Positions 1 to 64,000 of a DNA stretch of 64,000 nucleotides are shown piece by piece. The notes beneath the pieces were generated by a model, which saw only the letters and a program-made list of their open reading frames with translations, was not told where the DNA came from and did not search any database. Source of the stretch: Wenxinia marina DSM 24838 (GTDB lineage: Bacteria > Pseudomonadota > Alphaproteobacteria > Rhodobacterales > Rhodobacteraceae); NCBI RefSeq assembly GCF_000379485.1, contig NZ_KB902276.1, positions 124,001 to 188,000 of the forward strand. Direction: 5' to 3'. Positions within the stretch are counted from its first letter, which is position 1. The number at the start of each line of letters is the position of its first letter. Position numbers and translations under genes: made by a program.

Positions 1-144
1 CGTGACCCCGGTCCAGGCGAGAAGCTGGGTGCCCGGCTTCAGTCGGATGAATCGCGTTTCGGTGTCGGACCTGAGAAAGAGCCGCCGCTCCGGAAAACGC
101 TTCTCCAATGCGACCTGAAGTCGATGAGCCACCCGTGATCGCAC
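1..144 (-). CDS. M23 metallopeptidase with DUF5930-type N-terminus (5' part only)
   Basis: Only the first 48 codons are inside the window; the gene runs off the left edge. The peptide contains ERRLFLRSDTETRFIRLKPG followed by the beginning of a hydrophobic stretch (TQLLAWTGVT). I recognise this as the cytoplasmic head and first membrane segment of the DUF5930/M23 (LytM-like) peptidoglycan endopeptidases of Rhodobacteraceae; the catalytic domain would lie outside. A GTG at 144 preceded by GGGATAGGG was chosen as the start; a second in-frame GTG at 132 is possible. It is divergent from the malyl-CoA lyase gene, with 235 bp between them. The family call rests on the short motif only. Confidence 0.6.
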   Translation of the reverse strand, partial: MRSRVAHRLQVALEKRFPERRLFLRSDTETRFIRLKPGTQLLAWTGVT

Positions 145-379
145 GCGCCCTATCCCTGATTGCCTGTCCCGGCTGCGACCTAACAAAGGGTTTCGGGGCG
201 CATCAAGAAATTTGCTCAAAAACGCACAGCCATGGGCGCAGTCCCGCCGGAACCGGCGAAAATTCGCCTATGACCCGCCAGGAATGCTCGAATGTTCCGA
301 CTGTTGCACGAAACTTGCAGGGCGGGGCGCGACGGTCGTATCCCGGTGACGCGTCCCAGCGAAAGAAAGTTGCCGCCCC

Positions 380-1336
380 ATGTCCTTCCGTCTCCAGCCC
401 GCGCCGCCGGCCCGCCCGAACCGCTGCCAGCTCTTCGGTCCGGGATCGCGCCCGGCGATCTTTCAGAAGATGGCCGCCTCGGCGGCGGATGTGGTGAATC
501 TCGACCTCGAGGATTCGGTCTCGGCCGGCGACAAGGACGCGGCCCGGGCGACCGTGGTGGAGGCGATCGGCGGCATCGACTGGGGCCGCAAGACGCTGTC
601 GGTGCGGATCAACGGCCTCGACACGCCGTGGTGGCACCGCGACGTGGTCGACCTGGTGGAGAAGGCGGGCGACCGGCTGGACCTCATCATGATCCCGAAG
701 GTCGGGTGCGCGGCGGACCTCTACGCCGTGGACGCCCTCGTGACCGCGGCGGAGAAGGCGGCGGGGCGGGAGCGGCGTCTCGGCTTCGAGGTCATCATCG
801 AGAGCGCGGCGGGAATCGCCCATGTCGAGGAGATCGCGAAAGGCTCGCCCCGGCTCCAGGCGATGAGCCTCGGCGCGGCGGACTTCGCGGCGTCGATGGG
901 GATGCAGACGACCGGCATCGGCGGCACGCAGGAGCAGTACTACATGCTGCACGAGGGCACGCGGCACTATTCGGACCCCTGGCACTGGGCGCAGGCGGCC
1001 ATCGTCGCGGCCTGCCGGACCCACGGCGTCCTGCCGGTCGACGGACCGTTCGGCGACTTCTCGGACGACGAGGGGTTCCGCGCGCAGGCGCGGCGGTCGG
1101 CGACGCTGGGCATGGTCGGCAAGTGGGCGATCCATCCCCGGCAGGTCGCGCTGGCCAACGAGGTCTTCACCCCGTCGGACGCCGCGGTCGCCGAGGCGCG
1201 CGAGATCCTCGCCGCGATGGAGGAGGCCAAGGCGCGGGGCGAGGGCGCGACGGTCTACAAGGGGCGGCTGGTCGACATCGCCTCGATCAAGCAGGCCGAG
1301 GTGATCGTGCGGCAGGCGGAGATGATCGCCCAGTAG
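380..1336 (+). CDS. mcl1: L-malyl-CoA/beta-methylmalyl-CoA lyase
   Basis: 318-residue CitE-superfamily lyase, the usual length for Mcl1. It reversibly cleaves L-malyl-CoA to acetyl-CoA and glyoxylate and beta-methylmalyl-CoA to propionyl-CoA and glyoxylate, a step of acetyl-CoA assimilation by the ethylmalonyl-CoA pathway (established family knowledge). Visible support: an N-terminal RCQLFGPGSRP phosphate-binding segment, NLDLEDSV, the Mg-binding segment GFEVIIESAAGI and SLGAADFAASMG, and the conserved GKWAIHPRQV near residue 250. This pathway marks facultative C2 metabolism typical of Rhodobacteraceae. It stands alone and is convergent with a small secreted-protein gene. A GC-rich hairpin at 1449-1474 lies downstream. 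Confidence 0.93.
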   Translation: MSFRLQPAPPARPNRCQLFGPGSRPAIFQKMAASAADVVNLDLEDSVSAGDKDAARATVVEAIGGIDWGRKTLSVRINGLDTPWWHRDVVDLVEKAGDRLDLIMIPKVGCAADLYAVDALVTAAEKAAGRERRLGFEVIIESAAGIAHVEEIAKGSPRLQAMSLGAADFAASMGMQTTGIGGTQEQYYMLHEGTRHYSDPWHWAQAAIVAACRTHGVLPVDGPFGDFSDDEGFRAQARRSATLGMVGKWAIHPRQVALANEVFTPSDAAVAEAREILAAMEEAKARGEGATVYKGRLVDIASIKQAEVIVRQAEMIAQ

Positions 1337-1448
1337 TGAGAGCGCGCACCCGTCCTGCCGAAGCCCGTACCGGCTGGACACCGGAAGACGTGTGGCTCGA
1401 TGAAAGCGAGGGGTGGGGGCAGCGGTCGCGCCCCGATGGGGGAGGGGG

Positions 1449-1474
1449 CCGGCGCCGGCACGTCCCGGCGCCGG
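1449..1474. terminator. GC-rich hairpin between convergent genes
   Basis: A perfect 10-bp stem (CCGGCGCCGG at 1449-1458 and again at 1465-1474) with a 6-base loop lies in the 147-bp gap between mcl1 (+) and the secreted-protein gene (-). No clear T-run follows, so it may be a factor-assisted or bidirectional terminator. Position is the main argument. Confidence 0.45.
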
Positions 1475-1483
1475 ACCGGTCGC

Positions 1484-1993
1484 TCACCGCATCCCGATCA
1501 TGCCGAACTGGCACAGCTGCCGGCAGTCGCTGGCGTCCTTGCCGATCAGCTGCTCGCTGAGGGCGTAGGCCATGCCGAATCCCTCGAAGCGGATGTCGTC
1601 GCATTCGCCGTCGTTCGGGTACTCTCCGCTGTCGTCGCCGAAATCGACGGTGCCGCACTGCATCGCCTGCGTGGCGGCGGTGTGGTCGTAGAGCCGGGCC
1701 TGGCCGCTGTCGACGAGGCTGCGGCAGTCGGTGGCGTCGCCGCCGGTATTGTCCCAGTTCAGGTAGGACGCGGCCACGCCCGCGCCGGCGAAGCGGCGGT
1801 CGTCGCACTCGCCGTCGTTGGGGTACTCGCCGCTGTCGTCGCCGAAGTTGATGCCGGCCCCCTGGGGCACCGGAGGCGGGGTCGGCGTGTCCACGGCGGG
1901 CGGCGTGGCGGTGGGGGCGGGGCTGCCCTTCTGCGCAAGGGCCGGGGCGGCGGTCAGCGCGAGCAGTGCAGCGGTGAGAACAGTCAGACGCAT
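1484..1993 (-). CDS. Small secreted protein with duplicated [15 protein letters not shown] module
   Basis: 169 residues. It has a clear Sec signal peptide ([21 protein letters not shown]), then a Pro/Thr-rich linker of about 25 residues, then two copies of a Cys- and Asp-rich module that begins [16 protein letters not shown]. The first module has DRRFAGAG and the second DIRFEGFG, each followed about 35 residues later by DCR. The paired cysteines suggest one disulfide per module, and the acidic cluster looks like a possible cation site (inference). I know the motif from unnamed periplasmic proteins of alphaproteobacteria but know no function. Start chosen at the ATG of the signal peptide, although the frame stays open far upstream. 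Confidence 0.8.
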
Positions 1994-2131
1994 CGGAAAA
2001 GTCCTGAAGCCAAGGTCACGAATGCGACGACTATGGCCGGGCGGCCGCACTCTGGCAATCGCCGCCGCCGTTGCATCCGGCCATCCGCCACGCCTATATC
2101 GGCCCCGCATGCGAGAGCCGGGAGCCGACCT

Positions 2132-3094
2132 TTGACCCATTACCTCGATTTCGAGAAATCCCTCGCCGACATCGAGGGCAAGGCCGAGGAACTGCGGACG
2201 ATGTCCCGCGCCAACCCCGAGGCCGAGGTCGACAAGGAGGCCGCCGCGCTCGACCGCAAGGCGTCCGACATGCTGAGGAAGCTGTATGACGGCCTGACCC
2301 CCTGGCAGAAGTGCCAGGTCGCCCGCCACCCCGAGCGGCCGCATTGCCGCGACTACGTGGACGCGCTGTTCACCGACTGGACGCCGCTGGCCGGCGACCG
2401 CAACTTCGCCGACGATCACGCGGTGATGGGCGGGCTGGCGCGGTTCCGCGACGCGCCGGTCGTGGTGATCGGCCACGAGAAGGGCCACGACACCAAGAGC
2501 CGGATCGAGCGGAACTTCGGCATGGCCCGACCCGAGGGCTACCGCAAGGCGATCCGCCTGATGGATCTGGCCGACCGCTTCGGCCTGCCGGTGGTGACGC
2601 TGGTCGACACGCCCGGCGCCTATCCCGGCAAGGGCGCCGAGGAGCGGGGCCAGTCCGAGGCGATCGCGCGGTCCACCGAGAAGTGCCTGGCGCTGAAGGT
2701 GCCGATGGTCGCCGTGGTGATCGGCGAGGGCGGCTCGGGCGGGGCGGTGGCCTTCGCCACCGCGAACCGGGTCGCGATGCTTGAGCACTCCATCTACTCG
2801 GTGATCTCGCCCGAGGGCTGCGCCTCGATCCTGTGGAAGGACGCCGAGAAGATGCGCGAGGCGGCCGAGGCGCTGCGCCTGACCGCGCAGGACCTGTCGC
2901 GCCTCGGCGTGATCGACCGGGTGATCCGCGAGCCGCTCGGAGGGGCGCACCGCGACGCGGCCGCCGCCATCGCCTCGGTCGGCGACGGCATCGCGGCGAT
3001 GCTGGGCGAACTCGCGGACCAGTCCCCGGACTCCCTGCGCGACAACCGCCGCCGCAAGTACCTCGGCATCGGGGCCAAGGGCCTCGCGGCGTGA
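2132..3094 (+). CDS. accA: Acetyl-CoA carboxylase carboxyltransferase subunit alpha
   Basis: 320 residues, the usual length. It forms the carboxyltransferase with AccD, moving the carboxyl group from biotin-BCCP to acetyl-CoA in the first committed step of fatty-acid synthesis. Diagnostic segments are [58 protein letters not shown] and [18 protein letters not shown] followed by [18 protein letters not shown]. The reading frame is open far upstream, but homology begins at [20 protein letters not shown], which places the start at a TTG codon (2132). The TTG start is inferred from the family N-terminus. Its stop overlaps the GTG start of the next gene. Confidence 0.93.
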
Positions 3095-3585
3095 GGGCGC
3101 TGGCCGTCGCGCTGGCGCTGCTCTCCGAGGCGGCGCTCGCGGAGGGTGGTCTCGAGGGCCGCACGGTGGTGTTCCGTGTCGAGAGCTACGACGATCCCGC
3201 CGCGCCCTATCTCGTCAGCGAGGACTACGTGGGTGCCGTCGGTCCCGGCCCCGAATTCTCGATGGAGGAGGAGGGCGGCCTCTGGGTCGACGTCGTGCCG
3301 GTGCGGATCGACCTGTCGGACGGCGAGATAGAGCTGACCTGGCCGTCGGTGGAGGCCGGGCCCTTCGCGACCTTCGCCTTCAACGGCTACGTCATGGAGT
3401 TCGCGGGCGACTGCGCGCTGATCGAGCGGGCCAAGGTCGTCGACTGGGAAACGACGCTGCCGCTGGCGGACGACGCGCTGGAGGTGACGCCGCTGCGGCT
3501 CGCCCTTGACGTGTCGGGGCTGGAGTACGGCCCGGACCAGCGCATCGTCATCGCGCTGCAGGTCGCGGACTGCCCGGTCTCGTAG
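3091..3585 (+). CDS. Hypothetical secreted protein downstream of accA
   Basis: 164 residues from a GTG at 3091 that overlaps the accA stop codon (GTGA), so it is probably translationally coupled to accA. The first 17 residues ([17 protein letters not shown]) form a short signal peptide. The mature part is acidic and predicted to be mostly beta-strand, with two cysteines (in [10 protein letters not shown] and at the C-terminal VADCPVS) that could form a disulfide. I recognise no family. No link to fatty-acid synthesis is visible beyond position. Confidence 0.72.
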
Positions 3586-3607
3586 GGGCCGAAGAGTTCA
3601 CCGAAGA

Positions 3608-3779
3608 CCCGCCCCGGCCCTGAGCCGGGGCCTCGAGGCGCGGCCTCCGATCGGGCCCTGGGCTCAAGGCGAACGGCGCCGCCCCGATGGCGACCCGCCC
3701 CGCCCCGGCCCCGAGCCGGGGCCTCGGCGCGACTGGGCGCTCTTTCCGATCGGGGCCCCGGCTCAAGGCCGGGGCGGGC
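3608..3779. repeat. Mosaic hairpin repeat, two tandem modules
   Basis: The 224-bp gap between the hypothetical gene and bcp is filled by two copies of a GC-rich unit (about 3608-3672 and 3694-3779). Each copy starts with a stem of the type CCCCGGCCCTGAGCCGGGG, continues with CCTCG and a variable centre, and ends with a stem of the type GGCCCCGGCTCAAGGCCGGG. The same architecture recurs at 43650-43729 and 49065-49152. It resembles BIME/REP-like intergenic elements and could act as a bidirectional terminator between these convergent genes. Confidence 0.7.
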
Positions 3780-3809
3780 AAGGGGAGGCGCAGGCCCGCC
3801 CCGACCCCC

Positions 3810-4283
3810 TCACATCGCCTTCACCGCCTCCAGCACCTCGTCCACGTGCCCCGGCACCTTCACCTTGCGCCAGACCCTGGCGATCCGGCCCTCGCCGTCG
3901 ATCAGGAAGGTCGCCCGCTCGATCCCCATGAAGGTCCTGCCGTACATCTTCTTCTCGCCCCAGACGCCGTACCGCTCGGCGGTGTCCGAGCCCTCGTCGG
4001 ACAGCAGCGCGACCTTCAGCCCGTGCTTGTCGCGGAACTTCTCGTGGCTCTTCACCGGATCCTTCGACACGCCGAGGACCGTCGCGCCCGCGGCCGTGAA
4101 CTCCTCGGCCCTGGCGGTGAAGTCGAGCGCCTGGGTCGTGCAGCCGGAGGTGTCGTCCTTGGGGTAGAAGTACAGGACCACCGGCTTGCCGGTGAACGAG
4201 GCGAGCGAGACGCTGCCGCCGCCGTCCCGGGGCAGGTCGAACTCGGGCGCCGGGGCCCCCTCCGTCACGTCGGCAGTGGTCAT
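3810..4283 (-). CDS. bcp: Thioredoxin-dependent peroxiredoxin (BCP/PrxQ family), one cysteine
   Basis: 157 residues, thioredoxin fold, cytoplasmic; it reduces H2O2 and organic hydroperoxides. The order GAPAPEFDLPRDGGGSVSLA, then VVLYFYPKDDTSGCTTQALDF (peroxidatic Cys near residue 48 in a T-x-x-C context), then GVSKDPVKSHEKFRDKHGL and ERATFLIDGEGRI is characteristic. The usual resolving Cys five residues after the peroxidatic Cys (GCTTEACxF in typical members) is replaced by Leu, and there is no other Cys in the protein. It should therefore work as a 1-Cys enzyme or use an external thiol. The ATG at 4283 follows GGAGCGCGCAGA; an earlier in-frame ATG at 4304 is less likely. Confidence 0.9.
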   Translation of the reverse strand: MTTADVTEGAPAPEFDLPRDGGGSVSLASFTGKPVVLYFYPKDDTSGCTTQALDFTARAEEFTAAGATVLGVSKDPVKSHEKFRDKHGLKVALLSDEGSDTAERYGVWGEKKMYGRTFMGIERATFLIDGEGRIARVWRKVKVPGHVDEVLEAVKAM

Positions 4284-4356
4284 TCTGCGCGCTCCTTTGC
4301 ACAATGGGGTCCGCCCGGGTTTCTAGGCCGGGACCGGTGCGGGTAAAGGGGCGCGG

Positions 4357-7300
4357 ATGGCGGACGAGGCGGAGCACGGCCCACGCGCCCGCGCGCCGCT
4401 CTCCGACGCGCCGGGCGAGGACGGGCCGTCAGGCGTGGGCGCGTCCGGGGCGGCGGAAGAGGCTGGCGAGCGCCCTACGGCTGGGGACGCGGCGGACGAG
4501 CAGGCGCCGGGCGGGGACGGACGCGCCTCGGACGGTCGTGCGGGGGCGGGCGCAGACGACCGCGCGCCGCCGGCGGACACCGGTGAGGCCGCGCAAGGCG
4601 TCGGAGGGACCGGCGCTGACCTGCCGGAGGGTGGAGCGGATGCCGTTCCTGCGACCTCGGCGGATCGAGCGGACGCGCCCGGCGCGGACGGTCCTGCGAG
4701 CGATGAGGGACCGGAAGGACCAGCCGACGCGGTCAGCCCCGACGAGACCGGTACCGGCGGTGGAGACCGAGGAGACGTTCAGGAGCCCTCCCTCGTCTCG
4801 ATCCACGGGGGTGCGGCGCCGCACGGGACGCCGGGGCCCGGCGACCCCGCGGAGGCACGCCGCCTCCCGGAGGTGCTGGCCCCCATGGCGGCGCAGCCCC
4901 TTGCCATCGAAACCGAAGCGGACGAGGCCGCGGATGGCCCTGCGAGCGCTGCGGAGCCCCGTTCCGAGGAGACGTGGAGGGACGGCGCGCGAGCGGCGTC
5001 GTCCGGCGATTCCGCTGTGCCTTCGGCCGCTCCCGCCCCGCCTCCGCCGCCCCCGCGCCGCGGCAAGCTCGGCGCGACGGTGCGGCCGCTGCTCCTCCTG
5101 ATCGCCGCGCCGCTGGTCTTCGTGCTGGCGCTGCCGGTCCTGATGCTGGGACAGGAGATCACGGCGCCATCCTGGATTACCTCGCGCGTGGAGGCGCAGG
5201 CCGCCGAGATGCTCGGCGGCGGAGCGATCGACGTGGGCGAGATCACGCTGACCGTCGGGCGCGACCTGCACCCGGTGATCCGCCTGCGCCACGGCCGCCT
5301 GATCGACGCGGCCGGGACCGAGCTGGTGCGCCTGCCGGAAGCGGAGATCCAGCTCTCGCCCCGTGGCCTGATCCTGCGGCGCGAGGTGCTGCCGCAGGAG
5401 ATCCGCCTCGTGGGCGGCGCGCTCGCGCTGCGGCGGCAGGGGGACGGCCGGCTGGCGATGTCGTTCGAGGGGGCGGGCGAGGGGCCGGCCGTTGGCACGG
5501 AGGGCGCCCCGGGCGCCGTGGCCGTCAGCCCCGACGCGCTCGCGGCGCTGTTCGAGCGGCCGGCGCTGGAGGCGATCGAGGTGATCTCGGCCGAGGGGCT
5601 GATCGTGAACTACCTTGACGAGCGGGCCGGGCGGGCATGGACGCTGGACGCCGGTCGGGTGCGGCTCGACCGGCGCGGCGGCCTGGCTGTGGCCGCTTCT
5701 GCCTCGCTCATCACCGGACGCAGCTACGTCACCGACGTCGCCCTCTCGCTGGACCGGCCGGGCGGCGCGGGCGCGGCGCAGGTGGCGCTGACGGTCAGCC
5801 GCGCCGCCTCGCGCGATATCGCCACGCAGAGCCCGGCGCTGGCCTGGCTGGCGGTCCTCGACGCGCCGCTGTCGGTGTCGAGCCGGGCCGAGATCGCGGG
5901 CGATGGAACGCTCGGCGAGGTGTCGGCGACGCTGGAGATCGGCGCGGGCACGCTGCGGCCCTCGGGCGGCGCGCAGCCGTTGGGGTTCGAGGAGGCCAAG
6001 GCCTACCTGCGGTTCGACGCGGCCGAGGGGCGGGTGGAGTTCGACGAGGTGCAGGTCGCCTCGGACTGGGGATCGCTCGCTGCCTCGGGCCGGGCCACGT
6101 TCGGTGACCTGTCGGGCGGGTTGCCGAAGTCGCTGGTCGGCCAGTTCGCGTTCTCGAACATCTCGATAGAGCCGCCGGGCGTCTACCAGTCGCCGCTCCG
6201 GCTGCCGTCGGCCGAGGCGGACTTCCGGCTGCGGCTGGACCCGTTCCGGGTCGAGGTCGGACAGGTCCTGCTCACCGGTGAGCGCGGGACGCAGGTGATC
6301 GCGGACGGCGAGGTGACGGCCGGGCAGGACGGCTGGGCGGTCGCGGCGCAGGCGCGGATCCCGCGGCTCGGCGTGCGCCGCGCGGTGGAGCTGTGGCCCC
6401 CGGGCCTGCTGCCGGGGACGCGGGACTGGTTCGACCGCAATCTGACCGCGGGCGTCCTGACGGACGTGGCCGCCGTCCTTCGCCTGCGCTCCGGCGCGGC
6501 GCCGCTGATCTGGGTCAGCAGCGACTTCGAGGGCGCGACCGCGCGGCTCGTGCCGACGCTGCCGCCGGTGGAGGCAGGCGCCGGGCGGCTGACCTTCCAG
6601 GACCGTCGCATCGCCGTCGCGCTGGACCGCGGCCGGATCGAGGCGCCGCAGGGCGGGACGGTGGACGCGGCGGGGACGACCTTCGTGCTGGAGGATGCGG
6701 GGGCCCATCCCCTGATGGCGCGGGTCGAGCTGCGGACCGAGAGCACGATCACCGCGGCCCTGTCGCTGCTGGACCTGCCGCCCTTCGGCTACCCGTCGGG
6801 CGGCGGCCTCGCCACCGACGTCGCCGAAGGGCGGGCGCGGGTGGAGGGGCGGCTCGACTTCCCGCTCGGCGACGACCGGCCGCCGGAGCGGGTGGACTGG
6901 GACATCGCCGCATCCCTCAGCGGCGTGTCGAGCGCGGGCCTGCTCCCCGGCGGGCGGCAGCTGGCCGCGCAGGCGCTGACGATGGAGGTGGACCGCGGCC
7001 GCCTGTCGGTCGGCGGGCGGATGCGGATCGGCGCGGTCCCGGTGCAGGCGACGTGGAGCCGAGCGCTCGGCGAGGGCAGCGCGGGCACCGCGCGGATCGA
7101 GGGCGAGGTGACGCTGTCGCCGGAGTTCCTGGACGAATTCGGCATCGCCCTGCCGGACGGCATGGTCCGGGGCGAGGGGCAGGGGCGCGTCTCCCTGACC
7201 TTTCCGGCGAGCGGGCCGCCCTCCTTTGCCCTGTCCTCCGATCTGCGGGGGGTCGGCCTGTCGATCCCGGAGATCGGCTGGTCCAAGGCGCCCGCCGCGG

Positions 7301-8316
7301 TCGGCTCGCTGGAGGTGGCGGGCACGCTCGGCGACACGCCGCGCGTCGACCGCCTCGTGCTGTCCGCGCCGGGGCTGGACGCGGCCGGCTCGGTCACGCT
7401 GCGCGAGGACGGCGCGGGACTGGACCGGCTGGCGCTGTCGCGGCTGCGGGTCGGCGGCTGGCTCGACGCGCCGGTGACGCTGGTCGGCCGCGGCGGCGCG
7501 GCGCCGGGCGTGGTGCTGGACGGCGGCAGCCTGGACCTGCGCGACGCGGCCTTCGGCGGCGGGGGCGGCGGCGAGGTGGGGCCGCTCACGGTGACGCTCG
7601 ACCGGCTGCAGGTGACCGAGGGGATCGCGCTGACCGCCTTCCGCGGCGAGTTCGGCGGGGCCGGCGGTCTGTCGGGCACCTTCACCGGCCGTATCAATGG
7701 TGGCACGGCGGTACAGGGGACACTGGTCCCCGAGAACGGCCGCTTCGCCGTCCGCGTCCGCTCGGCCGACGCGGGGGGCGCAATCCGGGACGCCGGCTTC
7801 CTGCCCAATGCGACGGGCGGATCGCTCGACCTCGTCCTGCGGCCCGTCGGCGGCGAGGGCACGTTCGACGGCACCGCCGTGATCCGGCAGGTGCGGGTGC
7901 GCGAGGCGCCCGAGCTGGCGCAGCTTCTGGACGCGATCTCTGTCGTGGGCCTGCTGCAGCAGCTGGACGGGCAGGGCCTCGCCTTCGACAGCGTGGACGC
8001 CGAGTTCCGCATCGCGCCCGACCGGGTGACGATCGCCCGTGCCGCCGCGGTCGGGCCGGGGCTGGGCATCTCGGTCGACGGCTACTACATGCCGGGGCCG
8101 GGGACGCTGGACCTGCAGGGGGTGGTGTCGCCGTTCTACTTCATCAACGCCATCGGCTCGGTCCTGACCCGGCCGGGGGAGGGACTGGTGGGCTTCAACT
8201 TCACGCTGCGCGGGCCGGTCGGCAGCCCGGAGGTCGGGGTCAACCCGCTGTCGCTGCTGACCCCCGGCATGTTCCGCGAGATCTTCCGCCGGGCGCCGCC
8301 GGAGCTGGGCCGATGA
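4357..8316 (+). CDS. AsmA/YhdP-like envelope protein (DUF3971) with long disordered N-terminus
   Basis: 1319 residues. Residues 1 to about 235 are low complexity (Ala, Gly, Asp, Glu, Pro) without predicted structure. A Pro run and an RRGK stop signal precede a single membrane segment near 245-265 ([20 protein letters not shown]). The remaining 1050 residues are repetitive beta-rich sequence of the AsmA/TamB/YhdP superfamily, ending with the conserved [20 protein letters not shown] and [20 protein letters not shown]. Family members form hydrophobic-groove bridges that move phospholipids between the inner and outer membranes (established for the superfamily; inference here). High GC at third codon positions supports the N-terminal frame, but a later start cannot be excluded. 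Its stop overlaps queA (ATGA). Confidence 0.85.
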
Positions 8317-9347
8317 GGCTGTCCGACTTCGACTTCGACCTCCCCGAGGAGCTGATCGCGACCCGTCCGGCGCGGCCCCGCTCGTCCGCGCGGCTGCTGC
8401 ATGCCGAGGGCGGACGGATCGCGGACCGCCGTGTCGCCGACCTGCCGCAGATCCTGCGGCCCGGCGACCTGCTGGTCCTGAACGACACGAAAGTGATCCC
8501 GGCGAGGCTGACCGGCATCCGCCGTCGCGGCGAGGCGGAGGCGCGGATCGAGGTGACGCTCGCCGCGCCCCGCGGCGACGGGCGCTGGAGCGCGCTGGTC
8601 AAGCCGCTGCGCAAGTGGGCCGAGGGCGAGACGGTCGTCTTCTCGCCCCGCCTGTCGGCGGTGATGGAGGGGCGCGAGGGCGACATGGCCGTGATCCGGC
8701 TGGCGGCGGAGGGCGACCTAGACGCCGCGCTGGCCGAGGCGGGGGCGATGCCGCTGCCGCCCTACATCGCGGCCAAGCGGGCCGCCGACGAGGCCGACGT
8801 GGCGGACTACCAGACGGTCTGGGCCGCCCGCGCTGGCGCCGTCGCCGCGCCCACCGCCTCGCTGCACTTCGATCAGGAGTTGCTCGCCGCCCTCGACGCG
8901 CGGGGCGTGGAGCGGACGCACGTCACGCTGCATGTCGGCGCCGGCACCTTCCTGCCGGTGAAGGTCGACGACGTGAGCGAGCACCGGATGCATTCCGAAT
9001 GGGGCGAGGTCGGCGCGGAGGCCGCGGCGGCGATGGCGCGGGCCAAGCAGGAAGGACGGCGGGTGATCCCGGTCGGCACCACGGCGCTGCGCCTGATCGA
9101 GAGCTCGGGCGGCGCGGAATGGCGCGGCGATACCGATATCTTCATCACTCCGGGCTACGCCTTCCGCGTGGCCGACGCGCTGATGACCAACTTCCACCTG
9201 CCGAAATCGACGCTGATGATGCTCGTCTCGGCGCTGATGGGGCCGGAGCGGATCAGGCAGATCTACGCCCATGCCATCGCGGCGCGATACCGCTTCTTCA
9301 GCTACGGCGACGGGAGTCTGCTGGTGCCGGACGGTTCGTCGCGATAG
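8313..9347 (+). CDS. queA: S-adenosylmethionine:tRNA ribosyltransferase-isomerase
   Basis: 344 residues, the usual length. QueA transfers and isomerises the ribosyl moiety of AdoMet onto preQ1 at tRNA position 34 to give epoxyqueuosine. Recognised by the N-terminal [67 protein letters not shown] and the C-terminal [19 protein letters not shown] plus [12 protein letters not shown]. The start ATG overlaps the stop of the AsmA-like gene, suggesting translational coupling. No other queuosine gene is nearby. Confidence 0.95.
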
Positions 9348-9405
9348 ACGCAGGCCGCAAGCGCGCCCCCCCGGGCGGCGCCGACCTGCAGATAGGGGGG
9401 ACACC

Positions 9406-10680
9406 ATGATCAGCGCCTTCTTCGCCTCCTGGGCCCTCTTCGTCGGCCTGTTCATGATCATGATCGGCAACGGCCTGCAGGGCACGCTGCTCGGCATCCG
9501 CGGCAATATCGAGGGCTTCTCGCCGCTCGAGATGTCGGTCGTGATGTCGGCCTACTTCGTCGGCTTCCTGTTCGCCTCGCACATGGCGCCGAAACTGATC
9601 CAGCGGGTCGGGCACGTGCGCGTCTTCGCCGCCCTGGGGTCCACTATCTCGGCCGTGCTGATCCTGTATCCGGCCCTGACCGAGGTCTGGGCCTGGACGA
9701 TCGGGCGGGTCGTCATCGGCTTCTGCTTCTGCGGAGTCTACATCACCGCCGAGAGCTGGATCAACGACGCCTCCACGAACGAGACGCGGGGCAAGGCGCT
9801 GTCGCTCTACATGGTGGTGCAGACCGCGGGCATCTCGGTCGCGCAGTACATCCTGACGCTGGGCGACGTGTCGGGCTTCATCCTGTTCATCATCCCCTCG
9901 GTCCTGGTGTCGCTGGCCTTCGCGCCGATCCTGCTGTCGGCCTCGACCGCGCCCGCGTTCGACACGACCAAGGCGCTGCCGCTGAAGACGCTGATCGAGG
10001 CGTCGCCTCTGGCCTGCGTCGGCATGTTCCTCATGGGGGGCGTGTTCGCGGCGCAGTTCGGCATGTCGGCGGTCTACGGCACGCTCGAGGGGCTGAGCGT
10101 CGGGCAGATCTCCCTCTTCGTGTCGGTGATCTACATCGCGGCGCTGCTGACGCAGTACCCGATCGGCTGGCTGTCGGACCGGGTGGACCGGCGTCTCGTC
10201 ATCCTCGGCCTGTCGGCGGCCGGCGGCATCGGCGCGCTGCTCGCGGCGGCGTTCGCGGGCTGGTACGGTGCGCTGCTGGTCGCGGCGGCGGTTCTCGGCG
10301 GCACGTCCAATCCGCTCTACGCGCTGCTGATCGCCTACGCCAACGACTACATCGCGCGCGAGGACATGGCGGCCGCGTCGGGGGGGCTGCTCTTCATCAA
10401 CGGAGTGGGGGCGATCCTGGGGCCGGTGGTGATCGGCTGGCTGATGGGCGTGGGCGGGCCGCGCATGTTCTGGCTGGTGATCGCGGTCCTGATGCTCAGC
10501 CTCGCCGCCTATGCCGGCTGGCGGATGACCCGCCGCAGCCGCGCCGACATCGATCCGAATGCTGCGGCCAGCTACCAGCCGCTCGCCGTCACGACGACGC
10601 CTCTCGTCGCCGAAATGGCGCAGGAGATCTACGCTGACGAGACCCTCCAGCAGGAAGAGGACCGCGCCGCAAGCGCTTGA
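9406..10680 (+). CDS. MFS transporter (YcaD-like, 12 TM)
   Basis: 424 residues, with about 12 hydrophobic segments in the usual two bundles of six separated by a loop near residue 190. The first bundle has the MFS signature region SHMAPKLIQRVGHVRVFAALG, and the second has IGWLSDRVDRRLVILG, a match to the conserved G-x-x-S-D-R-x-x-R-R loop. The C-terminal 60 residues are hydrophilic. It resembles the YcaD/UMF-type inner-membrane MFS group whose substrates are unknown. The ATG is preceded by a strong GGGGGG Shine-Dalgarno at 9395-9400, which fixes the start. The gene follows queA by 58 bp. Confidence 0.88.
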   Translation: MISAFFASWALFVGLFMIMIGNGLQGTLLGIRGNIEGFSPLEMSVVMSAYFVGFLFASHMAPKLIQRVGHVRVFAALGSTISAVLILYPALTEVWAWTIGRVVIGFCFCGVYITAESWINDASTNETRGKALSLYMVVQTAGISVAQYILTLGDVSGFILFIIPSVLVSLAFAPILLSASTAPAFDTTKALPLKTLIEASPLACVGMFLMGGVFAAQFGMSAVYGTLEGLSVGQISLFVSVIYIAALLTQYPIGWLSDRVDRRLVILGLSAAGGIGALLAAAFAGWYGALLVAAAVLGGTSNPLYALLIAYANDYIAREDMAAASGGLLFINGVGAILGPVVIGWLMGVGGPRMFWLVIAVLMLSLAAYAGWRMTRRSRADIDPNAAASYQPLAVTTTPLVAEMAQEIYADETLQQEEDRAASA

Positions 10681-10763
10681 CCGCGGGGGGGTTGCGGTCG
10701 CTTGCGCGCCGGGCCGGCGGCTGTCAGTCTGCCCCTCGGGGCGTGCGGCAGGGAGGCAGGCCG

Positions 10764-11369
10764 ATGACGACACCGGCCGACGTTCTGGGATGGTGGGTCG
10801 AGGAGCTTGGCCCCGAAGGCTGGTATGCCGGGGGCGACGAGATCGACGCCGAGGTCCGCCGCCGGTTCGGCGACGCCTACGAGGAACTGCGGGAGGGCGG
10901 CTACGGCCTGTGGCTGACCGGCGCCTTCGGCACGCTCGCCTACATCGTCATGTGCGACCAGTTCACCCGCAACCTGTTCCGCGGCTCGCCCCGCTCGTTC
11001 GAGAGCGATCCGCTGGCCCGCGCGGTCGCCAAGGCGGCGATCGTCAAGGACTGGGACCTGAAGGTGCCCGAGCCGGAGCGGGTCTTCTTCTACATGCCGC
11101 TCATGCATTCCGAGAACCTCGCCGATCAGGACCGCTGCGTGCGGCTGATAAGGATGCGGATGGCCGGCACCGGCGCGGACTACCTGCTGCACGCGCGGGC
11201 GCACCGGGAGGTGATCCGCAAGTTCGGCCGCTTCCCGTTCCGCAACGAGGCGCTGTCGCGGCCGAGCACCGCGGCCGAGGCGGAGTGGCTGAGGAACGGG
11301 GCCTACGGCGCCGAGGTGCGGGCGCTGAAAGGCGGGGCCGAGACCGGGGGCGCGGAGGCCGCCTCTTAG
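10764..11369 (+). CDS. DUF924 family protein
   Basis: 201 residues, mostly alpha-helical. It carries the DUF924 hallmarks: DVLGWWVEELGPEGWYAGG, the conserved ivMCDQFTRNLFRGSPRSFESD, VFFYMPLMHSENLADQDR and HAREVIRKFGRFPFRNEALS-type C-terminal segment. The family is widespread in proteobacteria, has a TPR-like fold and no agreed function. The start ATG has GGGAGGCAGG upstream. The last 15 residues (GGAETGGAEAAS) are low complexity. It sits between an MFS gene and a diguanylate cyclase without obvious functional linkage. Confidence 0.88.
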   Translation: MTTPADVLGWWVEELGPEGWYAGGDEIDAEVRRRFGDAYEELREGGYGLWLTGAFGTLAYIVMCDQFTRNLFRGSPRSFESDPLARAVAKAAIVKDWDLKVPEPERVFFYMPLMHSENLADQDRCVRLIRMRMAGTGADYLLHARAHREVIRKFGRFPFRNEALSRPSTAAEAEWLRNGAYGAEVRALKGGAETGGAEAAS

Positions 11370-11454
11370 GACTTACTTCAGGACTTTGGTGCATCATCGG
11401 CCGGGGCGATCCAGAGGGCCTTGTCCGCCGCACGGCGGCAAGAGATGCATCCGC

Positions 11455-12993
11455 GTGAAACACGATCCGGTCAGCGCCGCGGCGCCGGCGTCCGCCGATG
11501 CAGGCGCGCCGGACCCCGGCGCCGGCAATGCGGAGCGGATCGCGGACCGCACCGCGGACACCTCGGCGACCCTGATCGGCGAGATCCTCAACATCATGGA
11601 ACAGGGCATCCTGTTCTGGTCGGCCGAGGGCGTGTGCGAGCTGCACAACAGCCGGATCTTCCGCGTGCTCGAGATCACGGCCAAGGACCTCGGGATCGGC
11701 ACGCGGCGGACCGACTTCCGCGACCGCGCCGTCGCCCGGGGCGAGATGACGGCCGAGACCCGCCGCGCCAGCGAGGCGCAGATCGAGGCGCATCTGCCCT
11801 ATTCGTTCGACCGGCACCTGCCCTCCGGCCGCGTCGTCTTCACCAACGGCCGGCCGACCCGCGGCGGCGGCTACGTCGTCACCTTCACCGACGTGACCGA
11901 GGCCCGTCTCGCCGCCAAGGAGCTCGCCCGCGCCAAGGCCGAGGCGGAGGAGGCGCAGGGCCGCGCCGTCGACCTCCTCGCGCAGGAGCGGGACCGCCAG
12001 ACCGAGGCACGCCATCTCAGCCAGCTCGACGAGTGGCTGCAATCCTGCAAGTCCCTGCAGGAGCTGTACGCCGTCATCACCCACTTCATGGCGCGCCTGC
12101 TGCCCCGCTCGCAGGGGGAGCTCTACATCTACCAGCAGGGCCGCGCGGCGCTGGGCGGCATCTGCAGCTGGGGCGGCGCAGAGCTGCACCCCACGATCGA
12201 GGCGGACGCCTGCTGGGCGCTGCGCCGCGGACGGACCTACGAGTTCCACGCCGGCAACCTGTGCTTCCCGTGCGAGCACGTCGAGGCGCCGGAGGGTGGC
12301 GGCGCGCCGGAGGAGTATGTCTGCGTGCCCATCATCGCCCACGGCGATACGGTGGGAATGCTGCACATCCGCTTCGACCATGCCTCGGACGACGGCGCGC
12401 GGATCGACCGGTCAGGCGCCTTCGCGATCCGCTGTGCCGAGCATATCTCGATGGCGATCGCCAACGTGAAGCTGCGGGACGAGCTTCACGAGCGGTCGAT
12501 CCGGGACGCGCTGACCGGCCTCTACAACCGACGCTTCTTCATGGACGCGATCCGCCGCGAGCTGGCTCAGGCGGGTCGCTCCGGCGCGCCGCTGGCGCTG
12601 GTCGCGATGGACGCGGACAACTTCAAGGCCTTCAACGACGGGCATGGTCACGAGGCGGGCGACGCGGTCCTGCGCGCCATCGCCGACCGGATCGCCGCGG
12701 CCGCGGGGCCGGGTGGGATCGCCTGCCGGATGGGGGGCGAGGAATTCGCGCTCCTCCTGCCCGGGCTGGACGCCGCATCCGCGGTGACGGTTGCCGAGGA
12801 TCTGAGGGAGGCGGTCGGGAACCTGCAGCTGCGGCACCTCGACCGGTCGCTGCCCCGGGTGACCGTTTCGTCCGGCATCGCGGTCGCGCCGCGCGACGGC
12901 GCCGATCCGCAGGCCCTCATGCGCCTCGCGGACGAGGCGTTGTACCGCGCCAAGGCGTCCGGCCGCGACTGCGTGCGCATCGCCGGGGCATGA
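11455..12993 (+). CDS. Diguanylate cyclase with PAS-like and GAF sensor domains
   Basis: 512 residues if started at the GTG at 11455; the frame is open back to 11386. Order: a disordered start; a PAS_7-like domain (about 40-145, beginning IMEQGILFWSAEGVCELHN); a charged helical linker (145-185, AKAEAEEAQGRAVDLLAQER); a GAF-like domain (about 185-330) with several Cys/His (ICSWGGAELHP, LCFPCEHVEAP) that might bind a ligand or metal; then a GGDEF domain with DALTGLYNRRFF, DADNFKAFNDGHGHEAGD and an intact GGEEF active site. It should make c-di-GMP from two GTP. I see no RxxD inhibitory site before GGEEF, so feedback inhibition is not expected. Cytoplasmic, with no membrane segment. Confidence 0.88.
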   Translation: MKHDPVSAAAPASADAGAPDPGAGNAERIADRTADTSATLIGEILNIMEQGILFWSAEGVCELHNSRIFRVLEITAKDLGIGTRRTDFRDRAVARGEMTAETRRASEAQIEAHLPYSFDRHLPSGRVVFTNGRPTRGGGYVVTFTDVTEARLAAKELARAKAEAEEAQGRAVDLLAQERDRQTEARHLSQLDEWLQSCKSLQELYAVITHFMARLLPRSQGELYIYQQGRAALGGICSWGGAELHPTIEADACWALRRGRTYEFHAGNLCFPCEHVEAPEGGGAPEEYVCVPIIAHGDTVGMLHIRFDHASDDGARIDRSGAFAIRCAEHISMAIANVKLRDELHERSIRDALTGLYNRRFFMDAIRRELAQAGRSGAPLALVAMDADNFKAFNDGHGHEAGDAVLRAIADRIAAAAGPGGIACRMGGEEFALLLPGLDAASAVTVAEDLREAVGNLQLRHLDRSLPRVTVSSGIAVAPRDGADPQALMRLADEALYRAKASGRDCVRIAGA

Positions 12994-13071
12994 CGGCCTT
13001 GCACCTCCGGCACTGGTAGGCCCGCGCCAACTCGTTTAGCTTCAACCCAATTTGCGGCGAGGAGGATCGAG

Positions 13072-14466
13072 ATGGCCGACCAGCAGTACGACATGATCGT
13101 GATCGGCGCCGGCCCCGGCGGCTATGTCGCCGCGATCCGCGGCGCGCAGCTCGGCCTCAAGGTCGCCTGCGTCGAGCGCGAGCATCTGGGTGGCATCTGC
13201 CTCAACTGGGGCTGCATCCCGACCAAGGCGCTGCTGCGCTCGGCCGAGGTGTTCCACCTGATGGAGCGGGCCAAGGATTTCGGCCTCAAGGCCGGCGACA
13301 TCGGTTTCGACTTCGAGGCGGTGATCAAGCGCTCGCGCGGGGTGGCCAAGCAACTGGCCGGCGGGATCGGGCACCTGTTCAAGAAGAACAAGGTCACCCC
13401 GGTGATGGGCGAGGCCCGTCTGGCCGGCAAGGGAAAGGTCGTGGTGAAGACCGACAAGGGGGAAGAGACGCTGACCGCCCCCGCCATCGTGCTGGCCACC
13501 GGCGCCCGCGCGCGCGAGCTGCCGGGGCTGGAGGCCGACGGCGACCTCGTCTGGACCTATCGCCACGCGCTGCAGCCGCCGCGGATGCCATCGAGGCTCC
13601 TGGTGATCGGCTCCGGCGCCATCGGGATCGAGTTCGCCAGCTTCTACAACACGCTCGGCGCCGAGACGACTGTGGTCGAGGTGATGGACCGCATCCTGCC
13701 GGTGGAGGATGCCGAGATCAGCGCCTTCGCGAAGAAGCAGTTCCAGAAGCAGGGCATGACGATCCGCGAGAAGACGCAGGTCAAGAGCCTGGACCGCGGC
13801 AAGGGCAAGGTCACCGCCACCTTCGAGGCGGACGGCAAGACCGACACGGCCGAGTTCGACACCGTCATCTCCGCCGTCGGCATCGTCGGCAACGTCGAGG
13901 GGCTGGGGCTGGAGGAGGCGGGGGTCAAGCTCGACCGGACCCACGTCGTCGTCGACGAATACTGCCGCACCGGGGTCGAGGGTCTGTATGCCATCGGCGA
14001 CATCGCCGGCGCGCCATGGCTGGCTCACAAGGCATCCCACGAGGGCGTCATGGTGGCCGAGCTGATCGCCGGCCAGCACGCCCACCCGATCAAGCCCGGC
14101 ACGATCGCCGGCTGCACCTACTGCCAGCCGCAGATCGCCTCGGTCGGCCTGACCGAGGCGAAGGCCAAGGAGGCGGGCCTCGACATCAAGGTTGGGCACT
14201 TCCCCTTCATCGGCAACGGCAAGGCCATCGCGCTGGGCGAGCCCGAGGGCATGATCAAGACGATCTTCGACGCCAAGACGGGCGAGCTACTCGGTGCGCA
14301 CATGGTCGGCGCCGAGGTGACCGAGCTGATCCAGGGCTACGTCGTCGGCCGTACGCTGGAGACGACCGAGGCGGAGCTGATGGAGACGGTGTTCCCGCAC
14401 CCGACGCTCAGCGAGATGATGCACGAGAGCGTCCTCGACGCCTATGGCCGGGCGATCCACTTCTAG
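13072..14466 (+). CDS. lpdA: Dihydrolipoyl dehydrogenase (E3)
   Basis: 464 residues, FAD/NAD-dependent E3 that re-oxidises dihydrolipoamide of 2-oxoacid dehydrogenase complexes. N-terminal FAD site IGAGPGGYVAAIRGAQLG, redox-active disulfide in GGICLNWGCIPTK, NAD site VIGSGAIGIEFASFYNTLG, second FAD segment GLYAIGDIAGAPWLAHKA, and the C-terminal catalytic His in FPHPTLSEMMHE. A GAGGAGG ribosome site precedes the ATG at 13072. The E2 gene of the pyruvate complex is about 49 kb away at the right end of the window, on the other strand. Confidence 0.96.
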   Translation: MADQQYDMIVIGAGPGGYVAAIRGAQLGLKVACVEREHLGGICLNWGCIPTKALLRSAEVFHLMERAKDFGLKAGDIGFDFEAVIKRSRGVAKQLAGGIGHLFKKNKVTPVMGEARLAGKGKVVVKTDKGEETLTAPAIVLATGARARELPGLEADGDLVWTYRHALQPPRMPSRLLVIGSGAIGIEFASFYNTLGAETTVVEVMDRILPVEDAEISAFAKKQFQKQGMTIREKTQVKSLDRGKGKVTATFEADGKTDTAEFDTVISAVGIVGNVEGLGLEEAGVKLDRTHVVVDEYCRTGVEGLYAIGDIAGAPWLAHKASHEGVMVAELIAGQHAHPIKPGTIAGCTYCQPQIASVGLTEAKAKEAGLDIKVGHFPFIGNGKAIALGEPEGMIKTIFDAKTGELLGAHMVGAEVTELIQGYVVGRTLETTEAELMETVFPHPTLSEMMHESVLDAYGRAIHF

Positions 14467-14536
14467 CGTCGGACGATGGGGTGAGCACCCGTCCTGCGGG
14501 TTCGGTCGTGACCGTGGTGGAACTCCGACGGCGACC

Positions 14537-14567
14537 GGTCGAAGCCTCGTAGGATGAGGCTTCGACC
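14537..14567. terminator. Bidirectional terminator between lpdA and the VWA gene
   Basis: A perfect 12-bp stem (GGTCGAAGCCTC at 14537-14548, GAGGCTTCGACC at 14556-14567) with a 7-base loop lies between the convergent lpdA (+) and VWA-protein (-) genes. It works on either strand. There is no long T-run. Confidence 0.65.
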
Positions 14568-14579
14568 CATCTTCGACCG

Positions 14580-17500
14580 CTATTCCACCGTGAACGGCAT
14601 CGTCGCGACGACCGTATTGCCCTGATTGAGAACGTAGCGCAGCTCGTAGGTGCCCGGCTCCTCCGGCAGGTCCACCTCCAGAGGGTTGCCGTTGCGGGTG
14701 TAGGCGTAGTCCACGCTCCGGTCCTCGCCCGGCACCGCGATGGCCACGTAATCGTTCGGGTAGTCCGGGCCGTCCCAGCCCACCGTGACCGTCCCGCCGG
14801 CCTCGCCGGAGGGCGGCGCGACCAGCCGGACGGAGAGCGGCGTCACCGCGATCGGAAGCCGCCCGATCACCGTGTTGCCCTGGGCGAGGACGTAGCGCAG
14901 CTCGTAGTCGCCCGGCTCCACCGGCATCGTCACCTCGGCCGGGTTGCCGTTCCGGGTGTAGGTGTAGTTGATCGAGCGGTCCTCGCCGGGGGTCGCGACG
15001 GCGATGTAGTCGTTGGAGTAGTCCGGTCCCTCCCAGCCCACGGGAATCGTTCCTCCGGCCGGCGCGCTCTGCGGCGCGGACAGGGTCGCCTTTACCTCGG
15101 ACACTTCGATCGTCTGTGACGCGACGACCGTGTTGCCCTGGGCGAGGACGTACCGGAGCTCGTAGGTCCCCGGTTCCGTCGGCATCACGACTCCGGCGGG
15201 ATTGCCGTTGCGGGTGTAGGTGTAGTTGACAGACCGGTCCTCGCCGGGGACGGCGACGGCGATGTAGTCGTTGGGATAATCGGGCCCGTCCCAGCCGACC
15301 ATGACCGTCTCGCCCGCGATGGCGGTCTGCGGCGCCTCCAGCGTCGGCTTCACGTCAGTCACCGTGATCGTGGTCCGCGCCGCCACCTCGTTGCCCTGGG
15401 CGAGGACGTAGCGGATCTCGTAGGTGCCCGGCTCGGTCGGCATCACGACGCCGGCGGGGTTGCCGTTGCGGGTGTAGGTGTAGTTGACCGAGCGGTCCTC
15501 GCCCGGCTCGGCGACTGCGATGTAGTCGTTCGAGTAGTCGGGGCCGTCCCACTCCACCATCACCGTTGCGCCGGCCACGGCCTCCGCCGGGGCGGTGACG
15601 CTGACGGCGAGGTCGCTCACCGTGATCGGCGCCGTGGCCGCGATCTCGTTGCCCTGCGACAGGACATAGCGGATTTCGTAGTCCCCTGGTTCGGTCGGCA
15701 TCTGGACCATCGCGGGGGTGCCGTTGCGGGTGTAGGTGTAGTTGATCGACCGATCCTCCCCCGGCACGGCGACGGCGATGTAGTCGCCGGCGTAGTCCGG
15801 TCCGTCCCAGGCCACGGGCACCGTGTCGCCCGCGGTCGCCTCGGCGGGCGGCACGACGCTGACGGCGAGGTCGCTGACGGTGATCGGCGCCGTGGCGGCG
15901 ATCGCGTTGCCCTGCGACAGGACGTAGCGGACCTCGTACTCGCCCGGCTCGGTCGGCATCTGCACCATCGCGGGGCTGCCGTTGCGGGTGTAGGTGTAGT
16001 TGATCGACCGATCCTCCCCCGGCACGGCGACGGCGATGTAGTCGTTCGCGTAGTCCGGTCCGTCCCAGGCCACGGGCACCGTGTCGCCCGCGGTCGCCTC
16101 GGCGGGCGGCACGACGCTGACGGCGAGGTCGTTGACCGTGATCGGCGCGGTGGCGACGACGGTGTTGCCCTGGGAGAGGACGTAGCGGACTTCGTACTCG
16201 CCCGGCTCGGTCGGCATCACGACGCCGGCGGGGTTGCCGTTGCGGGTGTAGGTGTAGTTGATCGAGCGCTCCTCGCCGGGCACGGCGACGGCGACGTAGT
16301 CGCCGGCATAGTCCGGGCCGTCCCACGCGACGTGGACCGTGTCGCCCGCCGTCGCGGTGTCCGGCGGCAGGACGCTGACGTCGAGCGCGGTCACGGTGAT
16401 CGGGGCGGTCGCCGCGATCTCGCCGCCCTGGGACAGGACGTAGCGGACCTCGTACTCGCCCGGCTCCACCGGCATCTGCAGGTCGGCCGGGGTGCCGTCG
16501 CGGGTGTAGGTGTAATTGATCGAGCGGTCCTCGCCCGGGACGCCGACGGCGATGTAGTCGCCCGCGTAGTCGGGGCCGTCCCACGCGACGGGCACGGTGT
16601 CTCCGGCCACGGCCTCGGCGGGGGGAGAGACCGTGATCGAGACGTCGGTGACCGTCACCGCGGCGGTGGCGATGACGGTGGTGTCCTGCGCCATCACGTA
16701 GCGGATCTCGTAGTCGCCCGGCTCCGTCGGCAGTTGCAGCATCGCGGGCGTGCCGTCGCGGGTGTAGGCGTAGTTGATGGCGCCGTCCTCGCCGGGTGTG
16801 GCCACGGCGATGTAGTCGGCATCGTAGTCCGGCCCGGTCCAGTCCACCGGGACCGTGGCGCCCGCGGGCGCCGGATCGGGGGCGGTGACGGAGGCCGGGA
16901 CCGGCTCCACCACGATGCTGGACGTGGCGAGCGGGACGCTGCCCTCGCCGCGGATGTAGCGCAGCTCGTACGTGCCCTCGGTCGGCGGCATCTGCAGGGC
17001 CGCGGGGGTGCCGTCGCGGGTGTATGTGTAGTTGATGGAGCCGCTTTCGCCGGCAGTGCCGACCGCGATGTAGTCGCCGTCCTCGTCGGGGCCGGTCCAG
17101 GAGACGTCGACCGTGTCGCCCGCGACCGCGGTCGCGGGGCCGGAGACGGTGGCGGACGGCAGCAGCTCGGGGAAGACGGCGACGACGCGGACGTCCTGCT
17201 CGCCGGTCACCTCGACCGTGGCGACGGCGCTGTCCTCGGCCTCCACCCGGTAGGCGGTGGCGGTCCAGGTGCCGTCCTCGATCTCGGTGACGAAGGGGTT
17301 CTGCTCGACGTCGACCGCGGCGGCGACCTCGCCCTCGGACAGCGTCCAGCGGACCAACCCCTCGACCAGCGGGCCGCCCTCGTCGCCGATGCGGGCCTCG
17401 AAGGTGGCGGTGACCGGCTCCGGCGCGGGGCCGGTGGCGGCGGCGACCACAACGGTCAGCGCCTCGCCCAGCTGGTCGGCGTCGTCGGCGGCGAGGAACA

Positions 17501-18074
17501 GGCCGCCGGTCTCGTCGGCGATGCACTGCATCTGCGCCAGCGCCTCGGGCTCGTTCGCGACGTCGAAGCCGATGACGTGGGCCGTGAAGTTCACGCCCGT
17601 CTCCTCCAGCACGCGGGCGGCGGCGCAGGGGTCGGGGTTGCAGGTCTCGATCCCGTCGGAGACGAGGATGACGGTCGCCGGCGCGTCGGTGAAGCGCAGC
17701 GCCTCGGCCGCGGCGACGACGCTGTCGATCATCGGCGTCTTGCCGCGGGGGTTGATCGAGTTGACGACGCCGAGGATGGCGTCCGCGGTGCCCTCGGCCG
17801 GTTCGATCACCGTCTCGATGTCGGTGCAGTCGCCCTCGACCCGGTGGCCATAGACGGTGAGGCCGAGGCTCTCGTCCGCGGGGAAGCTCTGCAGGATTTC
17901 CCCCACCGCCTCGCGCGCGATGACGATCTTGTTCACGCCGTCGATCTGCCCCCACATCGAGCCCGACCCGTCGAGGACGAGGATCGTCGCCGGCCTCTCC
18001 TGCGCGGTGGCGGTCACGGCGGCGCTGGCGGCGAGGGCGAGGCAGACGACGAACGTCGCGAAGCGGCGGATCAT
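14580..18074 (-). CDS. Secreted VWA-domain protein with ten 86-residue Ig-like repeats
   Basis: 1164 residues. Signal peptide about 1-24 (IRRFATFVVCLALAASAAVTATAQ). A von Willebrand A domain (about 27-200) has the MIDAS residues in VLDGSGSMWGQ, the Thr in GKTPMIDS and the Asp in SDGIETC, so metal-dependent adhesion looks intact. About 85 residues of beta linker follow (220-300), then ten tandem repeats of about 86 residues to the C-terminus. The repeat core is WDGPDYxxDYIAVAVPGEDR, then NYTYTRNGNP, then MPTEPGxYExRYVLSQGN. I read the repeats as beta-sandwich domains (inference). No sortase, lipoprotein or autotransporter anchor is visible. ATG chosen with GGGAGACTTTC upstream. Function unknown; surface or periplasmic adhesion or scaffolding is likely. 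Confidence 0.88.
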   Translation of the reverse strand: MIRRFATFVVCLALAASAAVTATAQERPATILVLDGSGSMWGQIDGVNKIVIAREAVGEILQSFPADESLGLTVYGHRVEGDCTDIETVIEPAEGTADAILGVVNSINPRGKTPMIDSVVAAAEALRFTDAPATVILVSDGIETCNPDPCAAARVLEETGVNFTAHVIGFDVANEPEALAQMQCIADETGGLFLAADDADQLGEALTVVVAAATGPAPEPVTATFEARIGDEGGPLVEGLVRWTLSEGEVAAAVDVEQNPFVTEIEDGTWTATAYRVEAEDSAVATVEVTGEQDVRVVAVFPELLPSATVSGPATAVAGDTVDVSWTGPDEDGDYIAVGTAGESGSINYTYTRDGTPAALQMPPTEGTYELRYIRGEGSVPLATSSIVVEPVPASVTAPDPAPAGATVPVDWTGPDYDADYIAVATPGEDGAINYAYTRDGTPAMLQLPTEPGDYEIRYVMAQDTTVIATAAVTVTDVSITVSPPAEAVAGDTVPVAWDGPDYAGDYIAVGVPGEDRSINYTYTRDGTPADLQMPVEPGEYEVRYVLSQGGEIAATAPITVTALDVSVLPPDTATAGDTVHVAWDGPDYAGDYVAVAVPGEERSINYTYTRNGNPAGVVMPTEPGEYEVRYVLSQGNTVVATAPITVNDLAVSVVPPAEATAGDTVPVAWDGPDYANDYIAVAVPGEDRSINYTYTRNGSPAMVQMPTEPGEYEVRYVLSQGNAIAATAPITVSDLAVSVVPPAEATAGDTVPVAWDGPDYAGDYIAVAVPGEDRSINYTYTRNGTPAMVQMPTEPGDYEIRYVLSQGNEIAATAPITVSDLAVSVTAPAEAVAGATVMVEWDGPDYSNDYIAVAEPGEDRSVNYTYTRNGNPAGVVMPTEPGTYEIRYVLAQGNEVAARTTITVTDVKPTLEAPQTAIAGETVMVGWDGPDYPNDYIAVAVPGEDRSVNYTYTRNGNPAGVVMPTEPGTYELRYVLAQGNTVVASQTIEVSEVKATLSAPQSAPAGGTIPVGWEGPDYSNDYIAVATPGEDRSINYTYTRNGNPAEVTMPVEPGDYELRYVLAQGNTVIGRLPIAVTPLSVRLVAPPSGEAGGTVTVGWDGPDYPNDYVAIAVPGEDRSVDYAYTRNGNPLEVDLPEEPGTYELRYVLNQGNTVVATMPFTVE
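14583..17160 (-). repeat. Ten tandem 258-bp coding repeats
   Basis: DNA-level tandem array inside the VWA gene, each unit about 258 bp (86 codons). The central units (roughly 15400-16400) are nearly identical over long stretches and share phrases such as GTTGCGGGTGTAGGTGTAGT, while the first and last units are more diverged. This gradient is typical of expansion by unequal recombination from the middle of an array. Confidence 0.88.
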
Positions 18075-18139
18075 GAAAGTCTCCCGGGTCGGCTTGAAAT
18101 GCCGCCGGATAAGAGCACACGACCTTGCGTCATGCCAAC

Positions 18140-18160
18140 CCCGGGCCGCACCGGCCCGGG
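18140..18160 (-). terminator. Hairpin downstream of uvrA
   Basis: An 8-bp perfect stem CCCGGGCC / GGCCCGGG with a 5-base loop lies just past the uvrA stop (18173) in the 98-bp gap before the VWA gene. It is a likely terminator that separates the two minus-strand genes. Confidence 0.5.
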
Positions 18161-18172
18161 TCGGGAATTCCT

Positions 18173-21058
18173 CTATTCCGCCGCGACCTTGCGGGTCTTG
18201 AGCATCGGCGCGAGGTAGCGGCCGGTATGGCTTTCGGCGACCTGCGCGACCTCTTCCGGCGTGCCGGTGGCGACCAGCGTGCCGCCGCCGTCGCCGCCCT
18301 CGGGGCCGATGTCGATGATCCAGTCGGCGGTCTTCACCACGTCGAGGTTGTGCTCGATCACGACGACGGAGTTGCCCTGTTCGACCAGCTCGTGCAGCAC
18401 CTCGAGCAGCTTGCGCACGTCCTCGAAATGCAGGCCGGTCGTCGGCTCGTCGAGGATGTAGAGGGTTCGGCCGGTGGAGCGTTTCGACAGCTCCTTGGAC
18501 AGCTTCACGCGCTGCGCCTCGCCCCCCGACAGGGTCGTCGCCTGCTGGCCGACCTTGATGTAGCCGAGGCCGACGCGAACGAGGGCGTCCATCTTCTCGC
18601 GGATGGAGGGCACCGCCTTGAAGAAGTCCTGCGCGTCCTCGACCGTCATGTCGAGAACGTCGGCGATGGACTTGCCCTTGAACTGAACCTCGAGCGTCTC
18701 GCGGTTGTAGCGGGCGCCCTTGCAGGTCTCGCAGGTGACGTAGACGTCGGGCAGGAAGTGCATCTCGATCTTGATGACGCCGTCGCCCTGGCACGCCTCG
18801 CACCGGCCGCCCTTCACGTTGAAGGAGAAGCGGCCCGGCTTGTAGCCGCGCGCCTTCGCCTCGGGCAGTCCGGCGAACCAGTCGCGGATCGGGGTGAAGG
18901 CGCCGGTATAGGTGGCCGGGTTGGACCTGGGCGTCCGGCCGATGGGGCGCTGGTCGATGTCGATGACCTTGTCGAGATGCTCGAACCCCTTGATCGTCTC
19001 GCAGGGGGCCGGCGTCTCGCGGGCGCCGTTCAGCTTCATCGCGGCGTTCTTGTAGAGCGTTTCGATGGTCAGCGTGGACTTGCCGCCGCCGGAGACGCCG
19101 GTGACGCAGACGAACTTGCCCAAGGGGAAGTCGACGGACAGGTCCTGAAGGTTGTTGCCCACCGCCTTGACGACGCTCAGCTTCTTGCCGTTGCCCTTGC
19201 GCCGCTCGGCGGGCACGCCGATCTCGCGCCGGCCGGCGAGGTAGTCGCCGGTGACGCTGGCGGGGTTGGCCATGATCTGCGCCGGAGTGCCGTGGGCGAT
19301 GACCTCGCCGCCATGCACGCCCGCGCCGGGGCCGATGTCGAAGACGTAGTCCGCCTCGCGGATCGCCTCCTCGTCGTGCTCCACCACGATCACCGTGTTG
19401 CCCTGGTCGCGCAGGTTCTTGAGCGTGCCGAGCAGGCGGTCGTTGTCGCGCTGGTGCAGGCCGATGGACGGCTCGTCGAGGACGTAGAGGACGCCCGTCA
19501 GGCCGCTGCCGATCTGGCTGGCGAGGCGGATGCGCTGACTCTCGCCCCCTGACAGGGTGCCGGCGTTGCGGCTGAGGGTCAGGTATTCGAGGCCCACGTT
19601 GTTGAGGAAGCCGAGCCGCTCGCGGATTTCCTTGAGGATCGCGCGGGCGATCTCGTTCTTCTGCGCCGACAGCTGGTCCGGCACCTCGCCGATCCAGGCG
19701 AACGCCTCCTTGATCGACATCTGCACGACCTGGCCGACATGCAGTCGCTGCTCGGGCTTGCCCTTCGCCGGGCCGATCTTCACCGCCAGCGCCTCGGGCC
19801 GCAGGCGGTAGCCGCCGCAGGTGCCGCAGGGGCGGTTGTTCTGGTACTGCTCGAACTCCTCGCGGATCCAGCTGGAGTCGGTCTCGCGGTAGCGCCGCTC
19901 CATGTTCGGAATCACGCCTTCGAAGGCGCGCTTCACCTGGTAGACGCGGCCGCCCTCGTCGTAGCGGAACTGGATCTCCTCCTTGCCGGAGCCGCGCAGG
20001 AACACCTGCTGCACATGCTCGGGAATGTCCTTCCAGCGGGCGTTCTTGGGAAAGCCGTAATGCTTGGCGATCGCCTCGATCGTCTGCAGGAAGTACGGGG
20101 TCTTGGACTTGCGCCAGGGCGCGATGGCGCCGTCGGCGATCTTCAGCGTGACGTCGGGCACGACGAGGCGCTCGTCGAAGAACAGCTCCACCCCGAGGCC
20201 GTCGCAGTCGGGGCAGGCGCCGAAGGGGGCGTTGAACGAGAACAGGCGCGGCTCGATCTCGGGGATTGTGAAGCCGCTGACGGGGCAGGCGAACTTCTCG
20301 GAGAAGGTGGTCCGCTCCGGCGTCTCGCCCTCGGCCACCGCGGTCTCGAAGATGGCGATCCCGTCGGCGAGGTCGAGCGCGGTGCGCAGGCTGTCGGCCA
20401 GCCGCGTCTCCAGCCCCTCGCGCACGATGATGCGGTCGACGACGACGTCGATGTCGTGGCGGAACTTCTTGTCCAGCGTCGGCGGGTCGTCCAGCTCGTG
20501 GAACGTGCCGTTCACCTTCACCCGCTGGAAGCCCTGCTTGCGCAGCTCCAGCATCTCCTTGCGGTACTCGCCCTTGCGGTCGCGCACGATGGGCGCCAGC
20601 AGGTAGCCGCGCGTGCCCTCCTCCATCGCCATGATCCGGTCGACCATGTCCTGCACCTGCTGCGCCTCGATCGGCTGGTCGGTGGCGGGCGAGTAAGGGG
20701 TGCCGGCGCGGGCGAAGAGGAGGCGGAGGTAGTCGTAGATCTCGGTCACCGTGCCGACGGTGGAGCGAGGGTTCTTCGAGGTGGTCTTCTGCTCGATGGA
20801 GATCGCGGGCGAGAGGCCCGTGATGTGGTCGACGTCCGGCTTCTCCATCATGTCGAGGAACTGCCGCGCGTAGGCCGACAGCGACTCGACGTAGCGGCGC
20901 TGGCCTTCCGCATAGATCGTGTCGAAGGCGAGCGAGGACTTGCCCGAGCCGGAGAGGCCGGTGATGACCACCAGCTCGTCGCGCGGAATGTCCACGTCGA
21001 TGTTCTTGAGATTGTGCTCGCGCGCACCGCGAACCGATATGGTCTTCAGCTCGGCCAT
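18173..21058 (-). CDS. uvrA: Excinuclease ABC subunit A
   Basis: 961 residues, the usual length. ATPase of nucleotide excision repair; the UvrA dimer finds lesions and loads UvrB. Two ABC modules are seen: first Walker A in [20 protein letters not shown] and signature [15 protein letters not shown]; second Walker A in [16 protein letters not shown] and signature [16 protein letters not shown] with [14 protein letters not shown]. Zinc-binding Cys motifs appear in ACPDCDGLG and CGTCGGYRL, and in [11 protein letters not shown] with [10 protein letters not shown]. The start [19 protein letters not shown] fits the family; upstream in-frame codons are not conserved. A LexA box lies 66 bp upstream of the start codon. 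Confidence 0.97.
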
Positions 21059-21123
21059 GAGACACCTATGGGGGCAACCCGCGACACATAAGGCATCGCG
21101 GGCGGACCGCAAATCCGTTTACG

Positions 21124-21138
21124 GAACATTGGTAGAAC
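21124..21138 (-). promoter_or_regulatory. LexA (SOS) box of uvrA
   Basis: The segment GAACATTGGTAGAAC is an exact GAAC-N7-GAAC (read on the minus strand GTTC-N7-GTTC), which is the established LexA site of alphaproteobacteria. It lies in the region upstream of uvrA and no other gene starts there, so DNA-damage induction of uvrA is expected. The minus-strand ligase gene ends at 21196, just beyond it. Confidence 0.85.
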
Positions 21139-21195
21139 ACCGGCAGAGATTCGTCACGTCCCGTCTGCCTCTGCCGCGTCGCGCGGCAGCGGCCG

Positions 21196-22338
21196 TCAGC
21201 CGGCGTCCGGCCTTGCGGGCAGGAAGACGTCGACAAGCGCCCGGGTGACGCGGGTGAGGGCCTCATCATGGCTCGCGCCGTCCTCGACCGCCGCCTCGTA
21301 GGTTCGCCGCTGCAGGTCGGCGCCGGTCCCGTCGGCGAGGATGTCCCGGGTCCGCCACGCCTCTTCCTGCGAGCCGAGCGACTCGATGTCGGGGGCGATC
21401 AGCTCCAGCAGCTCCTCGACGAGCTGGGGGAACGACACGATGGCCCCGCGACCGAAGTCGATCAGCCCCTCGGAGGTGCCGTAGCGCTGGGCGCGCCACC
21501 GGTTCTCCATGATGAGGAAGGGGTCGTAGGTCCGCCAGCGCATGTTCGAGGCGCGAAGCCGCCACAGCATCCGCATCAGCCCCTGCACCAGTGCCGCGAT
21601 GGAGATCGCGTGGTCGAGCCTGGGGCAGATGTCGCAGATCCGGACCTCGAGCGTGGGAAAGAGCTCGGCCGGGCGGATGTCCCACCAGATGTGGGTGGCG
21701 TCCTGCATCTCGCCGGCGTTCACAAGAAGGCCGATGGCGCGGCGGTACTCGGACCACGAACCGAAGCGGGCGGGCAGTCCGGTCCGCGGCATGTTGTCGA
21801 ACACGGCGAGGCGGTAGGAGTTGAGGCCGCTGTCGCGGCCCTGCCAGTAGGGCGACGACGTGGACAGGGCGAGGAGGTGGGGCAGGAAGTACGACGCCTG
21901 GTTCATCAGGTCGATCCGCAGATCGTCGTCGTCCAGCCCGACATGGACGTGCATGCCCGAGATAAGCATCCGCTCCGCCACGCTCTGCATCCGCCGCGCG
22001 TGATCGGCGTAGCGGGCCTTCTTCGTGATCGTCTGGTCCCGCCAGTTCGCACTGGGGTGCGACGAGGCGGCGATGGGGGACAGCCCGTGTTGCCCCGCGA
22101 GGCGATGGACCGCGTGGCGCAGGCGCGTCAGATCCTCGCGCGCCTCGGAGATGTCGGCGCACTTCTTCGTGCCGACCTCCAGCTGGCAGCGCAGGAACTC
22201 CGGCCCCGCCTGCTCGCCGAGCTCGTCCTCGGCCTCCTTCATCAGGTCGGGCGGCGCCTCGGCGAGCGCGAGGGTCTCGGCATCGACCAGGAGATACTCC
22301 TCTTCGATGCCGAGGGTGAAGCTGGGTTCCGTCACCAT
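21196..22338 (-). CDS. YbdK-type carboxylate-amine ligase (glutamate-cysteine ligase family 2)
   Basis: 380 residues, GCS2 family. Starts with [14 protein letters not shown], then [68 protein letters not shown] and [10 protein letters not shown], which are the conserved ATP- and substrate-site segments of the family. E. coli YbdK has weak glutamate-cysteine ligase activity; the physiological reaction is uncertain, so no gene symbol is given. It starts 10 bp after the stop of the preceding minus-strand gene and is probably co-transcribed with it. Cytoplasmic. Confidence 0.9.
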
Positions 22339-22348
22339 GCCGGGGAGC

Positions 22349-23329
22349 CTAGCGCGAAACCGCGGCGGCTGTCCGGATCAGATCGAGGATCTCGTAGCTG
22401 GCGTCGTCGAGCGCCACGATGGTCCCGTTGATCACGGCGTACCGCTGGCCGTCGGGCAGGGCGGGCAGGTCGAAGACGTCCGGGTCCTCGATCCAGAGCA
22501 GGGCCTCCTCGGGCGCGACGTCGCCGGCGCCGTAGCCGAGCCACTCCTCGGTGGTCACGCCCTGCGCCGCCTGACCGGGCGGGACGCAGGCCGGGTCGCG
22601 GTCGGCAAGGCCGGGCGGGCAGAAGAACGGCGACGCGCCGGTGAGGATCAGCGGCCGTCCCTCCGCCTCGGCGGCGGCGATCTGGTCCTCTACGGTGGTG
22701 ACGGCCTGCGTGGCGCGGATCAGGTCGAGGATCTCGAAGCTTTCGGCGTCGAGGGCGACGAGCGTGCCGTTGATGACCGCGTAGCGCTGGCCATCGGGCA
22801 GGGCGGGCAGGTCGGGATCGTCCTCGGGCTCCAGCCAGACGACCTCGCCCTCCGGGGCGGTGTCCCCCTCGGACCAGCCTTGCCAGACGGCGCGGTCGCC
22901 GTCGTCGCCGCGCACCTGTCCCGGCGGCACGCAGGCCGGGTCGCGATTTGCGAGGCCGGGCGGGCAGAAGACGGGCGTGGTGCCGAGGAGGCGCCCCTCG
23001 ACGCGGGCCGGACGGCCGTTGGCGTCGCCGGCTCCGTCGGGGCCATTGTCGGCGCGGGGGCCGTTGCCGTTTCCGTTTCCGGGGTTGGCGCGGGGGCCGT
23101 TGCCGTTCCCCGGCTCGCTGGAGGGGCCGTGGCCGTTGCCGTTCCCCGGATTGGCGCGAGGCCCGTGGCCGTTGCCATTGTTGCCGTGCCCGCCGTTGCC
23201 GTTGCCGTTGCCGTTGTTGCCGCCCTTGGCGAGAAGCGCAGGGGCCGCATCCGCGGTCGGTGGCGCGGCGTTCGCGGCGGCGGGCAAGGTCAGCGCGGCG
23301 GCCAGCGCCAAAGTCGAAAGTCGAAGCAT
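22349..23329 (-). CDS. Secreted protein with Asn/Gly-rich linker and duplicated CPPGLAxRDPACVPPGQ domain
   Basis: 326 residues. Signal peptide 1-22 (LRLSTLALAAALTLPAAANA). A Gly/Asn/Pro/His-rich tract at about 35-105 is built from NGNGNG and NPGNGNGHGP units. Two related domains of about 105 residues follow. Each has FCPPGLA(N/D)RDPACVPPGQ with two Cys, a short acidic stretch, then LPDGQRYAVINGTxVALDxx and SYEILDLIR or SFEILDLIR. The ending VINGTLVALDAESFEILDLI looks like the RcnB/DUF1236-type periplasmic C-terminal motif, but I am not certain. Cysteines suggest one disulfide per domain. Probable operon with the downstream ligase gene (10 bp apart). Function unknown. Confidence 0.8.
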   Translation of the reverse strand: MLRLSTLALAAALTLPAAANAAPPTADAAPALLAKGGNNGNGNGNGGHGNNGNGHGPRANPGNGNGHGPSSEPGNGNGPRANPGNGNGNGPRADNGPDGAGDANGRPARVEGRLLGTTPVFCPPGLANRDPACVPPGQVRGDDGDRAVWQGWSEGDTAPEGEVVWLEPEDDPDLPALPDGQRYAVINGTLVALDAESFEILDLIRATQAVTTVEDQIAAAEAEGRPLILTGASPFFCPPGLADRDPACVPPGQAAQGVTTEEWLGYGAGDVAPEEALLWIEDPDVFDLPALPDGQRYAVINGTIVALDDASYEILDLIRTAAAVSR

Positions 23330-23415
23330 GGGAGCCTCCCGAGGTCGGTCTGGCGCCTCAACCCTCCGGCGGCCTCTGCGTTCCTGCGGTCGGCGGCGAC
23401 CGGCCGGTTCGTGCC

Positions 23416-23835
23416 TCAGGCGGGCCGCTTGGTCAGCTCGGCGAAGCTGCGCTCCGGCTCTCCCAGCACTTCGAGCGTGCCGGCCTCCGTCTCCTGCACG
23501 CGGGTGACGACCGACGGGATGTGCGCCCACGACCGCTGGATCAGCGCCGCCATCTCGCGGCTCTCGGCGGTGGGGGCGTAGTAGACGATCAGCGTCTGCG
23601 TCGCGCCGGTCCCGAACTCGCCCGCCTTCTGCGCCTGCAGGCGGATCAGCTTGACGAAGTCGCGGTCGAACCCGGTCACGCCGGACAGGTCGACGAGCTG
23701 CCGCTGCCCGGGGCGGAAGTCGGGATGGGCGGCGTAGGCGGCGAACGCCTCGGCGGTGCCATCGAGGTCAGCGAACCCCTCGTACCGGACGTAGACCAGC
23801 CCCCTTTCGGGAAAGATGCGGAACGTCATGGACAT
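23416..23835 (-). CDS. Hypothetical protein, STAS-like fold, copy B of a tandem pair
   Basis: 139 residues, soluble, no signal peptide. The first half alternates strands and helices: FRIFPERGLVYVRYEGFADL, YAAHPDFRPGQRQLVDLSGV, then TLIVYYAPTAESREMAALIQ and GEPERSFAELTKRP. The pattern of a short beta strand, HPDFRPGQ, DLSGVTG and a further helix recalls SpoIIAA/STAS-like proteins (inference). It is a clear paralogue of the gene at 23887-24306, 50 bp away. No function known to me. Confidence 0.75.
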   Translation of the reverse strand: MSMTFRIFPERGLVYVRYEGFADLDGTAEAFAAYAAHPDFRPGQRQLVDLSGVTGFDRDFVKLIRLQAQKAGEFGTGATQTLIVYYAPTAESREMAALIQRSWAHIPSVVTRVQETEAGTLEVLGEPERSFAELTKRPA

Positions 23836-23886
23836 CGGCCGGCCTTTCGTCTGCGGATCGTCCGGGTCGGCAGAAGGGTCGTGCGC

Positions 23887-24306
23887 TCAGTCCGCGCTGG
23901 CGAGGAGGTCGGCGAAGCTCCTCTCCCGCAGGCCGAGAAGGGCAAGAAGCTCGCCCTCGTCCTCGCCCATGACCACCACCGCGCCATCGACGCTGTCCCA
24001 CGAGGCGCCGGCGAGCCCGGCCATCTCGCGCCCGACGGCCGTCGTCGCGTAGAAGGCGATGAAGATCGACCGGTCGGGCCTATAGGCCATCCCGGCGATC
24101 CGCGCCTGCATGGCGATGAACTCGGCATAGGCCTTTTCGTAGCCGGTCACGCGAGAGACGTCGATCAGCTGCATCTGGCCGGGGCGGAAGTCCGGGTGGG
24201 CGGCGTAGCTCCGGAACGACGACTCCGTCTCGGCAACGCCGGCGATGCCGTCGTAGCGCACGTAGACGAGGTTGCGGCCGGGGAGAATGCGGAACGAGAC
24301 GGGCAT
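23887..24306 (-). CDS. Hypothetical protein, STAS-like fold, copy A of a tandem pair
   Basis: 139 residues when started at the ATG of PVSFRILPGRNLVYVRYDGI; the frame stays open for 23 codons upstream, but the alignment with the neighbouring paralogue begins here. Shared blocks are LVYVRY, YAAHPDFRPGQ, GREMA and RSFADLL / RSFAELT at the C-terminus. Being exactly the same length as its neighbour (139 residues), it is the product of a tandem duplication. It is transcribed before copy B, 50 bp upstream. No recognisable active-site residues. Confidence 0.75.
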   Translation of the reverse strand: MPVSFRILPGRNLVYVRYDGIAGVAETESSFRSYAAHPDFRPGQMQLIDVSRVTGYEKAYAEFIAMQARIAGMAYRPDRSIFIAFYATTAVGREMAGLAGASWDSVDGAVVVMGEDEGELLALLGLRERSFADLLASAD

Positions 24307-24463
24307 GGGACCGGACGTGAGACTGATACGAGGACGCCGGGGCAGCCCCCGCCCCGGTCCGTCCGACGACAGCACAGGTGGCGGTCCGGTTCAATGCCGG
24401 AGCACGCCCCGGCCGGATCGACCGGGGCGGACGAACAACAGACCGGACCGCGGCGGGGGCAGC

Positions 24464-24486
24464 GGGCGAGCCATGGTGGCCCGCCC
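24464..24486 (-). terminator. Probable terminator of mmsA
   Basis: A 10-bp stem with one mismatch (GGGCGAGCCA at 24464-24473, TGGCCCGCCC at 24477-24486) and a 3-base loop lies just beyond the mmsA stop at 24494. Weak evidence without a T-run. Confidence 0.35.
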
Positions 24487-24493
24487 GCCGACC

Positions 24494-25993
24494 TCAGTCC
24501 ATCTGCTTGAAGTTGAACTCGCCGCCTTCCTTGATGCCCGAGAACCAGCGCGCCGTGACGGTCTTGGTCCGGGTGTAGAAGCGGAAGGCGTCGGGGCCGT
24601 ACTGGTTGAGGTCGCCGAAGCCCGACTTCTTCCAGCCGCCGAAGGTGTGGTAGCTCAGCGGCACCGGGATCGGGAAGTTGATGCCCACCATGCCGACGTT
24701 CACGCGGTGCGCGAAGTCGCGGGCGGTGTCGCCGTCGGCGGTGAAGATCGACGTGCCGTTGCCGTAGGGGTTGTCCATCACCAGCTTCAGCGCCTCGTCG
24801 TAGCTGCCGGCGCGGACCTGGGAGAGGACGGGGCCGAAGATCTCCTCGCGGTAGATCTCCATGTCCGGGGTCACGTTGTCGAACAGGGACGGGCCGACGA
24901 AGAAGCCGTCCTCGTAGCCCTGCATCCGGAAGTCGCGGCCGTCGACGACGAGCGTCGCGCCCTCCTCGACGCCGCGGTCCACGAGGCCGTTGATCCGATC
25001 CTTGGCCGCCCTGGTGATGACGGGGCCGTAGTCGATGTCCTCGCCGGCGGTGTAGGGGCCGACCTTCAGCTTCTCGATCCGCGGCACCAGCCGCTCGATC
25101 AGCGCGTCGGCGGTCTTCTGGCCGACCGGCACGGCGACCGAGATCGCCATGCAGCGCTCGCCCGCCGCGCCGTAGCCGGCGCCGAGCAGGGCGTCCGCCG
25201 CCTTGTCGAGGTCGGCGTCGGGCATGACGATCATGTGGTTCTTGGCCCCGCCGAAGCACTGGGCGCGCTTCCCGTTCGCGGTCGCGCGGGAATAGATGTA
25301 CTGCGCGATCGGCGTGGAGCCGACGAAGGCGACCGCCTGGATCGTCTCGTTGTCGAGGATCGCGTCCACCGCCTCCTTGTCGCCGTGGACGACCTGCAGC
25401 ACGCCGTCGGGCAGGCCGGCCTCCTGGATCAGCTCGGCCAGCATCATCGCGGTCGAGGGCACCCGCTCGGACGGTTTCAGGATCATCGCGTTGCCGCAGG
25501 CCAGCGCGCCGGCCATCTTCCACAGCGGGATCATGGCGGGGAAGTTGAACGGTGTGATGCCGGCCACCACGCCGAGGGGCTGGCGCATCGAATACAGGTC
25601 GATGCCGGGGCCGCCCGAGTCGGTGAACTCGCCCTTCAGCATCTGCGGGGCGCCCATGCAGAACTCCACCACCTCCAGCCCGCGCTGCACGTCGCCGCGG
25701 GCGTCGGGCAGGGTCTTGCCGTGCTCGCGGCTGACCGCTTCGGCCAGGCGGTCGAGGTTCTCGTTGATGAGGGCGCCGAACTTCATCATCACCCGCGCCC
25801 GGCGCTGCGGGTTGGTGGCGCCCCACTCCTTCTGCGCCTCGGCGGCGCGGGCGACGGCGGCGTCGACCTCGGCCCTGCTGGCGAGCGCCACCTTCGCCTG
25901 CACCTCGCCGGTCGCGGGATTGTAGACGTCGGCGAAGCGGCCCGATGTGCCGTCCGTCACCTTGCCGTCGATGAAGTGGTGGATCTCCTGCAT
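24494..25993 (-). CDS. mmsA: CoA-acylating methylmalonate-semialdehyde dehydrogenase
   Basis: 499 residues, standard for MmsA. It oxidises (methyl)malonate semialdehyde with NAD and CoA to propionyl-CoA or acetyl-CoA in valine and inositol breakdown. Features: HHFIDGKVTDGTSGRFADVYNPATG, PFNFPAMIPLWKMAGALACGN, VGSTPIAQYIY, the MmsA-specific FGGAKNHMIVMPDADLDKAADAL, catalytic Cys in YGAAGERCMAISV (near 285), EEIFGPVL and SYHTFGGWKKSGFGDLNQYG. Start fixed by GGGAGGACGAC before the ATG. It supplies propionyl-CoA, which links to the methylmalyl-CoA chemistry of Mcl1 at the left end. It is divergent from the CBS gene. Confidence 0.95.
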   Translation of the reverse strand: MQEIHHFIDGKVTDGTSGRFADVYNPATGEVQAKVALASRAEVDAAVARAAEAQKEWGATNPQRRARVMMKFGALINENLDRLAEAVSREHGKTLPDARGDVQRGLEVVEFCMGAPQMLKGEFTDSGGPGIDLYSMRQPLGVVAGITPFNFPAMIPLWKMAGALACGNAMILKPSERVPSTAMMLAELIQEAGLPDGVLQVVHGDKEAVDAILDNETIQAVAFVGSTPIAQYIYSRATANGKRAQCFGGAKNHMIVMPDADLDKAADALLGAGYGAAGERCMAISVAVPVGQKTADALIERLVPRIEKLKVGPYTAGEDIDYGPVITRAAKDRINGLVDRGVEEGATLVVDGRDFRMQGYEDGFFVGPSLFDNVTPDMEIYREEIFGPVLSQVRAGSYDEALKLVMDNPYGNGTSIFTADGDTARDFAHRVNVGMVGINFPIPVPLSYHTFGGWKKSGFGDLNQYGPDAFRFYTRTKTVTARWFSGIKEGGEFNFKQMD

Positions 25994-26198
25994 GTCGTCC
26001 TCCCGGGGATGCGTCGGGTGCCGGTCTAGACGGGGCGGGGGGCCGGATAAAGGGCGTTTGCAGCGCCGCCGCCGCCGCGACGCGGCGACGCTCCGGGCCG
26101 AAGCCGGCGTGCATCCGCTTGGAATCACGGGCGGCTTGACAGGTGGCGGGGCGAGGGAGGACGGTTTCTCCAGAAGTCTTGTCCGAGGGAGAGCCGCC

Positions 26199-26636
26199 AT
26201 GCTGGTCCGCCAGATCCTGAAGTCCAAGCCGGAGACGGGCGTGCTGTCGCTCGCCCCCGGCGCGAAGGTCTCCGAGGCGGTCGCGATCCTGTCCGACAAG
26301 CGGGTCGGCACCGTCGTCATCTCGTCCGACGACGGCGAGACGGCGGACGGCATCCTGTCCGAGCGCGACATCGTGCGCGAGCTGGGCCGCCGCGGCGAGG
26401 GCGTCCTCAAGGACAACGTCGAGGCGCTGATGACCCGCAAGCCGGTCACCTGCACCGAGGACGACGACGCGGTCGACATCCTGCAGAAGATGACCGACGG
26501 GCGCTTCCGACACCTGCCGGTGGTGCGCGACGGCAAGCTGGTCGGCCTCGTCTCCATCGGCGACGTCGTGAAGGCGCGCCTGGCCGAGCTGGCGATGGAG
26601 AAGGACGCCCTCGAAGGGATGATCATGGGGCACTGA
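26199..26636 (+). CDS. CBS-domain pair protein
   Basis: 145 residues made of two CBS motifs (about 8-65 and 75-132). Visible: VLSLAPGAKVSEAVAILSDK, then GILSERDIVRELGRRGEG, VEALMTRKPVTCTEDDDAVD, and RFRHLPVVRDGKLVGLVSIG. Such stand-alone Bateman modules bind adenine nucleotides and modulate partners; the partner here is unknown. ATG preceded by GAGGGAGAG. A TTGACA at 26136-26141 may be its -35 element, with a poor -10. It lies 77 bp before coaD on the same strand. Confidence 0.9.
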   Translation: MLVRQILKSKPETGVLSLAPGAKVSEAVAILSDKRVGTVVISSDDGETADGILSERDIVRELGRRGEGVLKDNVEALMTRKPVTCTEDDDAVDILQKMTDGRFRHLPVVRDGKLVGLVSIGDVVKARLAELAMEKDALEGMIMGH

Positions 26637-26713
26637 CCCCGCGTGGCCGGGCTGTTTGACAAGCCGGCGCAATATCGTTCTCGTGCCGCGAGCGAACGGC
26701 GGAGGGCGCGGGA

Positions 26714-27208
26714 ATGCGGACTGGCCTTTATCCCGGGACCTTCGATCCGGTCACCCTGGGGCATCTCGACATCATCCGGCGGGGCTGCCGCCTCGTCGAC
26801 CGGCTGGTGATCGGCGTCGCGATCAACCGCGACAAGGGCCCGATGTTCCCGCTCGAGGAGCGGGTGGAAATGGTGCGCGAGGAGACCGCCGCGATCGGGC
26901 AGGAGACGGGCTGCGAGATCGTCGTGCACCCGTTCGAGAACCTGCTGATCGACTGCGCCCGCGATGTCGGCGCGCAGGTCATCGTGCGCGGCCTGCGGGC
27001 CGTCGCGGATTTCGAGTACGAGTTCCAGATGGTCGGGATGAACCGCGCCCTCGACGCCAGCGTCGAGACCGTCTTCATGATGGCGGACGTGAAGCACATG
27101 GCCATCGCGTCCAAGCTGGTGAAGGAGATCGCCCGCCTCGGCGGCGACGTGTCCAAGTTCGTCCCGCCCCGGGTGCATGCCGCGCTGGAGGCGAAGCTCG
27201 GGCGCTAG
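26714..27208 (+). CDS. coaD: Pantetheine-phosphate adenylyltransferase
   Basis: 164 residues, nucleotidyltransferase fold. It adenylates 4'-phosphopantetheine with ATP to dephospho-CoA in CoA biosynthesis. Signature: TGLYPGTFDPVTLGHLDIIRR (T/HxGH-type motif), VIGVAINRDKGPMFPLEERV, VIVRGLRAVADFEYEFQM and the C-terminal ISSKxxKEI-like segment (IASKLVKEIARLGGDVSKFV). GGAGGGCGCGGGA precedes the ATG, and a TTGACA at 26656-26661 may be a -35 element. A GC-rich inverted repeat follows the gene. Confidence 0.96.
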   Translation: MRTGLYPGTFDPVTLGHLDIIRRGCRLVDRLVIGVAINRDKGPMFPLEERVEMVREETAAIGQETGCEIVVHPFENLLIDCARDVGAQVIVRGLRAVADFEYEFQMVGMNRALDASVETVFMMADVKHMAIASKLVKEIARLGGDVSKFVPPRVHAALEAKLGR

Positions 27209-27218
27209 AGACACGAAA

Positions 27219-27236
27219 GCCGCCCCGCGGGGCGGC
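27219..27236. terminator. Hairpin after coaD
   Basis: The segment GCCGCCCCGCGGGGCGGC is a perfect palindrome of 18 bp, 10 bp past the coaD stop. It lies between convergent genes (coaD + and the 53-residue gene -), so it could serve both strands. Confidence 0.5.
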
Positions 27237-27279
27237 CGAGTGTAGCGGGCCCGTGGGCCCGTCCGGACGGGGCGGCGGC

Positions 27280-27441
27280 TCAGTAGCCGTAGACCGCCCG
27301 CGCCGCGATGCCGTGGGCATCGTTCCGGTCGATATCGAGGTCGAGCGCCACGTCGAGCGGCATCGTCTCGATCTCGCGCCGGGTCCGGAGGTACGCGGCA
27401 CGCTGTTGCATGCGCTGCCGCAAGGTCTGCATCATGGTCAT
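27280..27441 (-). CDS. DUF1127-like small protein (53 residues)
   Basis: 53 residues, too short for a usual gene caller. Start ATG at 27441 has a perfect AAGGAG Shine-Dalgarno 7 bases upstream, which decides the call. The sequence is basic and helical at first (QTLRQRMQQRAAYLRTRREI), then acidic (ETMPLDVALDLDIDRNDAHG), ending IAARAVYGY. The pattern RTRREI, LPLDVALDLDI, ARRAVYG matches small DUF1127-type proteins that I know from Rhodobacteraceae. Some DUF1127 proteins bind RNA or affect phosphate and carbon metabolism in other alphaproteobacteria; no role is shown here. Its upstream region carries a PhaR-like operator shared with the divergent L,D-transpeptidase gene. Confidence 0.78.
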   Translation of the reverse strand: MTMMQTLRQRMQQRAAYLRTRREIETMPLDVALDLDIDRNDAHGIAARAVYGY

Positions 27442-27496
27442 CTTGCGAACTCCTTGGATGACTTTCTTTCGCCTCCCACGCCGACGAACCTAGTCA

Positions 27497-27511
27497 TGCT
27501 GCAGTGCAGCA
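27497..27511. promoter_or_regulatory. PhaR-like operator (perfect palindrome TGCTGCAGTGCAGCA)
   Basis: A 15-bp perfect palindrome, TGCTGCA-G-TGCAGCA, lies between the divergent DUF1127-like gene (start 27441) and the L,D-transpeptidase gene (start 27660). Its core CTGC-N3-GCAG (27499-27509) equals the reported binding consensus of PhaR, the polyhydroxybutyrate-responsive repressor of Rhodobacter and Paracoccus. It is 56 bp from the small gene's start codon, a good operator distance. Assignment to PhaR is inference from the motif. Confidence 0.6.
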
Positions 27512-27659
27512 CAACGGCTCATCGCGAAAGGGTGCCTTGCACCGGTTGCATGAAAGTCCCAACGGTCCGACCGGACGCGACCCCTGGGGAGCCGACGGGC
27601 CGGCTGTCGCGTTGCCGGCCCGAGCAGACGAGACAAGAAACGACGAGGCAGACCGTATC

Positions 27660-28775
27660 ATGCGACCCTTTCCCCTGATCCTGCTGGCCCTTGCCGCCCA
27701 CGGCGCGGCGGCCCAGAACGCCGCCCCGACCCTCGACGAGATCCTCGACGCCTTCGAACGCGCGCCAACCTCGGACCTCGCCCCCGCGCCGGCCCCCGCC
27801 GCCGCCCCGCCGCAGGCGCCCGAGGTTGTCGCGGCGCCGCAGACGGCGCCCGCCGCCCCGGAGGCGGCGACCGACCGGATGCCGACGCCGGCCGAGATCG
27901 AGTCGGTGACCTACGCGGGCGGCCCGCTCCCCGAGGGGCGCTCGGCCCTGACGGTGAAGCTGCAGATCCTCCTGGACCGTTCCGGCATCTCGCCCGGCGT
28001 CATCGACGGCTGGCGCGGCGGCATGTCCGAGAGCGCGATCGCGGCCTTCGAGACGCGGGCCGGCCTGCCGGTGGACGGCATCCTCGATCCGGAGGTCTGG
28101 GCGCAGCTGGGCGGCGACGAGCCGGGTGCGGTCCTGGCGTCCTATACCGTGGTACCGGCGGACCTGGAGAACCTCTCGGGCGAGCTGCCGTCGGACTACG
28201 CGCTGCTGGCGCAGCTGCCGCACCTCGGGCACGAGCGGGCCAGCGAGCGGATCGCCGAATTCTTCCACATGACCGAGGAGTTCCTGATCGGCCTCAATCC
28301 CGGCGCCACCTTCCAGCCCGGAGAGACGCTGACCGTCGCCGCCCTCGGCGCCCATGCCGCGGAGCCGGTCGCCGCCATCGTCATCGACAAGACGACGCGC
28401 CGGCTGACTGGCTATGACGCCGCGGGCAACCTCGTCGTGAACTATCCGGTCACCGTCGGCTCGACCGACACGCCGTCGCCCTCCGGCCACGTGACGGTGG
28501 AGCGGATCGCCCTGATGCCGGAATACAGCTACAACCCCGAGAACTTCATCCAGGGCGACAACATGAGCCGCCTGACCCTGCCGCCGGGTCCGAACGGGCC
28601 GGTCGGGTCGGTCTGGATCGCGCTGTCGAAACCCAGCTACGGCATCCACGGCACGCCGGAGCCGTCCAGCCTGTTCCGCAGCCAGAGCCACGGCTGCGTG
28701 CGCCTGACGAACTGGGATGCCGAGGAGCTGGCGGGGCTGGTGACGCCCGGCGTGTCGGTCGTGTTCCAGGACTGA
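27660..28775 (+). CDS. L,D-transpeptidase (YkuD family) with peptidoglycan-binding-like domain
   Basis: 371 residues, periplasmic. Signal peptide 1-19 (RPFPLILLALAAHGAAAQ). An Ala/Pro-rich linker spans about 40-80. A peptidoglycan-binding_1-like repeat (about 95-150, VKLQILLDRSGISPGVIDGWRGG) is followed by a LysM-like stretch (about 165-235), then a YkuD domain (about 240-371). The catalytic site is seen as YGIHGTPEPSS and SHGCVRLTNWDAEELA, with the active-site Cys near 345. Such enzymes make 3-3 peptidoglycan cross-links or attach proteins to peptidoglycan. Its native downstream region was split by the transposon at 28915-32509. Confidence 0.92.
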   Translation: MRPFPLILLALAAHGAAAQNAAPTLDEILDAFERAPTSDLAPAPAPAAAPPQAPEVVAAPQTAPAAPEAATDRMPTPAEIESVTYAGGPLPEGRSALTVKLQILLDRSGISPGVIDGWRGGMSESAIAAFETRAGLPVDGILDPEVWAQLGGDEPGAVLASYTVVPADLENLSGELPSDYALLAQLPHLGHERASERIAEFFHMTEEFLIGLNPGATFQPGETLTVAALGAHAAEPVAAIVIDKTTRRLTGYDAAGNLVVNYPVTVGSTDTPSPSGHVTVERIALMPEYSYNPENFIQGDNMSRLTLPPGPNGPVGSVWIALSKPSYGIHGTPEPSSLFRSQSHGCVRLTNWDAEELAGLVTPGVSVVFQD

Positions 28776-28817
28776 CGGCGTCCGGCGCTCGCGTCCGCCT
28801 GCGGCGGCGCATCGCCC

Positions 28818-28842
28818 CGCCCGCCGTCCCCGGCGGCGGGCG
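28818..28842 (+). terminator. Hairpin after the L,D-transpeptidase gene
   Basis: A 9-bp stem CGCCCGCCG / CGGCGGGCG with a 7-base loop lies 43 bp past the L,D-transpeptidase stop. It is probably a terminator, upstream of the transposon. Confidence 0.4.
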
Positions 28843-28892
28843 CCGGGGCCTCGGACCGTTCGCCCGGCGGCAAGGGGACGCCTATGCTTGGG

Positions 28893-28914
28893 AAGCGGTT
28901 CAGGGGCAGGTGTG
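28893..28914. repeat. Left half of the palindromic target site, including the TSD
   Basis: The left flank ends with AAGCGGTTCAGGGG and then the 8-bp target duplication CAGGTGTG at 28907-28914. Joined to the right flank at 32518, it restores a hairpin: GTTCAGGGGCA, loop GGTG, TGCCCCTGAAC, with a further 5 bp on each side after a one-base bulge. It is likely an intergenic terminator between the L,D-transpeptidase gene (+) and gap (-). Confidence 0.8.
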
Positions 28915-28939
28915 CGGCCTTATGTATCAATAGCACCAA
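28915..28939 (+). repeat. Left terminal inverted repeat of the transposon
   Basis: Begins CGGCCTTATGTATCAA and continues TAGCACCAA. The opposite end has AC instead of TA at positions 17-18. With 8-bp target duplications the boundary is base 28915; because the neighbouring bases also match, a boundary one base inward cannot be excluded. Confidence 0.88.
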
Positions 28940-28972
28940 GCGGATTCCGGGTGAATCCCGTAGCTTCGGGCC

Positions 28973-29306
28973 ATGCGCCTCGACCGCTACTCCGAAGCCA
29001 CCATCACGGCGTCGCTCGTCTGCCTGCGAGCGCGGATCGTCCGCGACGACCTGGACGGGCTGGCGCACGTTGAGGCGCTGCTACGCCTGCGGGACGTAGA
29101 CCCGGAGACTCTGCGGGTGCCGCCCAAGGTGCCGAAGCAAGCGCGGCGAGATACAGCGGATGGTGATGGAGGCGCTGCGGGACGGCGCTGAGACGGTGTG
29201 CGAGGTCAGGGACGCGGTGCACCCACGGATGCCGCATCTGAGCAAGCGCGAGGCGTACGAGCGGGTGCGGCAGTGTATGGGTCGGGCGGGGAGGCTGGCC
29301 CCGTAG
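28973..29306 (+). pseudogene. Frameshifted small transposon gene of unknown function
   Basis: Two overlapping frames read as one protein. From the ATG at 28973, 57 codons give RLDRYSEATITASLVCLRAR, then LAHVEALLRLRDVDPETLRV and KVPKQA. The natural continuation is in the next frame from about 29145, reading GEIQRMVMEALRDGAETVCE, then HLSKREAYERVRQCMGRAGR and a stop at 29304-29306. A single extra base near 29138-29144 would explain the break. The combined product (about 110 residues) looks like a helical protein with a C-terminal winged-helix-like region (inference). It could be a true pseudogene, a sequencing indel or programmed frameshifting. It is the first gene after the left end. Confidence 0.6.
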
Positions 29307-29321
29307 GGCCAGCCGAGCCAG

Positions 29322-30086
29322 TCAGGCAGCGGTCTTGGGGAGCAGCTTCGGGAGGTGGGGCAAGGCGGCAGGATCGCGGTCGTTGAAGTAGTTTTCCGCG
29401 TGCTGGGGAATCCAAACCGTGTCCACAAACTCGATGTAAAGAGCGAGCATGTCGTGCGGGTACTGCCGCGCCTCGCCCTCCCACTCTTTGGTTTTGTGCA
29501 TGTAGAACTTGTGACGGTTCGCGTGCTCGGGGTGGTGCTTTCGCAGCCAATCCGCGAAGCGCCGACCGACGCTGACGTCAGGACGGTTCTCGCAGCCGTT
29601 CGGAGCCTTGTCCGCCATAATGTGGCCGACCATTTCCAACCTGCCCCAGAGCCGGTAGGCCAGCTCAGATATGACCGAGAAGTACCCCGCGTCCACGCGG
29701 TCCCAGTTCTCGTTGAAGCGCCGGATGAAGGCCGGGACGCGGCCGCCGTAGCTTCCCGTCTTGCGGATCGACTGCAAGACTTCGGAGGTGATCCACTTCT
29801 TGAACCTCTTGGCTTCCGGTTTGGTGGACCGGAGGACAAGGGAGTACAAGCCGGACTCGTTGATAATGTTGAGCTTTCTAGCCCCACCCTTCCGGCCCGG
29901 TTGACCCTCGGAAATTCCGAGGGTCATTACTTCGTCCGCATCCAAGCGAGATGCTGCATCGCTTGGGTTCGCTATCCCCAACTTCTTGCAGACATCGAAC
30001 AAGACGAACCAAGGCTCGCCGTTGCGGTCGATCACTCGGAAGTCTGTGTCGTCTTCGTACTGGAAGACTTGCATTGCGTACTGCAT
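29322..30086 (-). CDS. BRO-N domain protein (phage antirepressor-like)
   Basis: 254 residues. Residues about 5-110 form a BRO-N domain: VFQYEDDTDFRVIDRNGEPW, FVLFDVCKKLGIANPSDAAS, RKLNIINESGLYSLVLRSTK and AKRFKKWITSEVLQSIRKTG are the classical signature of phage antirepressors and BRO proteins. The C-terminal half (110-254) is unrelated to known antirepressor effector domains that I recognise; it is helical with several Trp and His (FADWLRKHHPEHANRHKFYM). A strong GGAGGGG precedes the ATG at 30086. It is encoded downstream of, and on the same strand as, the transposase, 233 bp away. It may be a DNA-binding regulator of the element (inference). Confidence 0.85.
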   Translation of the reverse strand: MQYAMQVFQYEDDTDFRVIDRNGEPWFVLFDVCKKLGIANPSDAASRLDADEVMTLGISEGQPGRKGGARKLNIINESGLYSLVLRSTKPEAKRFKKWITSEVLQSIRKTGSYGGRVPAFIRRFNENWDRVDAGYFSVISELAYRLWGRLEMVGHIMADKAPNGCENRPDVSVGRRFADWLRKHHPEHANRHKFYMHKTKEWEGEARQYPHDMLALYIEFVDTVWIPQHAENYFNDRDPAALPHLPKLLPKTAA

Positions 30087-30319
30087 CGCATCGCCCCTCC
30101 TTGGGCATTTCTGCGCCGCAGCACGACTTGACGACTCTGCGCCAGAGGCGCATTGTAGTCCGACAGGGAGGACGCCGCGCTGCGGCAGATTTCTTTCGAG
30201 CCGGGGGTTAGTTCTGTGGAAGGGACGCCCCCGCGCTCACCCTGTGAGCCCCAATCTACGGCAGATTGTCGCACCCGTCGAGTCCCGGGACGTTCCCGTC
30301 CCGTACTCGGGTTGTTCGC

Positions 30320-31282
30320 TCACGCCGCCCGCTGCCAGTAGCCCGCCCAGTTGCGGCTGACCGGCGACCCCATCGCGTTCGCCACCAGCCGCCGGCCCAG
30401 CCCGCCGTTGTCGGTGCGGCGGTTGTCCTCCAGCCACGCCGCATGGGTGGCGTACTGGTGGAGGTACTGCGGGCTGACGTGGTGGTGCTGACCGGCGACC
30501 ATGCGGCGCAGGCGCGAGAAGTAGCTTTCGACCCAGTTGGTGTGCTTCCCGTGGTCGCTGTAGACCAGCGAGTGATTGACCCGCTGCACCGGCCAGCCCG
30601 CGTGGAGCGCATCCCAGTGCGAGGCTTCGTCCGCCAACATGGTGGCGAGGCGATGCACATGCTCCAGCGCCAGCGGAACGCCTTCGGCCTCGGCGCGGAC
30701 GACGATGGGCAGGGTCCGACCGTACCGCTCGCGGAAGGCGACGACGACGCGGCGGCGCGGGCTTTGGTTCTCCTTGAGGCGGCGGTCCTTCCGGTCCTCC
30801 TTGCGGTTCTCCGGGCGGACGTGACCGCCGAAGTACGCGCCATCGACCTCGACGTGACCGTCCAGAACCTCGCCCGTGTGAACCTCCAGCGCCATCGCCT
30901 CACGCAGCTTGTGGGCGAGGACGAACGCGGTCTTGTATTGGCAGTCCAGGTCGCGGGAAAGCTGGAGCATCGACACGCCCTTGGCGGCGTTCACGGTGAT
31001 GCAGATCGCCGCCAGCAGGTCCACGAACGCCATCTTGCGGCTGGCGAAGATCGTGCCGGAGGTCACGCTGAACTGGTGCAGGCACCGCTTGCACTTGAAC
31101 TTGCGGCGGGTGGCGATGTCGTACGCCTCGTCATGCCCGCAGCGCGGGCACACCGCCTCGCCGTCCGTGTCCTGCCAGCGCATCTTGCGGAAGGTGTCGT
31201 ACGCGGCTTCCTCACCGGCTTTGTAGATTGCGCGGAGGCTGAGGGTGCGGGCCGCTGCGGAAAGGAGGAAGTGCTGTGCCAT
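30320..31282 (-). CDS. IS1595-family transposase
   Basis: 320 residues when started at AQHFLLSAAARTLSLRAIYK, the conserved N-terminus of this group; the frame opens 15 codons earlier at 31327. An N-terminal zinc ribbon has two CxxC pairs (VCPRCGHDEAY and KCKRCLHQF). The DDE-type domain has the first Asp in GHVEVDGAYFGGH, the second in SLVYSDHGKHTNWVESYFSR, and the Glu four residues after the HTN segment, followed by basic residues. ALSRDL-like segment LQLSRDLDCQYKTAFVLAHKLREA is typical. It is complete and looks functional. It should act on the TIRs at 28915-28939 and 32485-32509. Confidence 0.93.
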   Translation of the reverse strand: MAQHFLLSAAARTLSLRAIYKAGEEAAYDTFRKMRWQDTDGEAVCPRCGHDEAYDIATRRKFKCKRCLHQFSVTSGTIFASRKMAFVDLLAAICITVNAAKGVSMLQLSRDLDCQYKTAFVLAHKLREAMALEVHTGEVLDGHVEVDGAYFGGHVRPENRKEDRKDRRLKENQSPRRRVVVAFRERYGRTLPIVVRAEAEGVPLALEHVHRLATMLADEASHWDALHAGWPVQRVNHSLVYSDHGKHTNWVESYFSRLRRMVAGQHHHVSPQYLHQYATHAAWLEDNRRTDNGGLGRRLVANAMGSPVSRNWAGYWQRAA

Positions 31283-31380
31283 CTTATCGTATCCAGTAGG
31301 TTCATACCGGATATAGTAAGGTGACATACTGCCCGCAAGAGGTTATCTATCGATTATAGTAGTTTTCTAGCGAGGACGAC

Positions 31381-31605
31381 ATGCCGACGCAGACGCAGTG
31401 GGAGGCCATGGCCGCCAACCTTCTGAAGGCCGAGCTGAAGCGCAAGGGCGTGACATACGCGCAGCTTGTCGAGAAGCTGGCGGCCATTGGAATCAGTGAG
31501 AAGGAAGCGAACGTCGCGAACAAGCTCTCACGGGGCAAGTTCAGTGCGGTGTTCCTGTTGCAATGCCTCTCAGCCGTTGGATCATCGCAGTTGCGCTTGG
31601 ATTAA
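31381..31605 (+). CDS. DUF6471 domain protein
   Basis: 74 residues, nearly all of it the DUF6471 domain: WEAMAANLLKAELKRKGVTY, AQLVEKLAAIGISEKEANVA, NKLSRGKFSAVFLLQCLSAV. The helical pattern (two helices, a turn with GI, then a helix with NKLSRGKFS) resembles small helix-turn-helix proteins, so DNA binding is possible (inference). It is divergent from the transposase, with 98 bp between start codons, and its 3' end overlaps the next gene by 43 bp, suggesting coupled translation. I recall DUF6471 genes next to IS1595 transposases in other proteobacteria, but did not check this. Confidence 0.82.
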   Translation: MPTQTQWEAMAANLLKAELKRKGVTYAQLVEKLAAIGISEKEANVANKLSRGKFSAVFLLQCLSAVGSSQLRLD

Positions 31606-32450
31606 TTGTCGCAACTTCAGGGCAAGCCCAAGAGCAAGCACAGCCCGGAGAGGGGCAGCCCGACGAACAGCAAGAACCAGCCAGTTCTTACCCTCTGCCG
31701 TTCCCGGTTGAAATTGTCGAGGATGAGGCCGCCGCCGATGCCCGCCAGCGCAGCGAGGAAGAAGCCCGCCAGCGGGAGATAGAAGACCTTGCTGCCCAGC
31801 AGGGTATGAACGACGCCACACGCGCGATGAACGCGGCCACGCAAGACATGCGTGACTACGCGCTCTATTCCACAATACTCGTCGGCGTTGGTACGGTCCT
31901 GCTGTTCGTCACCCTCTTTTTGACCTGGCAAGCCAATAAAGCTGCGAGGGATGCTGTCGAGGTGACCAGAGAAATCGGCGAGGCTCAGGTCAGAGCCTAC
32001 CCCATATTCCAGATCAAAGAAGTTCTGATATCCAACACGGACGAATTTGGCAATGTCGTCGTTTCGTTTCGCGGAAAGGTCAAAAACACCGGGACTACGC
32101 CGGCTTATGGACTCGGATTCCGGATCGAAATCACCAAGGTATCGGGACAGGCGCATGGCGAAACTAACGCCGACGGTCTCGGCATGTTCGATACGGGAAC
32201 GTCGCTGAGCACTCTCGCGGCCGAACAGGAGGTCAACCAGAAGCTCGAAAGACGAATGGAAGCCGATATTGAGAAAGTTCGATCTGGCCAAGAGGGGTTT
32301 CGTCTCACCTATGTCCTGACCTACATCGACGTTTTCGGCAAAAAACAGACTAGTCCCATCGTCTCTGGAACTACTGGCATCGACCAAGACGCCGGAAAGA
32401 TCATTTTTATGCCGGATATCCTGACCGGACATGATGAGGAAGAAGACTAG
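31563..32450 (+). CDS. Membrane-anchored passenger protein with coiled coil
   Basis: 295 residues. Signal peptide or first membrane segment at about 5-23 (RWIIAVALGLIVATSGQAQ). An acidic Gln/Glu-rich linker (25-60) precedes a charged helical segment (about 60-95, ARQRSEEEARQREIEDLAAQ), then a strong membrane segment near 101-121 (STILVGVGTVLLFVTLFLTW). The sequence continues QANKAARDAVEVTREIGEAQ, a motif seen in many uncharacterised proteobacterial island proteins. The C-terminal 160 residues look beta-rich and soluble. The N-terminus overlaps the DUF6471 gene. GC content is clearly lower than in surrounding chromosomal genes. Function unknown. Confidence 0.8.
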   Translation: MPLSRWIIAVALGLIVATSGQAQEQAQPGEGQPDEQQEPASSYPLPFPVEIVEDEAAADARQRSEEEARQREIEDLAAQQGMNDATRAMNAATQDMRDYALYSTILVGVGTVLLFVTLFLTWQANKAARDAVEVTREIGEAQVRAYPIFQIKEVLISNTDEFGNVVVSFRGKVKNTGTTPAYGLGFRIEITKVSGQAHGETNADGLGMFDTGTSLSTLAAEQEVNQKLERRMEADIEKVRSGQEGFRLTYVLTYIDVFGKKQTSPIVSGTTGIDQDAGKIIFMPDILTGHDEEED

Positions 32451-32484
32451 CAGCTTAATCACCGCTCAACCCTCCGTCCGAGGG

Positions 32485-32509
32485 TTGGTGCGTTTGATAC
32501 ATAAGGCCG
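32485..32509 (-). repeat. Right terminal inverted repeat of the transposon
   Basis: Read on the minus strand from 32509: CGGCCTTATGTATCAA then ACGCACCAA. It matches 23 of 25 bases of the left end. The right copy of the target duplication (CAGGTGTG) begins at 32510. Confidence 0.88.
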
Positions 32510-32534
32510 CAGGTGTGCCCCTGAACGCGCTTCA
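32510..32534. repeat. Right half of the palindromic target site, including the TSD
   Basis: CAGGTGTG at 32510-32517 repeats the bases at 28907-28914. It is followed by CCCCTGAACGCGCTT, which pairs with AAGCGGTTCAGGGG of the left flank. Before insertion the two halves formed one stem-loop with the duplicated octamer at its tip. Confidence 0.8.
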
Positions 32535-32651
32535 TCCAGCGTGCTGCGATTCGCCTGAGCCTCAAGGATTCCCGGCTTCGCCGGCGCCTGCGGCGTCCTT
32601 GACCCTCCGCCGAATCGCGAAGGGGGCGCGGGTGGCGGTCGGGTGCGCGGG

Positions 32652-32678
32652 GGCCGGCGCCTTTCGGGGGCGCCGGCC
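32652..32678 (-). terminator. Terminator hairpin of gap
   Basis: A perfect 10-bp stem GGCCGGCGCC / GGCGCCGGCC with a 7-base loop lies 8 bp past the gap stop codon (minus strand). It is GC-rich and without T-run. Confidence 0.6.
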
Positions 32679-32685
32679 GCCTTCT

Positions 32686-33696
<1,011 letters not shown>

Positions 33697-33785
33697 GCGA
33701 GAGCCCTTTCGCCTGTTGCCTGTGCCTCCGCGCGGGGGCGGGGGCCGTCGCCCGTCACCAAGCCCATTCCGGGCGGCACGTCAAC

Positions 33786-33926
33786 CTAGCGCCAGAAGGC
33801 GAGGCTGCGGATCAGGTCCGTGAAGCGCCGGGCCGCGAAGAGCGTGCCGCCCCAGCCCATCCAGATGTCCAGCGCGACGAGAAGCGCGAGCGCGAGGAAG
33901 AGCAGGAGGGCGAGGCGGGTCGTCAT
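33786..33926 (-). CDS. Small one-TM membrane protein (46 residues)
   Basis: 46 residues, too short for most gene callers. It begins TTRLALLLFLALALLVALDI, a strong membrane helix, then WMGWGGTLFAARRFTDLIRS and ends LAFWR. The C-terminal pattern of a Phe/Arg-rich helix ending in LAFWR is one I know from short conserved proteins encoded next to gap in Rhodobacteraceae. Start ATG at 33926. It precedes gap by 89 bp on the same strand and may share its transcript. Function unknown. Confidence 0.72.
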   Translation of the reverse strand: MTTRLALLLFLALALLVALDIWMGWGGTLFAARRFTDLIRSLAFWR

Positions 33927-34040
33927 GGCGGCGGAGGCTAGACCGGGTCGGCCGGGTTGGGAACCGTCGGCCGGGCTCCGGGTTGCCCGGCGACGGTGGC
34001 GCGGTATCTTTGCCGCACGGCAAACGACGCGCGGGACGAG

Positions 34041-35012
34041 ATGAGCGGACTACTGGCCCTACTGGACGACGTGGCGGGCATCGCCAAGGTGGCGGCCGCC
34101 TCGGTCGACGACGTGGCCGCCGCCGCGGCCAAGGCGGGCACCAAGACCGCCGGCGTCCTCATCGACGACGCCGCGGTGACGCCGAAATACGTCACCGGCT
34201 TCAGCCCGCAGCGCGAGCTTCCGATCATCTGGAGGATCACCCGCGGCTCGCTGTTCAACAAGATCGTCATCCTGCTGCCGATCGCGCTGCTGCTGTCGAA
34301 CTTCGCGCCGTGGGCGATCACCCCGCTCCTCATGCTGGGAGGGTCTTACCTGTGCTTCGAAGGGGCGGAGAAGGTGCTGCACGCGGTCGCGCCCCATGCG
34401 TCGGAGGCGGTGAAGGCGGATCTCGACATCAAGGATCCCGGGCACCTCGAGGAGAAGAAGGTTCGCGGCGCGATCAAGACCGACTTCATCCTGTCGGCCG
34501 AGATCATGACCATCGCCCTGTCGGTGATCCCCGAAAGCACGATCTGGATGGAGGCCGCGACCCTCGCGGTCGTCGGCATCGGGATCACGATCATCGTCTA
34601 CGGCTCGGTCGCGCTGATCGTGAAGGCGGACGACGTGGGGCTGAAGCTGGCCGAGATCGGCCGGCTGGGCGTCACCCGCGCCTTCGGGCGGGGGCTGGTG
34701 CGCTGGATGCCGGTCTTCCTCAAGGTCCTGTCGGTGGTCGGCACCGCGGCGATGCTGTGGGTCGGCGGGAACATCGTGGTCCACGGGCTGTCCGATCTGG
34801 GCTGGCCGCTGATCTACGACTGGATCCACTACCGTGCCGAGTGGCTGGCGGAGCAGGCCCGCACCTGGCACGATGCGGTCGCCTGGGCGGCGACGGCGGC
34901 GATGGACGGCGTCCTCGGGCTCGTGTGGGGCACGGCGCTGATCCCGGTCGCCACAGGCCTCGTCGGGCCCTTGATCGGCGCGGTCACCGGCAACCGGGCG
35001 GAGAGCCATTGA
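34041..35012 (+). CDS. DUF808 family inner-membrane protein (YedI-like)
   Basis: 323 residues. N-terminal soluble helices SGLLALLDDVAGIAKVAAAS, then VDDVAAAAAKAGTKTAGVLI and the conserved DDAAVTPKYVTGFSPQRELP, are the DUF808 hallmark. About five to six membrane segments follow (FNKIVILLPIALLLSNFAPW, TPLLMLGGSYLCFEGAEKVL, EAATLAVVGIGITIIVYGSV, VLSVVGTAAMLWVGGNIVVH, and a C-terminal one near 300). E. coli YedI is of unknown function. GGGACGAG precedes the ATG. Its stop overlaps the TTG start of the DoxX gene. Confidence 0.9.
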   Translation: MSGLLALLDDVAGIAKVAAASVDDVAAAAAKAGTKTAGVLIDDAAVTPKYVTGFSPQRELPIIWRITRGSLFNKIVILLPIALLLSNFAPWAITPLLMLGGSYLCFEGAEKVLHAVAPHASEAVKADLDIKDPGHLEEKKVRGAIKTDFILSAEIMTIALSVIPESTIWMEAATLAVVGIGITIIVYGSVALIVKADDVGLKLAEIGRLGVTRAFGRGLVRWMPVFLKVLSVVGTAAMLWVGGNIVVHGLSDLGWPLIYDWIHYRAEWLAEQARTWHDAVAWAATAAMDGVLGLVWGTALIPVATGLVGPLIGAVTGNRAESH

Positions 35013-35380
35013 GGGGCGAGGCCTCCGCGCTTTTCGCCGCGCGGGTGCTGGTGGGGACGCTGTTCCTCGCCGGGGCGGTGCAGAAGGGGGTGTCGCCCGG
35101 CAACGTGATCGACTTGCTTGCGGGGCGGGGCTGGCCGGAGTGGCTGGTCTGGCCGACGCTGGTCTACGACGCGGGCGTCGCCCTGCTGCTTTTTGCCGGC
35201 ATCGCGGTGCGCCCCGTGGCGCTGTCGGCGGCGGCCTATTGCGCGGTGACGTCGCTGTTCCACTTCGTCCCGGAGGATGGGTGGCAGATGAGCATCTTCG
35301 TCAAGAACTGGGCCATCGCCGGCGGATGCCTCGCGCTGGCCGTCGCCGGAGCGGGCCGCTGGCGGCTCGGCGGCGGGTAG
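35009..35380 (+). CDS. DoxX family membrane protein
   Basis: 123 residues from a TTG at 35009 that overlaps the DUF808 stop (TTGA), so it is translationally coupled. Four membrane segments are visible: LFAARVLVGTLFLAGAVQKG, WPTLVYDAGVALLLFAGIAV, VALSAAAYCAVTSLFHFVPE and KNWAIAGGCLALAVAGAGRW. The order, with a conserved Lys-Asn-Trp before the last helix, fits the DoxX/SURF4-like family. These proteins are linked in some bacteria to quinone or thiosulfate redox steps; no specific role can be given here. An upstream in-frame start inside DUF808 is less likely. Confidence 0.8.
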   Translation: MRGEASALFAARVLVGTLFLAGAVQKGVSPGNVIDLLAGRGWPEWLVWPTLVYDAGVALLLFAGIAVRPVALSAAAYCAVTSLFHFVPEDGWQMSIFVKNWAIAGGCLALAVAGAGRWRLGGG

Positions 35381-35415
35381 GTTGCCGCGAAACGAAGGCA
35401 GCTGCCCGGGGTCAC

Positions 35416-35455
35416 GTCCCGCCCCGCGAGCCCGGGCGGCCTTGCGGGGCGGGAC
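35416..35455. terminator. Bidirectional terminator between the DoxX gene and tkt
   Basis: A perfect 12-bp stem GTCCCGCCCCGC (35416-35427) / GCGGGGCGGGAC (35444-35455) with a 16-base loop lies between the convergent DoxX (+) and transketolase (-) genes, 16 bp before the tkt stop. Confidence 0.6.
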
Positions 35456-35470
35456 ATCGGACGGGTGGCT

Positions 35471-37534
35471 CTAGCCCAGAAGTGCCCGCACCTTTTCGGC
35501 TGTCGCCTCGGCGGTGATGCCGAACTCCTCGAACAGCACCTCCGCCGGGGCCGAGGCGCCGAAATCGGTCATGCCGACGAAATCGGCCTTCTGCTCGCGC
35601 CCGCGCTCGCCGAGGAGGAGGCGGTCCCAGGGCGCGCGCACGCCGGCCTCGATGGCCACGCGCACCGGTCCGGCGGGCAGGACGCGCTTCCGGTAGGCCT
35701 CGTCCTGCTCCATGAACAGTTCGATCGAGGGGACCGACACGACGCGGACGCCGATCTCCTCGGCCTCCAGCAGCGCCTTCGCGGCCAGCGCGACCTGCAC
35801 CTCGGAGCCCGAGGCCATGAGGATCGCCCGGCGCTTTCCCTCCGCCTCGGCCAGGACGTAGGCGCCCTGGGCGGTCAGGTTCTTGCCGGTGTGCTTGCGG
35901 CGGACGGCCGGCAGGTTCTGCCGCGACAGGGCGAGGACGGTGGGCCGCGTCACCTCGGCCAGCGCCAGCTCCCACGCCTCGGCGGTCTCGACCGTGTCGG
36001 CGGGGCGAAGGACGGTGAGGTTCGGCATGGCGCGCAGCGCGGCGAGATGCTCGACCGGCTGGTGCGTCGGGCCGTCCTCGCCGAGGCCGATGGAATCGTG
36101 GGTCATCACGTAGATCACCGGCGCCTTCATCAGCGCCGACAGCCGCATCGCCGGGCGGGCGTAGTCGGTGAAGCACATGAAGGTGCCGCCGTAGGGGCGC
36201 AGACCCCCGTGCAGCGCGATCCCGTTCATCGCCGCGGCCATGCCATGCTCGCGGATGCCGTAGTGGATGTAGCGGCCCGAGCGGTTCTCGGCGGAGAAGA
36301 CGCCGAGGTCGGAGGTCAGCGTGTTGTTGGAGCCGGTGAGGTCGGCGGAGCCGCCGATCGTCTCCTTCATCACCGGGTTGATGACCTCGAGGACCATCTC
36401 GCTCGACTTGCGGGTGGCGACGGTCTTGCCCTCGTCGGCGGCCTGCTTCTTGAGCGCCTTGATCCGACCGGACAGCGCCTTGGGCGGCTCGCTGGCGTAG
36501 ATCCGCTCCAGCTCGCCCCGCTGGCGGTCGGACAGGGCCTCGAAGCGGGACTGCCACGCCTTGTGCGCCTCGGCGCCGCGGGCGCCGAAGCCTTCCCAGC
36601 GCTGCTTCACCTCGTCCGGGATCTCGAAGGGGCCGTAGTTCCAGCCGTAGGCCTCCTTCGCGGCCTGCAGCTGCTCGGCGTCGGTGAGGGCGCCATGGCC
36701 CTTGGCGGTGTCCTGCGCCTTGTGGCCGAGGGCGATGTGGGTGTGGCAGTCGATCATCGACGGGCGCGGGTCGGCCTTGGCGGCCTCGATCGCGGCGTCG
36801 ATGGCCTCGGGATCGTGGCCGTCGACCTCCTGCACGTGCCAGCCGGAGGCGGCAAAGCGGGCCTGCTGGTCGGTGGAATCGGCCAGGTCGGTCTTGCCGT
36901 CGATGGTGATCTTGTTGTCGTCGAAGAAGACGGTGAGCTTGCCGAGCTTCAGGTGCCCCGCGAGCGCGATCGCCTCCTGGCTGACGCCCTCCATCAGGCA
37001 GCCGTCGCCGGCGAAGACCCAGGTGCGGTGGTCGACGACCTTGTCGCCGAAGCGGGCGCGCAGCGATTCCTCGGCGATGGCGAAGCCGACCGAGGTCGCG
37101 ATGCCCTGGCCGAGCGGGCCGGTGGTGGTGTCGACGCCGTCGATGTGGCCGTATTCGGGGTGGCCCGGCGTGCGCGAGCCCCACTGGCGGAAGTCCTTGA
37201 GCTGCTGCAGCGTCGCCTGCTCGTACCCCGTCAGGTGCAACACGGCGTAGAGCAGCATCGAGCCGTGGCCGTTGGACAGGAGGAACCGGTCCCGGTCCGG
37301 CCAGGTGGGCGATTTGGGGTCGAACTTCAGGTGCTTGCCCCAGAGGACTGTGGCGATGTCGGCCATCCCCATCGGCATCCCGGAGTGGCCGGAATTGGCG
37401 GCGGCGACCGCGTCGAGCGCGAGGGTGCGGATGGCGGCAGCGTTCATCCAGTGATCGGGGTGCGCGGCGCGCAGGTCGGCGATGTCCAAGGCTCGTCCTC
37501 GTGATGCGGGGGCAGGATCGGTCGCCTGCGTCAT
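35471..37534 (-). CDS. tkt: Transketolase
   Basis: 687 residues from the ATG at 37534 (frame open a further 20 codons). Thiamine-diphosphate enzyme of the pentose phosphate and Calvin cycles, moving C2 units between ketoses and aldoses. Seen: [80 protein letters not shown], the TPP motif [20 protein letters not shown], and [40 protein letters not shown]. No other Calvin-cycle gene is nearby, so this is likely the general housekeeping copy. It is divergent from the coiled-coil/zapA operon, with 194 bp between starts. Confidence 0.95.
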
Positions 37535-37728
37535 AGCAGCGCCGGGACGCCGTGCAAACCGCCGCCGCGTCACCGGATCAACGCAGCCGCGCAAACCGCT
37601 GACGGGGCAGGGGAACCGCCGATTGCCACCGGGGCGGCCAGTGGACTAGGCTTCCGGCCCAAGGGCACGATTCGCCCACGCGCCGCAAGAGCGCGGGCAG
37701 GATCGCACACAGGCAAAGGCAGTGGCAC

Positions 37729-38220
37729 ATGCCGGACAGTACCGACATCTCGGATCTCGAGCGGCGGATCACCGCCGCGCTCGACCGTATCCGCCGCGGG
37801 ATCGACGCCATTCCGGAGCCCGCTCCCGCGCCGGAGATCTCGGCCGAGGACCATGCCGCCCTCAGCCAGCGACTGGAAGAGGAACGCACCGCCAACGCGC
37901 AGCTGGAAGAGCGCGTGCGGGTTCTGAAGGAGCGGCAGGAGGGGCGCATCGCCGCGCTGGAGCGCGAGGTCGCGGCAGAGCGCGAGCGGGCAGGCCGGCT
38001 CGACGGGGACCTGCAGGCCCTGCGACAGGCGAACGCGGAGCTGTCGGACACGGTGGCCCAGCTGCGGGGGGCGCTGGAGGAGGGGCTCGACGATCCCGCC
38101 CTCGTCAACCGCGCCATCCTGGCCGAGCTGGAGGGCCTGAAGGCCGCCCGCGCCGCGGACCGGACCGAGATCGAGGAAATCCTGGCCGAGCTGCGGCCGA
38201 TCATCGAGGAGGCGTCGTGA
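37729..38220 (+). CDS. Coiled-coil protein upstream of zapA
   Basis: 163 residues, strongly charged, with an almost continuous coiled coil from about 40 to 160 (EEERTANAQLEERVRVLKER, LEREVAAERERAGRLDGDLQ). The N-terminus SDISDLERRITAALDRIRRG is conserved in the Rhodobacteraceae genes that precede zapA, in my recollection. No enzymatic motif. It overlaps zapA by one base (stop TGA, ATG in TGATG), so both are made from one message. A role together with ZapA in the division ring is a fair inference from the gene order. Confidence 0.82.
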   Translation: MPDSTDISDLERRITAALDRIRRGIDAIPEPAPAPEISAEDHAALSQRLEEERTANAQLEERVRVLKERQEGRIAALEREVAAERERAGRLDGDLQALRQANAELSDTVAQLRGALEEGLDDPALVNRAILAELEGLKAARAADRTEIEEILAELRPIIEEAS

Positions 38221-38612
38221 TGCCGCAGGTGACGATCTCCATCGGCGGCCGCACCTTCGACGTGGCCTGCCAGGCCGGCGAGGAGCCGTTCCTGCAGTCC
38301 GCCGCGCAGATGCTGGACACCGAGGCGTCGGCCCTGTCCGACCAGATCGGGCGGATGCCCGAGGGGCGGATGCTGCTGATGGCCGGGCTCATGCTCGCCG
38401 ACAAGACGGCCGGGGTCGAGGACCGCCTTCGCGAGGCCGAAGGCCGCGTCGCGGAACTGACCGCCCGGGTCGAGGAGTTGGAAGCAAGACCGGCCCCGGA
38501 AGCGGAGCGGGTCGAGGTGCCGGTCGTGCCGGATGCCGTGCTCGAGACCCTGGCCGAAATCGCGGCCCGGGCCGAGGCGGTGGCGGACAGCGTGGAGGAG
38601 CGGGCAGGGTGA
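38220..38612 (+). CDS. zapA: Cell division protein ZapA
   Basis: 130 residues. ZapA binds FtsZ filaments and promotes bundling at the Z ring. The N-terminal half shows the family pattern PQVTISIGGRTFDVACQAGE, then EPFLQSAAQMLDTEASALSD and GRMLLMAGLMLADKTAGVED. The C-terminal half (75-130) is an Ala/Glu/Arg-rich coiled coil. The start ATG overlaps the upstream stop. The next gene begins on its stop codon (TGATG), making a tight three-gene operon. Confidence 0.88.
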   Translation: MPQVTISIGGRTFDVACQAGEEPFLQSAAQMLDTEASALSDQIGRMPEGRMLLMAGLMLADKTAGVEDRLREAEGRVAELTARVEELEARPAPEAERVEVPVVPDAVLETLAEIAARAEAVADSVEERAG

Positions 38613-38950
38613 TGCCGAGGATCATGGTGACGGGTGCGGCCTGTCTCGCCGCGACGGCGGCCGCTGCCGACGCGGACATGCGCCGCATCGACTATACCTG
38701 CGACAGGGGCGCGCTCATCGAGGCCGCCTACTTCGACGTCGATGGCGAGCCGGAGGCGGTCGCGCTTACGCTGGAAGGCCGTCTCATCGGTCTGTTCGCC
38801 GAGAACACGGGCGCCCAGGTGCGCTATGGCTGGCCGTCGGACGGCTCCAACTACGTCTGGCTGATCGAGGGGGGCGCGGCGCAGCTGCTGTGGTCCAACG
38901 GAGCGGAGCAGTCGGAGAGCGTGCTGCTGCAGGAGTGCCTGCCGGAATAG
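38612..38950 (+). CDS. MliC-like C-type lysozyme inhibitor domain protein
   Basis: 112 residues with a signal peptide of about 20 residues (PRIMVTGAACLAATAAAADA). The mature 90 residues resemble the MliC/PliC beta-barrel family: YTCDRGALIEAAYFDVDGEP, LTLEGRLIGLFAENTGAQVR, then NYVWLIEGGAAQLLWSNGAE and a C-terminal Cys (LLQECLPE), with a disulfide likely between Cys in YTCD and QEC. No lipobox is evident, so it is probably periplasmic. A GTG three bases earlier could be the start; ATG chosen for the TGATG overlap with zapA. Confidence 0.75.
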   Translation: MPRIMVTGAACLAATAAAADADMRRIDYTCDRGALIEAAYFDVDGEPEAVALTLEGRLIGLFAENTGAQVRYGWPSDGSNYVWLIEGGAAQLLWSNGAEQSESVLLQECLPE

Positions 38951-39118
38951 GCCCGTGTCCGTCGTTCCGCGGTTCGCGGCCGGCCGGTTCCGAGCCTCGA
39001 TCTGGCCGATCGCGGAAACATTAGCGTCGCCCGAGGCCGTCGTCCGCACGGCCGCGCGCGTCCGCCCGACCAGGGCCGTGCCCGCGGGCGCCGAGTCGAG
39101 CCCGCCCCCTGCCTGATG

Positions 39119-39147
39119 AAAAAAAGGGCCGCCTCGCGGCGGCCCTT
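39119..39147 (-). terminator. Rho-independent terminator of rpsF-rpsR-rplI
   Basis: On the minus strand: stem GGGCCGCC, loop GCGA, stem GGCGGCCC, then a run of seven T (read from plus-strand A residues at 39119-39125). It lies just past the rplI stop (39174). A textbook intrinsic terminator. Confidence 0.92.
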
Positions 39148-39173
39148 CCAAGCGGTCGTCGGGTGAGGCGCCG

Positions 39174-39812
39174 TCAGGCGTCCTCGTCCTCGTCGCGGTC
39201 CTTGCGGCCGGCGCCGACGGCGTCGAGGATGTCGTCGACCGAGGCGCTGTCCTGACCGGCCGAGCCGATGTCGTCGAACAGCTCCTGGATCTCGAACTCC
39301 GCGGCGGCCTCTTCCTCGGCGGCGGCTTCCTGGATCGACTTGCCCGACGCCTGAAGCTCGGCCTCTTCGGGCGAGCGGGCGACGTTCACGGTGATCTCGG
39401 CCTCGACCTCGGGGTGCAGGCTGACGGTGACCTTGTGCAGGCCCAGATCCTTGATCGGGCCGGTCAGCACCACCTGGCGCTTGTCGACCGTGACGCCCGA
39501 TTCGGCGGCCGCGTCCGCGACGTCGCGGGGCGTGACCGACCCGTAGAGCGCGCCGCCGTCCGACGCCTGCCGGATGATGACGAAGCTCTCGCCGTCCAGC
39601 TTGGCGGCCAGCGTCTCGGCCTCTTTCCTGGTCTCGAGGTTGCGGGCCTCGAGCTGGGCCTTCTGACCCTCGAACCGGGCCATGTTGGCCTCGTTCGCGC
39701 GCAGCGCCTTGCCCTGCGGCAGAAGGAAGTTGCGGGCGTAGCCCTCCTTGACGGAGACGACCTCGCCCATCTGGCCAAGCTTGGCCACGCGTTCCAGTAG
39801 GATGACGTCCAT
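39174..39812 (-). CDS. rplI: 50S ribosomal protein L9 with acidic C-terminal extension
   Basis: 212 residues, while L9 is usually about 150. N-terminal [20 protein letters not shown] and [20 protein letters not shown] are the L9 signature, followed by the long helix [20 protein letters not shown] and the C-domain [40 protein letters not shown]. The additional last 60 residues ([40 protein letters not shown]) are acidic and probably disordered; such a tail is seen in relatives. It binds 23S rRNA domain V near L1. Third gene of rpsF-rpsR-rplI. Confidence 0.95.
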
Positions 39813-39825
39813 TGTGAGGGTCTCC

Positions 39826-40053
39826 TTACTTCACGGCGTAGGGCAGCAGCGCCAGGAACCGGGCACGCTTGATCGCCTGGGCGAGCTTGCGCTGGTTCTT
39901 GGAGCCGACGGCGGTGATCCGGGAGGGGACGATCTTGCCCCGCTCGGAGATGTAGCGCTGCAGGAGCCGGGTGTCCTTGTAGTCGATCACCGGGGCGCCT
40001 TCGCCCTCGAACGGATCGGTCTTGCGGCGGCGGAAGAACGGCTTGGCGGCCAT
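39826..40053 (-). CDS. rpsR: 30S ribosomal protein S18
   Basis: 75 residues, complete. [20 protein letters not shown], then [40 protein letters not shown] and [12 protein letters not shown] carry the S18 signature. It binds S6 on the small subunit platform. It lies 13 bp upstream of rplI and 18 bp downstream of rpsF on the minus strand. Confidence 0.97.
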
Positions 40054-40071
40054 GTGCTTATCCTTTCCTGA

Positions 40072-40425
40072 TCAGCGGCGGTCGCGGCGACCGTCCCGGT
40101 CGTCCCGCTTCTGCATCTGCGCCGAGGGCAGTTCCTCGTGCGCGTCGACCTTGACCGTCAGCACGCGCATGACGTCGTCGTGCAGGCGCATCAGGCGCTC
40201 CATCTCCTGCACGGCGGGGGCCGGGCTGTCGGAGCGCAGGAAGGCGTAGTGCCCCTTGCGGTTCTTGTTGATCTTGTAGGCCATGGTCTTCACGCCCCAG
40301 TATTCGTGATCGACCAACTTCCCGCCGTTGTCGGCGAGGACCTGGCCGAAATGCTCGATGAGCCCTTCGGCCTGCGCGTTGGACAAGTCCTGACGCGCGA
40401 TGAACACATGCTCGTAAAGCGGCAT
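40072..40425 (-). CDS. rpsF: 30S ribosomal protein S6
   Basis: 117 residues from the ATG at 40425 (PLYEHVFIARQDLSNAQAEG), with the S6 pattern WGVKTMAYKINKNRKGHYAF and MERLMRLHDDVMRVLTVKVD. The frame opens nine codons earlier but the family starts with MPLYEH. TGGAGTGGGC before the ATG supplies the ribosome site. The C-terminus (KRDDRDGRRDRR) is a basic and acidic tail. First gene of the operon. Confidence 0.96.
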   Translation of the reverse strand: MPLYEHVFIARQDLSNAQAEGLIEHFGQVLADNGGKLVDHEYWGVKTMAYKINKNRKGHYAFLRSDSPAPAVQEMERLMRLHDDVMRVLTVKVDAHEELPSAQMQKRDDRDGRRDRR

Positions 40426-40534
40426 GCCCACTCCATTTCTGTCACGGCGCATTTCAAAGGGCGGGTCCTGCTCTTCCGCTCCCGCCCACGAGAGTCTGCG
40501 CGGATGATAAGGTGCGTCCGCGGAAGATCGCGGC

Positions 40535-40562
40535 CTTATACAGGTTCCGCCTCGCGGGGCAA
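40535..40562 (-). promoter_or_regulatory. Probable sigma-70-type promoter of rpsF-rpsR-rplI
   Basis: On the minus strand TTGCCC (bases 40562-40557) and TATAAG (40540-40535) are separated by 16 bp, about 110 bp upstream of the rpsF start. The -10 matches TATAAT in five of six positions. Transcription would start near 40528. Confidence 0.6.
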
Positions 40563-40673
40563 GGGCGGCGCCCCGGGCGCCGGGCGGGTCACCGACTTTC
40601 CCGCCCGGCGCCCCGTTCCGGCCAGAATCGGGGCGCCATCCTGCGGGACCAGGACCCTGGAAGGTGCTTGCCC

Positions 40674-41330
40674 GTGACCGCGATCCCCGACACGCCCGAC
40701 TCCACCGACGCTGCCCGCCGGACCCTGGCGGGCGTCGAAGGTCCCGGCCTCGATCTGTCGGAGACCTACTGGGGCTACATCGTCCGATCGACCGAGCCGG
40801 CGTCGCCGGTCTTGGTCCTGCTGCAGGCCGCGGCCCTGCTTCTCGGTGCGGCCTTCGCGGCGGCGACGGCGGGGATGTGGCTGTTCCCCGCCGGGACCGG
40901 CGTGGCGGGCGTGATGACCATGAAGCTTGGCGCCTCGGTGGTCACGGGGGCGATCGCGGTGCTCCTGCTGTGGTTCGCAAGCCGCGGCGACCGCGCGGAA
41001 TACCAGATCGACACCAGCCTCGGCGAGGTGCGCGAGGTCGTGCGCAACCGGGCCGGGCGCCCGTCGCTGACCGCGCGCTACGGGTTCGACGCGCTCACCG
41101 GCGCGAGCGCCGTCCCGGTGGGGCGCCGCCGTGGCCCGCCGCTCGGCTGGCTGACGGTGACCACCGCGGAGGGGGAGGAGCTGGCGCTTCTCCGGGCGCC
41201 CGAGGCGACGGTCGAGTGGCTGGCGGCGCGGATGGAGCGCGACATCGCCCTCGGCTCGCGCAAGGTCCGGACCTTCGATGCGGTGCATCCGTTCGAGCTG
41301 TCGATCCGCGAGGCCGGCCGGGCGGCGTAG
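40674..41330 (+). CDS. Hypothetical membrane protein, two TM segments
   Basis: 218 residues from the GTG at 40674, placed after GGAAGGTG; an in-frame TTG at 40668 is an alternative. Residues 1-45 are soluble (DLSETYWGYIVRSTEPASPV). Two membrane helices lie at about 46-67 (LLQAAALLLGAAFAAATAGM) and 80-98 (SVVTGAIAVLLLWFASRG). The rest is soluble and beta-rich: EYQIDTSLGEVREVVRNRAG, LGWLTVTTAEGEELALLRAP, and ends FELSIREAGRAA. I know this type only as an uncharacterised protein. Encoded 84 bp before fabD on the same strand. Confidence 0.78.
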   Translation: MTAIPDTPDSTDAARRTLAGVEGPGLDLSETYWGYIVRSTEPASPVLVLLQAAALLLGAAFAAATAGMWLFPAGTGVAGVMTMKLGASVVTGAIAVLLLWFASRGDRAEYQIDTSLGEVREVVRNRAGRPSLTARYGFDALTGASAVPVGRRRGPPLGWLTVTTAEGEELALLRAPEATVEWLAARMERDIALGSRKVRTFDAVHPFELSIREAGRAA

Positions 41331-41402
41331 CACCGGCCGCACCCCCGCCGTCGCTTGTCGGACCGGGGTCCAGCCTGTAAAGGCGGGCCCGACACCGCAA
41401 GT

Positions 41403-41412
41403 GGGGGGGGGG
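41403..41412 (+). promoter_or_regulatory. Ten-G tract at the fabD ribosome-binding site
   Basis: Ten consecutive G residues end two bases before the fabD ATG (41415) and provide the only Shine-Dalgarno-like sequence. Poly-G of this length is prone to slipped-strand changes and could alter translation of fabD. Confidence 0.55.
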
Positions 41413-41414
41413 CG

Positions 41415-42350
41415 ATGCGCGCATTCGTGTTTCCGGGGCAGGGCGCCCAGACGATCGGCATGGGCAGGGCGCTGGCCGAGGCCTATCCCGACGCCCGCGC
41501 AGCCTTCGACGAGGTCGACGAGGCGCTGGGCGAGAGCCTGTCCTCCCTCATCTGGGAGGGCGACGCCGAGACGCTGACCCGCACCCGCAACGCCCAGCCC
41601 GCGCTGATGGTCACCTCGATCGCCGCGATGCGGGCGCTGAAGGCCGAGGGCGTGACGCTGGCCGCCGCGGACTTCGTCGCGGGGCATTCGCTTGGAGAGT
41701 ATTCCGCGCTGTGCGCCGCGGGGGCGCTGTCGCTGGCCGACACGGCGCGGCTTCTGCGGATCCGGGGCGATGCGATGCAGGCGGCGGTGCCGGTGGGCGA
41801 GGGCGCGATGGCCGCGCTCCTCGGTCTCGACCTCGCGGCGGCGGAGGCGGTTGCGGCCGAGGCGGCCGAAGGTGACGTCTGCGAGGCGGCGAACGACAAC
41901 GACCCGGCGCAGGTCGTGGTCTCCGGCCACCGCGCAGCGGTGGAGCGGGCGGTCGGGATCGCCAAGGAGAAGGGCGCCAAGCGGGCGCTGATGCTGCCGG
42001 TGTCGGCGCCGTTCCACTCCGCCCTGATGCAGCCGGCGGCCGAGGCGATGGAGGCGGCGCTCGCCGACGTGGCGATGGCGGCGCCGCAGGTGCCGCTGAT
42101 CGCGAACGTGACCGCGGCGCCGGTGACCGACCCGGCCGAGATCCGCCGCCTGCTGGTGGCGCAGGTGACCGGCCGCGTCCGCTGGCGCGAGAGCGTCGAG
42201 ACGATGGCCGGCCGCGGCGTCGGCGCGTTCTGGGAGATCGGCGCCGGCAAGGCGCTGTCGGGCATGATCCGCCGCATCGCAAAGGAGGCGGAGACCCGCG
42301 CCGTCGGCACGCCCGAAGACGTGGCGGCCGCGGCGGAGAGCCTCGGCTGA
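41415..42350 (+). CDS. fabD: Malonyl-CoA:ACP transacylase
   Basis: 311 residues, usual length. It moves the malonyl group from CoA to acyl carrier protein to start fatty-acid elongation. RAFVFPGQGAQTIGMGRALA at the N-terminus, catalytic Ser in DFVAGHSLGEYSALCAAGAL (GHSLG motif, near 92), the Arg in RGDAMQAAVPVGEGAMAALL, and His in LPVSAPFHSALMQPAAEAME are all there. It is followed 28 bp later by fabG on the same strand. Confidence 0.96.
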   Translation: MRAFVFPGQGAQTIGMGRALAEAYPDARAAFDEVDEALGESLSSLIWEGDAETLTRTRNAQPALMVTSIAAMRALKAEGVTLAAADFVAGHSLGEYSALCAAGALSLADTARLLRIRGDAMQAAVPVGEGAMAALLGLDLAAAEAVAAEAAEGDVCEAANDNDPAQVVVSGHRAAVERAVGIAKEKGAKRALMLPVSAPFHSALMQPAAEAMEAALADVAMAAPQVPLIANVTAAPVTDPAEIRRLLVAQVTGRVRWRESVETMAGRGVGAFWEIGAGKALSGMIRRIAKEAETRAVGTPEDVAAAAESLG

Positions 42351-42378
42351 CCGGGCGAAACAGGATAGGGGAAGAGAC

Positions 42379-43116
42379 ATGTTCGACCTGACTGGCAGGA
42401 CGGCGCTGGTGACCGGCGCGAGCGGCGGCCTCGGCGGGGCCATCGCGACGGCGCTGCACGAGGCGGGGGCGACGGTCGCCCTGTCCGGGACGCGGGAGGG
42501 GCCGCTGCAGGAGCTGGCGGCGCAGCTGGGCGAGCGGGCGCACGTCCTGCCCTGCAACCTCGGCGATGCGGCCGCGGTGGCCGAGCTGCCGAAGCAGGCG
42601 GCCGACGCGATGGGCGGGCTCGACATCCTGGTGAACAACGCCGGCGTGACGCGGGACAACCTGTTCCTGCGGATGTCCGACGAGGAATGGGCCGAGGTCC
42701 TCGACATCAACCTCACCTCCACCATGCGGCTGTGCCGCGGGGCGCTGCGCGGGATGATGAAGGCGCGCTGGGGCCGGATCGTGAACATCTCGTCCATCGT
42801 GGCCCAGACCGGCAATCCGGGGCAGGCGAACTACGCCGCCTCCAAGGCCGGGATGGTCGGCTTCTCCAAGAGCCTCGCCAAGGAGGTCGCGACGCGCGGC
42901 ATCACCGTCAACTGCGTCGCGCCCGGCTTCATCGCCACCGCGATGACGGACAAGCTGACGGACGAGCAGAAGGCCAAGATCGACGTGCAGATTCCCGCCG
43001 GCCGGATGGGCACCCCGCGCGAGATCGCGGCCGCCGTCCTGTACCTCGCCAGCGAGGAAGCGGCCTACGTGACCGGCGCGACGCTGCATGTGAACGGCGG
43101 CATGTCGATGGTCTGA
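42379..43116 (+). CDS. fabG: 3-oxoacyl-ACP reductase
   Basis: 245 residues, SDR family. NADPH-dependent reduction of 3-oxoacyl-ACP in fatty-acid synthesis. Cofactor site TGASGGLGGAIATALHEAGA, NNAGVTRDNLFLRMSDEEWA, catalytic Ser in VNISSIVAQTGNPGQANYAA and Tyr-x-x-x-Lys in NYAASKAGMVGFSKSLAKEV, ending YVTGATLHVNGGMSMV. GGGGAAGAGAC precedes the ATG. Second gene of the fabD-fabG pair; acpP follows after 188 bp. Confidence 0.96.
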   Translation: MFDLTGRTALVTGASGGLGGAIATALHEAGATVALSGTREGPLQELAAQLGERAHVLPCNLGDAAAVAELPKQAADAMGGLDILVNNAGVTRDNLFLRMSDEEWAEVLDINLTSTMRLCRGALRGMMKARWGRIVNISSIVAQTGNPGQANYAASKAGMVGFSKSLAKEVATRGITVNCVAPGFIATAMTDKLTDEQKAKIDVQIPAGRMGTPREIAAAVLYLASEEAAYVTGATLHVNGGMSMV

Positions 43117-43145
43117 CGGCCCCTCCGGCCGCGGGGTGAAAGCGT

Positions 43146-43173
43146 TTGCGGCCGGGGAAATCTCTGCTATTAG
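43146..43173 (+). promoter_or_regulatory. Probable own promoter of acpP
   Basis: TTTGCGG gives a -35 box TTGCGG (43146-43151), followed after 16 bp by TATTAG (43168-43173). It lies about 130 bp before the acpP start in the 188-bp gap after fabG, which fits the usual separate, strong transcription of acpP. Confidence 0.5.
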
Positions 43174-43304
43174 CGCCAGTGATCTCAAGGCCGGTCCCTT
43201 CCGGAGCCGGCCGTGACGCCCCGCGATGTCGGGCAATCGAGCCGCCCCGAGGGGCATCAGCAAGCCGGGCCGGGAACAGGCGCGGAAGAACATGAGGAAG
43301 TGAC

Positions 43305-43538
43305 ATGAGCGACGTCGAAGACCGCGTGCGCAAGATCGTGGTGGAGCACCTTGGTGTCGAAGAGGACAAGGTGACCGAGAGCGCCTCCTTCATCGACGAT
43401 CTGGGCGCCGACAGCCTCGACACCGTCGAGCTGGTGATGGCGTTCGAGGAGGAGTTCGGGATCGAGATCCCGGACGACGCCGCCGAGACCATCCAGACCT
43501 TCGGCGACGCCGTGAAGTACATCAAGGAAGCCACCTGA
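43305..43538 (+). CDS. acpP: Acyl carrier protein
   Basis: 77 residues, acidic. [20 protein letters not shown] at the start and the phosphopantetheine-attachment serine in [20 protein letters not shown] (DSL motif, Ser near 37) define it. Carries growing acyl chains for the Fab enzymes. Gene order fabD-fabG-acpP-fabF is the common proteobacterial arrangement. GAGGAAGTGAC before the ATG provides the ribosome site. An intrinsic terminator follows 27 bp after the stop. Confidence 0.97.
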
Positions 43539-43564
43539 GCCTCTCCGGTTCACGGGTTCAGAGA

Positions 43565-43598
43565 GGGCGGCGCCGAGAGGCGCCGCCCTTTCTCTTTT
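43565..43598 (+). terminator. Rho-independent terminator of acpP
   Basis: Stem GGGCGGCGCC, loop GAGA, stem GGCGCCGCCC, then TTTCTCTTTT. Strong intrinsic terminator. It isolates acpP from fabF. Confidence 0.92.
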
Positions 43599-43649
43599 CG
43601 GGCAGGGCCGACTGAGCGCCGGCGTGCCCCGCGGTCGGTTCCTGATATG

Positions 43650-43729
43650 CCCGCCCCGGACCTGATCCGGGGCCCCGATCGGCGAAGCACCCTCATTGGG
43701 CGAGGTCCCGGGTCAAGCCCGGGACGGGC
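43650..43729. repeat. Mosaic hairpin repeat before fabF
   Basis: Same architecture as at 3608-3779 and 49065-49152: a first stem in CCCCGGACCTGATCCGGGG, a spacer of about 30 bp, then a second stem in GTCCCGGGTCAAGCCCGGGA. The 377-bp gap between acpP (ends 43538) and fabF (starts 43916) holds the acpP terminator, this repeat and about 185 bp in which I see no gene. Confidence 0.65.
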
Positions 43730-43915
43730 TTTCGGGGGTGGGACCCTCCCGCTCCCCCCGGCGGGCCGTCGGGTCGAGCGCGCCCTCGGTCTCTGTCCCC
43801 CGGGGTCGCCTTCCTCCGCGGTCCGCCGCCGAGCGTGCGGGGCCGCGCCCTTGCCCCGTCCGCCCCGCGCGTACTATCAGGGCCGGGAAAAAGCGGGCCG
43901 AGGCGAGGGCGGAAC

Positions 43916-45175
43916 ATGCGGCGAGTGGTTGTCACGGGACTGGGACTGGTCACGCCGCTGGCGGACGGGGTGGAGGAGAGCTGGACGCGCATCCTCGCCG
44001 GGCAGTCCGGGGCCGGGCCGATCACCCAGTTCGACCCCTCGAACGTGGTCACGACCTACGCCTGCGAGGTGCCGCGCGGCGACGGCAGCGACGGCACGTT
44101 CGACGCCAACCGCTACATGGAGCCGAAGGACCAGCGCAAGGTCGACGACTTCATCCTCTACGGCATGGCCGCGGCGCAGCAGGCGGTCGAGGATTCGGGT
44201 TGGAAACCCGAGGCGGCGGAGGACCAGAACCGGACGGGCGTGCTGATCGGCTCGGGCATCGGGGGCCTCAAGTCGATCGAAGAGACGACGCTGCTGATCC
44301 GCGACAAGGGCGTGCGCCGCGTCTCGCCGTTCTTCATCCCCGGCGCGCTGATCAACCTGATCTCGGGGCAGGTCTCGATCCGCTACGGCTTCAAGGGGCC
44401 GAACCACGCGGTCGTCACCGCCTGCTCGACCGGTGCGCACGCCATCGGCGACGCGACCGAGATGATCCGCCGCGGCGCCGCCGACGTCATGGTCGCGGGC
44501 GGGGCCGAGGCCGCGATCTGCGAGATCGGCATCGCCGGCTTCAACGCCTGCAAGGCGCTGTCGACCAAGCGGGCGGACGACCCGACCAAGGCCAGCCGGC
44601 CCTATGACGCGGACCGGGACGGCTTCGTCATGGGCGAGGGCGCGGGCGTCGTCGTGCTGGAGGAGTACGAGCACGCCAAGGCGCGGGGCGCGAAGATCTA
44701 CGCCGAGGTGCTGGGATACGGCATGTCGGGCGACGCCTACCACATCACGGCGCCCAGCGAGGACGGCGACGGCGGCGAGCGCTCGATGCGGGCGACGCTG
44801 GAGAGCGCGGGCCTGCAGCCGGCGGACATCGACTACATCAACGCGCACGGCACCTCGACAATGGCCGACGTCATCGAACTCGCGGCCGTCGAGAGGCTGA
44901 TGGGCGACGCCGCGGCGAAGGTGACGATGTCGTCGACCAAGTCGGCGACCGGCCACCTCCTCGGCGCCGCCGGCGCGATCGAGGCGATCTTCTCGATCCT
45001 GGCGATCCGCGACCAGGTCGCGCCGCCGACGATCAACCTCGACGACCCTGCGGTGGACAGCCCCGTCGACCTTGCCCCCAACGCCAAGCGCGAGCGGAAG
45101 ATCGAGGTCGCGCTGTCGAACTCCTTCGGCTTCGGCGGCACCAACGCGAGCGTGATCTTCGGGACGCCCCGCTGA
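43916..45175 (+). CDS. fabF: 3-oxoacyl-ACP synthase II
   Basis: 419 residues, thiolase fold. Condenses malonyl-ACP with acyl-ACP in chain elongation. Active-site Cys in VVTACSTGAHAIGDATEMIR, the first His in DYINAHGTSTMADVIELAAV and the second in KSATGHLLGAAGAIEAIFSI; C-terminus NSFGFGGTNASVIFG. The start MRRVVVTGLGLVTPLADGVE and the GGCGGAAC upstream decide the ATG at 43916. Its stop overlaps the mltG start (TGATG), so the two are coupled. The same fabF-mltG-GTA order is one I associate with the RcGTA locus in Rhodobacterales. Confidence 0.96.
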   Translation: MRRVVVTGLGLVTPLADGVEESWTRILAGQSGAGPITQFDPSNVVTTYACEVPRGDGSDGTFDANRYMEPKDQRKVDDFILYGMAAAQQAVEDSGWKPEAAEDQNRTGVLIGSGIGGLKSIEETTLLIRDKGVRRVSPFFIPGALINLISGQVSIRYGFKGPNHAVVTACSTGAHAIGDATEMIRRGAADVMVAGGAEAAICEIGIAGFNACKALSTKRADDPTKASRPYDADRDGFVMGEGAGVVVLEEYEHAKARGAKIYAEVLGYGMSGDAYHITAPSEDGDGGERSMRATLESAGLQPADIDYINAHGTSTMADVIELAAVERLMGDAAAKVTMSSTKSATGHLLGAAGAIEAIFSILAIRDQVAPPTINLDDPAVDSPVDLAPNAKRERKIEVALSNSFGFGGTNASVIFGTPR

Positions 45176-46353
45176 TGTGGCGACATGTGGCGTCCAACGC
45201 CCTGACGTTCTTCGTCGTGGTGCTGTTCCTGGTGGGCGGCCTCATCACCTGGGGCGTCGGACAGTACCGGGCCGAGGGACCGCTCGACGCCGCCATCTGC
45301 CTGAACGTGCCGTCCAACAGCTCCATGCGGTCGGTCAGCGCCGAGCTGGCCGCGCAGGGCGCCGTGACGTCGCCCACGGTCTTCCGCATCGGCGTCGACT
45401 ACGAGGATATCGGCGGACAGCTGAAGGCCGGCAACTTCCTGATCCCCGCCGGCGCCTCGATGGAGGCGATCGCGGCCGAGATCACGGGCACCGGCGCGTC
45501 CACCTGCGGCACCCGCGTCGTCTATCGCGTGGGCGTCGCGCGGACGGTCGCCGAGGTGCAGTCGCTGGATCCCGCCACGGGCAGCTTCACCGAAACGGCG
45601 GAATTCGTGCCGGGCGAGGGCGAGCCGCCGGCGGAGTACCTCGAGGCGCGGGAGGCCGCCGACACGACGTTCGAGTTCGACGTCGTCCCCGGCGTCACCA
45701 GCTGGCAGGTGGTGCAGGCGATGGGGGCGATCGACCTGTTCGAGGGGACGGTGCCCGAGGTGCCGGCCGAGGGCTCGCTCGCCCCGCGCGCCTACGAGAT
45801 CGAACCGGGCACCGATCCGGCGGCGCTGCTGGCCGAGATGGAGGAGCGGCAGGCGGCGATCCTCGCCACCGCGTGGGAGAACCGCGCCGAGGGGCTGCCG
45901 ATCGAGACCCCGGAGGAGGCGCTGATCCTCGCCTCCATCGTCGAGAAGGAGACGGGCGTTCCCGACGAGCGGCCGCAGGTCGCCTCGGTCTTCGTGAACC
46001 GGCTGGAGCAGGGTATGCGGCTGCAGACCGATCCCACGGTCATATACGGCATCACCAATGGCGAGGGGGTCCTCGGCCGCGGCCTGCGCGCCAGCGAGCT
46101 GCGCGCGGCGACGCCCTACAACACCTACGTGATCGCGGGCCTGCCGCCGACGCCGATCGCCAATCCCAGCCGCGAGGCGATCGAGGCGGCGCTGAATCCG
46201 GCGACGACCGACTTCATCTTCTTCGTGGCCGACGGGACCGGCGGGCACGCCTTCGCCACCAACCTCGAGGACCACAACCGCAACGTCGCCGTCTGGCGCG
46301 AGATCGAGGCCGAGCAGGCCGCGGCCGCCGAGGCGGAGGCGAGCGACGGCTGA
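45175..46353 (+). CDS. mltG: Endolytic murein transglycosylase MltG
   Basis: 392 residues. One N-terminal membrane segment (about 9-28, ALTFFVVVLFLVGGLITWGV), then a LysM-like region, then the YceG domain. The active-site Glu is in LILASIVEKETGVPDERPQV, followed by the signature QVASVFVNRLEQGMRLQTDP, TVIYGITNG and PYNTYVIAGLPPTPIANPSR. It cleaves nascent glycan strands in the periplasm. The last 15 residues are Ala/Glu-rich. ATG overlaps the fabF stop. The GTA cluster starts 113 bp after it. Confidence 0.95.
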   Translation: MWRHVASNALTFFVVVLFLVGGLITWGVGQYRAEGPLDAAICLNVPSNSSMRSVSAELAAQGAVTSPTVFRIGVDYEDIGGQLKAGNFLIPAGASMEAIAAEITGTGASTCGTRVVYRVGVARTVAEVQSLDPATGSFTETAEFVPGEGEPPAEYLEAREAADTTFEFDVVPGVTSWQVVQAMGAIDLFEGTVPEVPAEGSLAPRAYEIEPGTDPAALLAEMEERQAAILATAWENRAEGLPIETPEEALILASIVEKETGVPDERPQVASVFVNRLEQGMRLQTDPTVIYGITNGEGVLGRGLRASELRAATPYNTYVIAGLPPTPIANPSREAIEAALNPATTDFIFFVADGTGGHAFATNLEDHNRNVAVWREIEAEQAAAAEAEASDG

Positions 46354-46380
46354 TCCTGCCGGCACCGCACGGACCCTTCG

Positions 46381-46401
46381 GCGGCGCGTAACCCGCGCCG
46401 C
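46381..46401. promoter_or_regulatory. Inverted repeat upstream of the GTA cluster
   Basis: GCGGCGCG and CGCGCCGC (8 bp each, 5-base centre TAACC) lie in the 113-bp gap between mltG and GTA g1. It could be the mltG terminator or an operator at the GTA promoter; TGTACAT follows at once at 46402-46408. No assignment is possible from sequence alone. Confidence 0.4.
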
Positions 46402-46466
46402 TGTACATCTCCTCGCCGAGGCCCGGGATCGTCGGACGGTCCCCTGAGGGCCCGGATGGGGGCGAC

Positions 46467-46841
46467 ATGACCGAGACAGACGAGGCGCGGGACGATCGGT
46501 CCGCGTCCGACGAGGCGGAGCTCGCGGGTCTCAGGCGCGATGCGATCGCGCTGCTGGAGTCGGTGCGGACGTCGGTGAGGACCCTGCTGGACGGCGTGAA
46601 GGACGACGCCGCCAGCCACCCGGACGTCAGGGAACTGACGGCGCGTACCGCAGAGTACGAAAAGGCGATCCGCATCTACCTCGAGATCCAGACGCGGCTC
46701 GACGAGCTGTTCGCCAAGCATGCGAGGGTGATTGCCGCGTATGAAATCGACTTCGACGCCGTCCGGCACGACATCGGGTGCCGCCTCGCTCGCATCCGCG
46801 AGTGCTGCGCAGAGGGAGACGTTCCTGGCGACCCTGACTGA
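46467..46841 (+). CDS. GTA g1, probable small terminase
   Basis: 124 residues, helical and charged. It matches RcGTA gp1 in position and character: acidic N-terminus (DEARDDRSASDEAELAGLRR), then a central helical region VRTSVRTLLDGVKDDAASHP, then YEKAIRIYLEIQTRLDELFA. In Rhodobacter capsulatus gp1 acts as the small terminase (DNA recognition for headful packaging). The first gene of the late cluster. Its 3' end overlaps the large terminase gene by about 100 bp, which is more than usual. Confidence 0.82.
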   Translation: MTETDEARDDRSASDEAELAGLRRDAIALLESVRTSVRTLLDGVKDDAASHPDVRELTARTAEYEKAIRIYLEIQTRLDELFAKHARVIAAYEIDFDAVRHDIGCRLARIRECCAEGDVPGDPD

Positions 46842-48102
46842 GGCCGAGCTTCGCGGGCTGCCCTACCTGTTCGACTTCTGGGCGCTGCCGCACCAGCTTG
46901 CGCCGCCGGGGAACTGGCGGACGTGGCTGATCCTCGGCGGGCGCGGCGCGGGCAAGACCCGGGCGGGGGCGGAGTGGGTCCGGTCGATGGTCGAGGGGCC
47001 GACGCCGCGCGCGCCCGGCCGGGCGCGCCGCGTCGCGCTGGTGGGCGAGACCTACGACCAGACCCGCGAGGTCATGGTGATGGGGGACAGCGGCCTCCTC
47101 GCCTGCTCGCCCCCCGACCGGCGGCCGGACTGGATCGCGACCCGGCGCCTGCTGGTCTGGCCGAACGGCGCCGTGGCGTCCCTGCATTCGGCCAGCGAGC
47201 CGGAGAGCCTGCGGGGGCCGCAGTTCGACGCCGCCTGGGTGGACGAGCTGGCGAAGTGGAAGAAGGCGAAGGACACGTGGGAGATGCTGGCGCTGGCCGT
47301 GCGGCTGGGCGCCGACCCGCGGATCTGCGCGACGACCACGCCCCGGTCCGTGCCGTTCCTCAAGGCCCTGATGGCGCGCGACAGCACCGTGACCACCCGG
47401 GCGCCCACCGAGGCGAACCGGGCGAACCTCGCCGACAGCTACCTCGCCGAGGTGCGGGCGATGTTCGGCGACACCCGGGTGGCGCGGCAGGAGCTGGACG
47501 GCGAGTACCTCGACTCCGTCGATGGTGCGCTGTGGCCGTGGCCGCTGATCGAGCGGCAGCGCTGTGCCGGGGTGCCGCAGCTGACCCGTGTCGTCGTCGC
47601 GGTCGACCCGCCGGCCAGCGGGCATGCCGGGTCCGACGCCTGCGGGATCGTCGTTGCGGGCGCGGTCACGGACGGACCCGCCCTCGGCTGGCGGGCCTTC
47701 GTGCTGGAGGACGCGACCGTCGAGGCCGCCTCGCCGCAGGCCTGGGCCGAGGCGGCGGTCGCGGCCTACCACCGCCACGGCGCCGCGCGCCTCGTCGCCG
47801 AGGTGAACCAGGGCGGCGCGATGGTCGAGGCGGTTGTGCGGGGCGTCGATCCCCTCGTCAGCTACCGCGCCGTCCACGCGCAGCGGTCCAAGGCGATGCG
47901 GGCCGAGACCGTCTCGGCCCTCTACGAGCGCGGGCAGGTCTTCCATGCCGGGGGCTTCCCGCGGCTGGAGGAGCAGATGAGCCTGATGACAGCGCAGGGC
48001 TTCCAGGGCGGCGGCTCGCCCGATCGGCTGGACGCGCTGGTGTGGGCGTTGCACGAGCTCCTGCTGCGCCCGGCAGGCGATCCGCGGATGCGGGCGATCT
48101 GA
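46741..48102 (+). CDS. GTA g2, large terminase (ATPase/nuclease)
   Basis: 453 residues from ATG 46741 (frame opens at a TTG at 46732; GAGGGTG upstream). Motor of DNA packaging. Walker A in WLILGGRGAGKTRAGAEWVR, Walker B-like FDAAWVDELAKWKKAKDTWE, coupling motif CATTTPRSVPFLKALMARDS, nuclease Asp in VVVAVDPPASGHAGSDACGI and further acid in RLVAEVNQGGAMVEAVVRGV. RcGTA packages random host DNA, so the protein works without a specific cos/pac site. The next GTA gene (portal) begins 1.5 kb later instead of directly. Confidence 0.94.
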   Translation: MKSTSTPSGTTSGAASLASASAAQRETFLATLTEAELRGLPYLFDFWALPHQLAPPGNWRTWLILGGRGAGKTRAGAEWVRSMVEGPTPRAPGRARRVALVGETYDQTREVMVMGDSGLLACSPPDRRPDWIATRRLLVWPNGAVASLHSASEPESLRGPQFDAAWVDELAKWKKAKDTWEMLALAVRLGADPRICATTTPRSVPFLKALMARDSTVTTRAPTEANRANLADSYLAEVRAMFGDTRVARQELDGEYLDSVDGALWPWPLIERQRCAGVPQLTRVVVAVDPPASGHAGSDACGIVVAGAVTDGPALGWRAFVLEDATVEAASPQAWAEAAVAAYHRHGAARLVAEVNQGGAMVEAVVRGVDPLVSYRAVHAQRSKAMRAETVSALYERGQVFHAGGFPRLEEQMSLMTAQGFQGGGSPDRLDALVWALHELLLRPAGDPRMRAI

Positions 48103-48185
48103 CGCCGTCGCTGCCCGTACGGCCGGAACGACCGCGTGCGGCGGGGGTTGGAGGGGCGAGCCCCTTCAACCCATGGAGCGATCCC

Positions 48186-49037
48186 ATGACCGAGCACGCC
48201 TTTCCGCCGCAGCATCAGGACAGCATGCCGGCGGACGAGCACGAGATGACACCCGCGCCCGACTATACCCCGCGCTTTCCCGGGGTCGGCAAGCTGAAGG
48301 ACAAGGTCGCCTTCGTCTCCGGCGGCGACAGCGGCATCGGCCGCGCCGTCTCGGTCCTCTTCGCCCGCGAGGGCGCGAAGGTTGCCATCGCCTATCTGGA
48401 AGAGCACGAGGACGCCGAGGAGACGAAGCGCCTGGTGGAGGCGGAGGGGTCCGAGGCGTTGCTGATCCCGGGCGACCTCGGCCAGCGGGCTCACGCGTTC
48501 GACGCGATCGCGAGGACGGTGGAGCGGTTCGGCAAGCTGGACGTCCTCGTCAATAATTGCGCCCAGCAGTGGGTCGACGACCCGCTCGAGGACCTGAGCG
48601 AGGAGCGTCTGCGCCGGACGATGGACAGCAACGTGATGGCGCAGGTCTTCGTGACGCAGGCGGCGCTGGCGCATCTGAAGGAGGGGGCGGCGATCGTGAA
48701 TACGACCAGCGTCAACGCCTTCAAGGGCAACGATTCGCTGATCGCCTATTCGACCACGCGCGGCGCCACGCTGGCCTTCAGCCGGTCCATCGCCAAGGCG
48801 CTGATCAAGCGCGGCATCCGGGTGAACGCGGTGGCGCCGGGGCCGATCTGGACGCCGTTCATCCCCGGCTCGATGGACGCCGAGACGGTCGCCGGCTTCG
48901 GCACCCAGACCGAGATGGGCCGCGCCGGGCAGCCGTGGGAAGTGGCGACGGCCTACCTGTTCCTCGCCTCCGAGGACGGCAGCTACTTCAACGGCCAGAC
49001 GCTGCATCCCAATGGCGGGACCATCGTGGGGGCTTGA
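48186..49037 (+). CDS. Short-chain dehydrogenase/reductase inserted in the GTA cluster (YghA-like)
   Basis: 283 residues. N-terminal 40-residue extension rich in His/Pro, then Rossmann motif AFVSGGDSGIGRAVSVLFAR, NNCAQQWVDDPLEDLSEERL, catalytic Ser in VNTTSVNAFKGNDSLIAYST, and TGPIWTPFIPG-type C-terminus (VAPGPIWTPFIPGSMDAETV, GQTLHPNGGTIVGA). The expected YxxxK reads YSTTR: Tyr is present but Lys is Arg. This is the general-stress-type SDR group (YghA, GS39). It is not a GTA gene in known clusters. Same strand as the cluster, preceded by 83 bp. It may have moved here by insertion. Confidence 0.88.
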   Translation: MTEHAFPPQHQDSMPADEHEMTPAPDYTPRFPGVGKLKDKVAFVSGGDSGIGRAVSVLFAREGAKVAIAYLEEHEDAEETKRLVEAEGSEALLIPGDLGQRAHAFDAIARTVERFGKLDVLVNNCAQQWVDDPLEDLSEERLRRTMDSNVMAQVFVTQAALAHLKEGAAIVNTTSVNAFKGNDSLIAYSTTRGATLAFSRSIAKALIKRGIRVNAVAPGPIWTPFIPGSMDAETVAGFGTQTEMGRAGQPWEVATAYLFLASEDGSYFNGQTLHPNGGTIVGA

Positions 49038-49064
49038 GGAGCGGTTGGTCAAAGTAGGGCTGAT

Positions 49065-49152
49065 CCCGTCCCGGGCTCGACCCGGGACCTCGCGGGACAA
49101 TCCAGTGCGCTCCCGGGATCGCGCGAGGCCCCGGCTCAGGGCCGGGGCGGGA
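49065..49152. repeat. Mosaic hairpin repeat inside the GTA locus
   Basis: First stem in GTCCCGGGCTCGACCCGGGA (from 49068), CCTCG, a spacer of about 35 bp, then GCGAGG and a second stem in GGCCCCGGCTCAGGGCCGGG. Same layout as at 3608-3779 and 43650-43729. Placed 30 bp after the SDR gene, it may stop transcription entering the portal region. Confidence 0.65.
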
Positions 49153-49629
49153 TATTTCGAATCGAACGAGCTTGATCCGGCGGCCACCCCCCGCGGTCAC
49201 CTAAACGGGCTTGCTCATGGTCGACGTCTGCCGGACTGAAACTCGCCCGGACTCAGCCGCGCCAGCGGCCCGGGCAGCGTCTGGCCGCCCCTCCGGCCAG
49301 GCGCTTCCCCACCACCTGCGCGATGATCACCGTCGTCCGGAGCGGCTCCATAACGGACCGACCACAATCGTCGGAGCGTCTGACCGCGGCCAGACACTGC
49401 CCTCCGTCGGAAAGGGCTTCGGAGGCGCGGAACGCCGGCACGCCGGGTCCGCCAAAGCCATCATATCGGATCTGCCAACGCCCGGCACTCCGGCGAATCT
49501 GATCATCGGCAACCGAGACGCCTTCCCCGTTGCGCCCGACCTCCGCCCGCCGGCCGGTGCCCTTCCTCCGCCTTAAGCCACGTCCTGCATAACGGCCTCC
49601 ATCGACGCGCGGCGACCCGAGGAGGCCCA
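49153..49629. other. Gap between SDR gene and portal gene, no gene seen
   Basis: About 480 bp. Open frames on both strands (for example 49211-49576 plus and 49253-49630 minus) encode Arg/Pro/Gly-rich peptides without recognisable motifs, which is normal for random high-GC DNA. A near-perfect palindrome GTCTGACCGCGGCCAGAC lies at 49378-49395. No transposase or tRNA remnant could be recognised. The stretch could hold a promoter for the portal-to-g15 part of the cluster, but I see no convincing -35/-10 pair. Confidence 0.5.
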
Positions 49630-50826
49630 ATGTTCGACTTTCTGAAGCGCGACGCCGCGCCCGCCGGTCGGGTCGAGGCCCCGGCCGAGACCAAGGCGTC
49701 CGCGGCGGGGCGGGTGATCGCGATGGGCGGCTCGGGCCGGGTCGTCTGGTCCCCGCGCGATGCGCTCACGCTGACGAAGAACGGCTTCCTCGGCAATCCG
49801 GTCGGCTTCCGCGCCGTCCGGCTGATCGCCGAGGCCGCCGCGGCGCTGCCGCTGACGCTGCAGGATCGCGAGCGGCGCTACACCGCGCACCCCGTCCTCG
49901 ACCTCCTCGGCCGCCCGAACGCGGCGCAGGGGCGGGCGGAGCTCATGGAGGCGCTCTACGGTCAGCTCCTCCTGACCGGCAACGGCTACATCGAGGCGGT
50001 CGGCGACGCCGGCCTGCCGGTGGAGCTGCACGTCCTGCGCTCGGACCGGGTGTCGCTGATCCCCGGCGCCGACGGCTGGCCGGTGGCGTTCGAATACGCC
50101 GCCGGCGGGCGCAAGCACCGCTTCGCCGCCAGCGTCGACGGGCCGAGCGCGGTTTGCCACGTCAGGACCTTCCACCCCCAGGACGATCACTACGGCCTCT
50201 CCGCCCTGCAGGCTGCGGCGAGCGCGATCGACGTGCACAACGCCGCCTCCGCCTGGTCGAAGGCGCTGCTCGACAACGCCGCGCGGCCGTCGGGCGCCAT
50301 CGTCTACAGCGGCCCCGACGGCGCGGCGTCGCTGACGCAGGACCAGTACGATCGCCTCGTCCACGAGATGGAGACGCAGCACCAGGGTGCGCGCAACGCA
50401 GGGCGGCCGCTGCTGCTGGAGGGCGGGCTCGACTGGAAGCCGATGGGCTTCTCGCCGTCCGACATGGAGTTCCGGCAGACGAAGGAGGCCGCCGCGCGCG
50501 AGATCGCGACCGCCATCGGCGTGCCGCCGATGATGCTGGGGATCCCCGGCGACGCGACCTACGCCAATTACCAGGAGGCGAACCGGGCGTTCTACCGCCT
50601 GACCGTGCTGCCGCTGGCGGCGCGGGTGACGGCGGCGATCGCGGACTGGCTGTCGGACTTCGGCGGGGAGCGGGTGGAGCTGCGGCCCGACCTCGACCAG
50701 ATCGCCGCGCTCGCGCCCGAGCGCGAGGCGCAGTGGCGGCGCGTCGGTCAGGCGACGTTCCTGACGGCGGCCGAGAAGCGGGCGCTGCTGGGCCTGCCGG
50801 CGCTGGAGGTCGGCGATGACGGGTAG
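49630..50826 (+). CDS. GTA g3, portal protein (HK97 type)
   Basis: 398 residues. Dodecameric portal at the head-tail vertex. FDFLKRDAAPAGRVEAP at the start, then VSPRDALTLTKNGFLGNPVG-type segment (WSPRDALTLTKNGFLGNPVG), FRAVRLIAEAAAALPLTLQD, HPVLDLLGRPNAAQGRAELM, LLTGNGYIEAV and the conserved EFRQTKEAAAREIATAIGVP, PPMMLGIPGDATYANYQEAN. GGAGGCCCA precedes the ATG. It resumes the canonical GTA order after the 1.5-kb interruption. Confidence 0.94.
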   Translation: MFDFLKRDAAPAGRVEAPAETKASAAGRVIAMGGSGRVVWSPRDALTLTKNGFLGNPVGFRAVRLIAEAAAALPLTLQDRERRYTAHPVLDLLGRPNAAQGRAELMEALYGQLLLTGNGYIEAVGDAGLPVELHVLRSDRVSLIPGADGWPVAFEYAAGGRKHRFAASVDGPSAVCHVRTFHPQDDHYGLSALQAAASAIDVHNAASAWSKALLDNAARPSGAIVYSGPDGAASLTQDQYDRLVHEMETQHQGARNAGRPLLLEGGLDWKPMGFSPSDMEFRQTKEAAAREIATAIGVPPMMLGIPGDATYANYQEANRAFYRLTVLPLAARVTAAIADWLSDFGGERVELRPDLDQIAALAPEREAQWRRVGQATFLTAAEKRALLGLPALEVGDDG

Positions 50827-51037
50827 GCCGACCGAACGCTTCGCCTGCGCCCCGGGCCTGCGCATCGATGCGCTTGAGCGGCTGAGCGAGCTGCAGTTCG
50901 AGCAGGCGGCCGGAGCCATGGCGCGGCTGGAGGCGGCGATGGAGCGGCTGGAACGGCGGCTGTGGCTGGCGGTGTTCGGCATGGTGGCCGCGGTTCTCGC
51001 CGAGGCGGTGCAGCGGCTGACGCATCTGGCGGGATGA
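50816..51037 (+). CDS. GTA g3.5, small protein
   Basis: 73 residues, overlapping the end of the portal gene by 11 bp. RIDALERLSELQFEQAAGAM and ARLEAAMERLERRLWLAVFG form amphipathic helices and are followed by a possible membrane helix (WLAVFGMVAAVLAEAVQRLT). The same small frame between portal and protease exists in RcGTA and was numbered 3.5. Function not established. Confidence 0.78.
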   Translation: MTGRPTERFACAPGLRIDALERLSELQFEQAAGAMARLEAAMERLERRLWLAVFGMVAAVLAEAVQRLTHLAG

Positions 51038-51047
51038 GGGGAACGGG

Positions 51048-51596
51048 ATGGAACTCGAATACAAGTTCGCGCAGACCGGCGCGCCGGTCACGGTCGAGGA
51101 CGGCCACCGGATCAGCGGCTACGCCTCGCTCTGGGGCGCGGTGGACGGCGGCGGCGACGCGGTCGAGAGGGGCGCCTACGCGGAGAGCCTCAAGCGGCTG
51201 GGCGAGGGCGGCGGCAAGGTCCGGATGCTGTGGCAGCACGACCCGCGCGAGCCGATCGGCGTCTGGGACGAAGTGACCGAGGATGCGCGCGGGCTCAAGG
51301 TCTCGGGCCGGCTGCTGCCCGACGTGGCGCGGGCTCGCGAGGCCGCGGCGCTGGTGCAGGCGGGCGCGATCGACGGGCTGTCAATCGGCTACCGCACGGT
51401 GCGCAGCGCCAAGGCCGAGGGCGGCGGCCGCCGCCTGATCGAGCTCGAGCTGTGGGAGGTGTCGCTCGTGACCTTCCCGATGCTGCGCGAGGCGCGGGTG
51501 GGGGCGAAGGGCGCGGACGCGCCGGACGCCGCCGCCTGGCGCGAGATGGCGCGCGCCGTGCAGGCGGCGCGGGCCGCGATGGCCGGGCGGGACTGA
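51048..51596 (+). CDS. GTA g4, prohead protease (HK97 family)
   Basis: 182 residues. Processes the capsid protein during head maturation. His in GGKVRMLWQHDPREPIGVWD and Ser in LVQAGAIDGLSIGYRTVRSA are the catalytic pair of the HK97-type (U35/S78) proteases; ISGYASLWGAVDGGGDAVER and LIELELWEVSLVTFPMLREA are conserved. Starts at ATG 51048 after GGGGAACGGG. It lies 31 bp before the capsid gene. Confidence 0.93.
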   Translation: MELEYKFAQTGAPVTVEDGHRISGYASLWGAVDGGGDAVERGAYAESLKRLGEGGGKVRMLWQHDPREPIGVWDEVTEDARGLKVSGRLLPDVARAREAAALVQAGAIDGLSIGYRTVRSAKAEGGGRRLIELELWEVSLVTFPMLREARVGAKGADAPDAAAWREMARAVQAARAAMAGRD

Positions 51597-51627
51597 CGCC
51601 CGCGAGACGACCCCGAGAAGGAGAGAG

Positions 51628-52821
51628 ATGGTGACACCCGAGACCACGTCCCGGGCCGGGGAGGATCTGTCCCCGGCCGAGGATCTGAAGACTTCGATGA
51701 CCGCGTTCATGGGCGATTTCAGGCTCTTCGCGGGCGACATCCAGAGCCGACTTCAACAGCAGGAAGACCGCATGACCAAGCTCGACCGCAAGATGCAGAC
51801 CGGCGGGCGCCGGCCCGCCCTCAGCGCCGCCGCCGAGGAGGGCGCGCCGCACCAGAAGGCGCTGTCCGCCTACCTGCGCACCGGCGACGACGACGCGCTG
51901 CGCGGCATCGTGCTCGAGGGCAAGGCGATGTCGACCGCGGTCGCCGCTGACGGCGGCTACCTCGTCGATCCGCAGATGGCGGACACGATCGCCAGCGTGC
52001 TGGCCGGCGCCGGTTCGATCCGCTCGGTCGCCAACGTGGTGAACGTCGAGGGCGGCTCCTACGAGGTGCTGATCGACCGCGCCGAGGCGGGCGCCGGATG
52101 GGGCACCGAGGCCGGCCCGCAGGCCGAGACCGGCACGCCGCAGATCGACCGGATCAGCATTCCGCTGCACGAGCTGGCGGCGCTGCCGCGGGTCAGCCAG
52201 CGCCTGCTGGACGATGCCGCCTTCGACATCGAGGACTGGCTGGCGGGCCGGATCGCCGACAAGTTCGCCCGCTCCGAGGCCACCGCCTTCGTCGGCGGCA
52301 ACGGCACCGACAAGCCCACCGGCTTCCTGTCGGCGACCAAGGTGGCGGACGCCTCCTGGGCCTGGGGCTCGCTCGGCTACGTCGCCACCGGCGCGGACGG
52401 CGCGTTCGACGCGGCCGACCCGGCGGACGCGATCATCGACCTCGTCTATGCGCTGGGCGCCCGCTACCGCTCGGGCGCGACGTTCGTGATGAACTCGCGG
52501 ACCGCCGGCGCGGTGCGCAAGCTGAAGGACGCCGACGGCCGGTTCCTGTGGTCCGACGGCCTGTCGGCGGGGGAGCCGGCGCGCCTTCTGGGCTACCCGG
52601 TGCTGGTGGCCGAGGACATGCCGGACATCGCCTCCGACAGCTTCTCGATCGCGTTCGGCAACTTCCGCGCCGGCTACACCATCGCCGAGCGGCCGGACCT
52701 GCGGGTCCTGCGCGACCCCTTCTCGGCCAAGCCGAACGTCCTGTTCTACGCGACCAAGCGCGTGGGCGGGGCGGTCAGCGACTACGCCGCGATCAAGCTG
52801 CTGCGCTTCGCGGCCAGCTGA
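51628..52821 (+). CDS. GTA g5, major capsid protein (HK97 fold)
   Basis: 397 residues. The N-terminal part (to about 110) is helical, including DFRLFAGDIQSRLQQQEDRM and TKLDRKMQTGGRRP, and acts as a scaffold removed by the protease. The HK97 fold begins near AMSTAVAADGGYLVDPQMAD and continues with RSVANVVNVEGGSYEVLIDR, RVSQRLLDDAAFDIEDWLAG, GNGTDKPTGFLSATKV and the C-terminal RVGGAVSDYAAIKLLRFAAS. Five copies of the RcGTA pattern of conserved blocks agree in order. AGGAGAGAG before the ATG predicts high expression. Confidence 0.95.
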   Translation: MVTPETTSRAGEDLSPAEDLKTSMTAFMGDFRLFAGDIQSRLQQQEDRMTKLDRKMQTGGRRPALSAAAEEGAPHQKALSAYLRTGDDDALRGIVLEGKAMSTAVAADGGYLVDPQMADTIASVLAGAGSIRSVANVVNVEGGSYEVLIDRAEAGAGWGTEAGPQAETGTPQIDRISIPLHELAALPRVSQRLLDDAAFDIEDWLAGRIADKFARSEATAFVGGNGTDKPTGFLSATKVADASWAWGSLGYVATGADGAFDAADPADAIIDLVYALGARYRSGATFVMNSRTAGAVRKLKDADGRFLWSDGLSAGEPARLLGYPVLVAEDMPDIASDSFSIAFGNFRAGYTIAERPDLRVLRDPFSAKPNVLFYATKRVGGAVSDYAAIKLLRFAAS

Positions 52822-52882
52822 GTGTGACGGCGGCCCGGGGGCGGAGTTCCCCGGGCCGCCGGGCCGAAGCGCTGAGGGGAAA

Positions 52883-53491
52883 GTGACGACGATGATGCTG
52901 GTGGAGACGACCACGGTGCCGGACGGGGCCTTCCCGATCGCCGCCTTTCGCGAGCACCTGCGCCTCGGCACGGGGTTCGCGGACGACGGGCTGCAGGACG
53001 GGCTGCTGACGGGGTTCCTGCGCGCCGCCATGGCCGCGGTCGAGGGGCGGACGGGGAAGATCCTGCTGGAGCGGGACTTCGCCTGGACGCGGGACGGCTG
53101 GCAGGGAGAGACGGCGCAGGACCTGCCCGTGGCGCCGGTGAGCGCGGTGGCGGGCGTGGACCTGATCGCCCCGAAGGGTGCCGAGACGGTCGCCGACGCC
53201 GCGAGCTGGCGGCTGGTGCCGGACCTGCACGTGCCGCGGCTGGAGGCGACGCGCGCGGTGCTGCCCCGTCCGTCCTTCGGCGGTTCGGTCAGGGTCCGCT
53301 TCACCGCCGGCTTCGGGCCGGACTGGGGCGACCTGCCGGCCGACCTCGGCCAGGCGGTGATGCTGCTGGCCGCGCATTACAACGAATACCGCCACGATAC
53401 CGGGCTGGACGCCGGCTGCATGCCGTTCGGCGTGACCGCGTTGATCGAGCGCTACCGGACCTTCCGCCTGTTCGGCCGGGGGCGCGCATGA
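52883..53491 (+). CDS. GTA g6, head-tail adaptor (connector)
   Basis: 202 residues, gp6-like head-tail connector. VPDGAFPIAAFREHLRLGTG, DGLLTGFLRAAMAAVEGRTG and KILLERDFAWTRDGWQGETA form the helical base; the middle WRLVPDLHVPRLEATRAVLP is beta-rich; VMLLAAHYNEYRHDTGLDAG and CMPFGVTALIERYRTFRLFG form the C-terminal helices. GTG start at 52883 follows GAGGGGAAA; ATGs at 52892 or 52895 are alternatives. The end overlaps g7 by 4 bp. Confidence 0.9.
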   Translation: MTTMMLVETTTVPDGAFPIAAFREHLRLGTGFADDGLQDGLLTGFLRAAMAAVEGRTGKILLERDFAWTRDGWQGETAQDLPVAPVSAVAGVDLIAPKGAETVADAASWRLVPDLHVPRLEATRAVLPRPSFGGSVRVRFTAGFGPDWGDLPADLGQAVMLLAAHYNEYRHDTGLDAGCMPFGVTALIERYRTFRLFGRGRA

Positions 53492-53826
53492 CCCCGCCGC
53501 GCCTGAACCGCCGGCTGTCGCTGGAGCGGCCGGTGAGGACGCCCGACGGCGCGGGGGGGTTCGCCCCCGGCTGGCAGCCCGTCGGGACCGTCTGGGCCGA
53601 AATCCGGCCGCGGTCGGGCCGCGAGGCGGACGGCGCGCCCGGCGCCCTCAGCCTGCAGGCCTGCCGCATCGTGATGCCCGCCGCGCCCGTCGGCTCGCCC
53701 CGCCGGCCCGCGCCCGACCACCGCTTCCGCGAGGGGCCGCGGGTCTTCGTGGTTCTCGCGGTGACCGAGATGGATCCAGGCGGCCGCTACCTGATCTGCG
53801 AAGCCCGCGAGGAGGTGATCGCGTGA
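53488..53826 (+). CDS. GTA g7, head closure/stopper protein
   Basis: 112 residues, phage head-tail adaptor (SPP1 gp16-like) fold. RLNRRLSLERPVRTPDGAGG, then WQPVGTVWAEIRPRSGREAD and ITEMDPGGRYLICEAREEV-type C-terminus (VTEMDPGGRYLICEAREEVI) are typical. Overlaps both neighbours by 4 bp (ATGA), so g6-g7-g8 are coupled. Confidence 0.9.
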   Translation: MTPPRLNRRLSLERPVRTPDGAGGFAPGWQPVGTVWAEIRPRSGREADGAPGALSLQACRIVMPAAPVGSPRRPAPDHRFREGPRVFVVLAVTEMDPGGRYLICEAREEVIA

Positions 53827-54236
53827 CCTATGCCCTCGCCTCCGTGCTGCAGCAGGCGCTCTACGCCCGGCTGACCGGCGACGCGGCGCTGGACGCCCTC
53901 GTCGGCGGCGCCGTCTACGACGCCGCGCCGCCGGGCGTGCCGCCGTCCCTCTACGTGCTGATCGGGCCGGAGAAGGTGCAGGGCCGCTCCGACAAGACGG
54001 CCGGCGGGGCGGAGCATGATCTGTCGGTGTCGGTCGTCACCGACGCGGCCGGCTTCGCCAACGCCAAGGCGGCTGCTGCGGCCGTCTGCGACGCACTGGT
54101 GGACGCGCCGCTGGCGTTGTCCCGCGGCCACCTCGTCGGCCTGCACTTCCGCCGCGCCACCGCTGGCCGCAGCGGCACCGAACGGCGGATCGACCTCACC
54201 TTCCGCGCCCGCGTCGAGGACGACGCGGCCGCCTGA
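53823..54236 (+). CDS. GTA g8, tail terminator (DUF3168)
   Basis: 137 residues, DUF3168 family. ASVLQQALYARLTGDAALDA, LVGGAVYDAAPPGVPPSLYV, LIGPEKVQGRSDKTAGGAEH and DLSVSVVTDAAGFANAKAAA, LHFRRATAGRSGTERRIDLT are characteristic. GTG start at 53823 overlaps g7's stop. Corresponds to the tail terminator of RcGTA, which caps the tail tube at the neck. Confidence 0.92.
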   Translation: MTYALASVLQQALYARLTGDAALDALVGGAVYDAAPPGVPPSLYVLIGPEKVQGRSDKTAGGAEHDLSVSVVTDAAGFANAKAAAAAVCDALVDAPLALSRGHLVGLHFRRATAGRSGTERRIDLTFRARVEDDAAA

Positions 54237-54264
54237 CCCACACCCAAGGACGGAGGGACCGCAC

Positions 54265-54684
54265 ATGGTCGCCCAGAACGGCAAGGACCTGCTGATCAAG
54301 ATCGACATGACCGGCGACGGCCTGTTCCAGACGGTCGCGGGCCTGCGCGCCACGCGCCTGTCCTTCAACGCCGAGAGCGTCGACGTCACCAGCCTGGAGA
54401 GCCAGGGCGGCTGGCGCGAGCTCCTCGCCGGCGCGGGCGTCCGCTCGGCCGCAATCTCGGGCTCGGGCGTGTTCCGGGACGAGACGACGGACGAACGGGC
54501 GCGGGCGATCTTCTGGGGCGGCGAGACGCCGGCCTTCCAGGTGATCGTGCCGGACTTCGGCACCGTCGAGGGGCCGTTCCAGATCACGTCGCTGGAGTAC
54601 GCCGGCAGCCACGACGGCGAGGCGACCTACGAGCTGTCGCTCGCCTCCGCCGGCGCACTCACCTTCCTCGCCGAGGCGCCGTGA
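54265..54684 (+). CDS. GTA g9, tail tube (major tail) protein
   Basis: 139 residues. VAQNGKDLLIKIDMTGDGLF, ATRLSFNAESVDVTSLESQG, GWRELLAGAGVRSAAISGSG and VFRDETTDERARAIFWGGET, then SLEYAGSHDGEATYELSLAS form the beta-barrel of phage TP901-1-like major tail proteins. ACGGAGGGACC precedes the ATG. Its stop overlaps g10 (TGATG). Confidence 0.93.
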   Translation: MVAQNGKDLLIKIDMTGDGLFQTVAGLRATRLSFNAESVDVTSLESQGGWRELLAGAGVRSAAISGSGVFRDETTDERARAIFWGGETPAFQVIVPDFGTVEGPFQITSLEYAGSHDGEATYELSLASAGALTFLAEAP

Positions 54685-54998
54685 TGGCGAACCCGCATGC
54701 GGGCGAGGTGGAGGTCGTCGTCGACGGCGTGCCGCGGACGGCCAAGCTCACCCTCGGCGCGCTGGCCGAGCTGGAGGCGGCGCTGGGCGAGGACAGCCTC
54801 GTCGCGCTGGTGGAGCGGTTCGAAGGCGGGCAGGTCGCCGCGCGCGATGTGTTCCGCCTGCTGGTCGCCGGTCTGCGCGGCGGCGGCTGGCGGGTGACCG
54901 AGGCGGAGCTGGTGTCGGCCGACATCGCGGGCGGTCCGGTGGGCGCGGCGAAGGCCGCGGCGGCGCTGATCGCCCGCGCCTTCGCGGTGCCGGAATGA
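54684..54998 (+). CDS. GTA g10, tail assembly chaperone-like (GTA_gp10)
   Basis: 104 residues, GTA_gp10/DUF3356 family. GEVEVVVDGVPRTAKLTLGA, LAELEAALGEDSLVALVERF, EGGQVAARDVFRLLVAGLRG are diagnostic. It sits between tail tube and tape measure, where phages encode the G part of the tail assembly chaperone. Start ATG at 54684 (a GTG three bases earlier is possible). Overlaps the next gene by 4 bp. Confidence 0.9.
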   Translation: MANPHAGEVEVVVDGVPRTAKLTLGALAELEAALGEDSLVALVERFEGGQVAARDVFRLLVAGLRGGGWRVTEAELVSADIAGGPVGAAKAAAALIARAFAVPE

Positions 54999-55207
54999 GC
55001 CTCGACTGGCCGGGGATGATGCGCGCGGGGCTGACCCGGCTGCGCCTGCGCCCGGCAGAGTTCTGGGCGCTCACCCCGGCCGAGCTGATGCTGATGCTGG
55101 GCCTGGGCGCAGGCGTCCGCCCGATGGCCCGGGCCCGGCTGGAAGAGCTGGCGCGGGCCTTTCCCGACCGGCCGAGAGGCGAGGAGAGACAGGATGGCGA
55201 GCCCTGA
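54995..55207 (+). CDS. GTA g10.1, tail assembly chaperone (TAC) small subunit
   Basis: 70 residues. LDWPGMMRAGLTRLRLRPAE, FWALTPAELMLMLGLGAGVR and RARLEELARAFPDRPRGEER match the phage TAC domain found between g10 and g11 in RcGTA-like clusters (FWxLTPxEL motif). It overlaps g11 by 14 bp. Many phages make this part by programmed frameshift from the preceding gene; here it has its own ATG. Confidence 0.88.
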   Translation: MSLDWPGMMRAGLTRLRLRPAEFWALTPAELMLMLGLGAGVRPMARARLEELARAFPDRPRGEERQDGEP

Positions 55208-55853
55208 CTTCGACGATCTGGACGCCGAAATGGGCGACCTAGGACAGGCGATGGAGGCGGCCGGCACGATGGCCCGCGCCTTCACCGCCGAGCTGGCCGA
55301 GGTCCGCCTCGCCATGGGGGGCGCGGTGCGCGACCTCGGCCAGCTGGAACGCGGTTTCTCGCGCGGGCTGCGTCGGGCGATCGACGCGGTGGTCCTGGAC
55401 GGCGCCAGCCTCGGCGACGCGCTGCGCGGCTTCGGGCGGTCGGCGGTGGACACGATCTATTCCAACGCGATGCGGCCGGTGACGGACCATGTCGGCGGCA
55501 TCCTCGCCGGCGGCCTCAACTCCGTCGTCTCCGGCCTCATGCCCTTCGCGAACGGCGGGGCGTTCACCCAGGGGCGCGTCATGCCCTTCGCCCGGGGCGG
55601 CGTGCTCTCGGGGCCGACCACGTTCCCGATGCGCGGCGGCACGGGCCTGATGGGCGAGGCCGGACCGGAGGCGATCCTGCCGCTGGCCCGCGGCGCCGAC
55701 GGCCGCCTCGGCGTGCGCCAGCAGGGCGGCGCGGCGCCGGTCCACGTCACCGTCAACGTGGCGACCCCCGACGTCGAGGGTTTCCGCCGCAGCCAGGGCC
55801 AGATCGCCGCCCAGGTCGGCCGCGCCCTGTCCCGCGGCGCCCGCAACCGCTGA
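55194..55853 (+). CDS. GTA g11, tail tape measure protein
   Basis: 219 residues, short as expected for the RcGTA stubby tail. N-terminal helix (SPDFDDLDAEMGDLGQAMEA, AGTMARAFTAELAEVRLAMG), hydrophobic middle DHVGGILAGGLNSVVSGLMP, and C-terminal lambda-tail-tape type block FANGGAFTQGRVMPFARGGV, LSGPTTFPMRGGTGLMGEAG, PEAILPLARGADGRLGVRQQ. Length of the protein sets tail length. Confidence 0.92.
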   Translation: MASPDFDDLDAEMGDLGQAMEAAGTMARAFTAELAEVRLAMGGAVRDLGQLERGFSRGLRRAIDAVVLDGASLGDALRGFGRSAVDTIYSNAMRPVTDHVGGILAGGLNSVVSGLMPFANGGAFTQGRVMPFARGGVLSGPTTFPMRGGTGLMGEAGPEAILPLARGADGRLGVRQQGGAAPVHVTVNVATPDVEGFRRSQGQIAAQVGRALSRGARNR

Positions 55854-55865
55854 AGAGGTAGTCCC

Positions 55866-56498
55866 ATGGCCTTCCACGAAGTGCGTTTTCCCGCCAACCT
55901 CAGCTTCGGCTCCGTCGGCGGTCCCGAGCGGCGGACCGAGATCGTCGCCCTCGCCAGCGGCCACGAGGAGCGCAACAGCCCCTGGGCGCAGTCCCGCCGC
56001 CGCTACGACGCAGGCCTCGGCCTGCGCAGCCTCGACGACGTCGAGGCGCTGATCGCCTTCTTCGAGGCGCGGGCCGGGCAGCTGCACGGCTTCCGCTGGA
56101 AGGACTGGGCCGACTACAAGTCCGCGCTGCCGACGCGCGAGGTGACGCCGTTCGATCAGGAGATCGGCACCGGCGACGAGGTGACCGAGAGGTATCAGCT
56201 GGTGAAGCGCTACGCCTCGGGCGGCTACGAGCATATCCGTGCCATCCACAAGCCCGTCGCCGGCAGCGTCGTCGTCGCGGTCGAGGGCGACGAGCTGCAG
56301 GAGGGGGTGGACTTCACCGTCGACCCGGAAACCGGGATCGTGACGTTCCTGGAGGTGCCGGCCGTGGGCGCGACCATCACCGCGGGGTTCGAGTTCGACG
56401 TTCCCGTGCGCTTCGACACCGACCGGATCGCCGTCTCGGTCGCCTCGTTCCGCGCCGGGGACGTGCCGAACGTGCCCATCGTCGAGGTGCGGACATGA
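55866..56498 (+). CDS. GTA g12, distal tail protein (DUF2460)
   Basis: 210 residues, TIGR02217/DUF2460. FHEVRFPANLSFGSVGGPER, RTEIVALASGHEERNSPWAQ, SRRRYDAGLGLRSLDDVEAL, IAFFEARAGQLHGFRWKDWA, DYKSALPTREVTPFDQEIGT are diagnostic. It forms the distal tail ring that connects to the hub. AGAGGTAGTCCC precedes the ATG. Overlaps g13 by 4 bp. Confidence 0.94.
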   Translation: MAFHEVRFPANLSFGSVGGPERRTEIVALASGHEERNSPWAQSRRRYDAGLGLRSLDDVEALIAFFEARAGQLHGFRWKDWADYKSALPTREVTPFDQEIGTGDEVTERYQLVKRYASGGYEHIRAIHKPVAGSVVVAVEGDELQEGVDFTVDPETGIVTFLEVPAVGATITAGFEFDVPVRFDTDRIAVSVASFRAGDVPNVPIVEVRT

Positions 56499-57355
56499 GC
56501 CGCGCCGCGCTTCTGGGTCACCTCGCCACCGGCGACACGACTGTCTGCCGCTGCTGGCGGCTGACGCGGGCGGACGGCGTGACCTACGGCTTCACCGACC
56601 ACGACCGCGACCTGACCTTCGACGGGCTGACCCACCGCGCGGACAGCGGCTTGACCGCACGGGCGCTGGTGCAGGGGACCGGCCTGTCGGTGGACAACAG
56701 CGAGGCGGCGGGCGTCCTGTCCGACGCCGCGATCCGCGACGCCGACGTCGAGGCGGGGCGGTTCGACGGTGCCGAGGTCGAGAGCTGGCTGGTCAACTGG
56801 GCCGATCCGTCCCAGCGGATGCTGCGCTTCCGGGGCGCCTTGGGGGAGATCCGCCGCGAGGGGGCGGCGTTCACGGCCGAGCTGCGGGGCCTCACCGACC
56901 TTCTCAACCAGCCGCAGGGGCGGTCCTACACGCCGTCCTGCCAGGCGATCCTCGGCGACGCCGCCTGCGGCGTGGCGCTGGGGCCGCTCGCCGAGGTGCG
57001 GGAGGCGGAGAGCGTGGAGGACGCGCAGGTCTTCTTTCTGCCCGGGCTCGACGCCTACGCCGACCGCTGGTTCGATCGCGGCGTGCTGCGCGTGCTGGAG
57101 GGGGAGGGCGCGGGGCTGGAGGGCATCGTGAAGGTGGACCGCCTGCTGCCGGACGGGCGGCGGCGGATCACCCTCTGGGCGCCCATCCGGGCCGAGGTGC
57201 CGGCGGGCACGTCGCTGCGCCTGACGCCCGGCTGCGACAAGCGCCTCGCCACCTGCCGCGACAAGTTCGCCAACGTGGCGAACTTCCGCGGCTTCCCGAC
57301 CATCCCCGGCGAGGACTGGCTCGTCGTCCCGCCCCGCGCGGGGGATGCGCCGTGA
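56495..57355 (+). CDS. GTA g13, baseplate hub protein (DUF2163)
   Basis: 286 residues, DUF2163 plus the C-terminal phage_BR0599 domain. CRCWRLTRADGVTYGFTDHD, RDLTFDGLTHRADSGLTARA, LTDLLNQPQGRSYTPSCQAI, then LGDAACGV and LRLTPGCDKRLATCRDKFAN, VANFRGFPTIPGEDWLV. The four cysteines in CQAILGDAACGV and GCDKRLATCRDK are conserved and could hold the iron-sulfur cluster reported for the RcGTA hub. Overlaps g14 by 4 bp. Confidence 0.94.
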   Translation: MSRAALLGHLATGDTTVCRCWRLTRADGVTYGFTDHDRDLTFDGLTHRADSGLTARALVQGTGLSVDNSEAAGVLSDAAIRDADVEAGRFDGAEVESWLVNWADPSQRMLRFRGALGEIRREGAAFTAELRGLTDLLNQPQGRSYTPSCQAILGDAACGVALGPLAEVREAESVEDAQVFFLPGLDAYADRWFDRGVLRVLEGEGAGLEGIVKVDRLLPDGRRRITLWAPIRAEVPAGTSLRLTPGCDKRLATCRDKFANVANFRGFPTIPGEDWLVVPPRAGDAP

Positions 57356-57780
57356 GCGCCATCGTCGCCGCCGCCCGCGGCTGGATCGGGACGCCCTACC
57401 GCCACCAGCAATCGGTGCGCGGTGCGGGCTGCGACTGCCTCGGCCTCGTCCGCGGCGTCTGGCGCGAGGTCTGCGGGCCGGAGCCGGCGCAGGTGCCGCC
57501 CTACAGCCGCGACTGGGCCGAGCCGCAGGGCGAGGAGCGCCTGTGGCGCGCCGCCGGCCTGTATCTCGCCGAGCGGCCGAAGGACGCCCCGACGCGCCCC
57601 GGCGACATCCTCCTCTTCCGGATGCGCGACCGCGCCGTCGCCAAGCATCTCGGCATCGCCGCCGAAATCAGCTCCGGCGCGACCTTCGTGCACGCCTACA
57701 GCGGCCACGGCGTCGTCGAGAGCCGCCTGACGTCCCCCTGGGCGCGCCGCATCGTCGCCCGCTTCGCCTTCCCCGACTGA
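57352..57780 (+). CDS. GTA g14, NlpC/P60 peptidase
   Basis: 142 residues. Papain-like NlpC/P60 cell-wall peptidase: catalytic Cys in SVRGAGCDCLGLVRGVWREV, His in RDRAVAKHLGIAAEISSGAT and a further polar residue in FVHAYSGHGVVESRLTSPWA. It corresponds to the tail peptidase of RcGTA, thought to open peptidoglycan for DNA entry. GTG start at 57352; overlaps g13 by 4 bp. The next gene starts 15 bp later. Confidence 0.93.
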   Translation: MSAIVAAARGWIGTPYRHQQSVRGAGCDCLGLVRGVWREVCGPEPAQVPPYSRDWAEPQGEERLWRAAGLYLAERPKDAPTRPGDILLFRMRDRAVAKHLGIAAEISSGATFVHAYSGHGVVESRLTSPWARRIVARFAFPD

Positions 57781-57794
57781 ACGAGGTCCCGCCC

Positions 57795-60700
57795 ATGGCC
57801 ACCATCGTCCTCTCCGCCGCCGGCATGGCGCTCGGCGGCTCCCTCGGCGGCTCGGTCCTCGGGCTGTCGACCGCCGTGGTCGGCCGCGCGCTCGGCGCCG
57901 CGGCGGGCCGCGCGATCGACGCCCGGCTGCTGGGGCAGGGGGCCGAGCCGGTGGAGACGGGCCGGGTCGACCGCTTCCGCCTGACCGGCGCGTCCGAGGG
58001 GACGCCTGTCGGGCGCGTCTGGGGGCGGATGCGGGTGCCGGGGCAGGTGATTTGGGCCGGCCCGTTCCGGGAGAGCGCCGAGACCAGCGGCGGCGGCAAG
58101 GGCGCGCCCGCCGGGCCGCGGGTCACCGAATATTCCTATACGGTGAGCCTCGCCATCGCCCTCTGCGAGGGAGAGCTCACCCATGTCGGCCGCATCTGGG
58201 CCGACGGAAGCGAGGTCGCGCCGGACCTCCTGAACCTGCGTCTCTATCACGGCACCGAGGACCAGCAGCCCGATCCCGCGATCGAGGCGCACGAGGGCGC
58301 CGGCAACGTCCCCGCCTACCGCGGCATCGCCTACGTCGTCCTCGACACGCTGGACCTCGGCCCGTTCGGCAACTGTGTCCCGCAACTGCAGTTCGAGGTG
58401 TTCCGCCCCGCGGCCATCGGCGACACGGCCGCCGCCGAGGACATGGCGCACCTGCTGCGCGGCGTCGCGCTGATCCCGGGGACGGGGGAATATTCCCTCG
58501 CCACCACCCCCGTCTACCTGGAGCGGGCCTACGGCGAGCAGGTGGCGGCCAATGTCGCCACCGCCTCGGGCCGCAGCGACCTCGTCACCTCCCTCGACGC
58601 GCTGCAGGGGGAACTGCCGAACTGCGGATCGGTCAGCCTCGTCGTGTCCTGGTTCGGCGACGACCTGCGGGCCGGGCACTGCACGGTGCGGCCGAAGGTC
58701 GAGCAGGACGAGATGGATGCCGAGGGCATGCCCTGGCGCGTCTCCGGCCTCACCCGCGAGACCGCCGGCCTCGTCGCCCGCGTCGCGGATCGGCCCGTCT
58801 ACGGCGGCACGCCCACCGACCAGGCGGTGGTCGAGGCGATCCGCGAGATGAACGCCCGCGGCCTCAAGGTCATGTTCTACCCGTTCATCCTGATGGAGCA
58901 GCTCAGCGAGAACGCCCTGCCGAACCCCTGGACCGGCGAGGACGGCCAGCCCGCGCTGCCCTGGCGCGGCCGGATCACGACCGAGCGGGCGCCCGGCGTC
59001 GCCGGGACGACCGACGGCACCGCCGCCGCGACGGCGGAGGTCGCGGCCTTCTTCGGCGCGGCCGCGTCGGGGGACTTCGCGCCCGGCGAGGATCATGTCG
59101 GCTACACCGGCCCCGACGAGTGGGGACTGCGGAGGATGATCCTGCACTACGCCCATCTCTGCGCCCTCGCGGGCGGGGTGGACGCCTTCTGCATCGGCTC
59201 CGAGATGGTGGCGCTGACGCAGATCAGGGACGATGCCGGCTTTCCGGCCGTCGACGCCTTCCGCGCCCTGCTGGCGGACGTCCGCACGATCCTGCCGGAA
59301 GCCAAGCTCGGCTACGCCGCCGACTGGTCGGAATATCACGGCTATCAGCCGCCGGGGACGGGCGACAAGCTGTTCCACCTCGACCCCCTCTGGGCCGAGC
59401 CCGCTCTCGATTTCATCGGCATCGACAATTACATGCCGCTCTCCGACTGGCGCGACGGCGAGACCCACGCCGACGCGTCGGCCGGCTCCATCCACGACCT
59501 GGGCTACCTCACCGGCAACGTCGCGGGCGGCGAGTTCTACGACTGGTACTACCATTCCGCCGAGGCGCGGGACGCGCAGATCCGGACGCCGATCACCGAC
59601 GGCGACGGCGAGCCGTGGGTCTGGCGGGTGAAGGACCTCGCCGGCTGGTGGTCGAACCCGCACCACGACCGCGTGGGCGGCGTCCGCCAGCCGCAGGCGA
59701 CGGCGTGGGCGCCGAAGTCGAAGCCGATCTGGTTCACCGAGCTCGGCTGCGCCGCCATCGACAAGGGCACCAACCAGCCGAACAAGTTCCTCGACCCCAA
59801 GTCGTCGGAATCGCAGCTGCCCTACTATTCGAACGGCCTGCGCGACGACCTGATCCAGGTGCAGTACTACCGCGCCGTCCATCGCCACTTTTCGGACCTC
59901 GCCGCGAACCCGGCCTCGGACGTTTACGAGGGCCGGATGCTGGACCTCTCGCGCAGCCACGCCTGGGCGTGGGACGCGCGGCCGTGGCCGGCCTTCCCGG
60001 CGCGGGACGATCTCTGGGCCGACGGCGACAACTACCACCGCGGGCACTGGATTACGGGCCGGACGGCGAACCGGCCGCTGGACTCCGTCGTGCGGGAAAT
60101 CTGCGCCGCCGGCGGCGTTGGGCCGGTGGACACGTCGCGCCTGCACGGTCTGGTGCGCGGCTACGGGGTGGACGATGTCGACACGGCGCGGGCGGCGCTG
60201 CAGCCGCTGATGCTCGCCCACGGCTTCGACGCGGTGGAGCGGGACGGCGTGCTCGCCTTCCGCAGCCGTACCGGCGGGCCGGCGACGGTGCTGGAGCCGG
60301 AGACGCTGGTGCTGGAGGAGGGCGAGACCGCGCCGTTCCTCCGCGAGCGGGCCTCGGCGGCCGAGGTGACGGGGCGCGTCCGGGTCGCCCACATCGGCGC
60401 AGGCGGGGACTACGGGACGGCGGCGGTGGAGGCGCGCCTGCCGGACGGCCGCGCGGTCGCCGTGTCGCAGACCGACCTGCCGATGGTCCTGACCCGCCCC
60501 GAGGGCCGCCGCATCGCCGAGCGCTGGCTGGCCGAGGCGCGGCTGGCGCGCGACACGCTCTCGCTGGCGCTCCCGCCCTCGGCGCTGGAGATCGGTGCCG
60601 GCGACGTCGTCGCGGTCGCCGGCACCCCCGGCCGCTGGCGCGTCGACCGGATCGAGGCGACGGAGGCCCAGGCGATCGAGGCGGTCCGCGTCGACCCCGA

Positions 60701-61703
60701 GACGTACCGCGCCCACGAGACCGGGGACGAGGACGGGATCCCCACGCTCTTCGTTCCGCCGGTGCCGGTGGAGGCGGTCTTCCTCGACCTGCCGCTGCTG
60801 ACCGGGGCAGAGGTGCCGCACGCGCCCCATGTCGCCTTCACCGCGCGGCCCTGGCCGGGGGCGGTCGCCCTGCAGGACAGCGAGACGGACGCGGACTACG
60901 CGCTCGACCAGACCGTCGCCGTGCCGGCGACCGTGGGCACCACGCTCACCCCGCTCCTCGCCGCGCCGTCCGGCCTCTGGGACCGCGGCCCGGCCCTGCG
61001 GGTGCGGCTGGTGCGCGGCACGCTCGCGTCGGTCACGCCCGACCAGGTCCTGGCCGGCCGCAACGCGATGGCGATCGGCGACGGGACGACCGACCTCTGG
61101 GAGGTGTTCCAGTTCGCGGAGGCCGAGCTGGTCGCCCCCGGCACCTGGGACCTGCGGCTGCGTTTGCGGGGGCAGGCGGGCACCGACGGGGTGATGCCGG
61201 ACGCCTGGCCGGCGGGCAGCCGCGTGGTGCTGCTGAACGGCGCGCTGCAGCAGGTGGGCTATCCTCCGGCCGAACGCGACGCCCTGCGGCACTATCGCTG
61301 GGGGCCCGCCGCCCGGCCGATCGACGATCCGACCTGGCGGCACCGCGCCGCCGCCTTCCGCGGCATCGGGCTGCGGCCCTATGCCGTCTGCCACCTCACG
61401 GCGACCGAGGCGCCGGACGGTGCCCTCGCGGTCCGCTGGATCCGCCGCACCCGGATCGGCGGCGACGCCTGGACCGGCCCGGACGTGCCGCTGGGGGAAG
61501 AGGCGGAGAGCTACCTCGTCCGCGTCGTCGTGGACGGCACGCCGGTGCGGGAGGAGGTGACGGCAGCGCCCTCGTGGGACTACCCTGCCGCCGCCCGAGC
61601 GGCGGACGGCGCGGCCGCGTCGGGCTGCCGGATCGAGGTGGCACAGGTCTCCGCCCTGTTCGGGCCCGGCCCCGCGCGCCTGATCGACATCGCGCCCGCC
61701 TGA
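57795..61703 (+). CDS. GTA g15, host-specificity/tail tip protein (megatron)
   Basis: 1302 residues, about the RcGTA length. N-terminal glycine-rich hydrophobic segment (GMALGGSLGGSVLGLSTAVV), then tail-hub-like beta domains (VWGRMRVPGQVIWAGPFRES), and a TIM-barrel-like glycoside hydrolase domain (about 350-780) with YAHLCALAGGVDAFCIGSEM, KLGYAADWSEYHGYQPPGTG, DFIGIDNYMPLSDWRDGETH, PIWFTELGCAAIDKGTNQPN. The latter has Glu residues in ASD/E positions fitting a lysozyme or glycosidase role (inference). The C-terminal 400 residues are beta-rich with receptor-binding-like repeats. It forms the tail tip. The ORF ends on the start of the next gene (TGATG). Confidence 0.94.
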   Translation: MATIVLSAAGMALGGSLGGSVLGLSTAVVGRALGAAAGRAIDARLLGQGAEPVETGRVDRFRLTGASEGTPVGRVWGRMRVPGQVIWAGPFRESAETSGGGKGAPAGPRVTEYSYTVSLAIALCEGELTHVGRIWADGSEVAPDLLNLRLYHGTEDQQPDPAIEAHEGAGNVPAYRGIAYVVLDTLDLGPFGNCVPQLQFEVFRPAAIGDTAAAEDMAHLLRGVALIPGTGEYSLATTPVYLERAYGEQVAANVATASGRSDLVTSLDALQGELPNCGSVSLVVSWFGDDLRAGHCTVRPKVEQDEMDAEGMPWRVSGLTRETAGLVARVADRPVYGGTPTDQAVVEAIREMNARGLKVMFYPFILMEQLSENALPNPWTGEDGQPALPWRGRITTERAPGVAGTTDGTAAATAEVAAFFGAAASGDFAPGEDHVGYTGPDEWGLRRMILHYAHLCALAGGVDAFCIGSEMVALTQIRDDAGFPAVDAFRALLADVRTILPEAKLGYAADWSEYHGYQPPGTGDKLFHLDPLWAEPALDFIGIDNYMPLSDWRDGETHADASAGSIHDLGYLTGNVAGGEFYDWYYHSAEARDAQIRTPITDGDGEPWVWRVKDLAGWWSNPHHDRVGGVRQPQATAWAPKSKPIWFTELGCAAIDKGTNQPNKFLDPKSSESQLPYYSNGLRDDLIQVQYYRAVHRHFSDLAANPASDVYEGRMLDLSRSHAWAWDARPWPAFPARDDLWADGDNYHRGHWITGRTANRPLDSVVREICAAGGVGPVDTSRLHGLVRGYGVDDVDTARAALQPLMLAHGFDAVERDGVLAFRSRTGGPATVLEPETLVLEEGETAPFLRERASAAEVTGRVRVAHIGAGGDYGTAAVEARLPDGRAVAVSQTDLPMVLTRPEGRRIAERWLAEARLARDTLSLALPPSALEIGAGDVVAVAGTPGRWRVDRIEATEAQAIEAVRVDPETYRAHETGDEDGIPTLFVPPVPVEAVFLDLPLLTGAEVPHAPHVAFTARPWPGAVALQDSETDADYALDQTVAVPATVGTTLTPLLAAPSGLWDRGPALRVRLVRGTLASVTPDQVLAGRNAMAIGDGTTDLWEVFQFAEAELVAPGTWDLRLRLRGQAGTDGVMPDAWPAGSRVVLLNGALQQVGYPPAERDALRHYRWGPAARPIDDPTWRHRAAAFRGIGLRPYAVCHLTATEAPDGALAVRWIRRTRIGGDAWTGPDVPLGEEAESYLVRVVVDGTPVREEVTAAPSWDYPAAARAADGAAASGCRIEVAQVSALFGPGPARLIDIAPA

Positions 61704-61996
61704 TGCGCCCGGTCCTGATCGGCGACGTGACCGAGGCGGCGCGCGCCCTCCGCGCCGTGCCGCCCGCCGCGCGGCGGGCGCTGGCCGAGGCGCTGATCGC
61801 CGAGGCCTGCGCCGCGGACCGCCACCGCCGCACGCACCGCCGCCTGCCGCGCACGGGTGGCGACGGCTCGCTCATGGCCGCCGCGCGGGCCCGGCCGCAG
61901 GCGCCGCCGCTGGCGCGGCTCGATCCCGCCGCCTGCGCCGCGCTGATCGACGTCCTTCACGCTCTCCTCCGCCGGGAGGCGGGGGCGGGCCTTTAA
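61703..61996 (+). CDS. Small hypothetical protein at the end of the GTA cluster
   Basis: 97 residues. RPVLIGDVTEAARALRAVPP, AARRALAEALIAEACAADRH and RRTHRRLPRTGGDGSLMAAA, ALIDVLHALLRREAGAGL: Arg/Ala-rich, helical. Overlaps the g15 stop by one base (TGATG) and so belongs to the same message. RcGTA-type clusters of relatives have a similar short gene here; its role is unknown. An in-frame shadow of g15 was excluded because the frame is distinct and starts at the stop. Confidence 0.72.
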   Translation: MRPVLIGDVTEAARALRAVPPAARRALAEALIAEACAADRHRRTHRRLPRTGGDGSLMAAARARPQAPPLARLDPAACAALIDVLHALLRREAGAGL

Positions 61997-62063
61997 TCGT
62001 GGCGCGACGCGGCTATCTTCGCTAGGACGGAAGCCGGATCCCGCGGCGAGAAGGAGACGCGCC

Positions 62064-62879
62064 TTGGCCAAGCTGAACCCGACCATCGCGCCGGTCGACC
62101 CGGTCTGGGACCGCATCCGCCGCGAGGCCGAGGAGGCCATCGCCGCCGAGCCGCTGATGGGCGGCCTGATCCATTCGGGCGTCCTGCACCACGACAGCTT
62201 CGCCCGCGCGCTGAGCTACCGGATCGCGCTGAAACTGTCCTCCGGCGAGATGAGCGAGCAGATCCTGCGCGAGATCGCCGACCACGCCCACGCCTCGGAG
62301 CCCGACCTCGGCGCCGCCGCCCGCGCCGACCTCGTCGCCGTGTTCGAGCGCGATCCGGCCTGCCACCGGTTGATGCAGCCCTTGCTCTACTTCAAGGGCT
62401 ACCAGGCGCTGCAATCCTACCGCCTCGGCCATTGGCTGTGGCAGGAGGGGCGGCGCGACCTGGCCTACTTCGTCCAGATGCGGGTGAGCGAGGCGTTCGG
62501 CGTCGACATCCACCCCGCCGCCCGGATCGGCCGGGGCATCATGATCGACCACGCCCATTCCATCGTCATCGGCGAGACGGCGGTGGTGGGCGACAACGTC
62601 TCGATGCTGCATTCGGTGACGCTGGGCGGCACCGGCAAGGAGGAAGAGGACCGCCATCCCAAGATCGGCAACGGCGTGCTGATCGGGGCGGGGGCCAAGG
62701 TGCTGGGCAACATCCATATCGGCCATTGCAGCCGCATCGCGGCCGGGTCGGTCGTGCTGTCGGACGTGCCGCCCTGCAAGACGGTCGCGGGCGTTCCGGC
62801 GAAGATCGTCGGCGAGGCCGGCTGCGACCAGCCGTCGGTGTCGATGGATCACCTTCTGCAGGCGGTGCCGCAGGCGTAG
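62064..62879 (+). CDS. cysE: Serine O-acetyltransferase
   Basis: 271 residues. It acetylates L-serine with acetyl-CoA to O-acetylserine in cysteine synthesis. N-terminal helical SATase domain (VWDRIRREAEEAIAAEPLMG, GLIHSGVLHHDSFARALSYR), then the left-handed beta helix with hexapeptide repeats: DIHPAARIGRGIMIDHAHSI, VIGETAVVGDNVSMLHSVTL, GGTGKEEEDRHPKIGNGVLI, GAGAKVLGNIHIGHCSRIAA, GSVVLSDVPPCKTVAGVPAK. GAGAAGGAGAC before the ATG. It follows the GTA cluster with 67 bp and may be read through from it. Confidence 0.95.
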   Translation: MAKLNPTIAPVDPVWDRIRREAEEAIAAEPLMGGLIHSGVLHHDSFARALSYRIALKLSSGEMSEQILREIADHAHASEPDLGAAARADLVAVFERDPACHRLMQPLLYFKGYQALQSYRLGHWLWQEGRRDLAYFVQMRVSEAFGVDIHPAARIGRGIMIDHAHSIVIGETAVVGDNVSMLHSVTLGGTGKEEEDRHPKIGNGVLIGAGAKVLGNIHIGHCSRIAAGSVVLSDVPPCKTVAGVPAKIVGEAGCDQPSVSMDHLLQAVPQA

Positions 62880-62899
62880 GGGCGAGGCGGGGCGCGATC

Positions 62900-62918
62900 G
62901 AAATTCGACGAATTTCGT
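62900..62918. repeat. Small inverted repeat after cysE
   Basis: CGAAATTCGACGAATTTCG is a 7-bp stem (CGAAATT/AATTTCG) around CGACG, 21 bp after the cysE stop. It is AT-rich against its surroundings and may be the cysE terminator. The 221-bp gap that follows also holds an intergenic sequence at about 63018-63090 (GGGGGCTGTCTGCCCCCC and CCCCCCGAGGGATATTTATG). I have seen the latter type of sequence repeatedly between genes in Rhodobacteraceae genomes. Confidence 0.5.
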
Positions 62919-63100
62919 TCTGGGCGCAGACGAAACTCGAAATCTCTTCGCGCTGCCGGCGGGTGCCGACGCGCCAGCAGATCGAAGGAGCGCGTTCCGC
63001 GCAGTCCCTTGCGTTCGGGGGGCTGTCTGCCCCCCGTCCGCGCCGGGGCGGCGCGGACTCCCCCCGAGGGATATTTATGGCTCGATGAGAGGGAGAGGGG

Positions 63101-64000
63101 TCAGGCCAGCATCGCCACCGGATTCTCCAGGTTCTCGACGATCTTTTCCAGCAGCTGCGCGCCGAGCGCCCCGTCGATGACCCGGTGATCGACGCTGAGC
63201 GTCACGCTCATCACCGTCGCCACCGCCAGCTCTCCGTCCGCGCCGACCACGGGCTTCTTCACTCCCGCGCCGACCGCGAGGATGCCGCCGTGGGGCGGAT
63301 TGATGACCGCGTCGAAATTGTCGATGCCGAACATGCCGAGATTGGAGACCGCGAAGGTGCCGCCCTGGTATTCGTGCGGGGCGAGCTTGCGGTCGCGGGC
63401 GCGCTTCGCAAGATCCTTCATCTCGGTCGAGAGGGTCGACAGCGTCTTCCGGTCGGCGTCCTTCAGGACCGGCGTGAAGAGGCCGCCCTCGATGGCGACG
63501 GCGACGGCGACGTCCGACGGCTTCAGCTTCAGCACGCGGTCGCCGGCCCAGACGGCGTTGGCGTCGGGCACCTGCTGCAGCGCCACGGCGCAGGCCTTGA
63601 TGATGAAGTCGTTCACCGACAGCTTCACGCCGCGGGCTTCCAGCTGCCTGTTCAGCTCGCCCCGGAACTTCAGGAGCGCGTCGAGGCGGATGTCGCGGCG
63701 CAGGTAGAAGTGCGGGATCGTCTGCTTGGCCTCGGTCAGGCGGGCGGCGATCGTCCGGCGCATCCCGTCGAGCTTGACCTCTTCATACTCGCGGCCCTCG
63801 TACATCTTCTTCACCGCGTCGGCGCCCAGGCCGGCGGGCATCGCGGGCTTCGCGCCCTCGGTGGCGGCGGGGGCCGCCTTCGGCGCCTCGGCTTCCTTCG
63901 CGGGCGCGGCGCCGGGCTGGGCGGCCTCGACGTCGGCCTTCACGATGCGGCCCTTCGGGCCGGAGCCGGTCACCTGGCTCAGGTCCAGACCCTTGTCCTT
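63101..64000 (-). CDS. pdhC: Pyruvate dehydrogenase E2, dihydrolipoamide acetyltransferase (C-terminal part)
   Basis: Last 299 residues; the gene continues beyond the right edge. Part of the peripheral subunit-binding domain (KDKGLDLSQVTGSGPKGRIV), an Ala/Pro/Lys linker, then the catalytic 2-oxoacid acyltransferase domain: YEEVKLDGMRRTIAARLTEA, TIPHFYLRRDIRLDALLKFR, VNDFIIKACAVALQQVPDAN, GIDNFDAVINPPHGGILAVG, and the catalytic His-Asp in MSVTLSVDHRVIDGALGAQL. The lipoyl domains are outside the window. E3 (lpdA) is encoded about 49 kb to the left. Confidence 0.93.
   Translation of the reverse strand, partial: KDKGLDLSQVTGSGPKGRIVKADVEAAQPGAAPAKEAEAPKAAPAATEGAKPAMPAGLGADAVKKMYEGREYEEVKLDGMRRTIAARLTEAKQTIPHFYLRRDIRLDALLKFRGELNRQLEARGVKLSVNDFIIKACAVALQQVPDANAVWAGDRVLKLKPSDVAVAVAIEGGLFTPVLKDADRKTLSTLSTEMKDLAKRARDRKLAPHEYQGGTFAVSNLGMFGIDNFDAVINPPHGGILAVGAGVKKPVVGADGELAVATVMSVTLSVDHRVIDGALGAQLLEKIVENLENPVAMLA

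Follow-up and report, generated by a model that had tools for sequence, protein, structure and literature searches.

The question raised by this locus is what a short gene of the DUF6471 family does inside a mobile element, and why its end overlaps the start of a gene encoding a membrane protein. The window analysed here is a stretch of 64,000 nt of Wenxinia marina DSM 24838 (contig NZ_KB902276.1, positions 124,001-188,000), and all coordinates are relative to it. A first-pass annotation had proposed that both genes form a co-evolved unit carried as transposon cargo, possibly a control, addiction or defence module.

An IS1595-family element and its gene plan

The DUF6471 gene (31381-31605, + strand; 74 aa; Pfam PF20075, E 2e-31) overlaps the gene of a 295-aa two-segment membrane protein (31563-32450, +; recognised as an ORF, by family BLAST and by a structure model) over exactly 43 nt (31563-31605, +), a stretch comprising the end of the former and the first 14 codons of the latter. 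It is divergent from the ORF of an IS1595-family transposase (30320-31327, -; PF12762, 3.8e-36; NF033547, 8.9e-41), whose true start may be at 31282, since the alignment with most homologues begins near residue 16. The gene length, the overlap and the divergent transposase had all been described correctly, and the assignment as transposon cargo also holds, as both genes are enclosed with the transposase in one IS1595-family element (28915-32509, 3595 bp), present as a single copy in its genome and flanked on both sides by the perfect 8-bp target duplication CAGGTGTG (28907-28914 and 32510-32517). Insertion of IS1595-family elements is accompanied by an 8-bp target duplication, and the window element combines this feature with an IS1595 (ISXO2-like) DDE transposase and terminal inverted repeats at 28915-28939 (+, beginning CGGCCTTATGTATCAA) and 32485-32509 (-), both delimited by inverted-repeat comparison and by relatives. 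A longer inverted repeat of 42 nt (28898-28939 and 32485-32526) takes in host sequence beyond the element ends. The exact termini were taken from relatives and set one base outside GGCC...GGCC, the left duplication being supported by empty paralogous sites as well. With this choice a perfect 8-bp duplication is found in 46 of the 55 loci having both ends, plus the window, and no other offset approaches this count except 6 bp, which is nested in the 8-bp duplication. The host site is an interspersed intergenic repeat of ~130 bp (28866-28915 and 32509-32600 in the window), and uninterrupted copies of it in the same genome join both flanks of the element as an empty site would. About 20 or more further copies of this repeat are present in the genome.

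The main sample consisted of 80 DUF6471 loci from other, named genomes, and is biased to near relatives because these are the best 80 of 391. They share a plan consisting of the left end, a core gene termed ORFA, left-slot cargo, the leftward transposase, the rightward DUF6471 gene, right-slot cargo and the right end, and an IS1595 transposase is divergent from and adjoins DUF6471 in 71 of the 80 loci. ORFA, the first core gene near the left end (28973-29306, +), belongs to a family found in 54 elements including the window, where one frameshift breaks its reading frame; the copy searched against Pfam (L113) had no match.

The left slot of the window element encodes a Bro-N protein whose C-terminal half resembles BstA (29322-30086, -), recognised with Pfam, phrog and PADLOC models. 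It matches the C-terminal domain of BstA (phrog_6287, 3.7e-15; PADLOC BstA, 7.6e-8) and lacks the BstA N-terminal domain, its own N-terminus being Bro-N and its match covering BstA positions 147-269 only. KilA-N or Bro-N relatives also occupy the left slot in L084 and L147. Genes of toxin-antitoxin type were found there among the proteins searched individually, which were chosen for looking familiar, and include a Gp49/HTH pair (L103), ParE (L110) and Panacea (L101). Among the best 25 of 125 PADLOC families matched by 47 left-slot ORFs were HEC-09 (two), BstA (two), RmrA-like (two), PDC-S05, a methyltransferase and DUF3800, and among the best 25 of 99 families matched by 48 flank-control ORFs were mad8 (two), an orphan methyltransferase, mad3 and a CARF model; among the matches listed, the left slot is not clearly above the control.

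DUF6471 and its candidate operators

The structure model of DUF6471 (pLDDT 93) comprises four helices (residues 6-22, 26-35, 42-51 and 56-65). Its top structural match is C.Esp1396I (Z 9.6, rmsd 1.3, 65 aligned residues), followed by C.BclI, lambda cI and other controller proteins or repressors, with the qualification that Z values of 8-10 are no proof for small helical domains and that the Foldseek E-values are weak (best 0.034). By sequence, the protein matches PF20075 alone in Pfam, with no HTH or controller family, has no relative among solved structures (one chance-level match) and no match in PADLOC. The model predicts a small regulator of the lambda-repressor fold, in the ~80-aa size class.

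Perfect palindromes of the form 6-N4-6 are present in 34 of 72 control regions between transposase and DUF6471 (mean 2.9 and maximum 5 in 10 shuffling runs), and their positions cluster near -92, -71 and -39 of DUF6471, that is, 21 and 32 bp apart. The half-site differs among elements (GTAAC, GTATC, GCATC, GCACT or ATATC) and, over 56 loci, covaries with DUF6471 residues 43 (z 7.4) and 46 (z 7.3), both of which fall in the predicted recognition helix 42-51; lower values were obtained elsewhere, the next DUF6471 column reaching 3.3 and the best of 258 transposase columns 3.0. Arg46 is accompanied by G as the first base in 45 of 46 cases and Ala46 by A in 6 of 8, while Val43 is accompanied by T as the second base in 29 of 30 and Ala or Pro43 by C in 10, T in 9 and G in 2. 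Independent pairs on the transposase tree run in one direction for residue 46 (4.9 to 0) and residue 43 (4.3 and 5.1 to 0), with those control columns that were listed (9, 10 and 35) splitting evenly, and these pairs are few, giving a median sign-test p of 0.06-0.125. Binding of the operators by the transposase is disfavoured, as the half-site does not covary with its columns; because operator bases covary instead with residues 43 and 46 of DUF6471, this protein is very probably an operator-binding controller of the element. The DNA-binding control role suggested for DUF6471 by the first-pass annotation is in this way strengthened by the controller-like predicted fold, the palindromes and the covariation with the recognition helix.

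The window itself has no perfect palindrome in its control region, the best candidate being the operator-like AGTAAG-GTGA-CATACT (31315-31330), with 5 of 6 pairs and perfect copies in relatives, and that region yielded no consensus sigma-70 promoter. The predicted specificity residues of the window protein are A43 and A46. At transposase-free loci a perfect palindrome occurs in 5 of 41 (shuffles 1.5, maximum 5), a slight excess. A transposase-free copy on an Aquicella plasmid (L035) keeps two 6-N4-6 palindromes.

The overlapping membrane gene and other cargo of the right slot

An ATG-initiated ORF of 266-354 aa overlaps the DUF6471 stop in 47 of the 80 loci, together with the divergent transposase in 41 of them. 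The overlap measures 43 nt in 30 loci, 46 nt in 10 and 40 nt in 7, and in all 47 the membrane gene starts at codon 61/62 of DUF6471 (CAA or GCA, then TGY). Five further loci carry the same family in an altered state: L092 is cut by the contig end, the start has decayed in L099, L125 and L147 do not overlap, and L140 holds a weak fragment. In a sample of the order to which the window belongs, DUF6471 was detected in 22 of 196 genomes at 23 places, of which 12 have the overlapping membrane frame and 15 a transposase or a fragment of one; one more frame, in L061, accompanies a decayed DUF6471. Searching the other way round, with the membrane family as query, gave 28 places, which lie in 26 of 292 genomes. 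Twenty genes (one of them split between two places) are matched from the beginning of the profile onwards, and 16 adjoin DUF6471 or a remnant of it. DUF6471 is lacking at the four others (L250, L252, L254 and L255) and at the seven partial matches; L250 retains right-end sequence downstream. The pairing had been said to be accidental if the genes were rarely adjacent elsewhere, and adjacency proved not to be rare, since the pair was recovered by the forward and the reverse search.

By linked BLAST matches, the 48 membrane proteins compared form one family, for which PADLOC gave no match and Pfam nothing meaningful (seven stray, weak, single-member matches). Shared motifs are DLxAQ before the second transmembrane segment (TM2), IGxAQxRAY after it, NxGxxPA and YxDVF. 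The model of the window protein (pLDDT 79) has a short N-terminal helix, one helix spanning residues 55-143 and a beta-sandwich at 147-284, consistent with a layout of a signal or first transmembrane segment, a long helix containing TM2 at about residues 101-125, and the beta-sandwich. The earlier description as a signal-peptide, transmembrane and coiled-coil protein is borne out for the N-terminal hydrophobic segment, to which the model adds TM2 and the C-terminal domain; what had been called a coiled coil corresponds to a single predicted helix of 89 residues running through the membrane. The nearest PDB folds are ApaG-type Ig folds (1.5e-4) and the nearest viral model is a transmembrane protein of Rhizobium phage RHEph01 (3.2e-7). 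The charge around TM2 follows the positive-inside pattern in 35 of the 48 proteins and the opposite in 7, a bias which places the Ig-like C-terminal domain probably in the cytosol and the part between the segments outside, with the protein anchored in the inner membrane.

The right slot does not always hold this gene. Other occupants, among 10 proteins searched out of 24, include a type IIG restriction enzyme (L094, 6e-138), a PDC-S42 relative (L107, 2.4e-12) and SocA/Panacea (L152, 7e-15), and on plasmids DUF6471 precedes an N6 methylase with an S subunit (L037), a methyltransferase with a helicase (L039) or a UvrD-type helicase (L038). A frequent alternative is a different membrane protein encoded on the opposite strand and running into the DUF6471 stop, for which no domain in common with the overlapping cargo was found (hhalign probability 0.4%). 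Such convergent genes, overlapping or abutting the stop, were observed in L082, L105, L110, L120, L121, L133, L135, L142, L147 and L151 and are mostly unrelated to one another. A second undescribed right-slot family, of ~280 aa, soluble-looking, 25-41% identical and on either strand, was observed in L108 (6225-7079), L122 (6225-7109), L150 (6204-7046) and L152 (7055-7894).

These occupants bear on the possibility that the membrane protein serves the element itself as an accessory, acting for example in tethering or target choice and not in defence. As the commonest occupant of the slot, mostly found beside the IS1595 transposase, it could be expected to have such a role; however, the pair is missing from 17 of the 46 elements that have perfect duplications, so that transposition does not require the membrane gene. 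Its body also varies far more than the transposase does, and relatives of its C-terminal part exist away from the element. We regard an accessory role as improbable.

The changing cargo also bears on the proposed addiction module, in which DUF6471 would restrain a toxic membrane protein and stabilise the element. A small DNA-binding protein encoded first, an overlapping second gene and autoregulatory-looking operators are what such a pair would display, and the left slot can carry toxin-antitoxin genes, but DUF6471 is found with many other partners and the two genes do not always co-occur. Moreover, intact membrane ORFs lie beside a 5'-truncated or decayed DUF6471 in L049, L054, L060, L061 and L062, and the four full-length genes mentioned above have none. 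Because the pairing is not obligate and membrane genes remain intact where DUF6471 is truncated, we consider addiction distinctly unlikely and do not retain that part of the first-pass annotation. Of the co-evolved two-gene unit it had described, the recurrence stands and the closed pairing does not: DUF6471 stays with the transposase whereas the cargo downstream of it changes, and the membrane gene persists where DUF6471 is truncated or absent.

The start of the membrane gene is constant and its body is hypervariable. Over 151 pairs, DNA identity is 0.80 in the DUF6471 body, 0.63 in the overlap and 0.29 in the next 43 nt, the loss setting in at the DUF6471 stop, and where elements are ~80-90% alike in the DNA of transposase and DUF6471, their membrane bodies are near-random. 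The window and L077, for example, agree almost exactly over the first 14 codons, with nothing evident beyond. L148 and L149, both from Sphingomonas sp. Root710, have DUF6471 DNA 94% identical and membrane bodies only 62% identical. This variability could stem from bodies being swapped or from very rapid change; among the loci fetched, no pair of membrane genes was close enough to suit dN/dS. A fast-changing passenger with no selected function, its overlap kept through constraint on DUF6471 alone, would accord with such divergence (best full-length identity 51% among the 48), with the lack of a known family and with a GC content below that of the transposase in 41 of 41 cases. Against this, 47 loci keep an intact frame of 266-354 aa and no more than five others have a copy that is cut, shifted or reduced to remains, and residues D75, A78, Q79, N175 and G177 are conserved together with the two-segment topology, which makes a neutral hitchhiker hard to credit.

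Accidental adjacency is ruled out by the fixed overlap, and an origin as a phage gene pair was rejected, as neither protein was matched among 50,697 phage records. The 44 DUF6471 loci on viral contigs, where the pair is present in many and mostly beside a transposase, are elements inside prophages or misbinned host DNA. The membrane protein had no match in 72,556 plasmid records, and DUF6471 is present in 15 (neighbourhoods examined for 7).

Proposed working and comparison with known systems

With moderate confidence, we propose an IS1595 element with a cargo slot regulated by DUF6471 and the membrane gene as its downstream defence or exclusion passenger. DUF6471 would bind palindromic operators between its own gene and the transposase gene and, from that intergenic position, would control both divergent promoters, akin to a restriction-modification controller timing its enzyme, although the direction of regulation is itself conjectural. 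The membrane gene would be a downstream passenger on the DUF6471 transcript, presumably with translational coupling. As its start codon and 14 codons sit in the end of the regulator gene, the latter would fix its start and first membrane segment, leaving the body free to vary or be replaced. Our best guess for the membrane protein is an effector of envelope defence or exclusion, a role made plausible by its company (the BstA-like neighbour, and restriction or candidate defence genes in either slot) and its variability. A controller placed ahead of a possibly costly effector would suit a mobile element establishing itself in new cells and, by analogy, would fit the controller-protein logic outlined in excerpts of one report (PMC4041747). 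Only tentatively, and with considerable doubt, can this be extended to a new kind of diversifying defence cassette, in which the DUF6471 3' end would supply a start codon and first membrane segment as a universal docking site; ever-different effectors of one undescribed two-segment, Ig-like family would be joined to it or evolve there under the operator code, each excluding different phages or mobile elements.

On the proposed reading, DUF6471 is assigned a function that can be tested, down to its specificity residues and target DNA sites, and the fixed overlap is a simple handle for finding a large undescribed family of membrane proteins. The carrier elements, found mostly in Alphaproteobacteria, are small mobile vehicles in which restriction, toxin-antitoxin and candidate defence genes travel as well. 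Should the membrane proteins be effectors, so variable a family would offer a ready set for phage-resistance screens.

No mention of DUF6471 was found in the literature searched, and the portions covered on IS1595 passengers, on defence and on controllers with transposons contained no description of the pair. IS1595 elements with passengers, a regulator included, are already known: for ISNha5, a transporter IS (tIS) of the family, a transcription-regulator passenger is on record (PMC11891212, in part). The window element resembles such tIS in its IS1595 transposase, inverted repeats and passenger genes, and differs in the fixed overlap, operator code and variable membrane gene, which were not found in the tIS descriptions covered. 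The controller (C) proteins of restriction-modification systems, such as C.Esp1396I with its three palindromic operator sites (PMC4041747, excerpts), share with DUF6471 the size, the predicted fold, the place as first gene upstream of an effector and the several palindromic operators. In contrast to C proteins, DUF6471 has its own Pfam family without an HTH match and a divergent transposase adjoining it, and it mostly precedes a membrane protein, whereas C proteins precede a nuclease. An operator array read by the protein is indicated by the covariation in relatives, the window palindrome having 5 of 6 pairs; a restriction enzyme and methyltransferase partner is absent from the window and present in some relatives (L094, L037, L039). 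RptR, a defence-island repressor (PMC12255303, in part), is likewise a first gene that represses itself through serial palindromes and heads varied modules; it differs in its 6-bp palindrome, in having no close structural homologue according to its authors and, in the part of that source covered, in having no IS1595 link. As far as these searches go, what is new with respect to such systems is the fixed overlap, the code that links operator and recognition helix, and the family of variable membrane proteins.

Follow-up and report, generated by a model that had tools for sequence, protein, structure and literature searches.

The structural cluster of the Rhodobacter capsulatus GTA (RcGTA) is treated in the literature as driven from one promoter, which the published model places upstream of g1. 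GafA binds 76-125 bp upstream of this gene, and the endolysin promoter has been reported as bound by GafA as well (PMC6363796). CtrA half-sites have been reported in the head-spike, tail-fibre and lysis promoters (PMC9638019). In Caulobacter, a single start site is combined with antitermination (PMC11150451). The GTA cluster of D. shibae is not induced all at once, as parts of it differ in timing (PMC6473078). This timing fits more than one unit, without being proof of it. We found no described promoter or insertion between g2 and g3 in the open-licence literature; a description elsewhere is possible.

Here we describe a GTA cluster of Wenxinia marina DSM 24838 (genome assembly of 4.18 Mb) in which these two genes are far apart. 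All coordinates refer to the window, i.e., the whole 64,000-nucleotide stretch that was analysed.

Layout of the interrupted cluster

The ORF listing places g1, g2, g3, the protease, the capsid and the remaining GTA genes in order on one strand, between fabF-like and mltG-like genes upstream and a cysE-like gene downstream (neighbours assigned by ORF content, from reading the translations). The small terminase gene g1 (46467-46841, + strand, 124 aa) was recognised by its ORF and position, and it was the seed of the tblastn search for the g1 genes of relatives. The large terminase gene g2 (46732-48102, +; PF03237, PF17289) has an uncertain start codon, and the true one may lie further 3' than 46732. 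The portal gene g3 (49630-50826, +) matches PF04860 (E = 1.1e-90) and TIGR01537. A preliminary description of this DNA, made from its letters and ORFs, had the other GTA genes intact and in order. This holds for five genes through Pfam (terminase, portal, S78 prohead protease, capsid and NlpC/P60) and for the rest through ORF order alone; the GTA genes tested are full length. The cluster has what characterises RcGTA-like clusters (terminase, HK97-type portal, S78 protease, capsid and ordered tail genes on one strand), except for the adjacency of g2 and g3, which are 1527 bp apart here and adjacent in relatives. About ten other family members also lack this adjacency, which is no strict defining feature.

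The late cluster had been described as interrupted between terminase and portal by 1.5 kb, and this is the case: the gap spans 48103-49629 and relatives have the two genes side by side. It contains, in this order, a hairpin, an SDR gene, a REP-like double hairpin, a copy of a 167-bp repeat and, on the 3' side, a stretch to which 49509-49629 belongs. The first of these, the hairpin at 48145-48172, separates g2 from the SDR gene; it is an inverted repeat with 13-nt arms that are 92% complementary, and it has no T tail. The SDR gene lies on the same strand, as previously noted (48186-49037, +), and encodes an SDR family oxidoreductase of 283 aa. The protein matches PF13561 with E = 3.6e-54 and 184.3 bits (curated cut-off 27); its nearest NCBIfam model is NF005214, for which it scores below the cut-off. 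The double hairpin was correctly spotted but is 91 bp long instead of 88 (49063-49153), with 35-nt arms that are 80% complementary and nested perfect 8-nt palindromes, and similar pieces are found elsewhere in the genome. The DNA that follows the SDR gene is gene-free, as stated, but for 592 bp (49038-49629) rather than about 480 bp. It is also not featureless: the 167-bp repeat and a conserved regulatory element had both been missed. An Rfam scan of the region from 46 to 51 kb gave sub-threshold matches only, and a scan for sigma-70 promoters and terminators returned no terminator and one promoter-like site, inside the SDR gene.

The repeat copy is at 49244-49410 (+ strand), with sharp ends in an alignment of 31 copies. 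A sequence model finds 93 matches in the W. marina genome, many of which span the whole repeat. The congener (genome G001) has a single weak match, and other genera give a few, likewise weak. Going by these matches, it is a lineage-specific repeat family. The repeat is GC-rich, is frequently found beside REP-like palindromes and has no Rfam match. There was no signal of target-site duplication in 21 copies, and the terminal inverted repeats typical of MITEs were absent, inverted segments being only subterminal. The fold of the single sequence is strong (z = -4.8). A role as structured RNA was not supported, with compensatory change in 0 of the 29 consensus pairs.

Origin of the insert

Because the terminase and portal genes are neighbours in the congener and in about 25 relatives, with no SDR gene between them, the extra DNA was, by this comparison, inserted in this lineage, at the stop codon of g2. 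An SDR gene at this junction was absent from every relative checked, the congener included, which makes the arrangement an interruption. The g2-g3 gap usually measures about 130 bp (in the named Rhodobacteraceae loci where it was measured). In the window, the last 121 bp of the gap (49509-49629, +) can be aligned to the congener's entire g2-g3 gap. The alignment begins directly behind the congener's g2 stop, where 12 of 13 bases are identical. Since the alignment starts there, these 121 bp would be the retained ancestral gap, and the insert would cover about 1.4 kb from the g2 stop onwards (48103-49508), with an exact 3' border that depends on the single comparison with the congener.

We rejected the SDR gene as an ancestral member of the GTA cluster for two reasons: its distribution is patchy, with a close SDR in just 6 of 61 family genomes, and its place in the congener is different. 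There its neighbours are a gene for an ABC permease on one side and one for a purine nucleoside phosphorylase on the other, and these two abut in W. marina with no SDR gene between them (loci L063 and L146).

Other genomes carry other DNA at the same position. Six Salipiger-type genomes (L083, L086, L103, L111, L115, L137) have, on the opposite strand, a gene for a GNAT acetyltransferase, and a metagenome-assembled genome has a gene for a GT87-family membrane glycosyltransferase between g2 and g3 (L109:7419-8702). Further inserts are 1.7 kb with no clear gene (L072), 0.6 kb with an antisense ORF (L100) and 0.5 kb (L085). Insertion at the g2-g3 junction is thus a recurrent event.

The element upstream of g3 and its distribution

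An alignment of 88 g3-upstream regions reveals a conserved block made of GTTGCGC, CNCCGnnCGGTG, TTAA and then A.A.TG. In 17 of 18 cases, CGNNCGGTS and TTAA are 13 nt apart. To avoid circularity, we used leave-clade-out models to scan the full locus on both strands: their best match is just upstream of g3 at 70 of 75 loci (50 of 54 clusters), the window included. There, the element is the top match of the held-out model in 24 kb, albeit a weak one (4.5 bits). The nhmmer match spans 49529-49594 (+ strand) and includes the dyad CGCCGGCCGGTG (49548-49559, +), the best-scoring dyad in the whole gap. The composite CGNNCGGTS-N13-TTAA (49551-49576, +) stands 54 bp before g3 and has just one other match in the whole 4.18-Mb genome. 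Elsewhere in the window, at 32451-32483, there is a weak minus-strand match to the g3-element model (7.6 bits).

The half-site CGNRCGGT is enriched upstream of both genes: 40 of 89 g3 regions (3.5 in shuffles) and 23 of 59 g1 regions (3.1 in shuffles) contain it. The core promoter TTGAC-N17-GTA is present in 40 of the 59 g1 promoters and in 0 of 89 regions at g3, so a promoter of the g1 type was rejected for g3. Of the CtrA box TTAA-N7-TTAA, no more than one TTAA is conserved, at a fixed distance, which amounts to a half-site at most. We infer that this TTAA is a CtrA half-site and that GafA and CtrA are the binders of the element. The W. marina genome encodes a GafA-like protein (DUF6456, 401 aa, E = 2.4e-54).

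For R. capsulatus we examined genome G308, which contains the exact published promoter primer; we treat it as R. capsulatus itself or a very close relative. The half-site CGTGCGGT is found there at -123 to -116 of g1, inside the GafA-bound probe (-125 to -76). The g2-g3 gap of this genome has CACCGTACGGTG and holds CCGTTGCAGGGGCACCGTACGGTG; in this copy before g3 the dyad is present and TTAA is not at the 13-nt spacing. Because the element also precedes g3 in relatives with short g2-g3 gaps, and the dyad does so in the R. capsulatus-like genome, the comparative data make it an ancestral and family-wide feature, not a consequence of the insert.

We then searched the composite in 14 named genomes, partly chosen for their g3 sites. 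It gave 30 matches, 24 of them at GTA-regulon genes: portal (9), g1 (1), GhsA-like DUF2793 genes (4), pectate-lyase-like tailspike genes (4), GH108 endolysin genes (3) and luxI (3 sites). The tailspike and GhsA names come from Pfam domains and published RcGTA descriptions, with no direct comparison to the R. capsulatus proteins. When the portal matches are left out, 15 of 21 are still at GTA-regulon genes. The reversed pattern, used as a control, gave 69 matches, and none of the 30 loci examined was at a GTA-regulon gene. The total for the composite is thus below that of the control (30 versus 69), and only the location of the matches is striking; by this location, the composite appears as a mark of the GTA regulon.

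The composite also precedes genes of signalling functions. It is found before luxI-type autoinducer synthase genes in Salipiger aestuarii (L155 and L167, genome of L111) and in Tropicibacter (L180, genome of L082), twice in tandem in one genome, which suggests that the GTA regulon feeds back on quorum sensing. In Pseudoponticoccus (L165, genome of L138), it stands 70 bp before the gene of a response regulator whose SpoIIE phosphatase domain is of the type described for the partner-switching system affecting RcGTA. As for g1 itself, the leaders of several relatives (e.g., L076, L109, L115, L136, L139) and L185 have TTGAC-N17-GTA, often with CGGT in the spacer, and an intrinsic terminator between this promoter and g1. 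The arrangement is reminiscent of antitermination of the Q type, and an antiterminator role of GafA would agree with it.

Transcription across the junction and known systems

An ordinary gap has only about 17% of its length on the 5' side of the element (median 24 bp). Yet this is the side on which all inserts of at least 500 bp lie, those of ten family members and that of the window, and their contents indicate at least six independent events (positions from held-out models for nine of the ten and for the window; the element of L100 was located by eye, with one mismatch). Since the long inserts are all 5' of the element, the needs of g3 would lie within about 110 bp upstream of it, and the distance from g2 would be free. 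Because the downstream genes have a conserved control element of their own, the insert is probably tolerated: we give a probability of about two in three to the reading that it is tolerated because g3-g15 have their own GTA-regulon control element directly upstream of g3.

According to this reading, about 1.4 kb (the SDR gene, the REP pair and one copy of the 167-bp repeat) would have been inserted at the 3' end of g2. The element controlling g3-g15 would consist of the dyad CNCCGnnCGGTG after GTTGCGC, followed at a fixed 13 nt by the TTAA that resembles a CtrA half-site. GafA, possibly with CtrA-P, would recruit RNA polymerase at this element, where we infer the transcription start, and the portal-to-tail unit would start separately from g1-g2, alongside the head spike, tail spike and lysis genes. 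A second promoter before g3 is well supported by the sequence comparisons. It had been proposed in the preliminary description as driving g3-g15, and it survives as a predicted ancestral feature of the family, not as a product of the insertion. The accompanying idea that the packaging motor could be uncoupled from particle synthesis fares less well: the insert sits 5' of a pre-existing regulatory boundary and probably uncouples nothing new.

Several observations speak against a second promoter. The published model has the single promoter upstream of g1, Caulobacter shows the single start site with antitermination, and no core promoter of the g1 type is recognisable at g3. The weak score of the window's own element, the R. 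capsulatus-like copy without TTAA at the 13-nt spacing and the low total of composite matches count against it as well. The read-through proposed alongside it would then account for the locus: a single transcript from the g1 promoter, made resistant to termination by GafA, would cross the insert, and the g3 element would serve for reloading or in some accessory role, not as a promoter. GafZ, which is homologous to the C-terminal part of GafA, antiterminates in Caulobacter, where its element lies between -35 and -10 (PMC11150451), and CGGT is often in the corresponding spacer of the g1 promoters of relatives. Intrinsic terminators occur in 10 of 40 g1 leaders under strict settings (1.3 in shuffles), and terminator-like hairpins in the g2-g3 gaps of 22 of 81 relatives (4-12 in shuffles), too few for terminators in these gaps to be a general rule, which we rejected. 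What such a transcript leaves unexplained is the presence of the same kind of element before g3 and before the separate endolysin, GhsA-like and tailspike-like loci, and the opposite-strand GNAT gene between g2 and g3 in Salipiger-type genomes. We regard it as rather unlikely as the sole explanation. Read-through, possibly by antitermination, may coexist with a g3 promoter.

The element might instead work in RNA, as a conserved leader that controls the translation of g3 or the processing of its mRNA; it lies in the last 110 bp or so before g3, and a short hairpin could form in some copies, as judged by eye. Yet unrelated GTA-regulon genes at other loci have the composite in front of them too, and a rigid spacing like the one seen would be expected of a DNA-bound complex, so that we find this hardly plausible at all. 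That the insert breaks late expression, with the GTA heading for inactivation, is also quite improbable. Some 1.4 kb with strong hairpins now separate g2 from g3, but the GTA genes tested have kept their full length, the GafA-like gene is present in the genome and the composite has been kept 54 bp before g3.

The reading in which g3-g15 have their own control element may extend beyond this genome. We lean, by a little, towards a model in which Rhodobacteraceae GTA clusters comprise two units, g1-g2 and g3-g15, the latter with its own late promoter under GafA/CtrA control, possibly in R. capsulatus too; packaging motor and shell would be separately timed, and the junction would be a safe site that accumulates cargo genes. 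The g3 regulon element predicts such a second, separately timed unit and provides a concrete sequence for the model organism. If true, this would explain how genes as unlike as those for an SDR, a GNAT and a glycosyltransferase can lodge inside a phage-like cluster.

Among known systems, the paired GC-rich palindromes dispersed in the genome resemble REP/BIME-type repeats. In Caulobacter, terGTA consists of three GC-rich repeats of 150 bp that follow gtaT (PMC11150451). It shares with this locus the presence of GC-rich repeats with inverted repeats after the terminase gene, but here there is one copy of a genome-wide dispersed repeat and a REP pair, with no T tail. The GafA-bound g1 promoter of RcGTA (PMC6363796, PMC9638019) shares the CGNRCGGT half-site with the g3 element; it differs in having TTGAC-N17-GTA, in place of which the g3 element shows GTTGCG and, 13 nt downstream, TTAA. 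The late promoters of R. capsulatus (head spike, tail fibre and lysis), with their putative CtrA half-sites and GafA sites (PMC9638019), can be likened by their description: in several genomes the composite precedes homologues of the genes they serve (GhsA-like DUF2793, pectate-lyase-like tailspike and GH108 endolysin), whereas the site described here stands before the portal gene, inside the main cluster.
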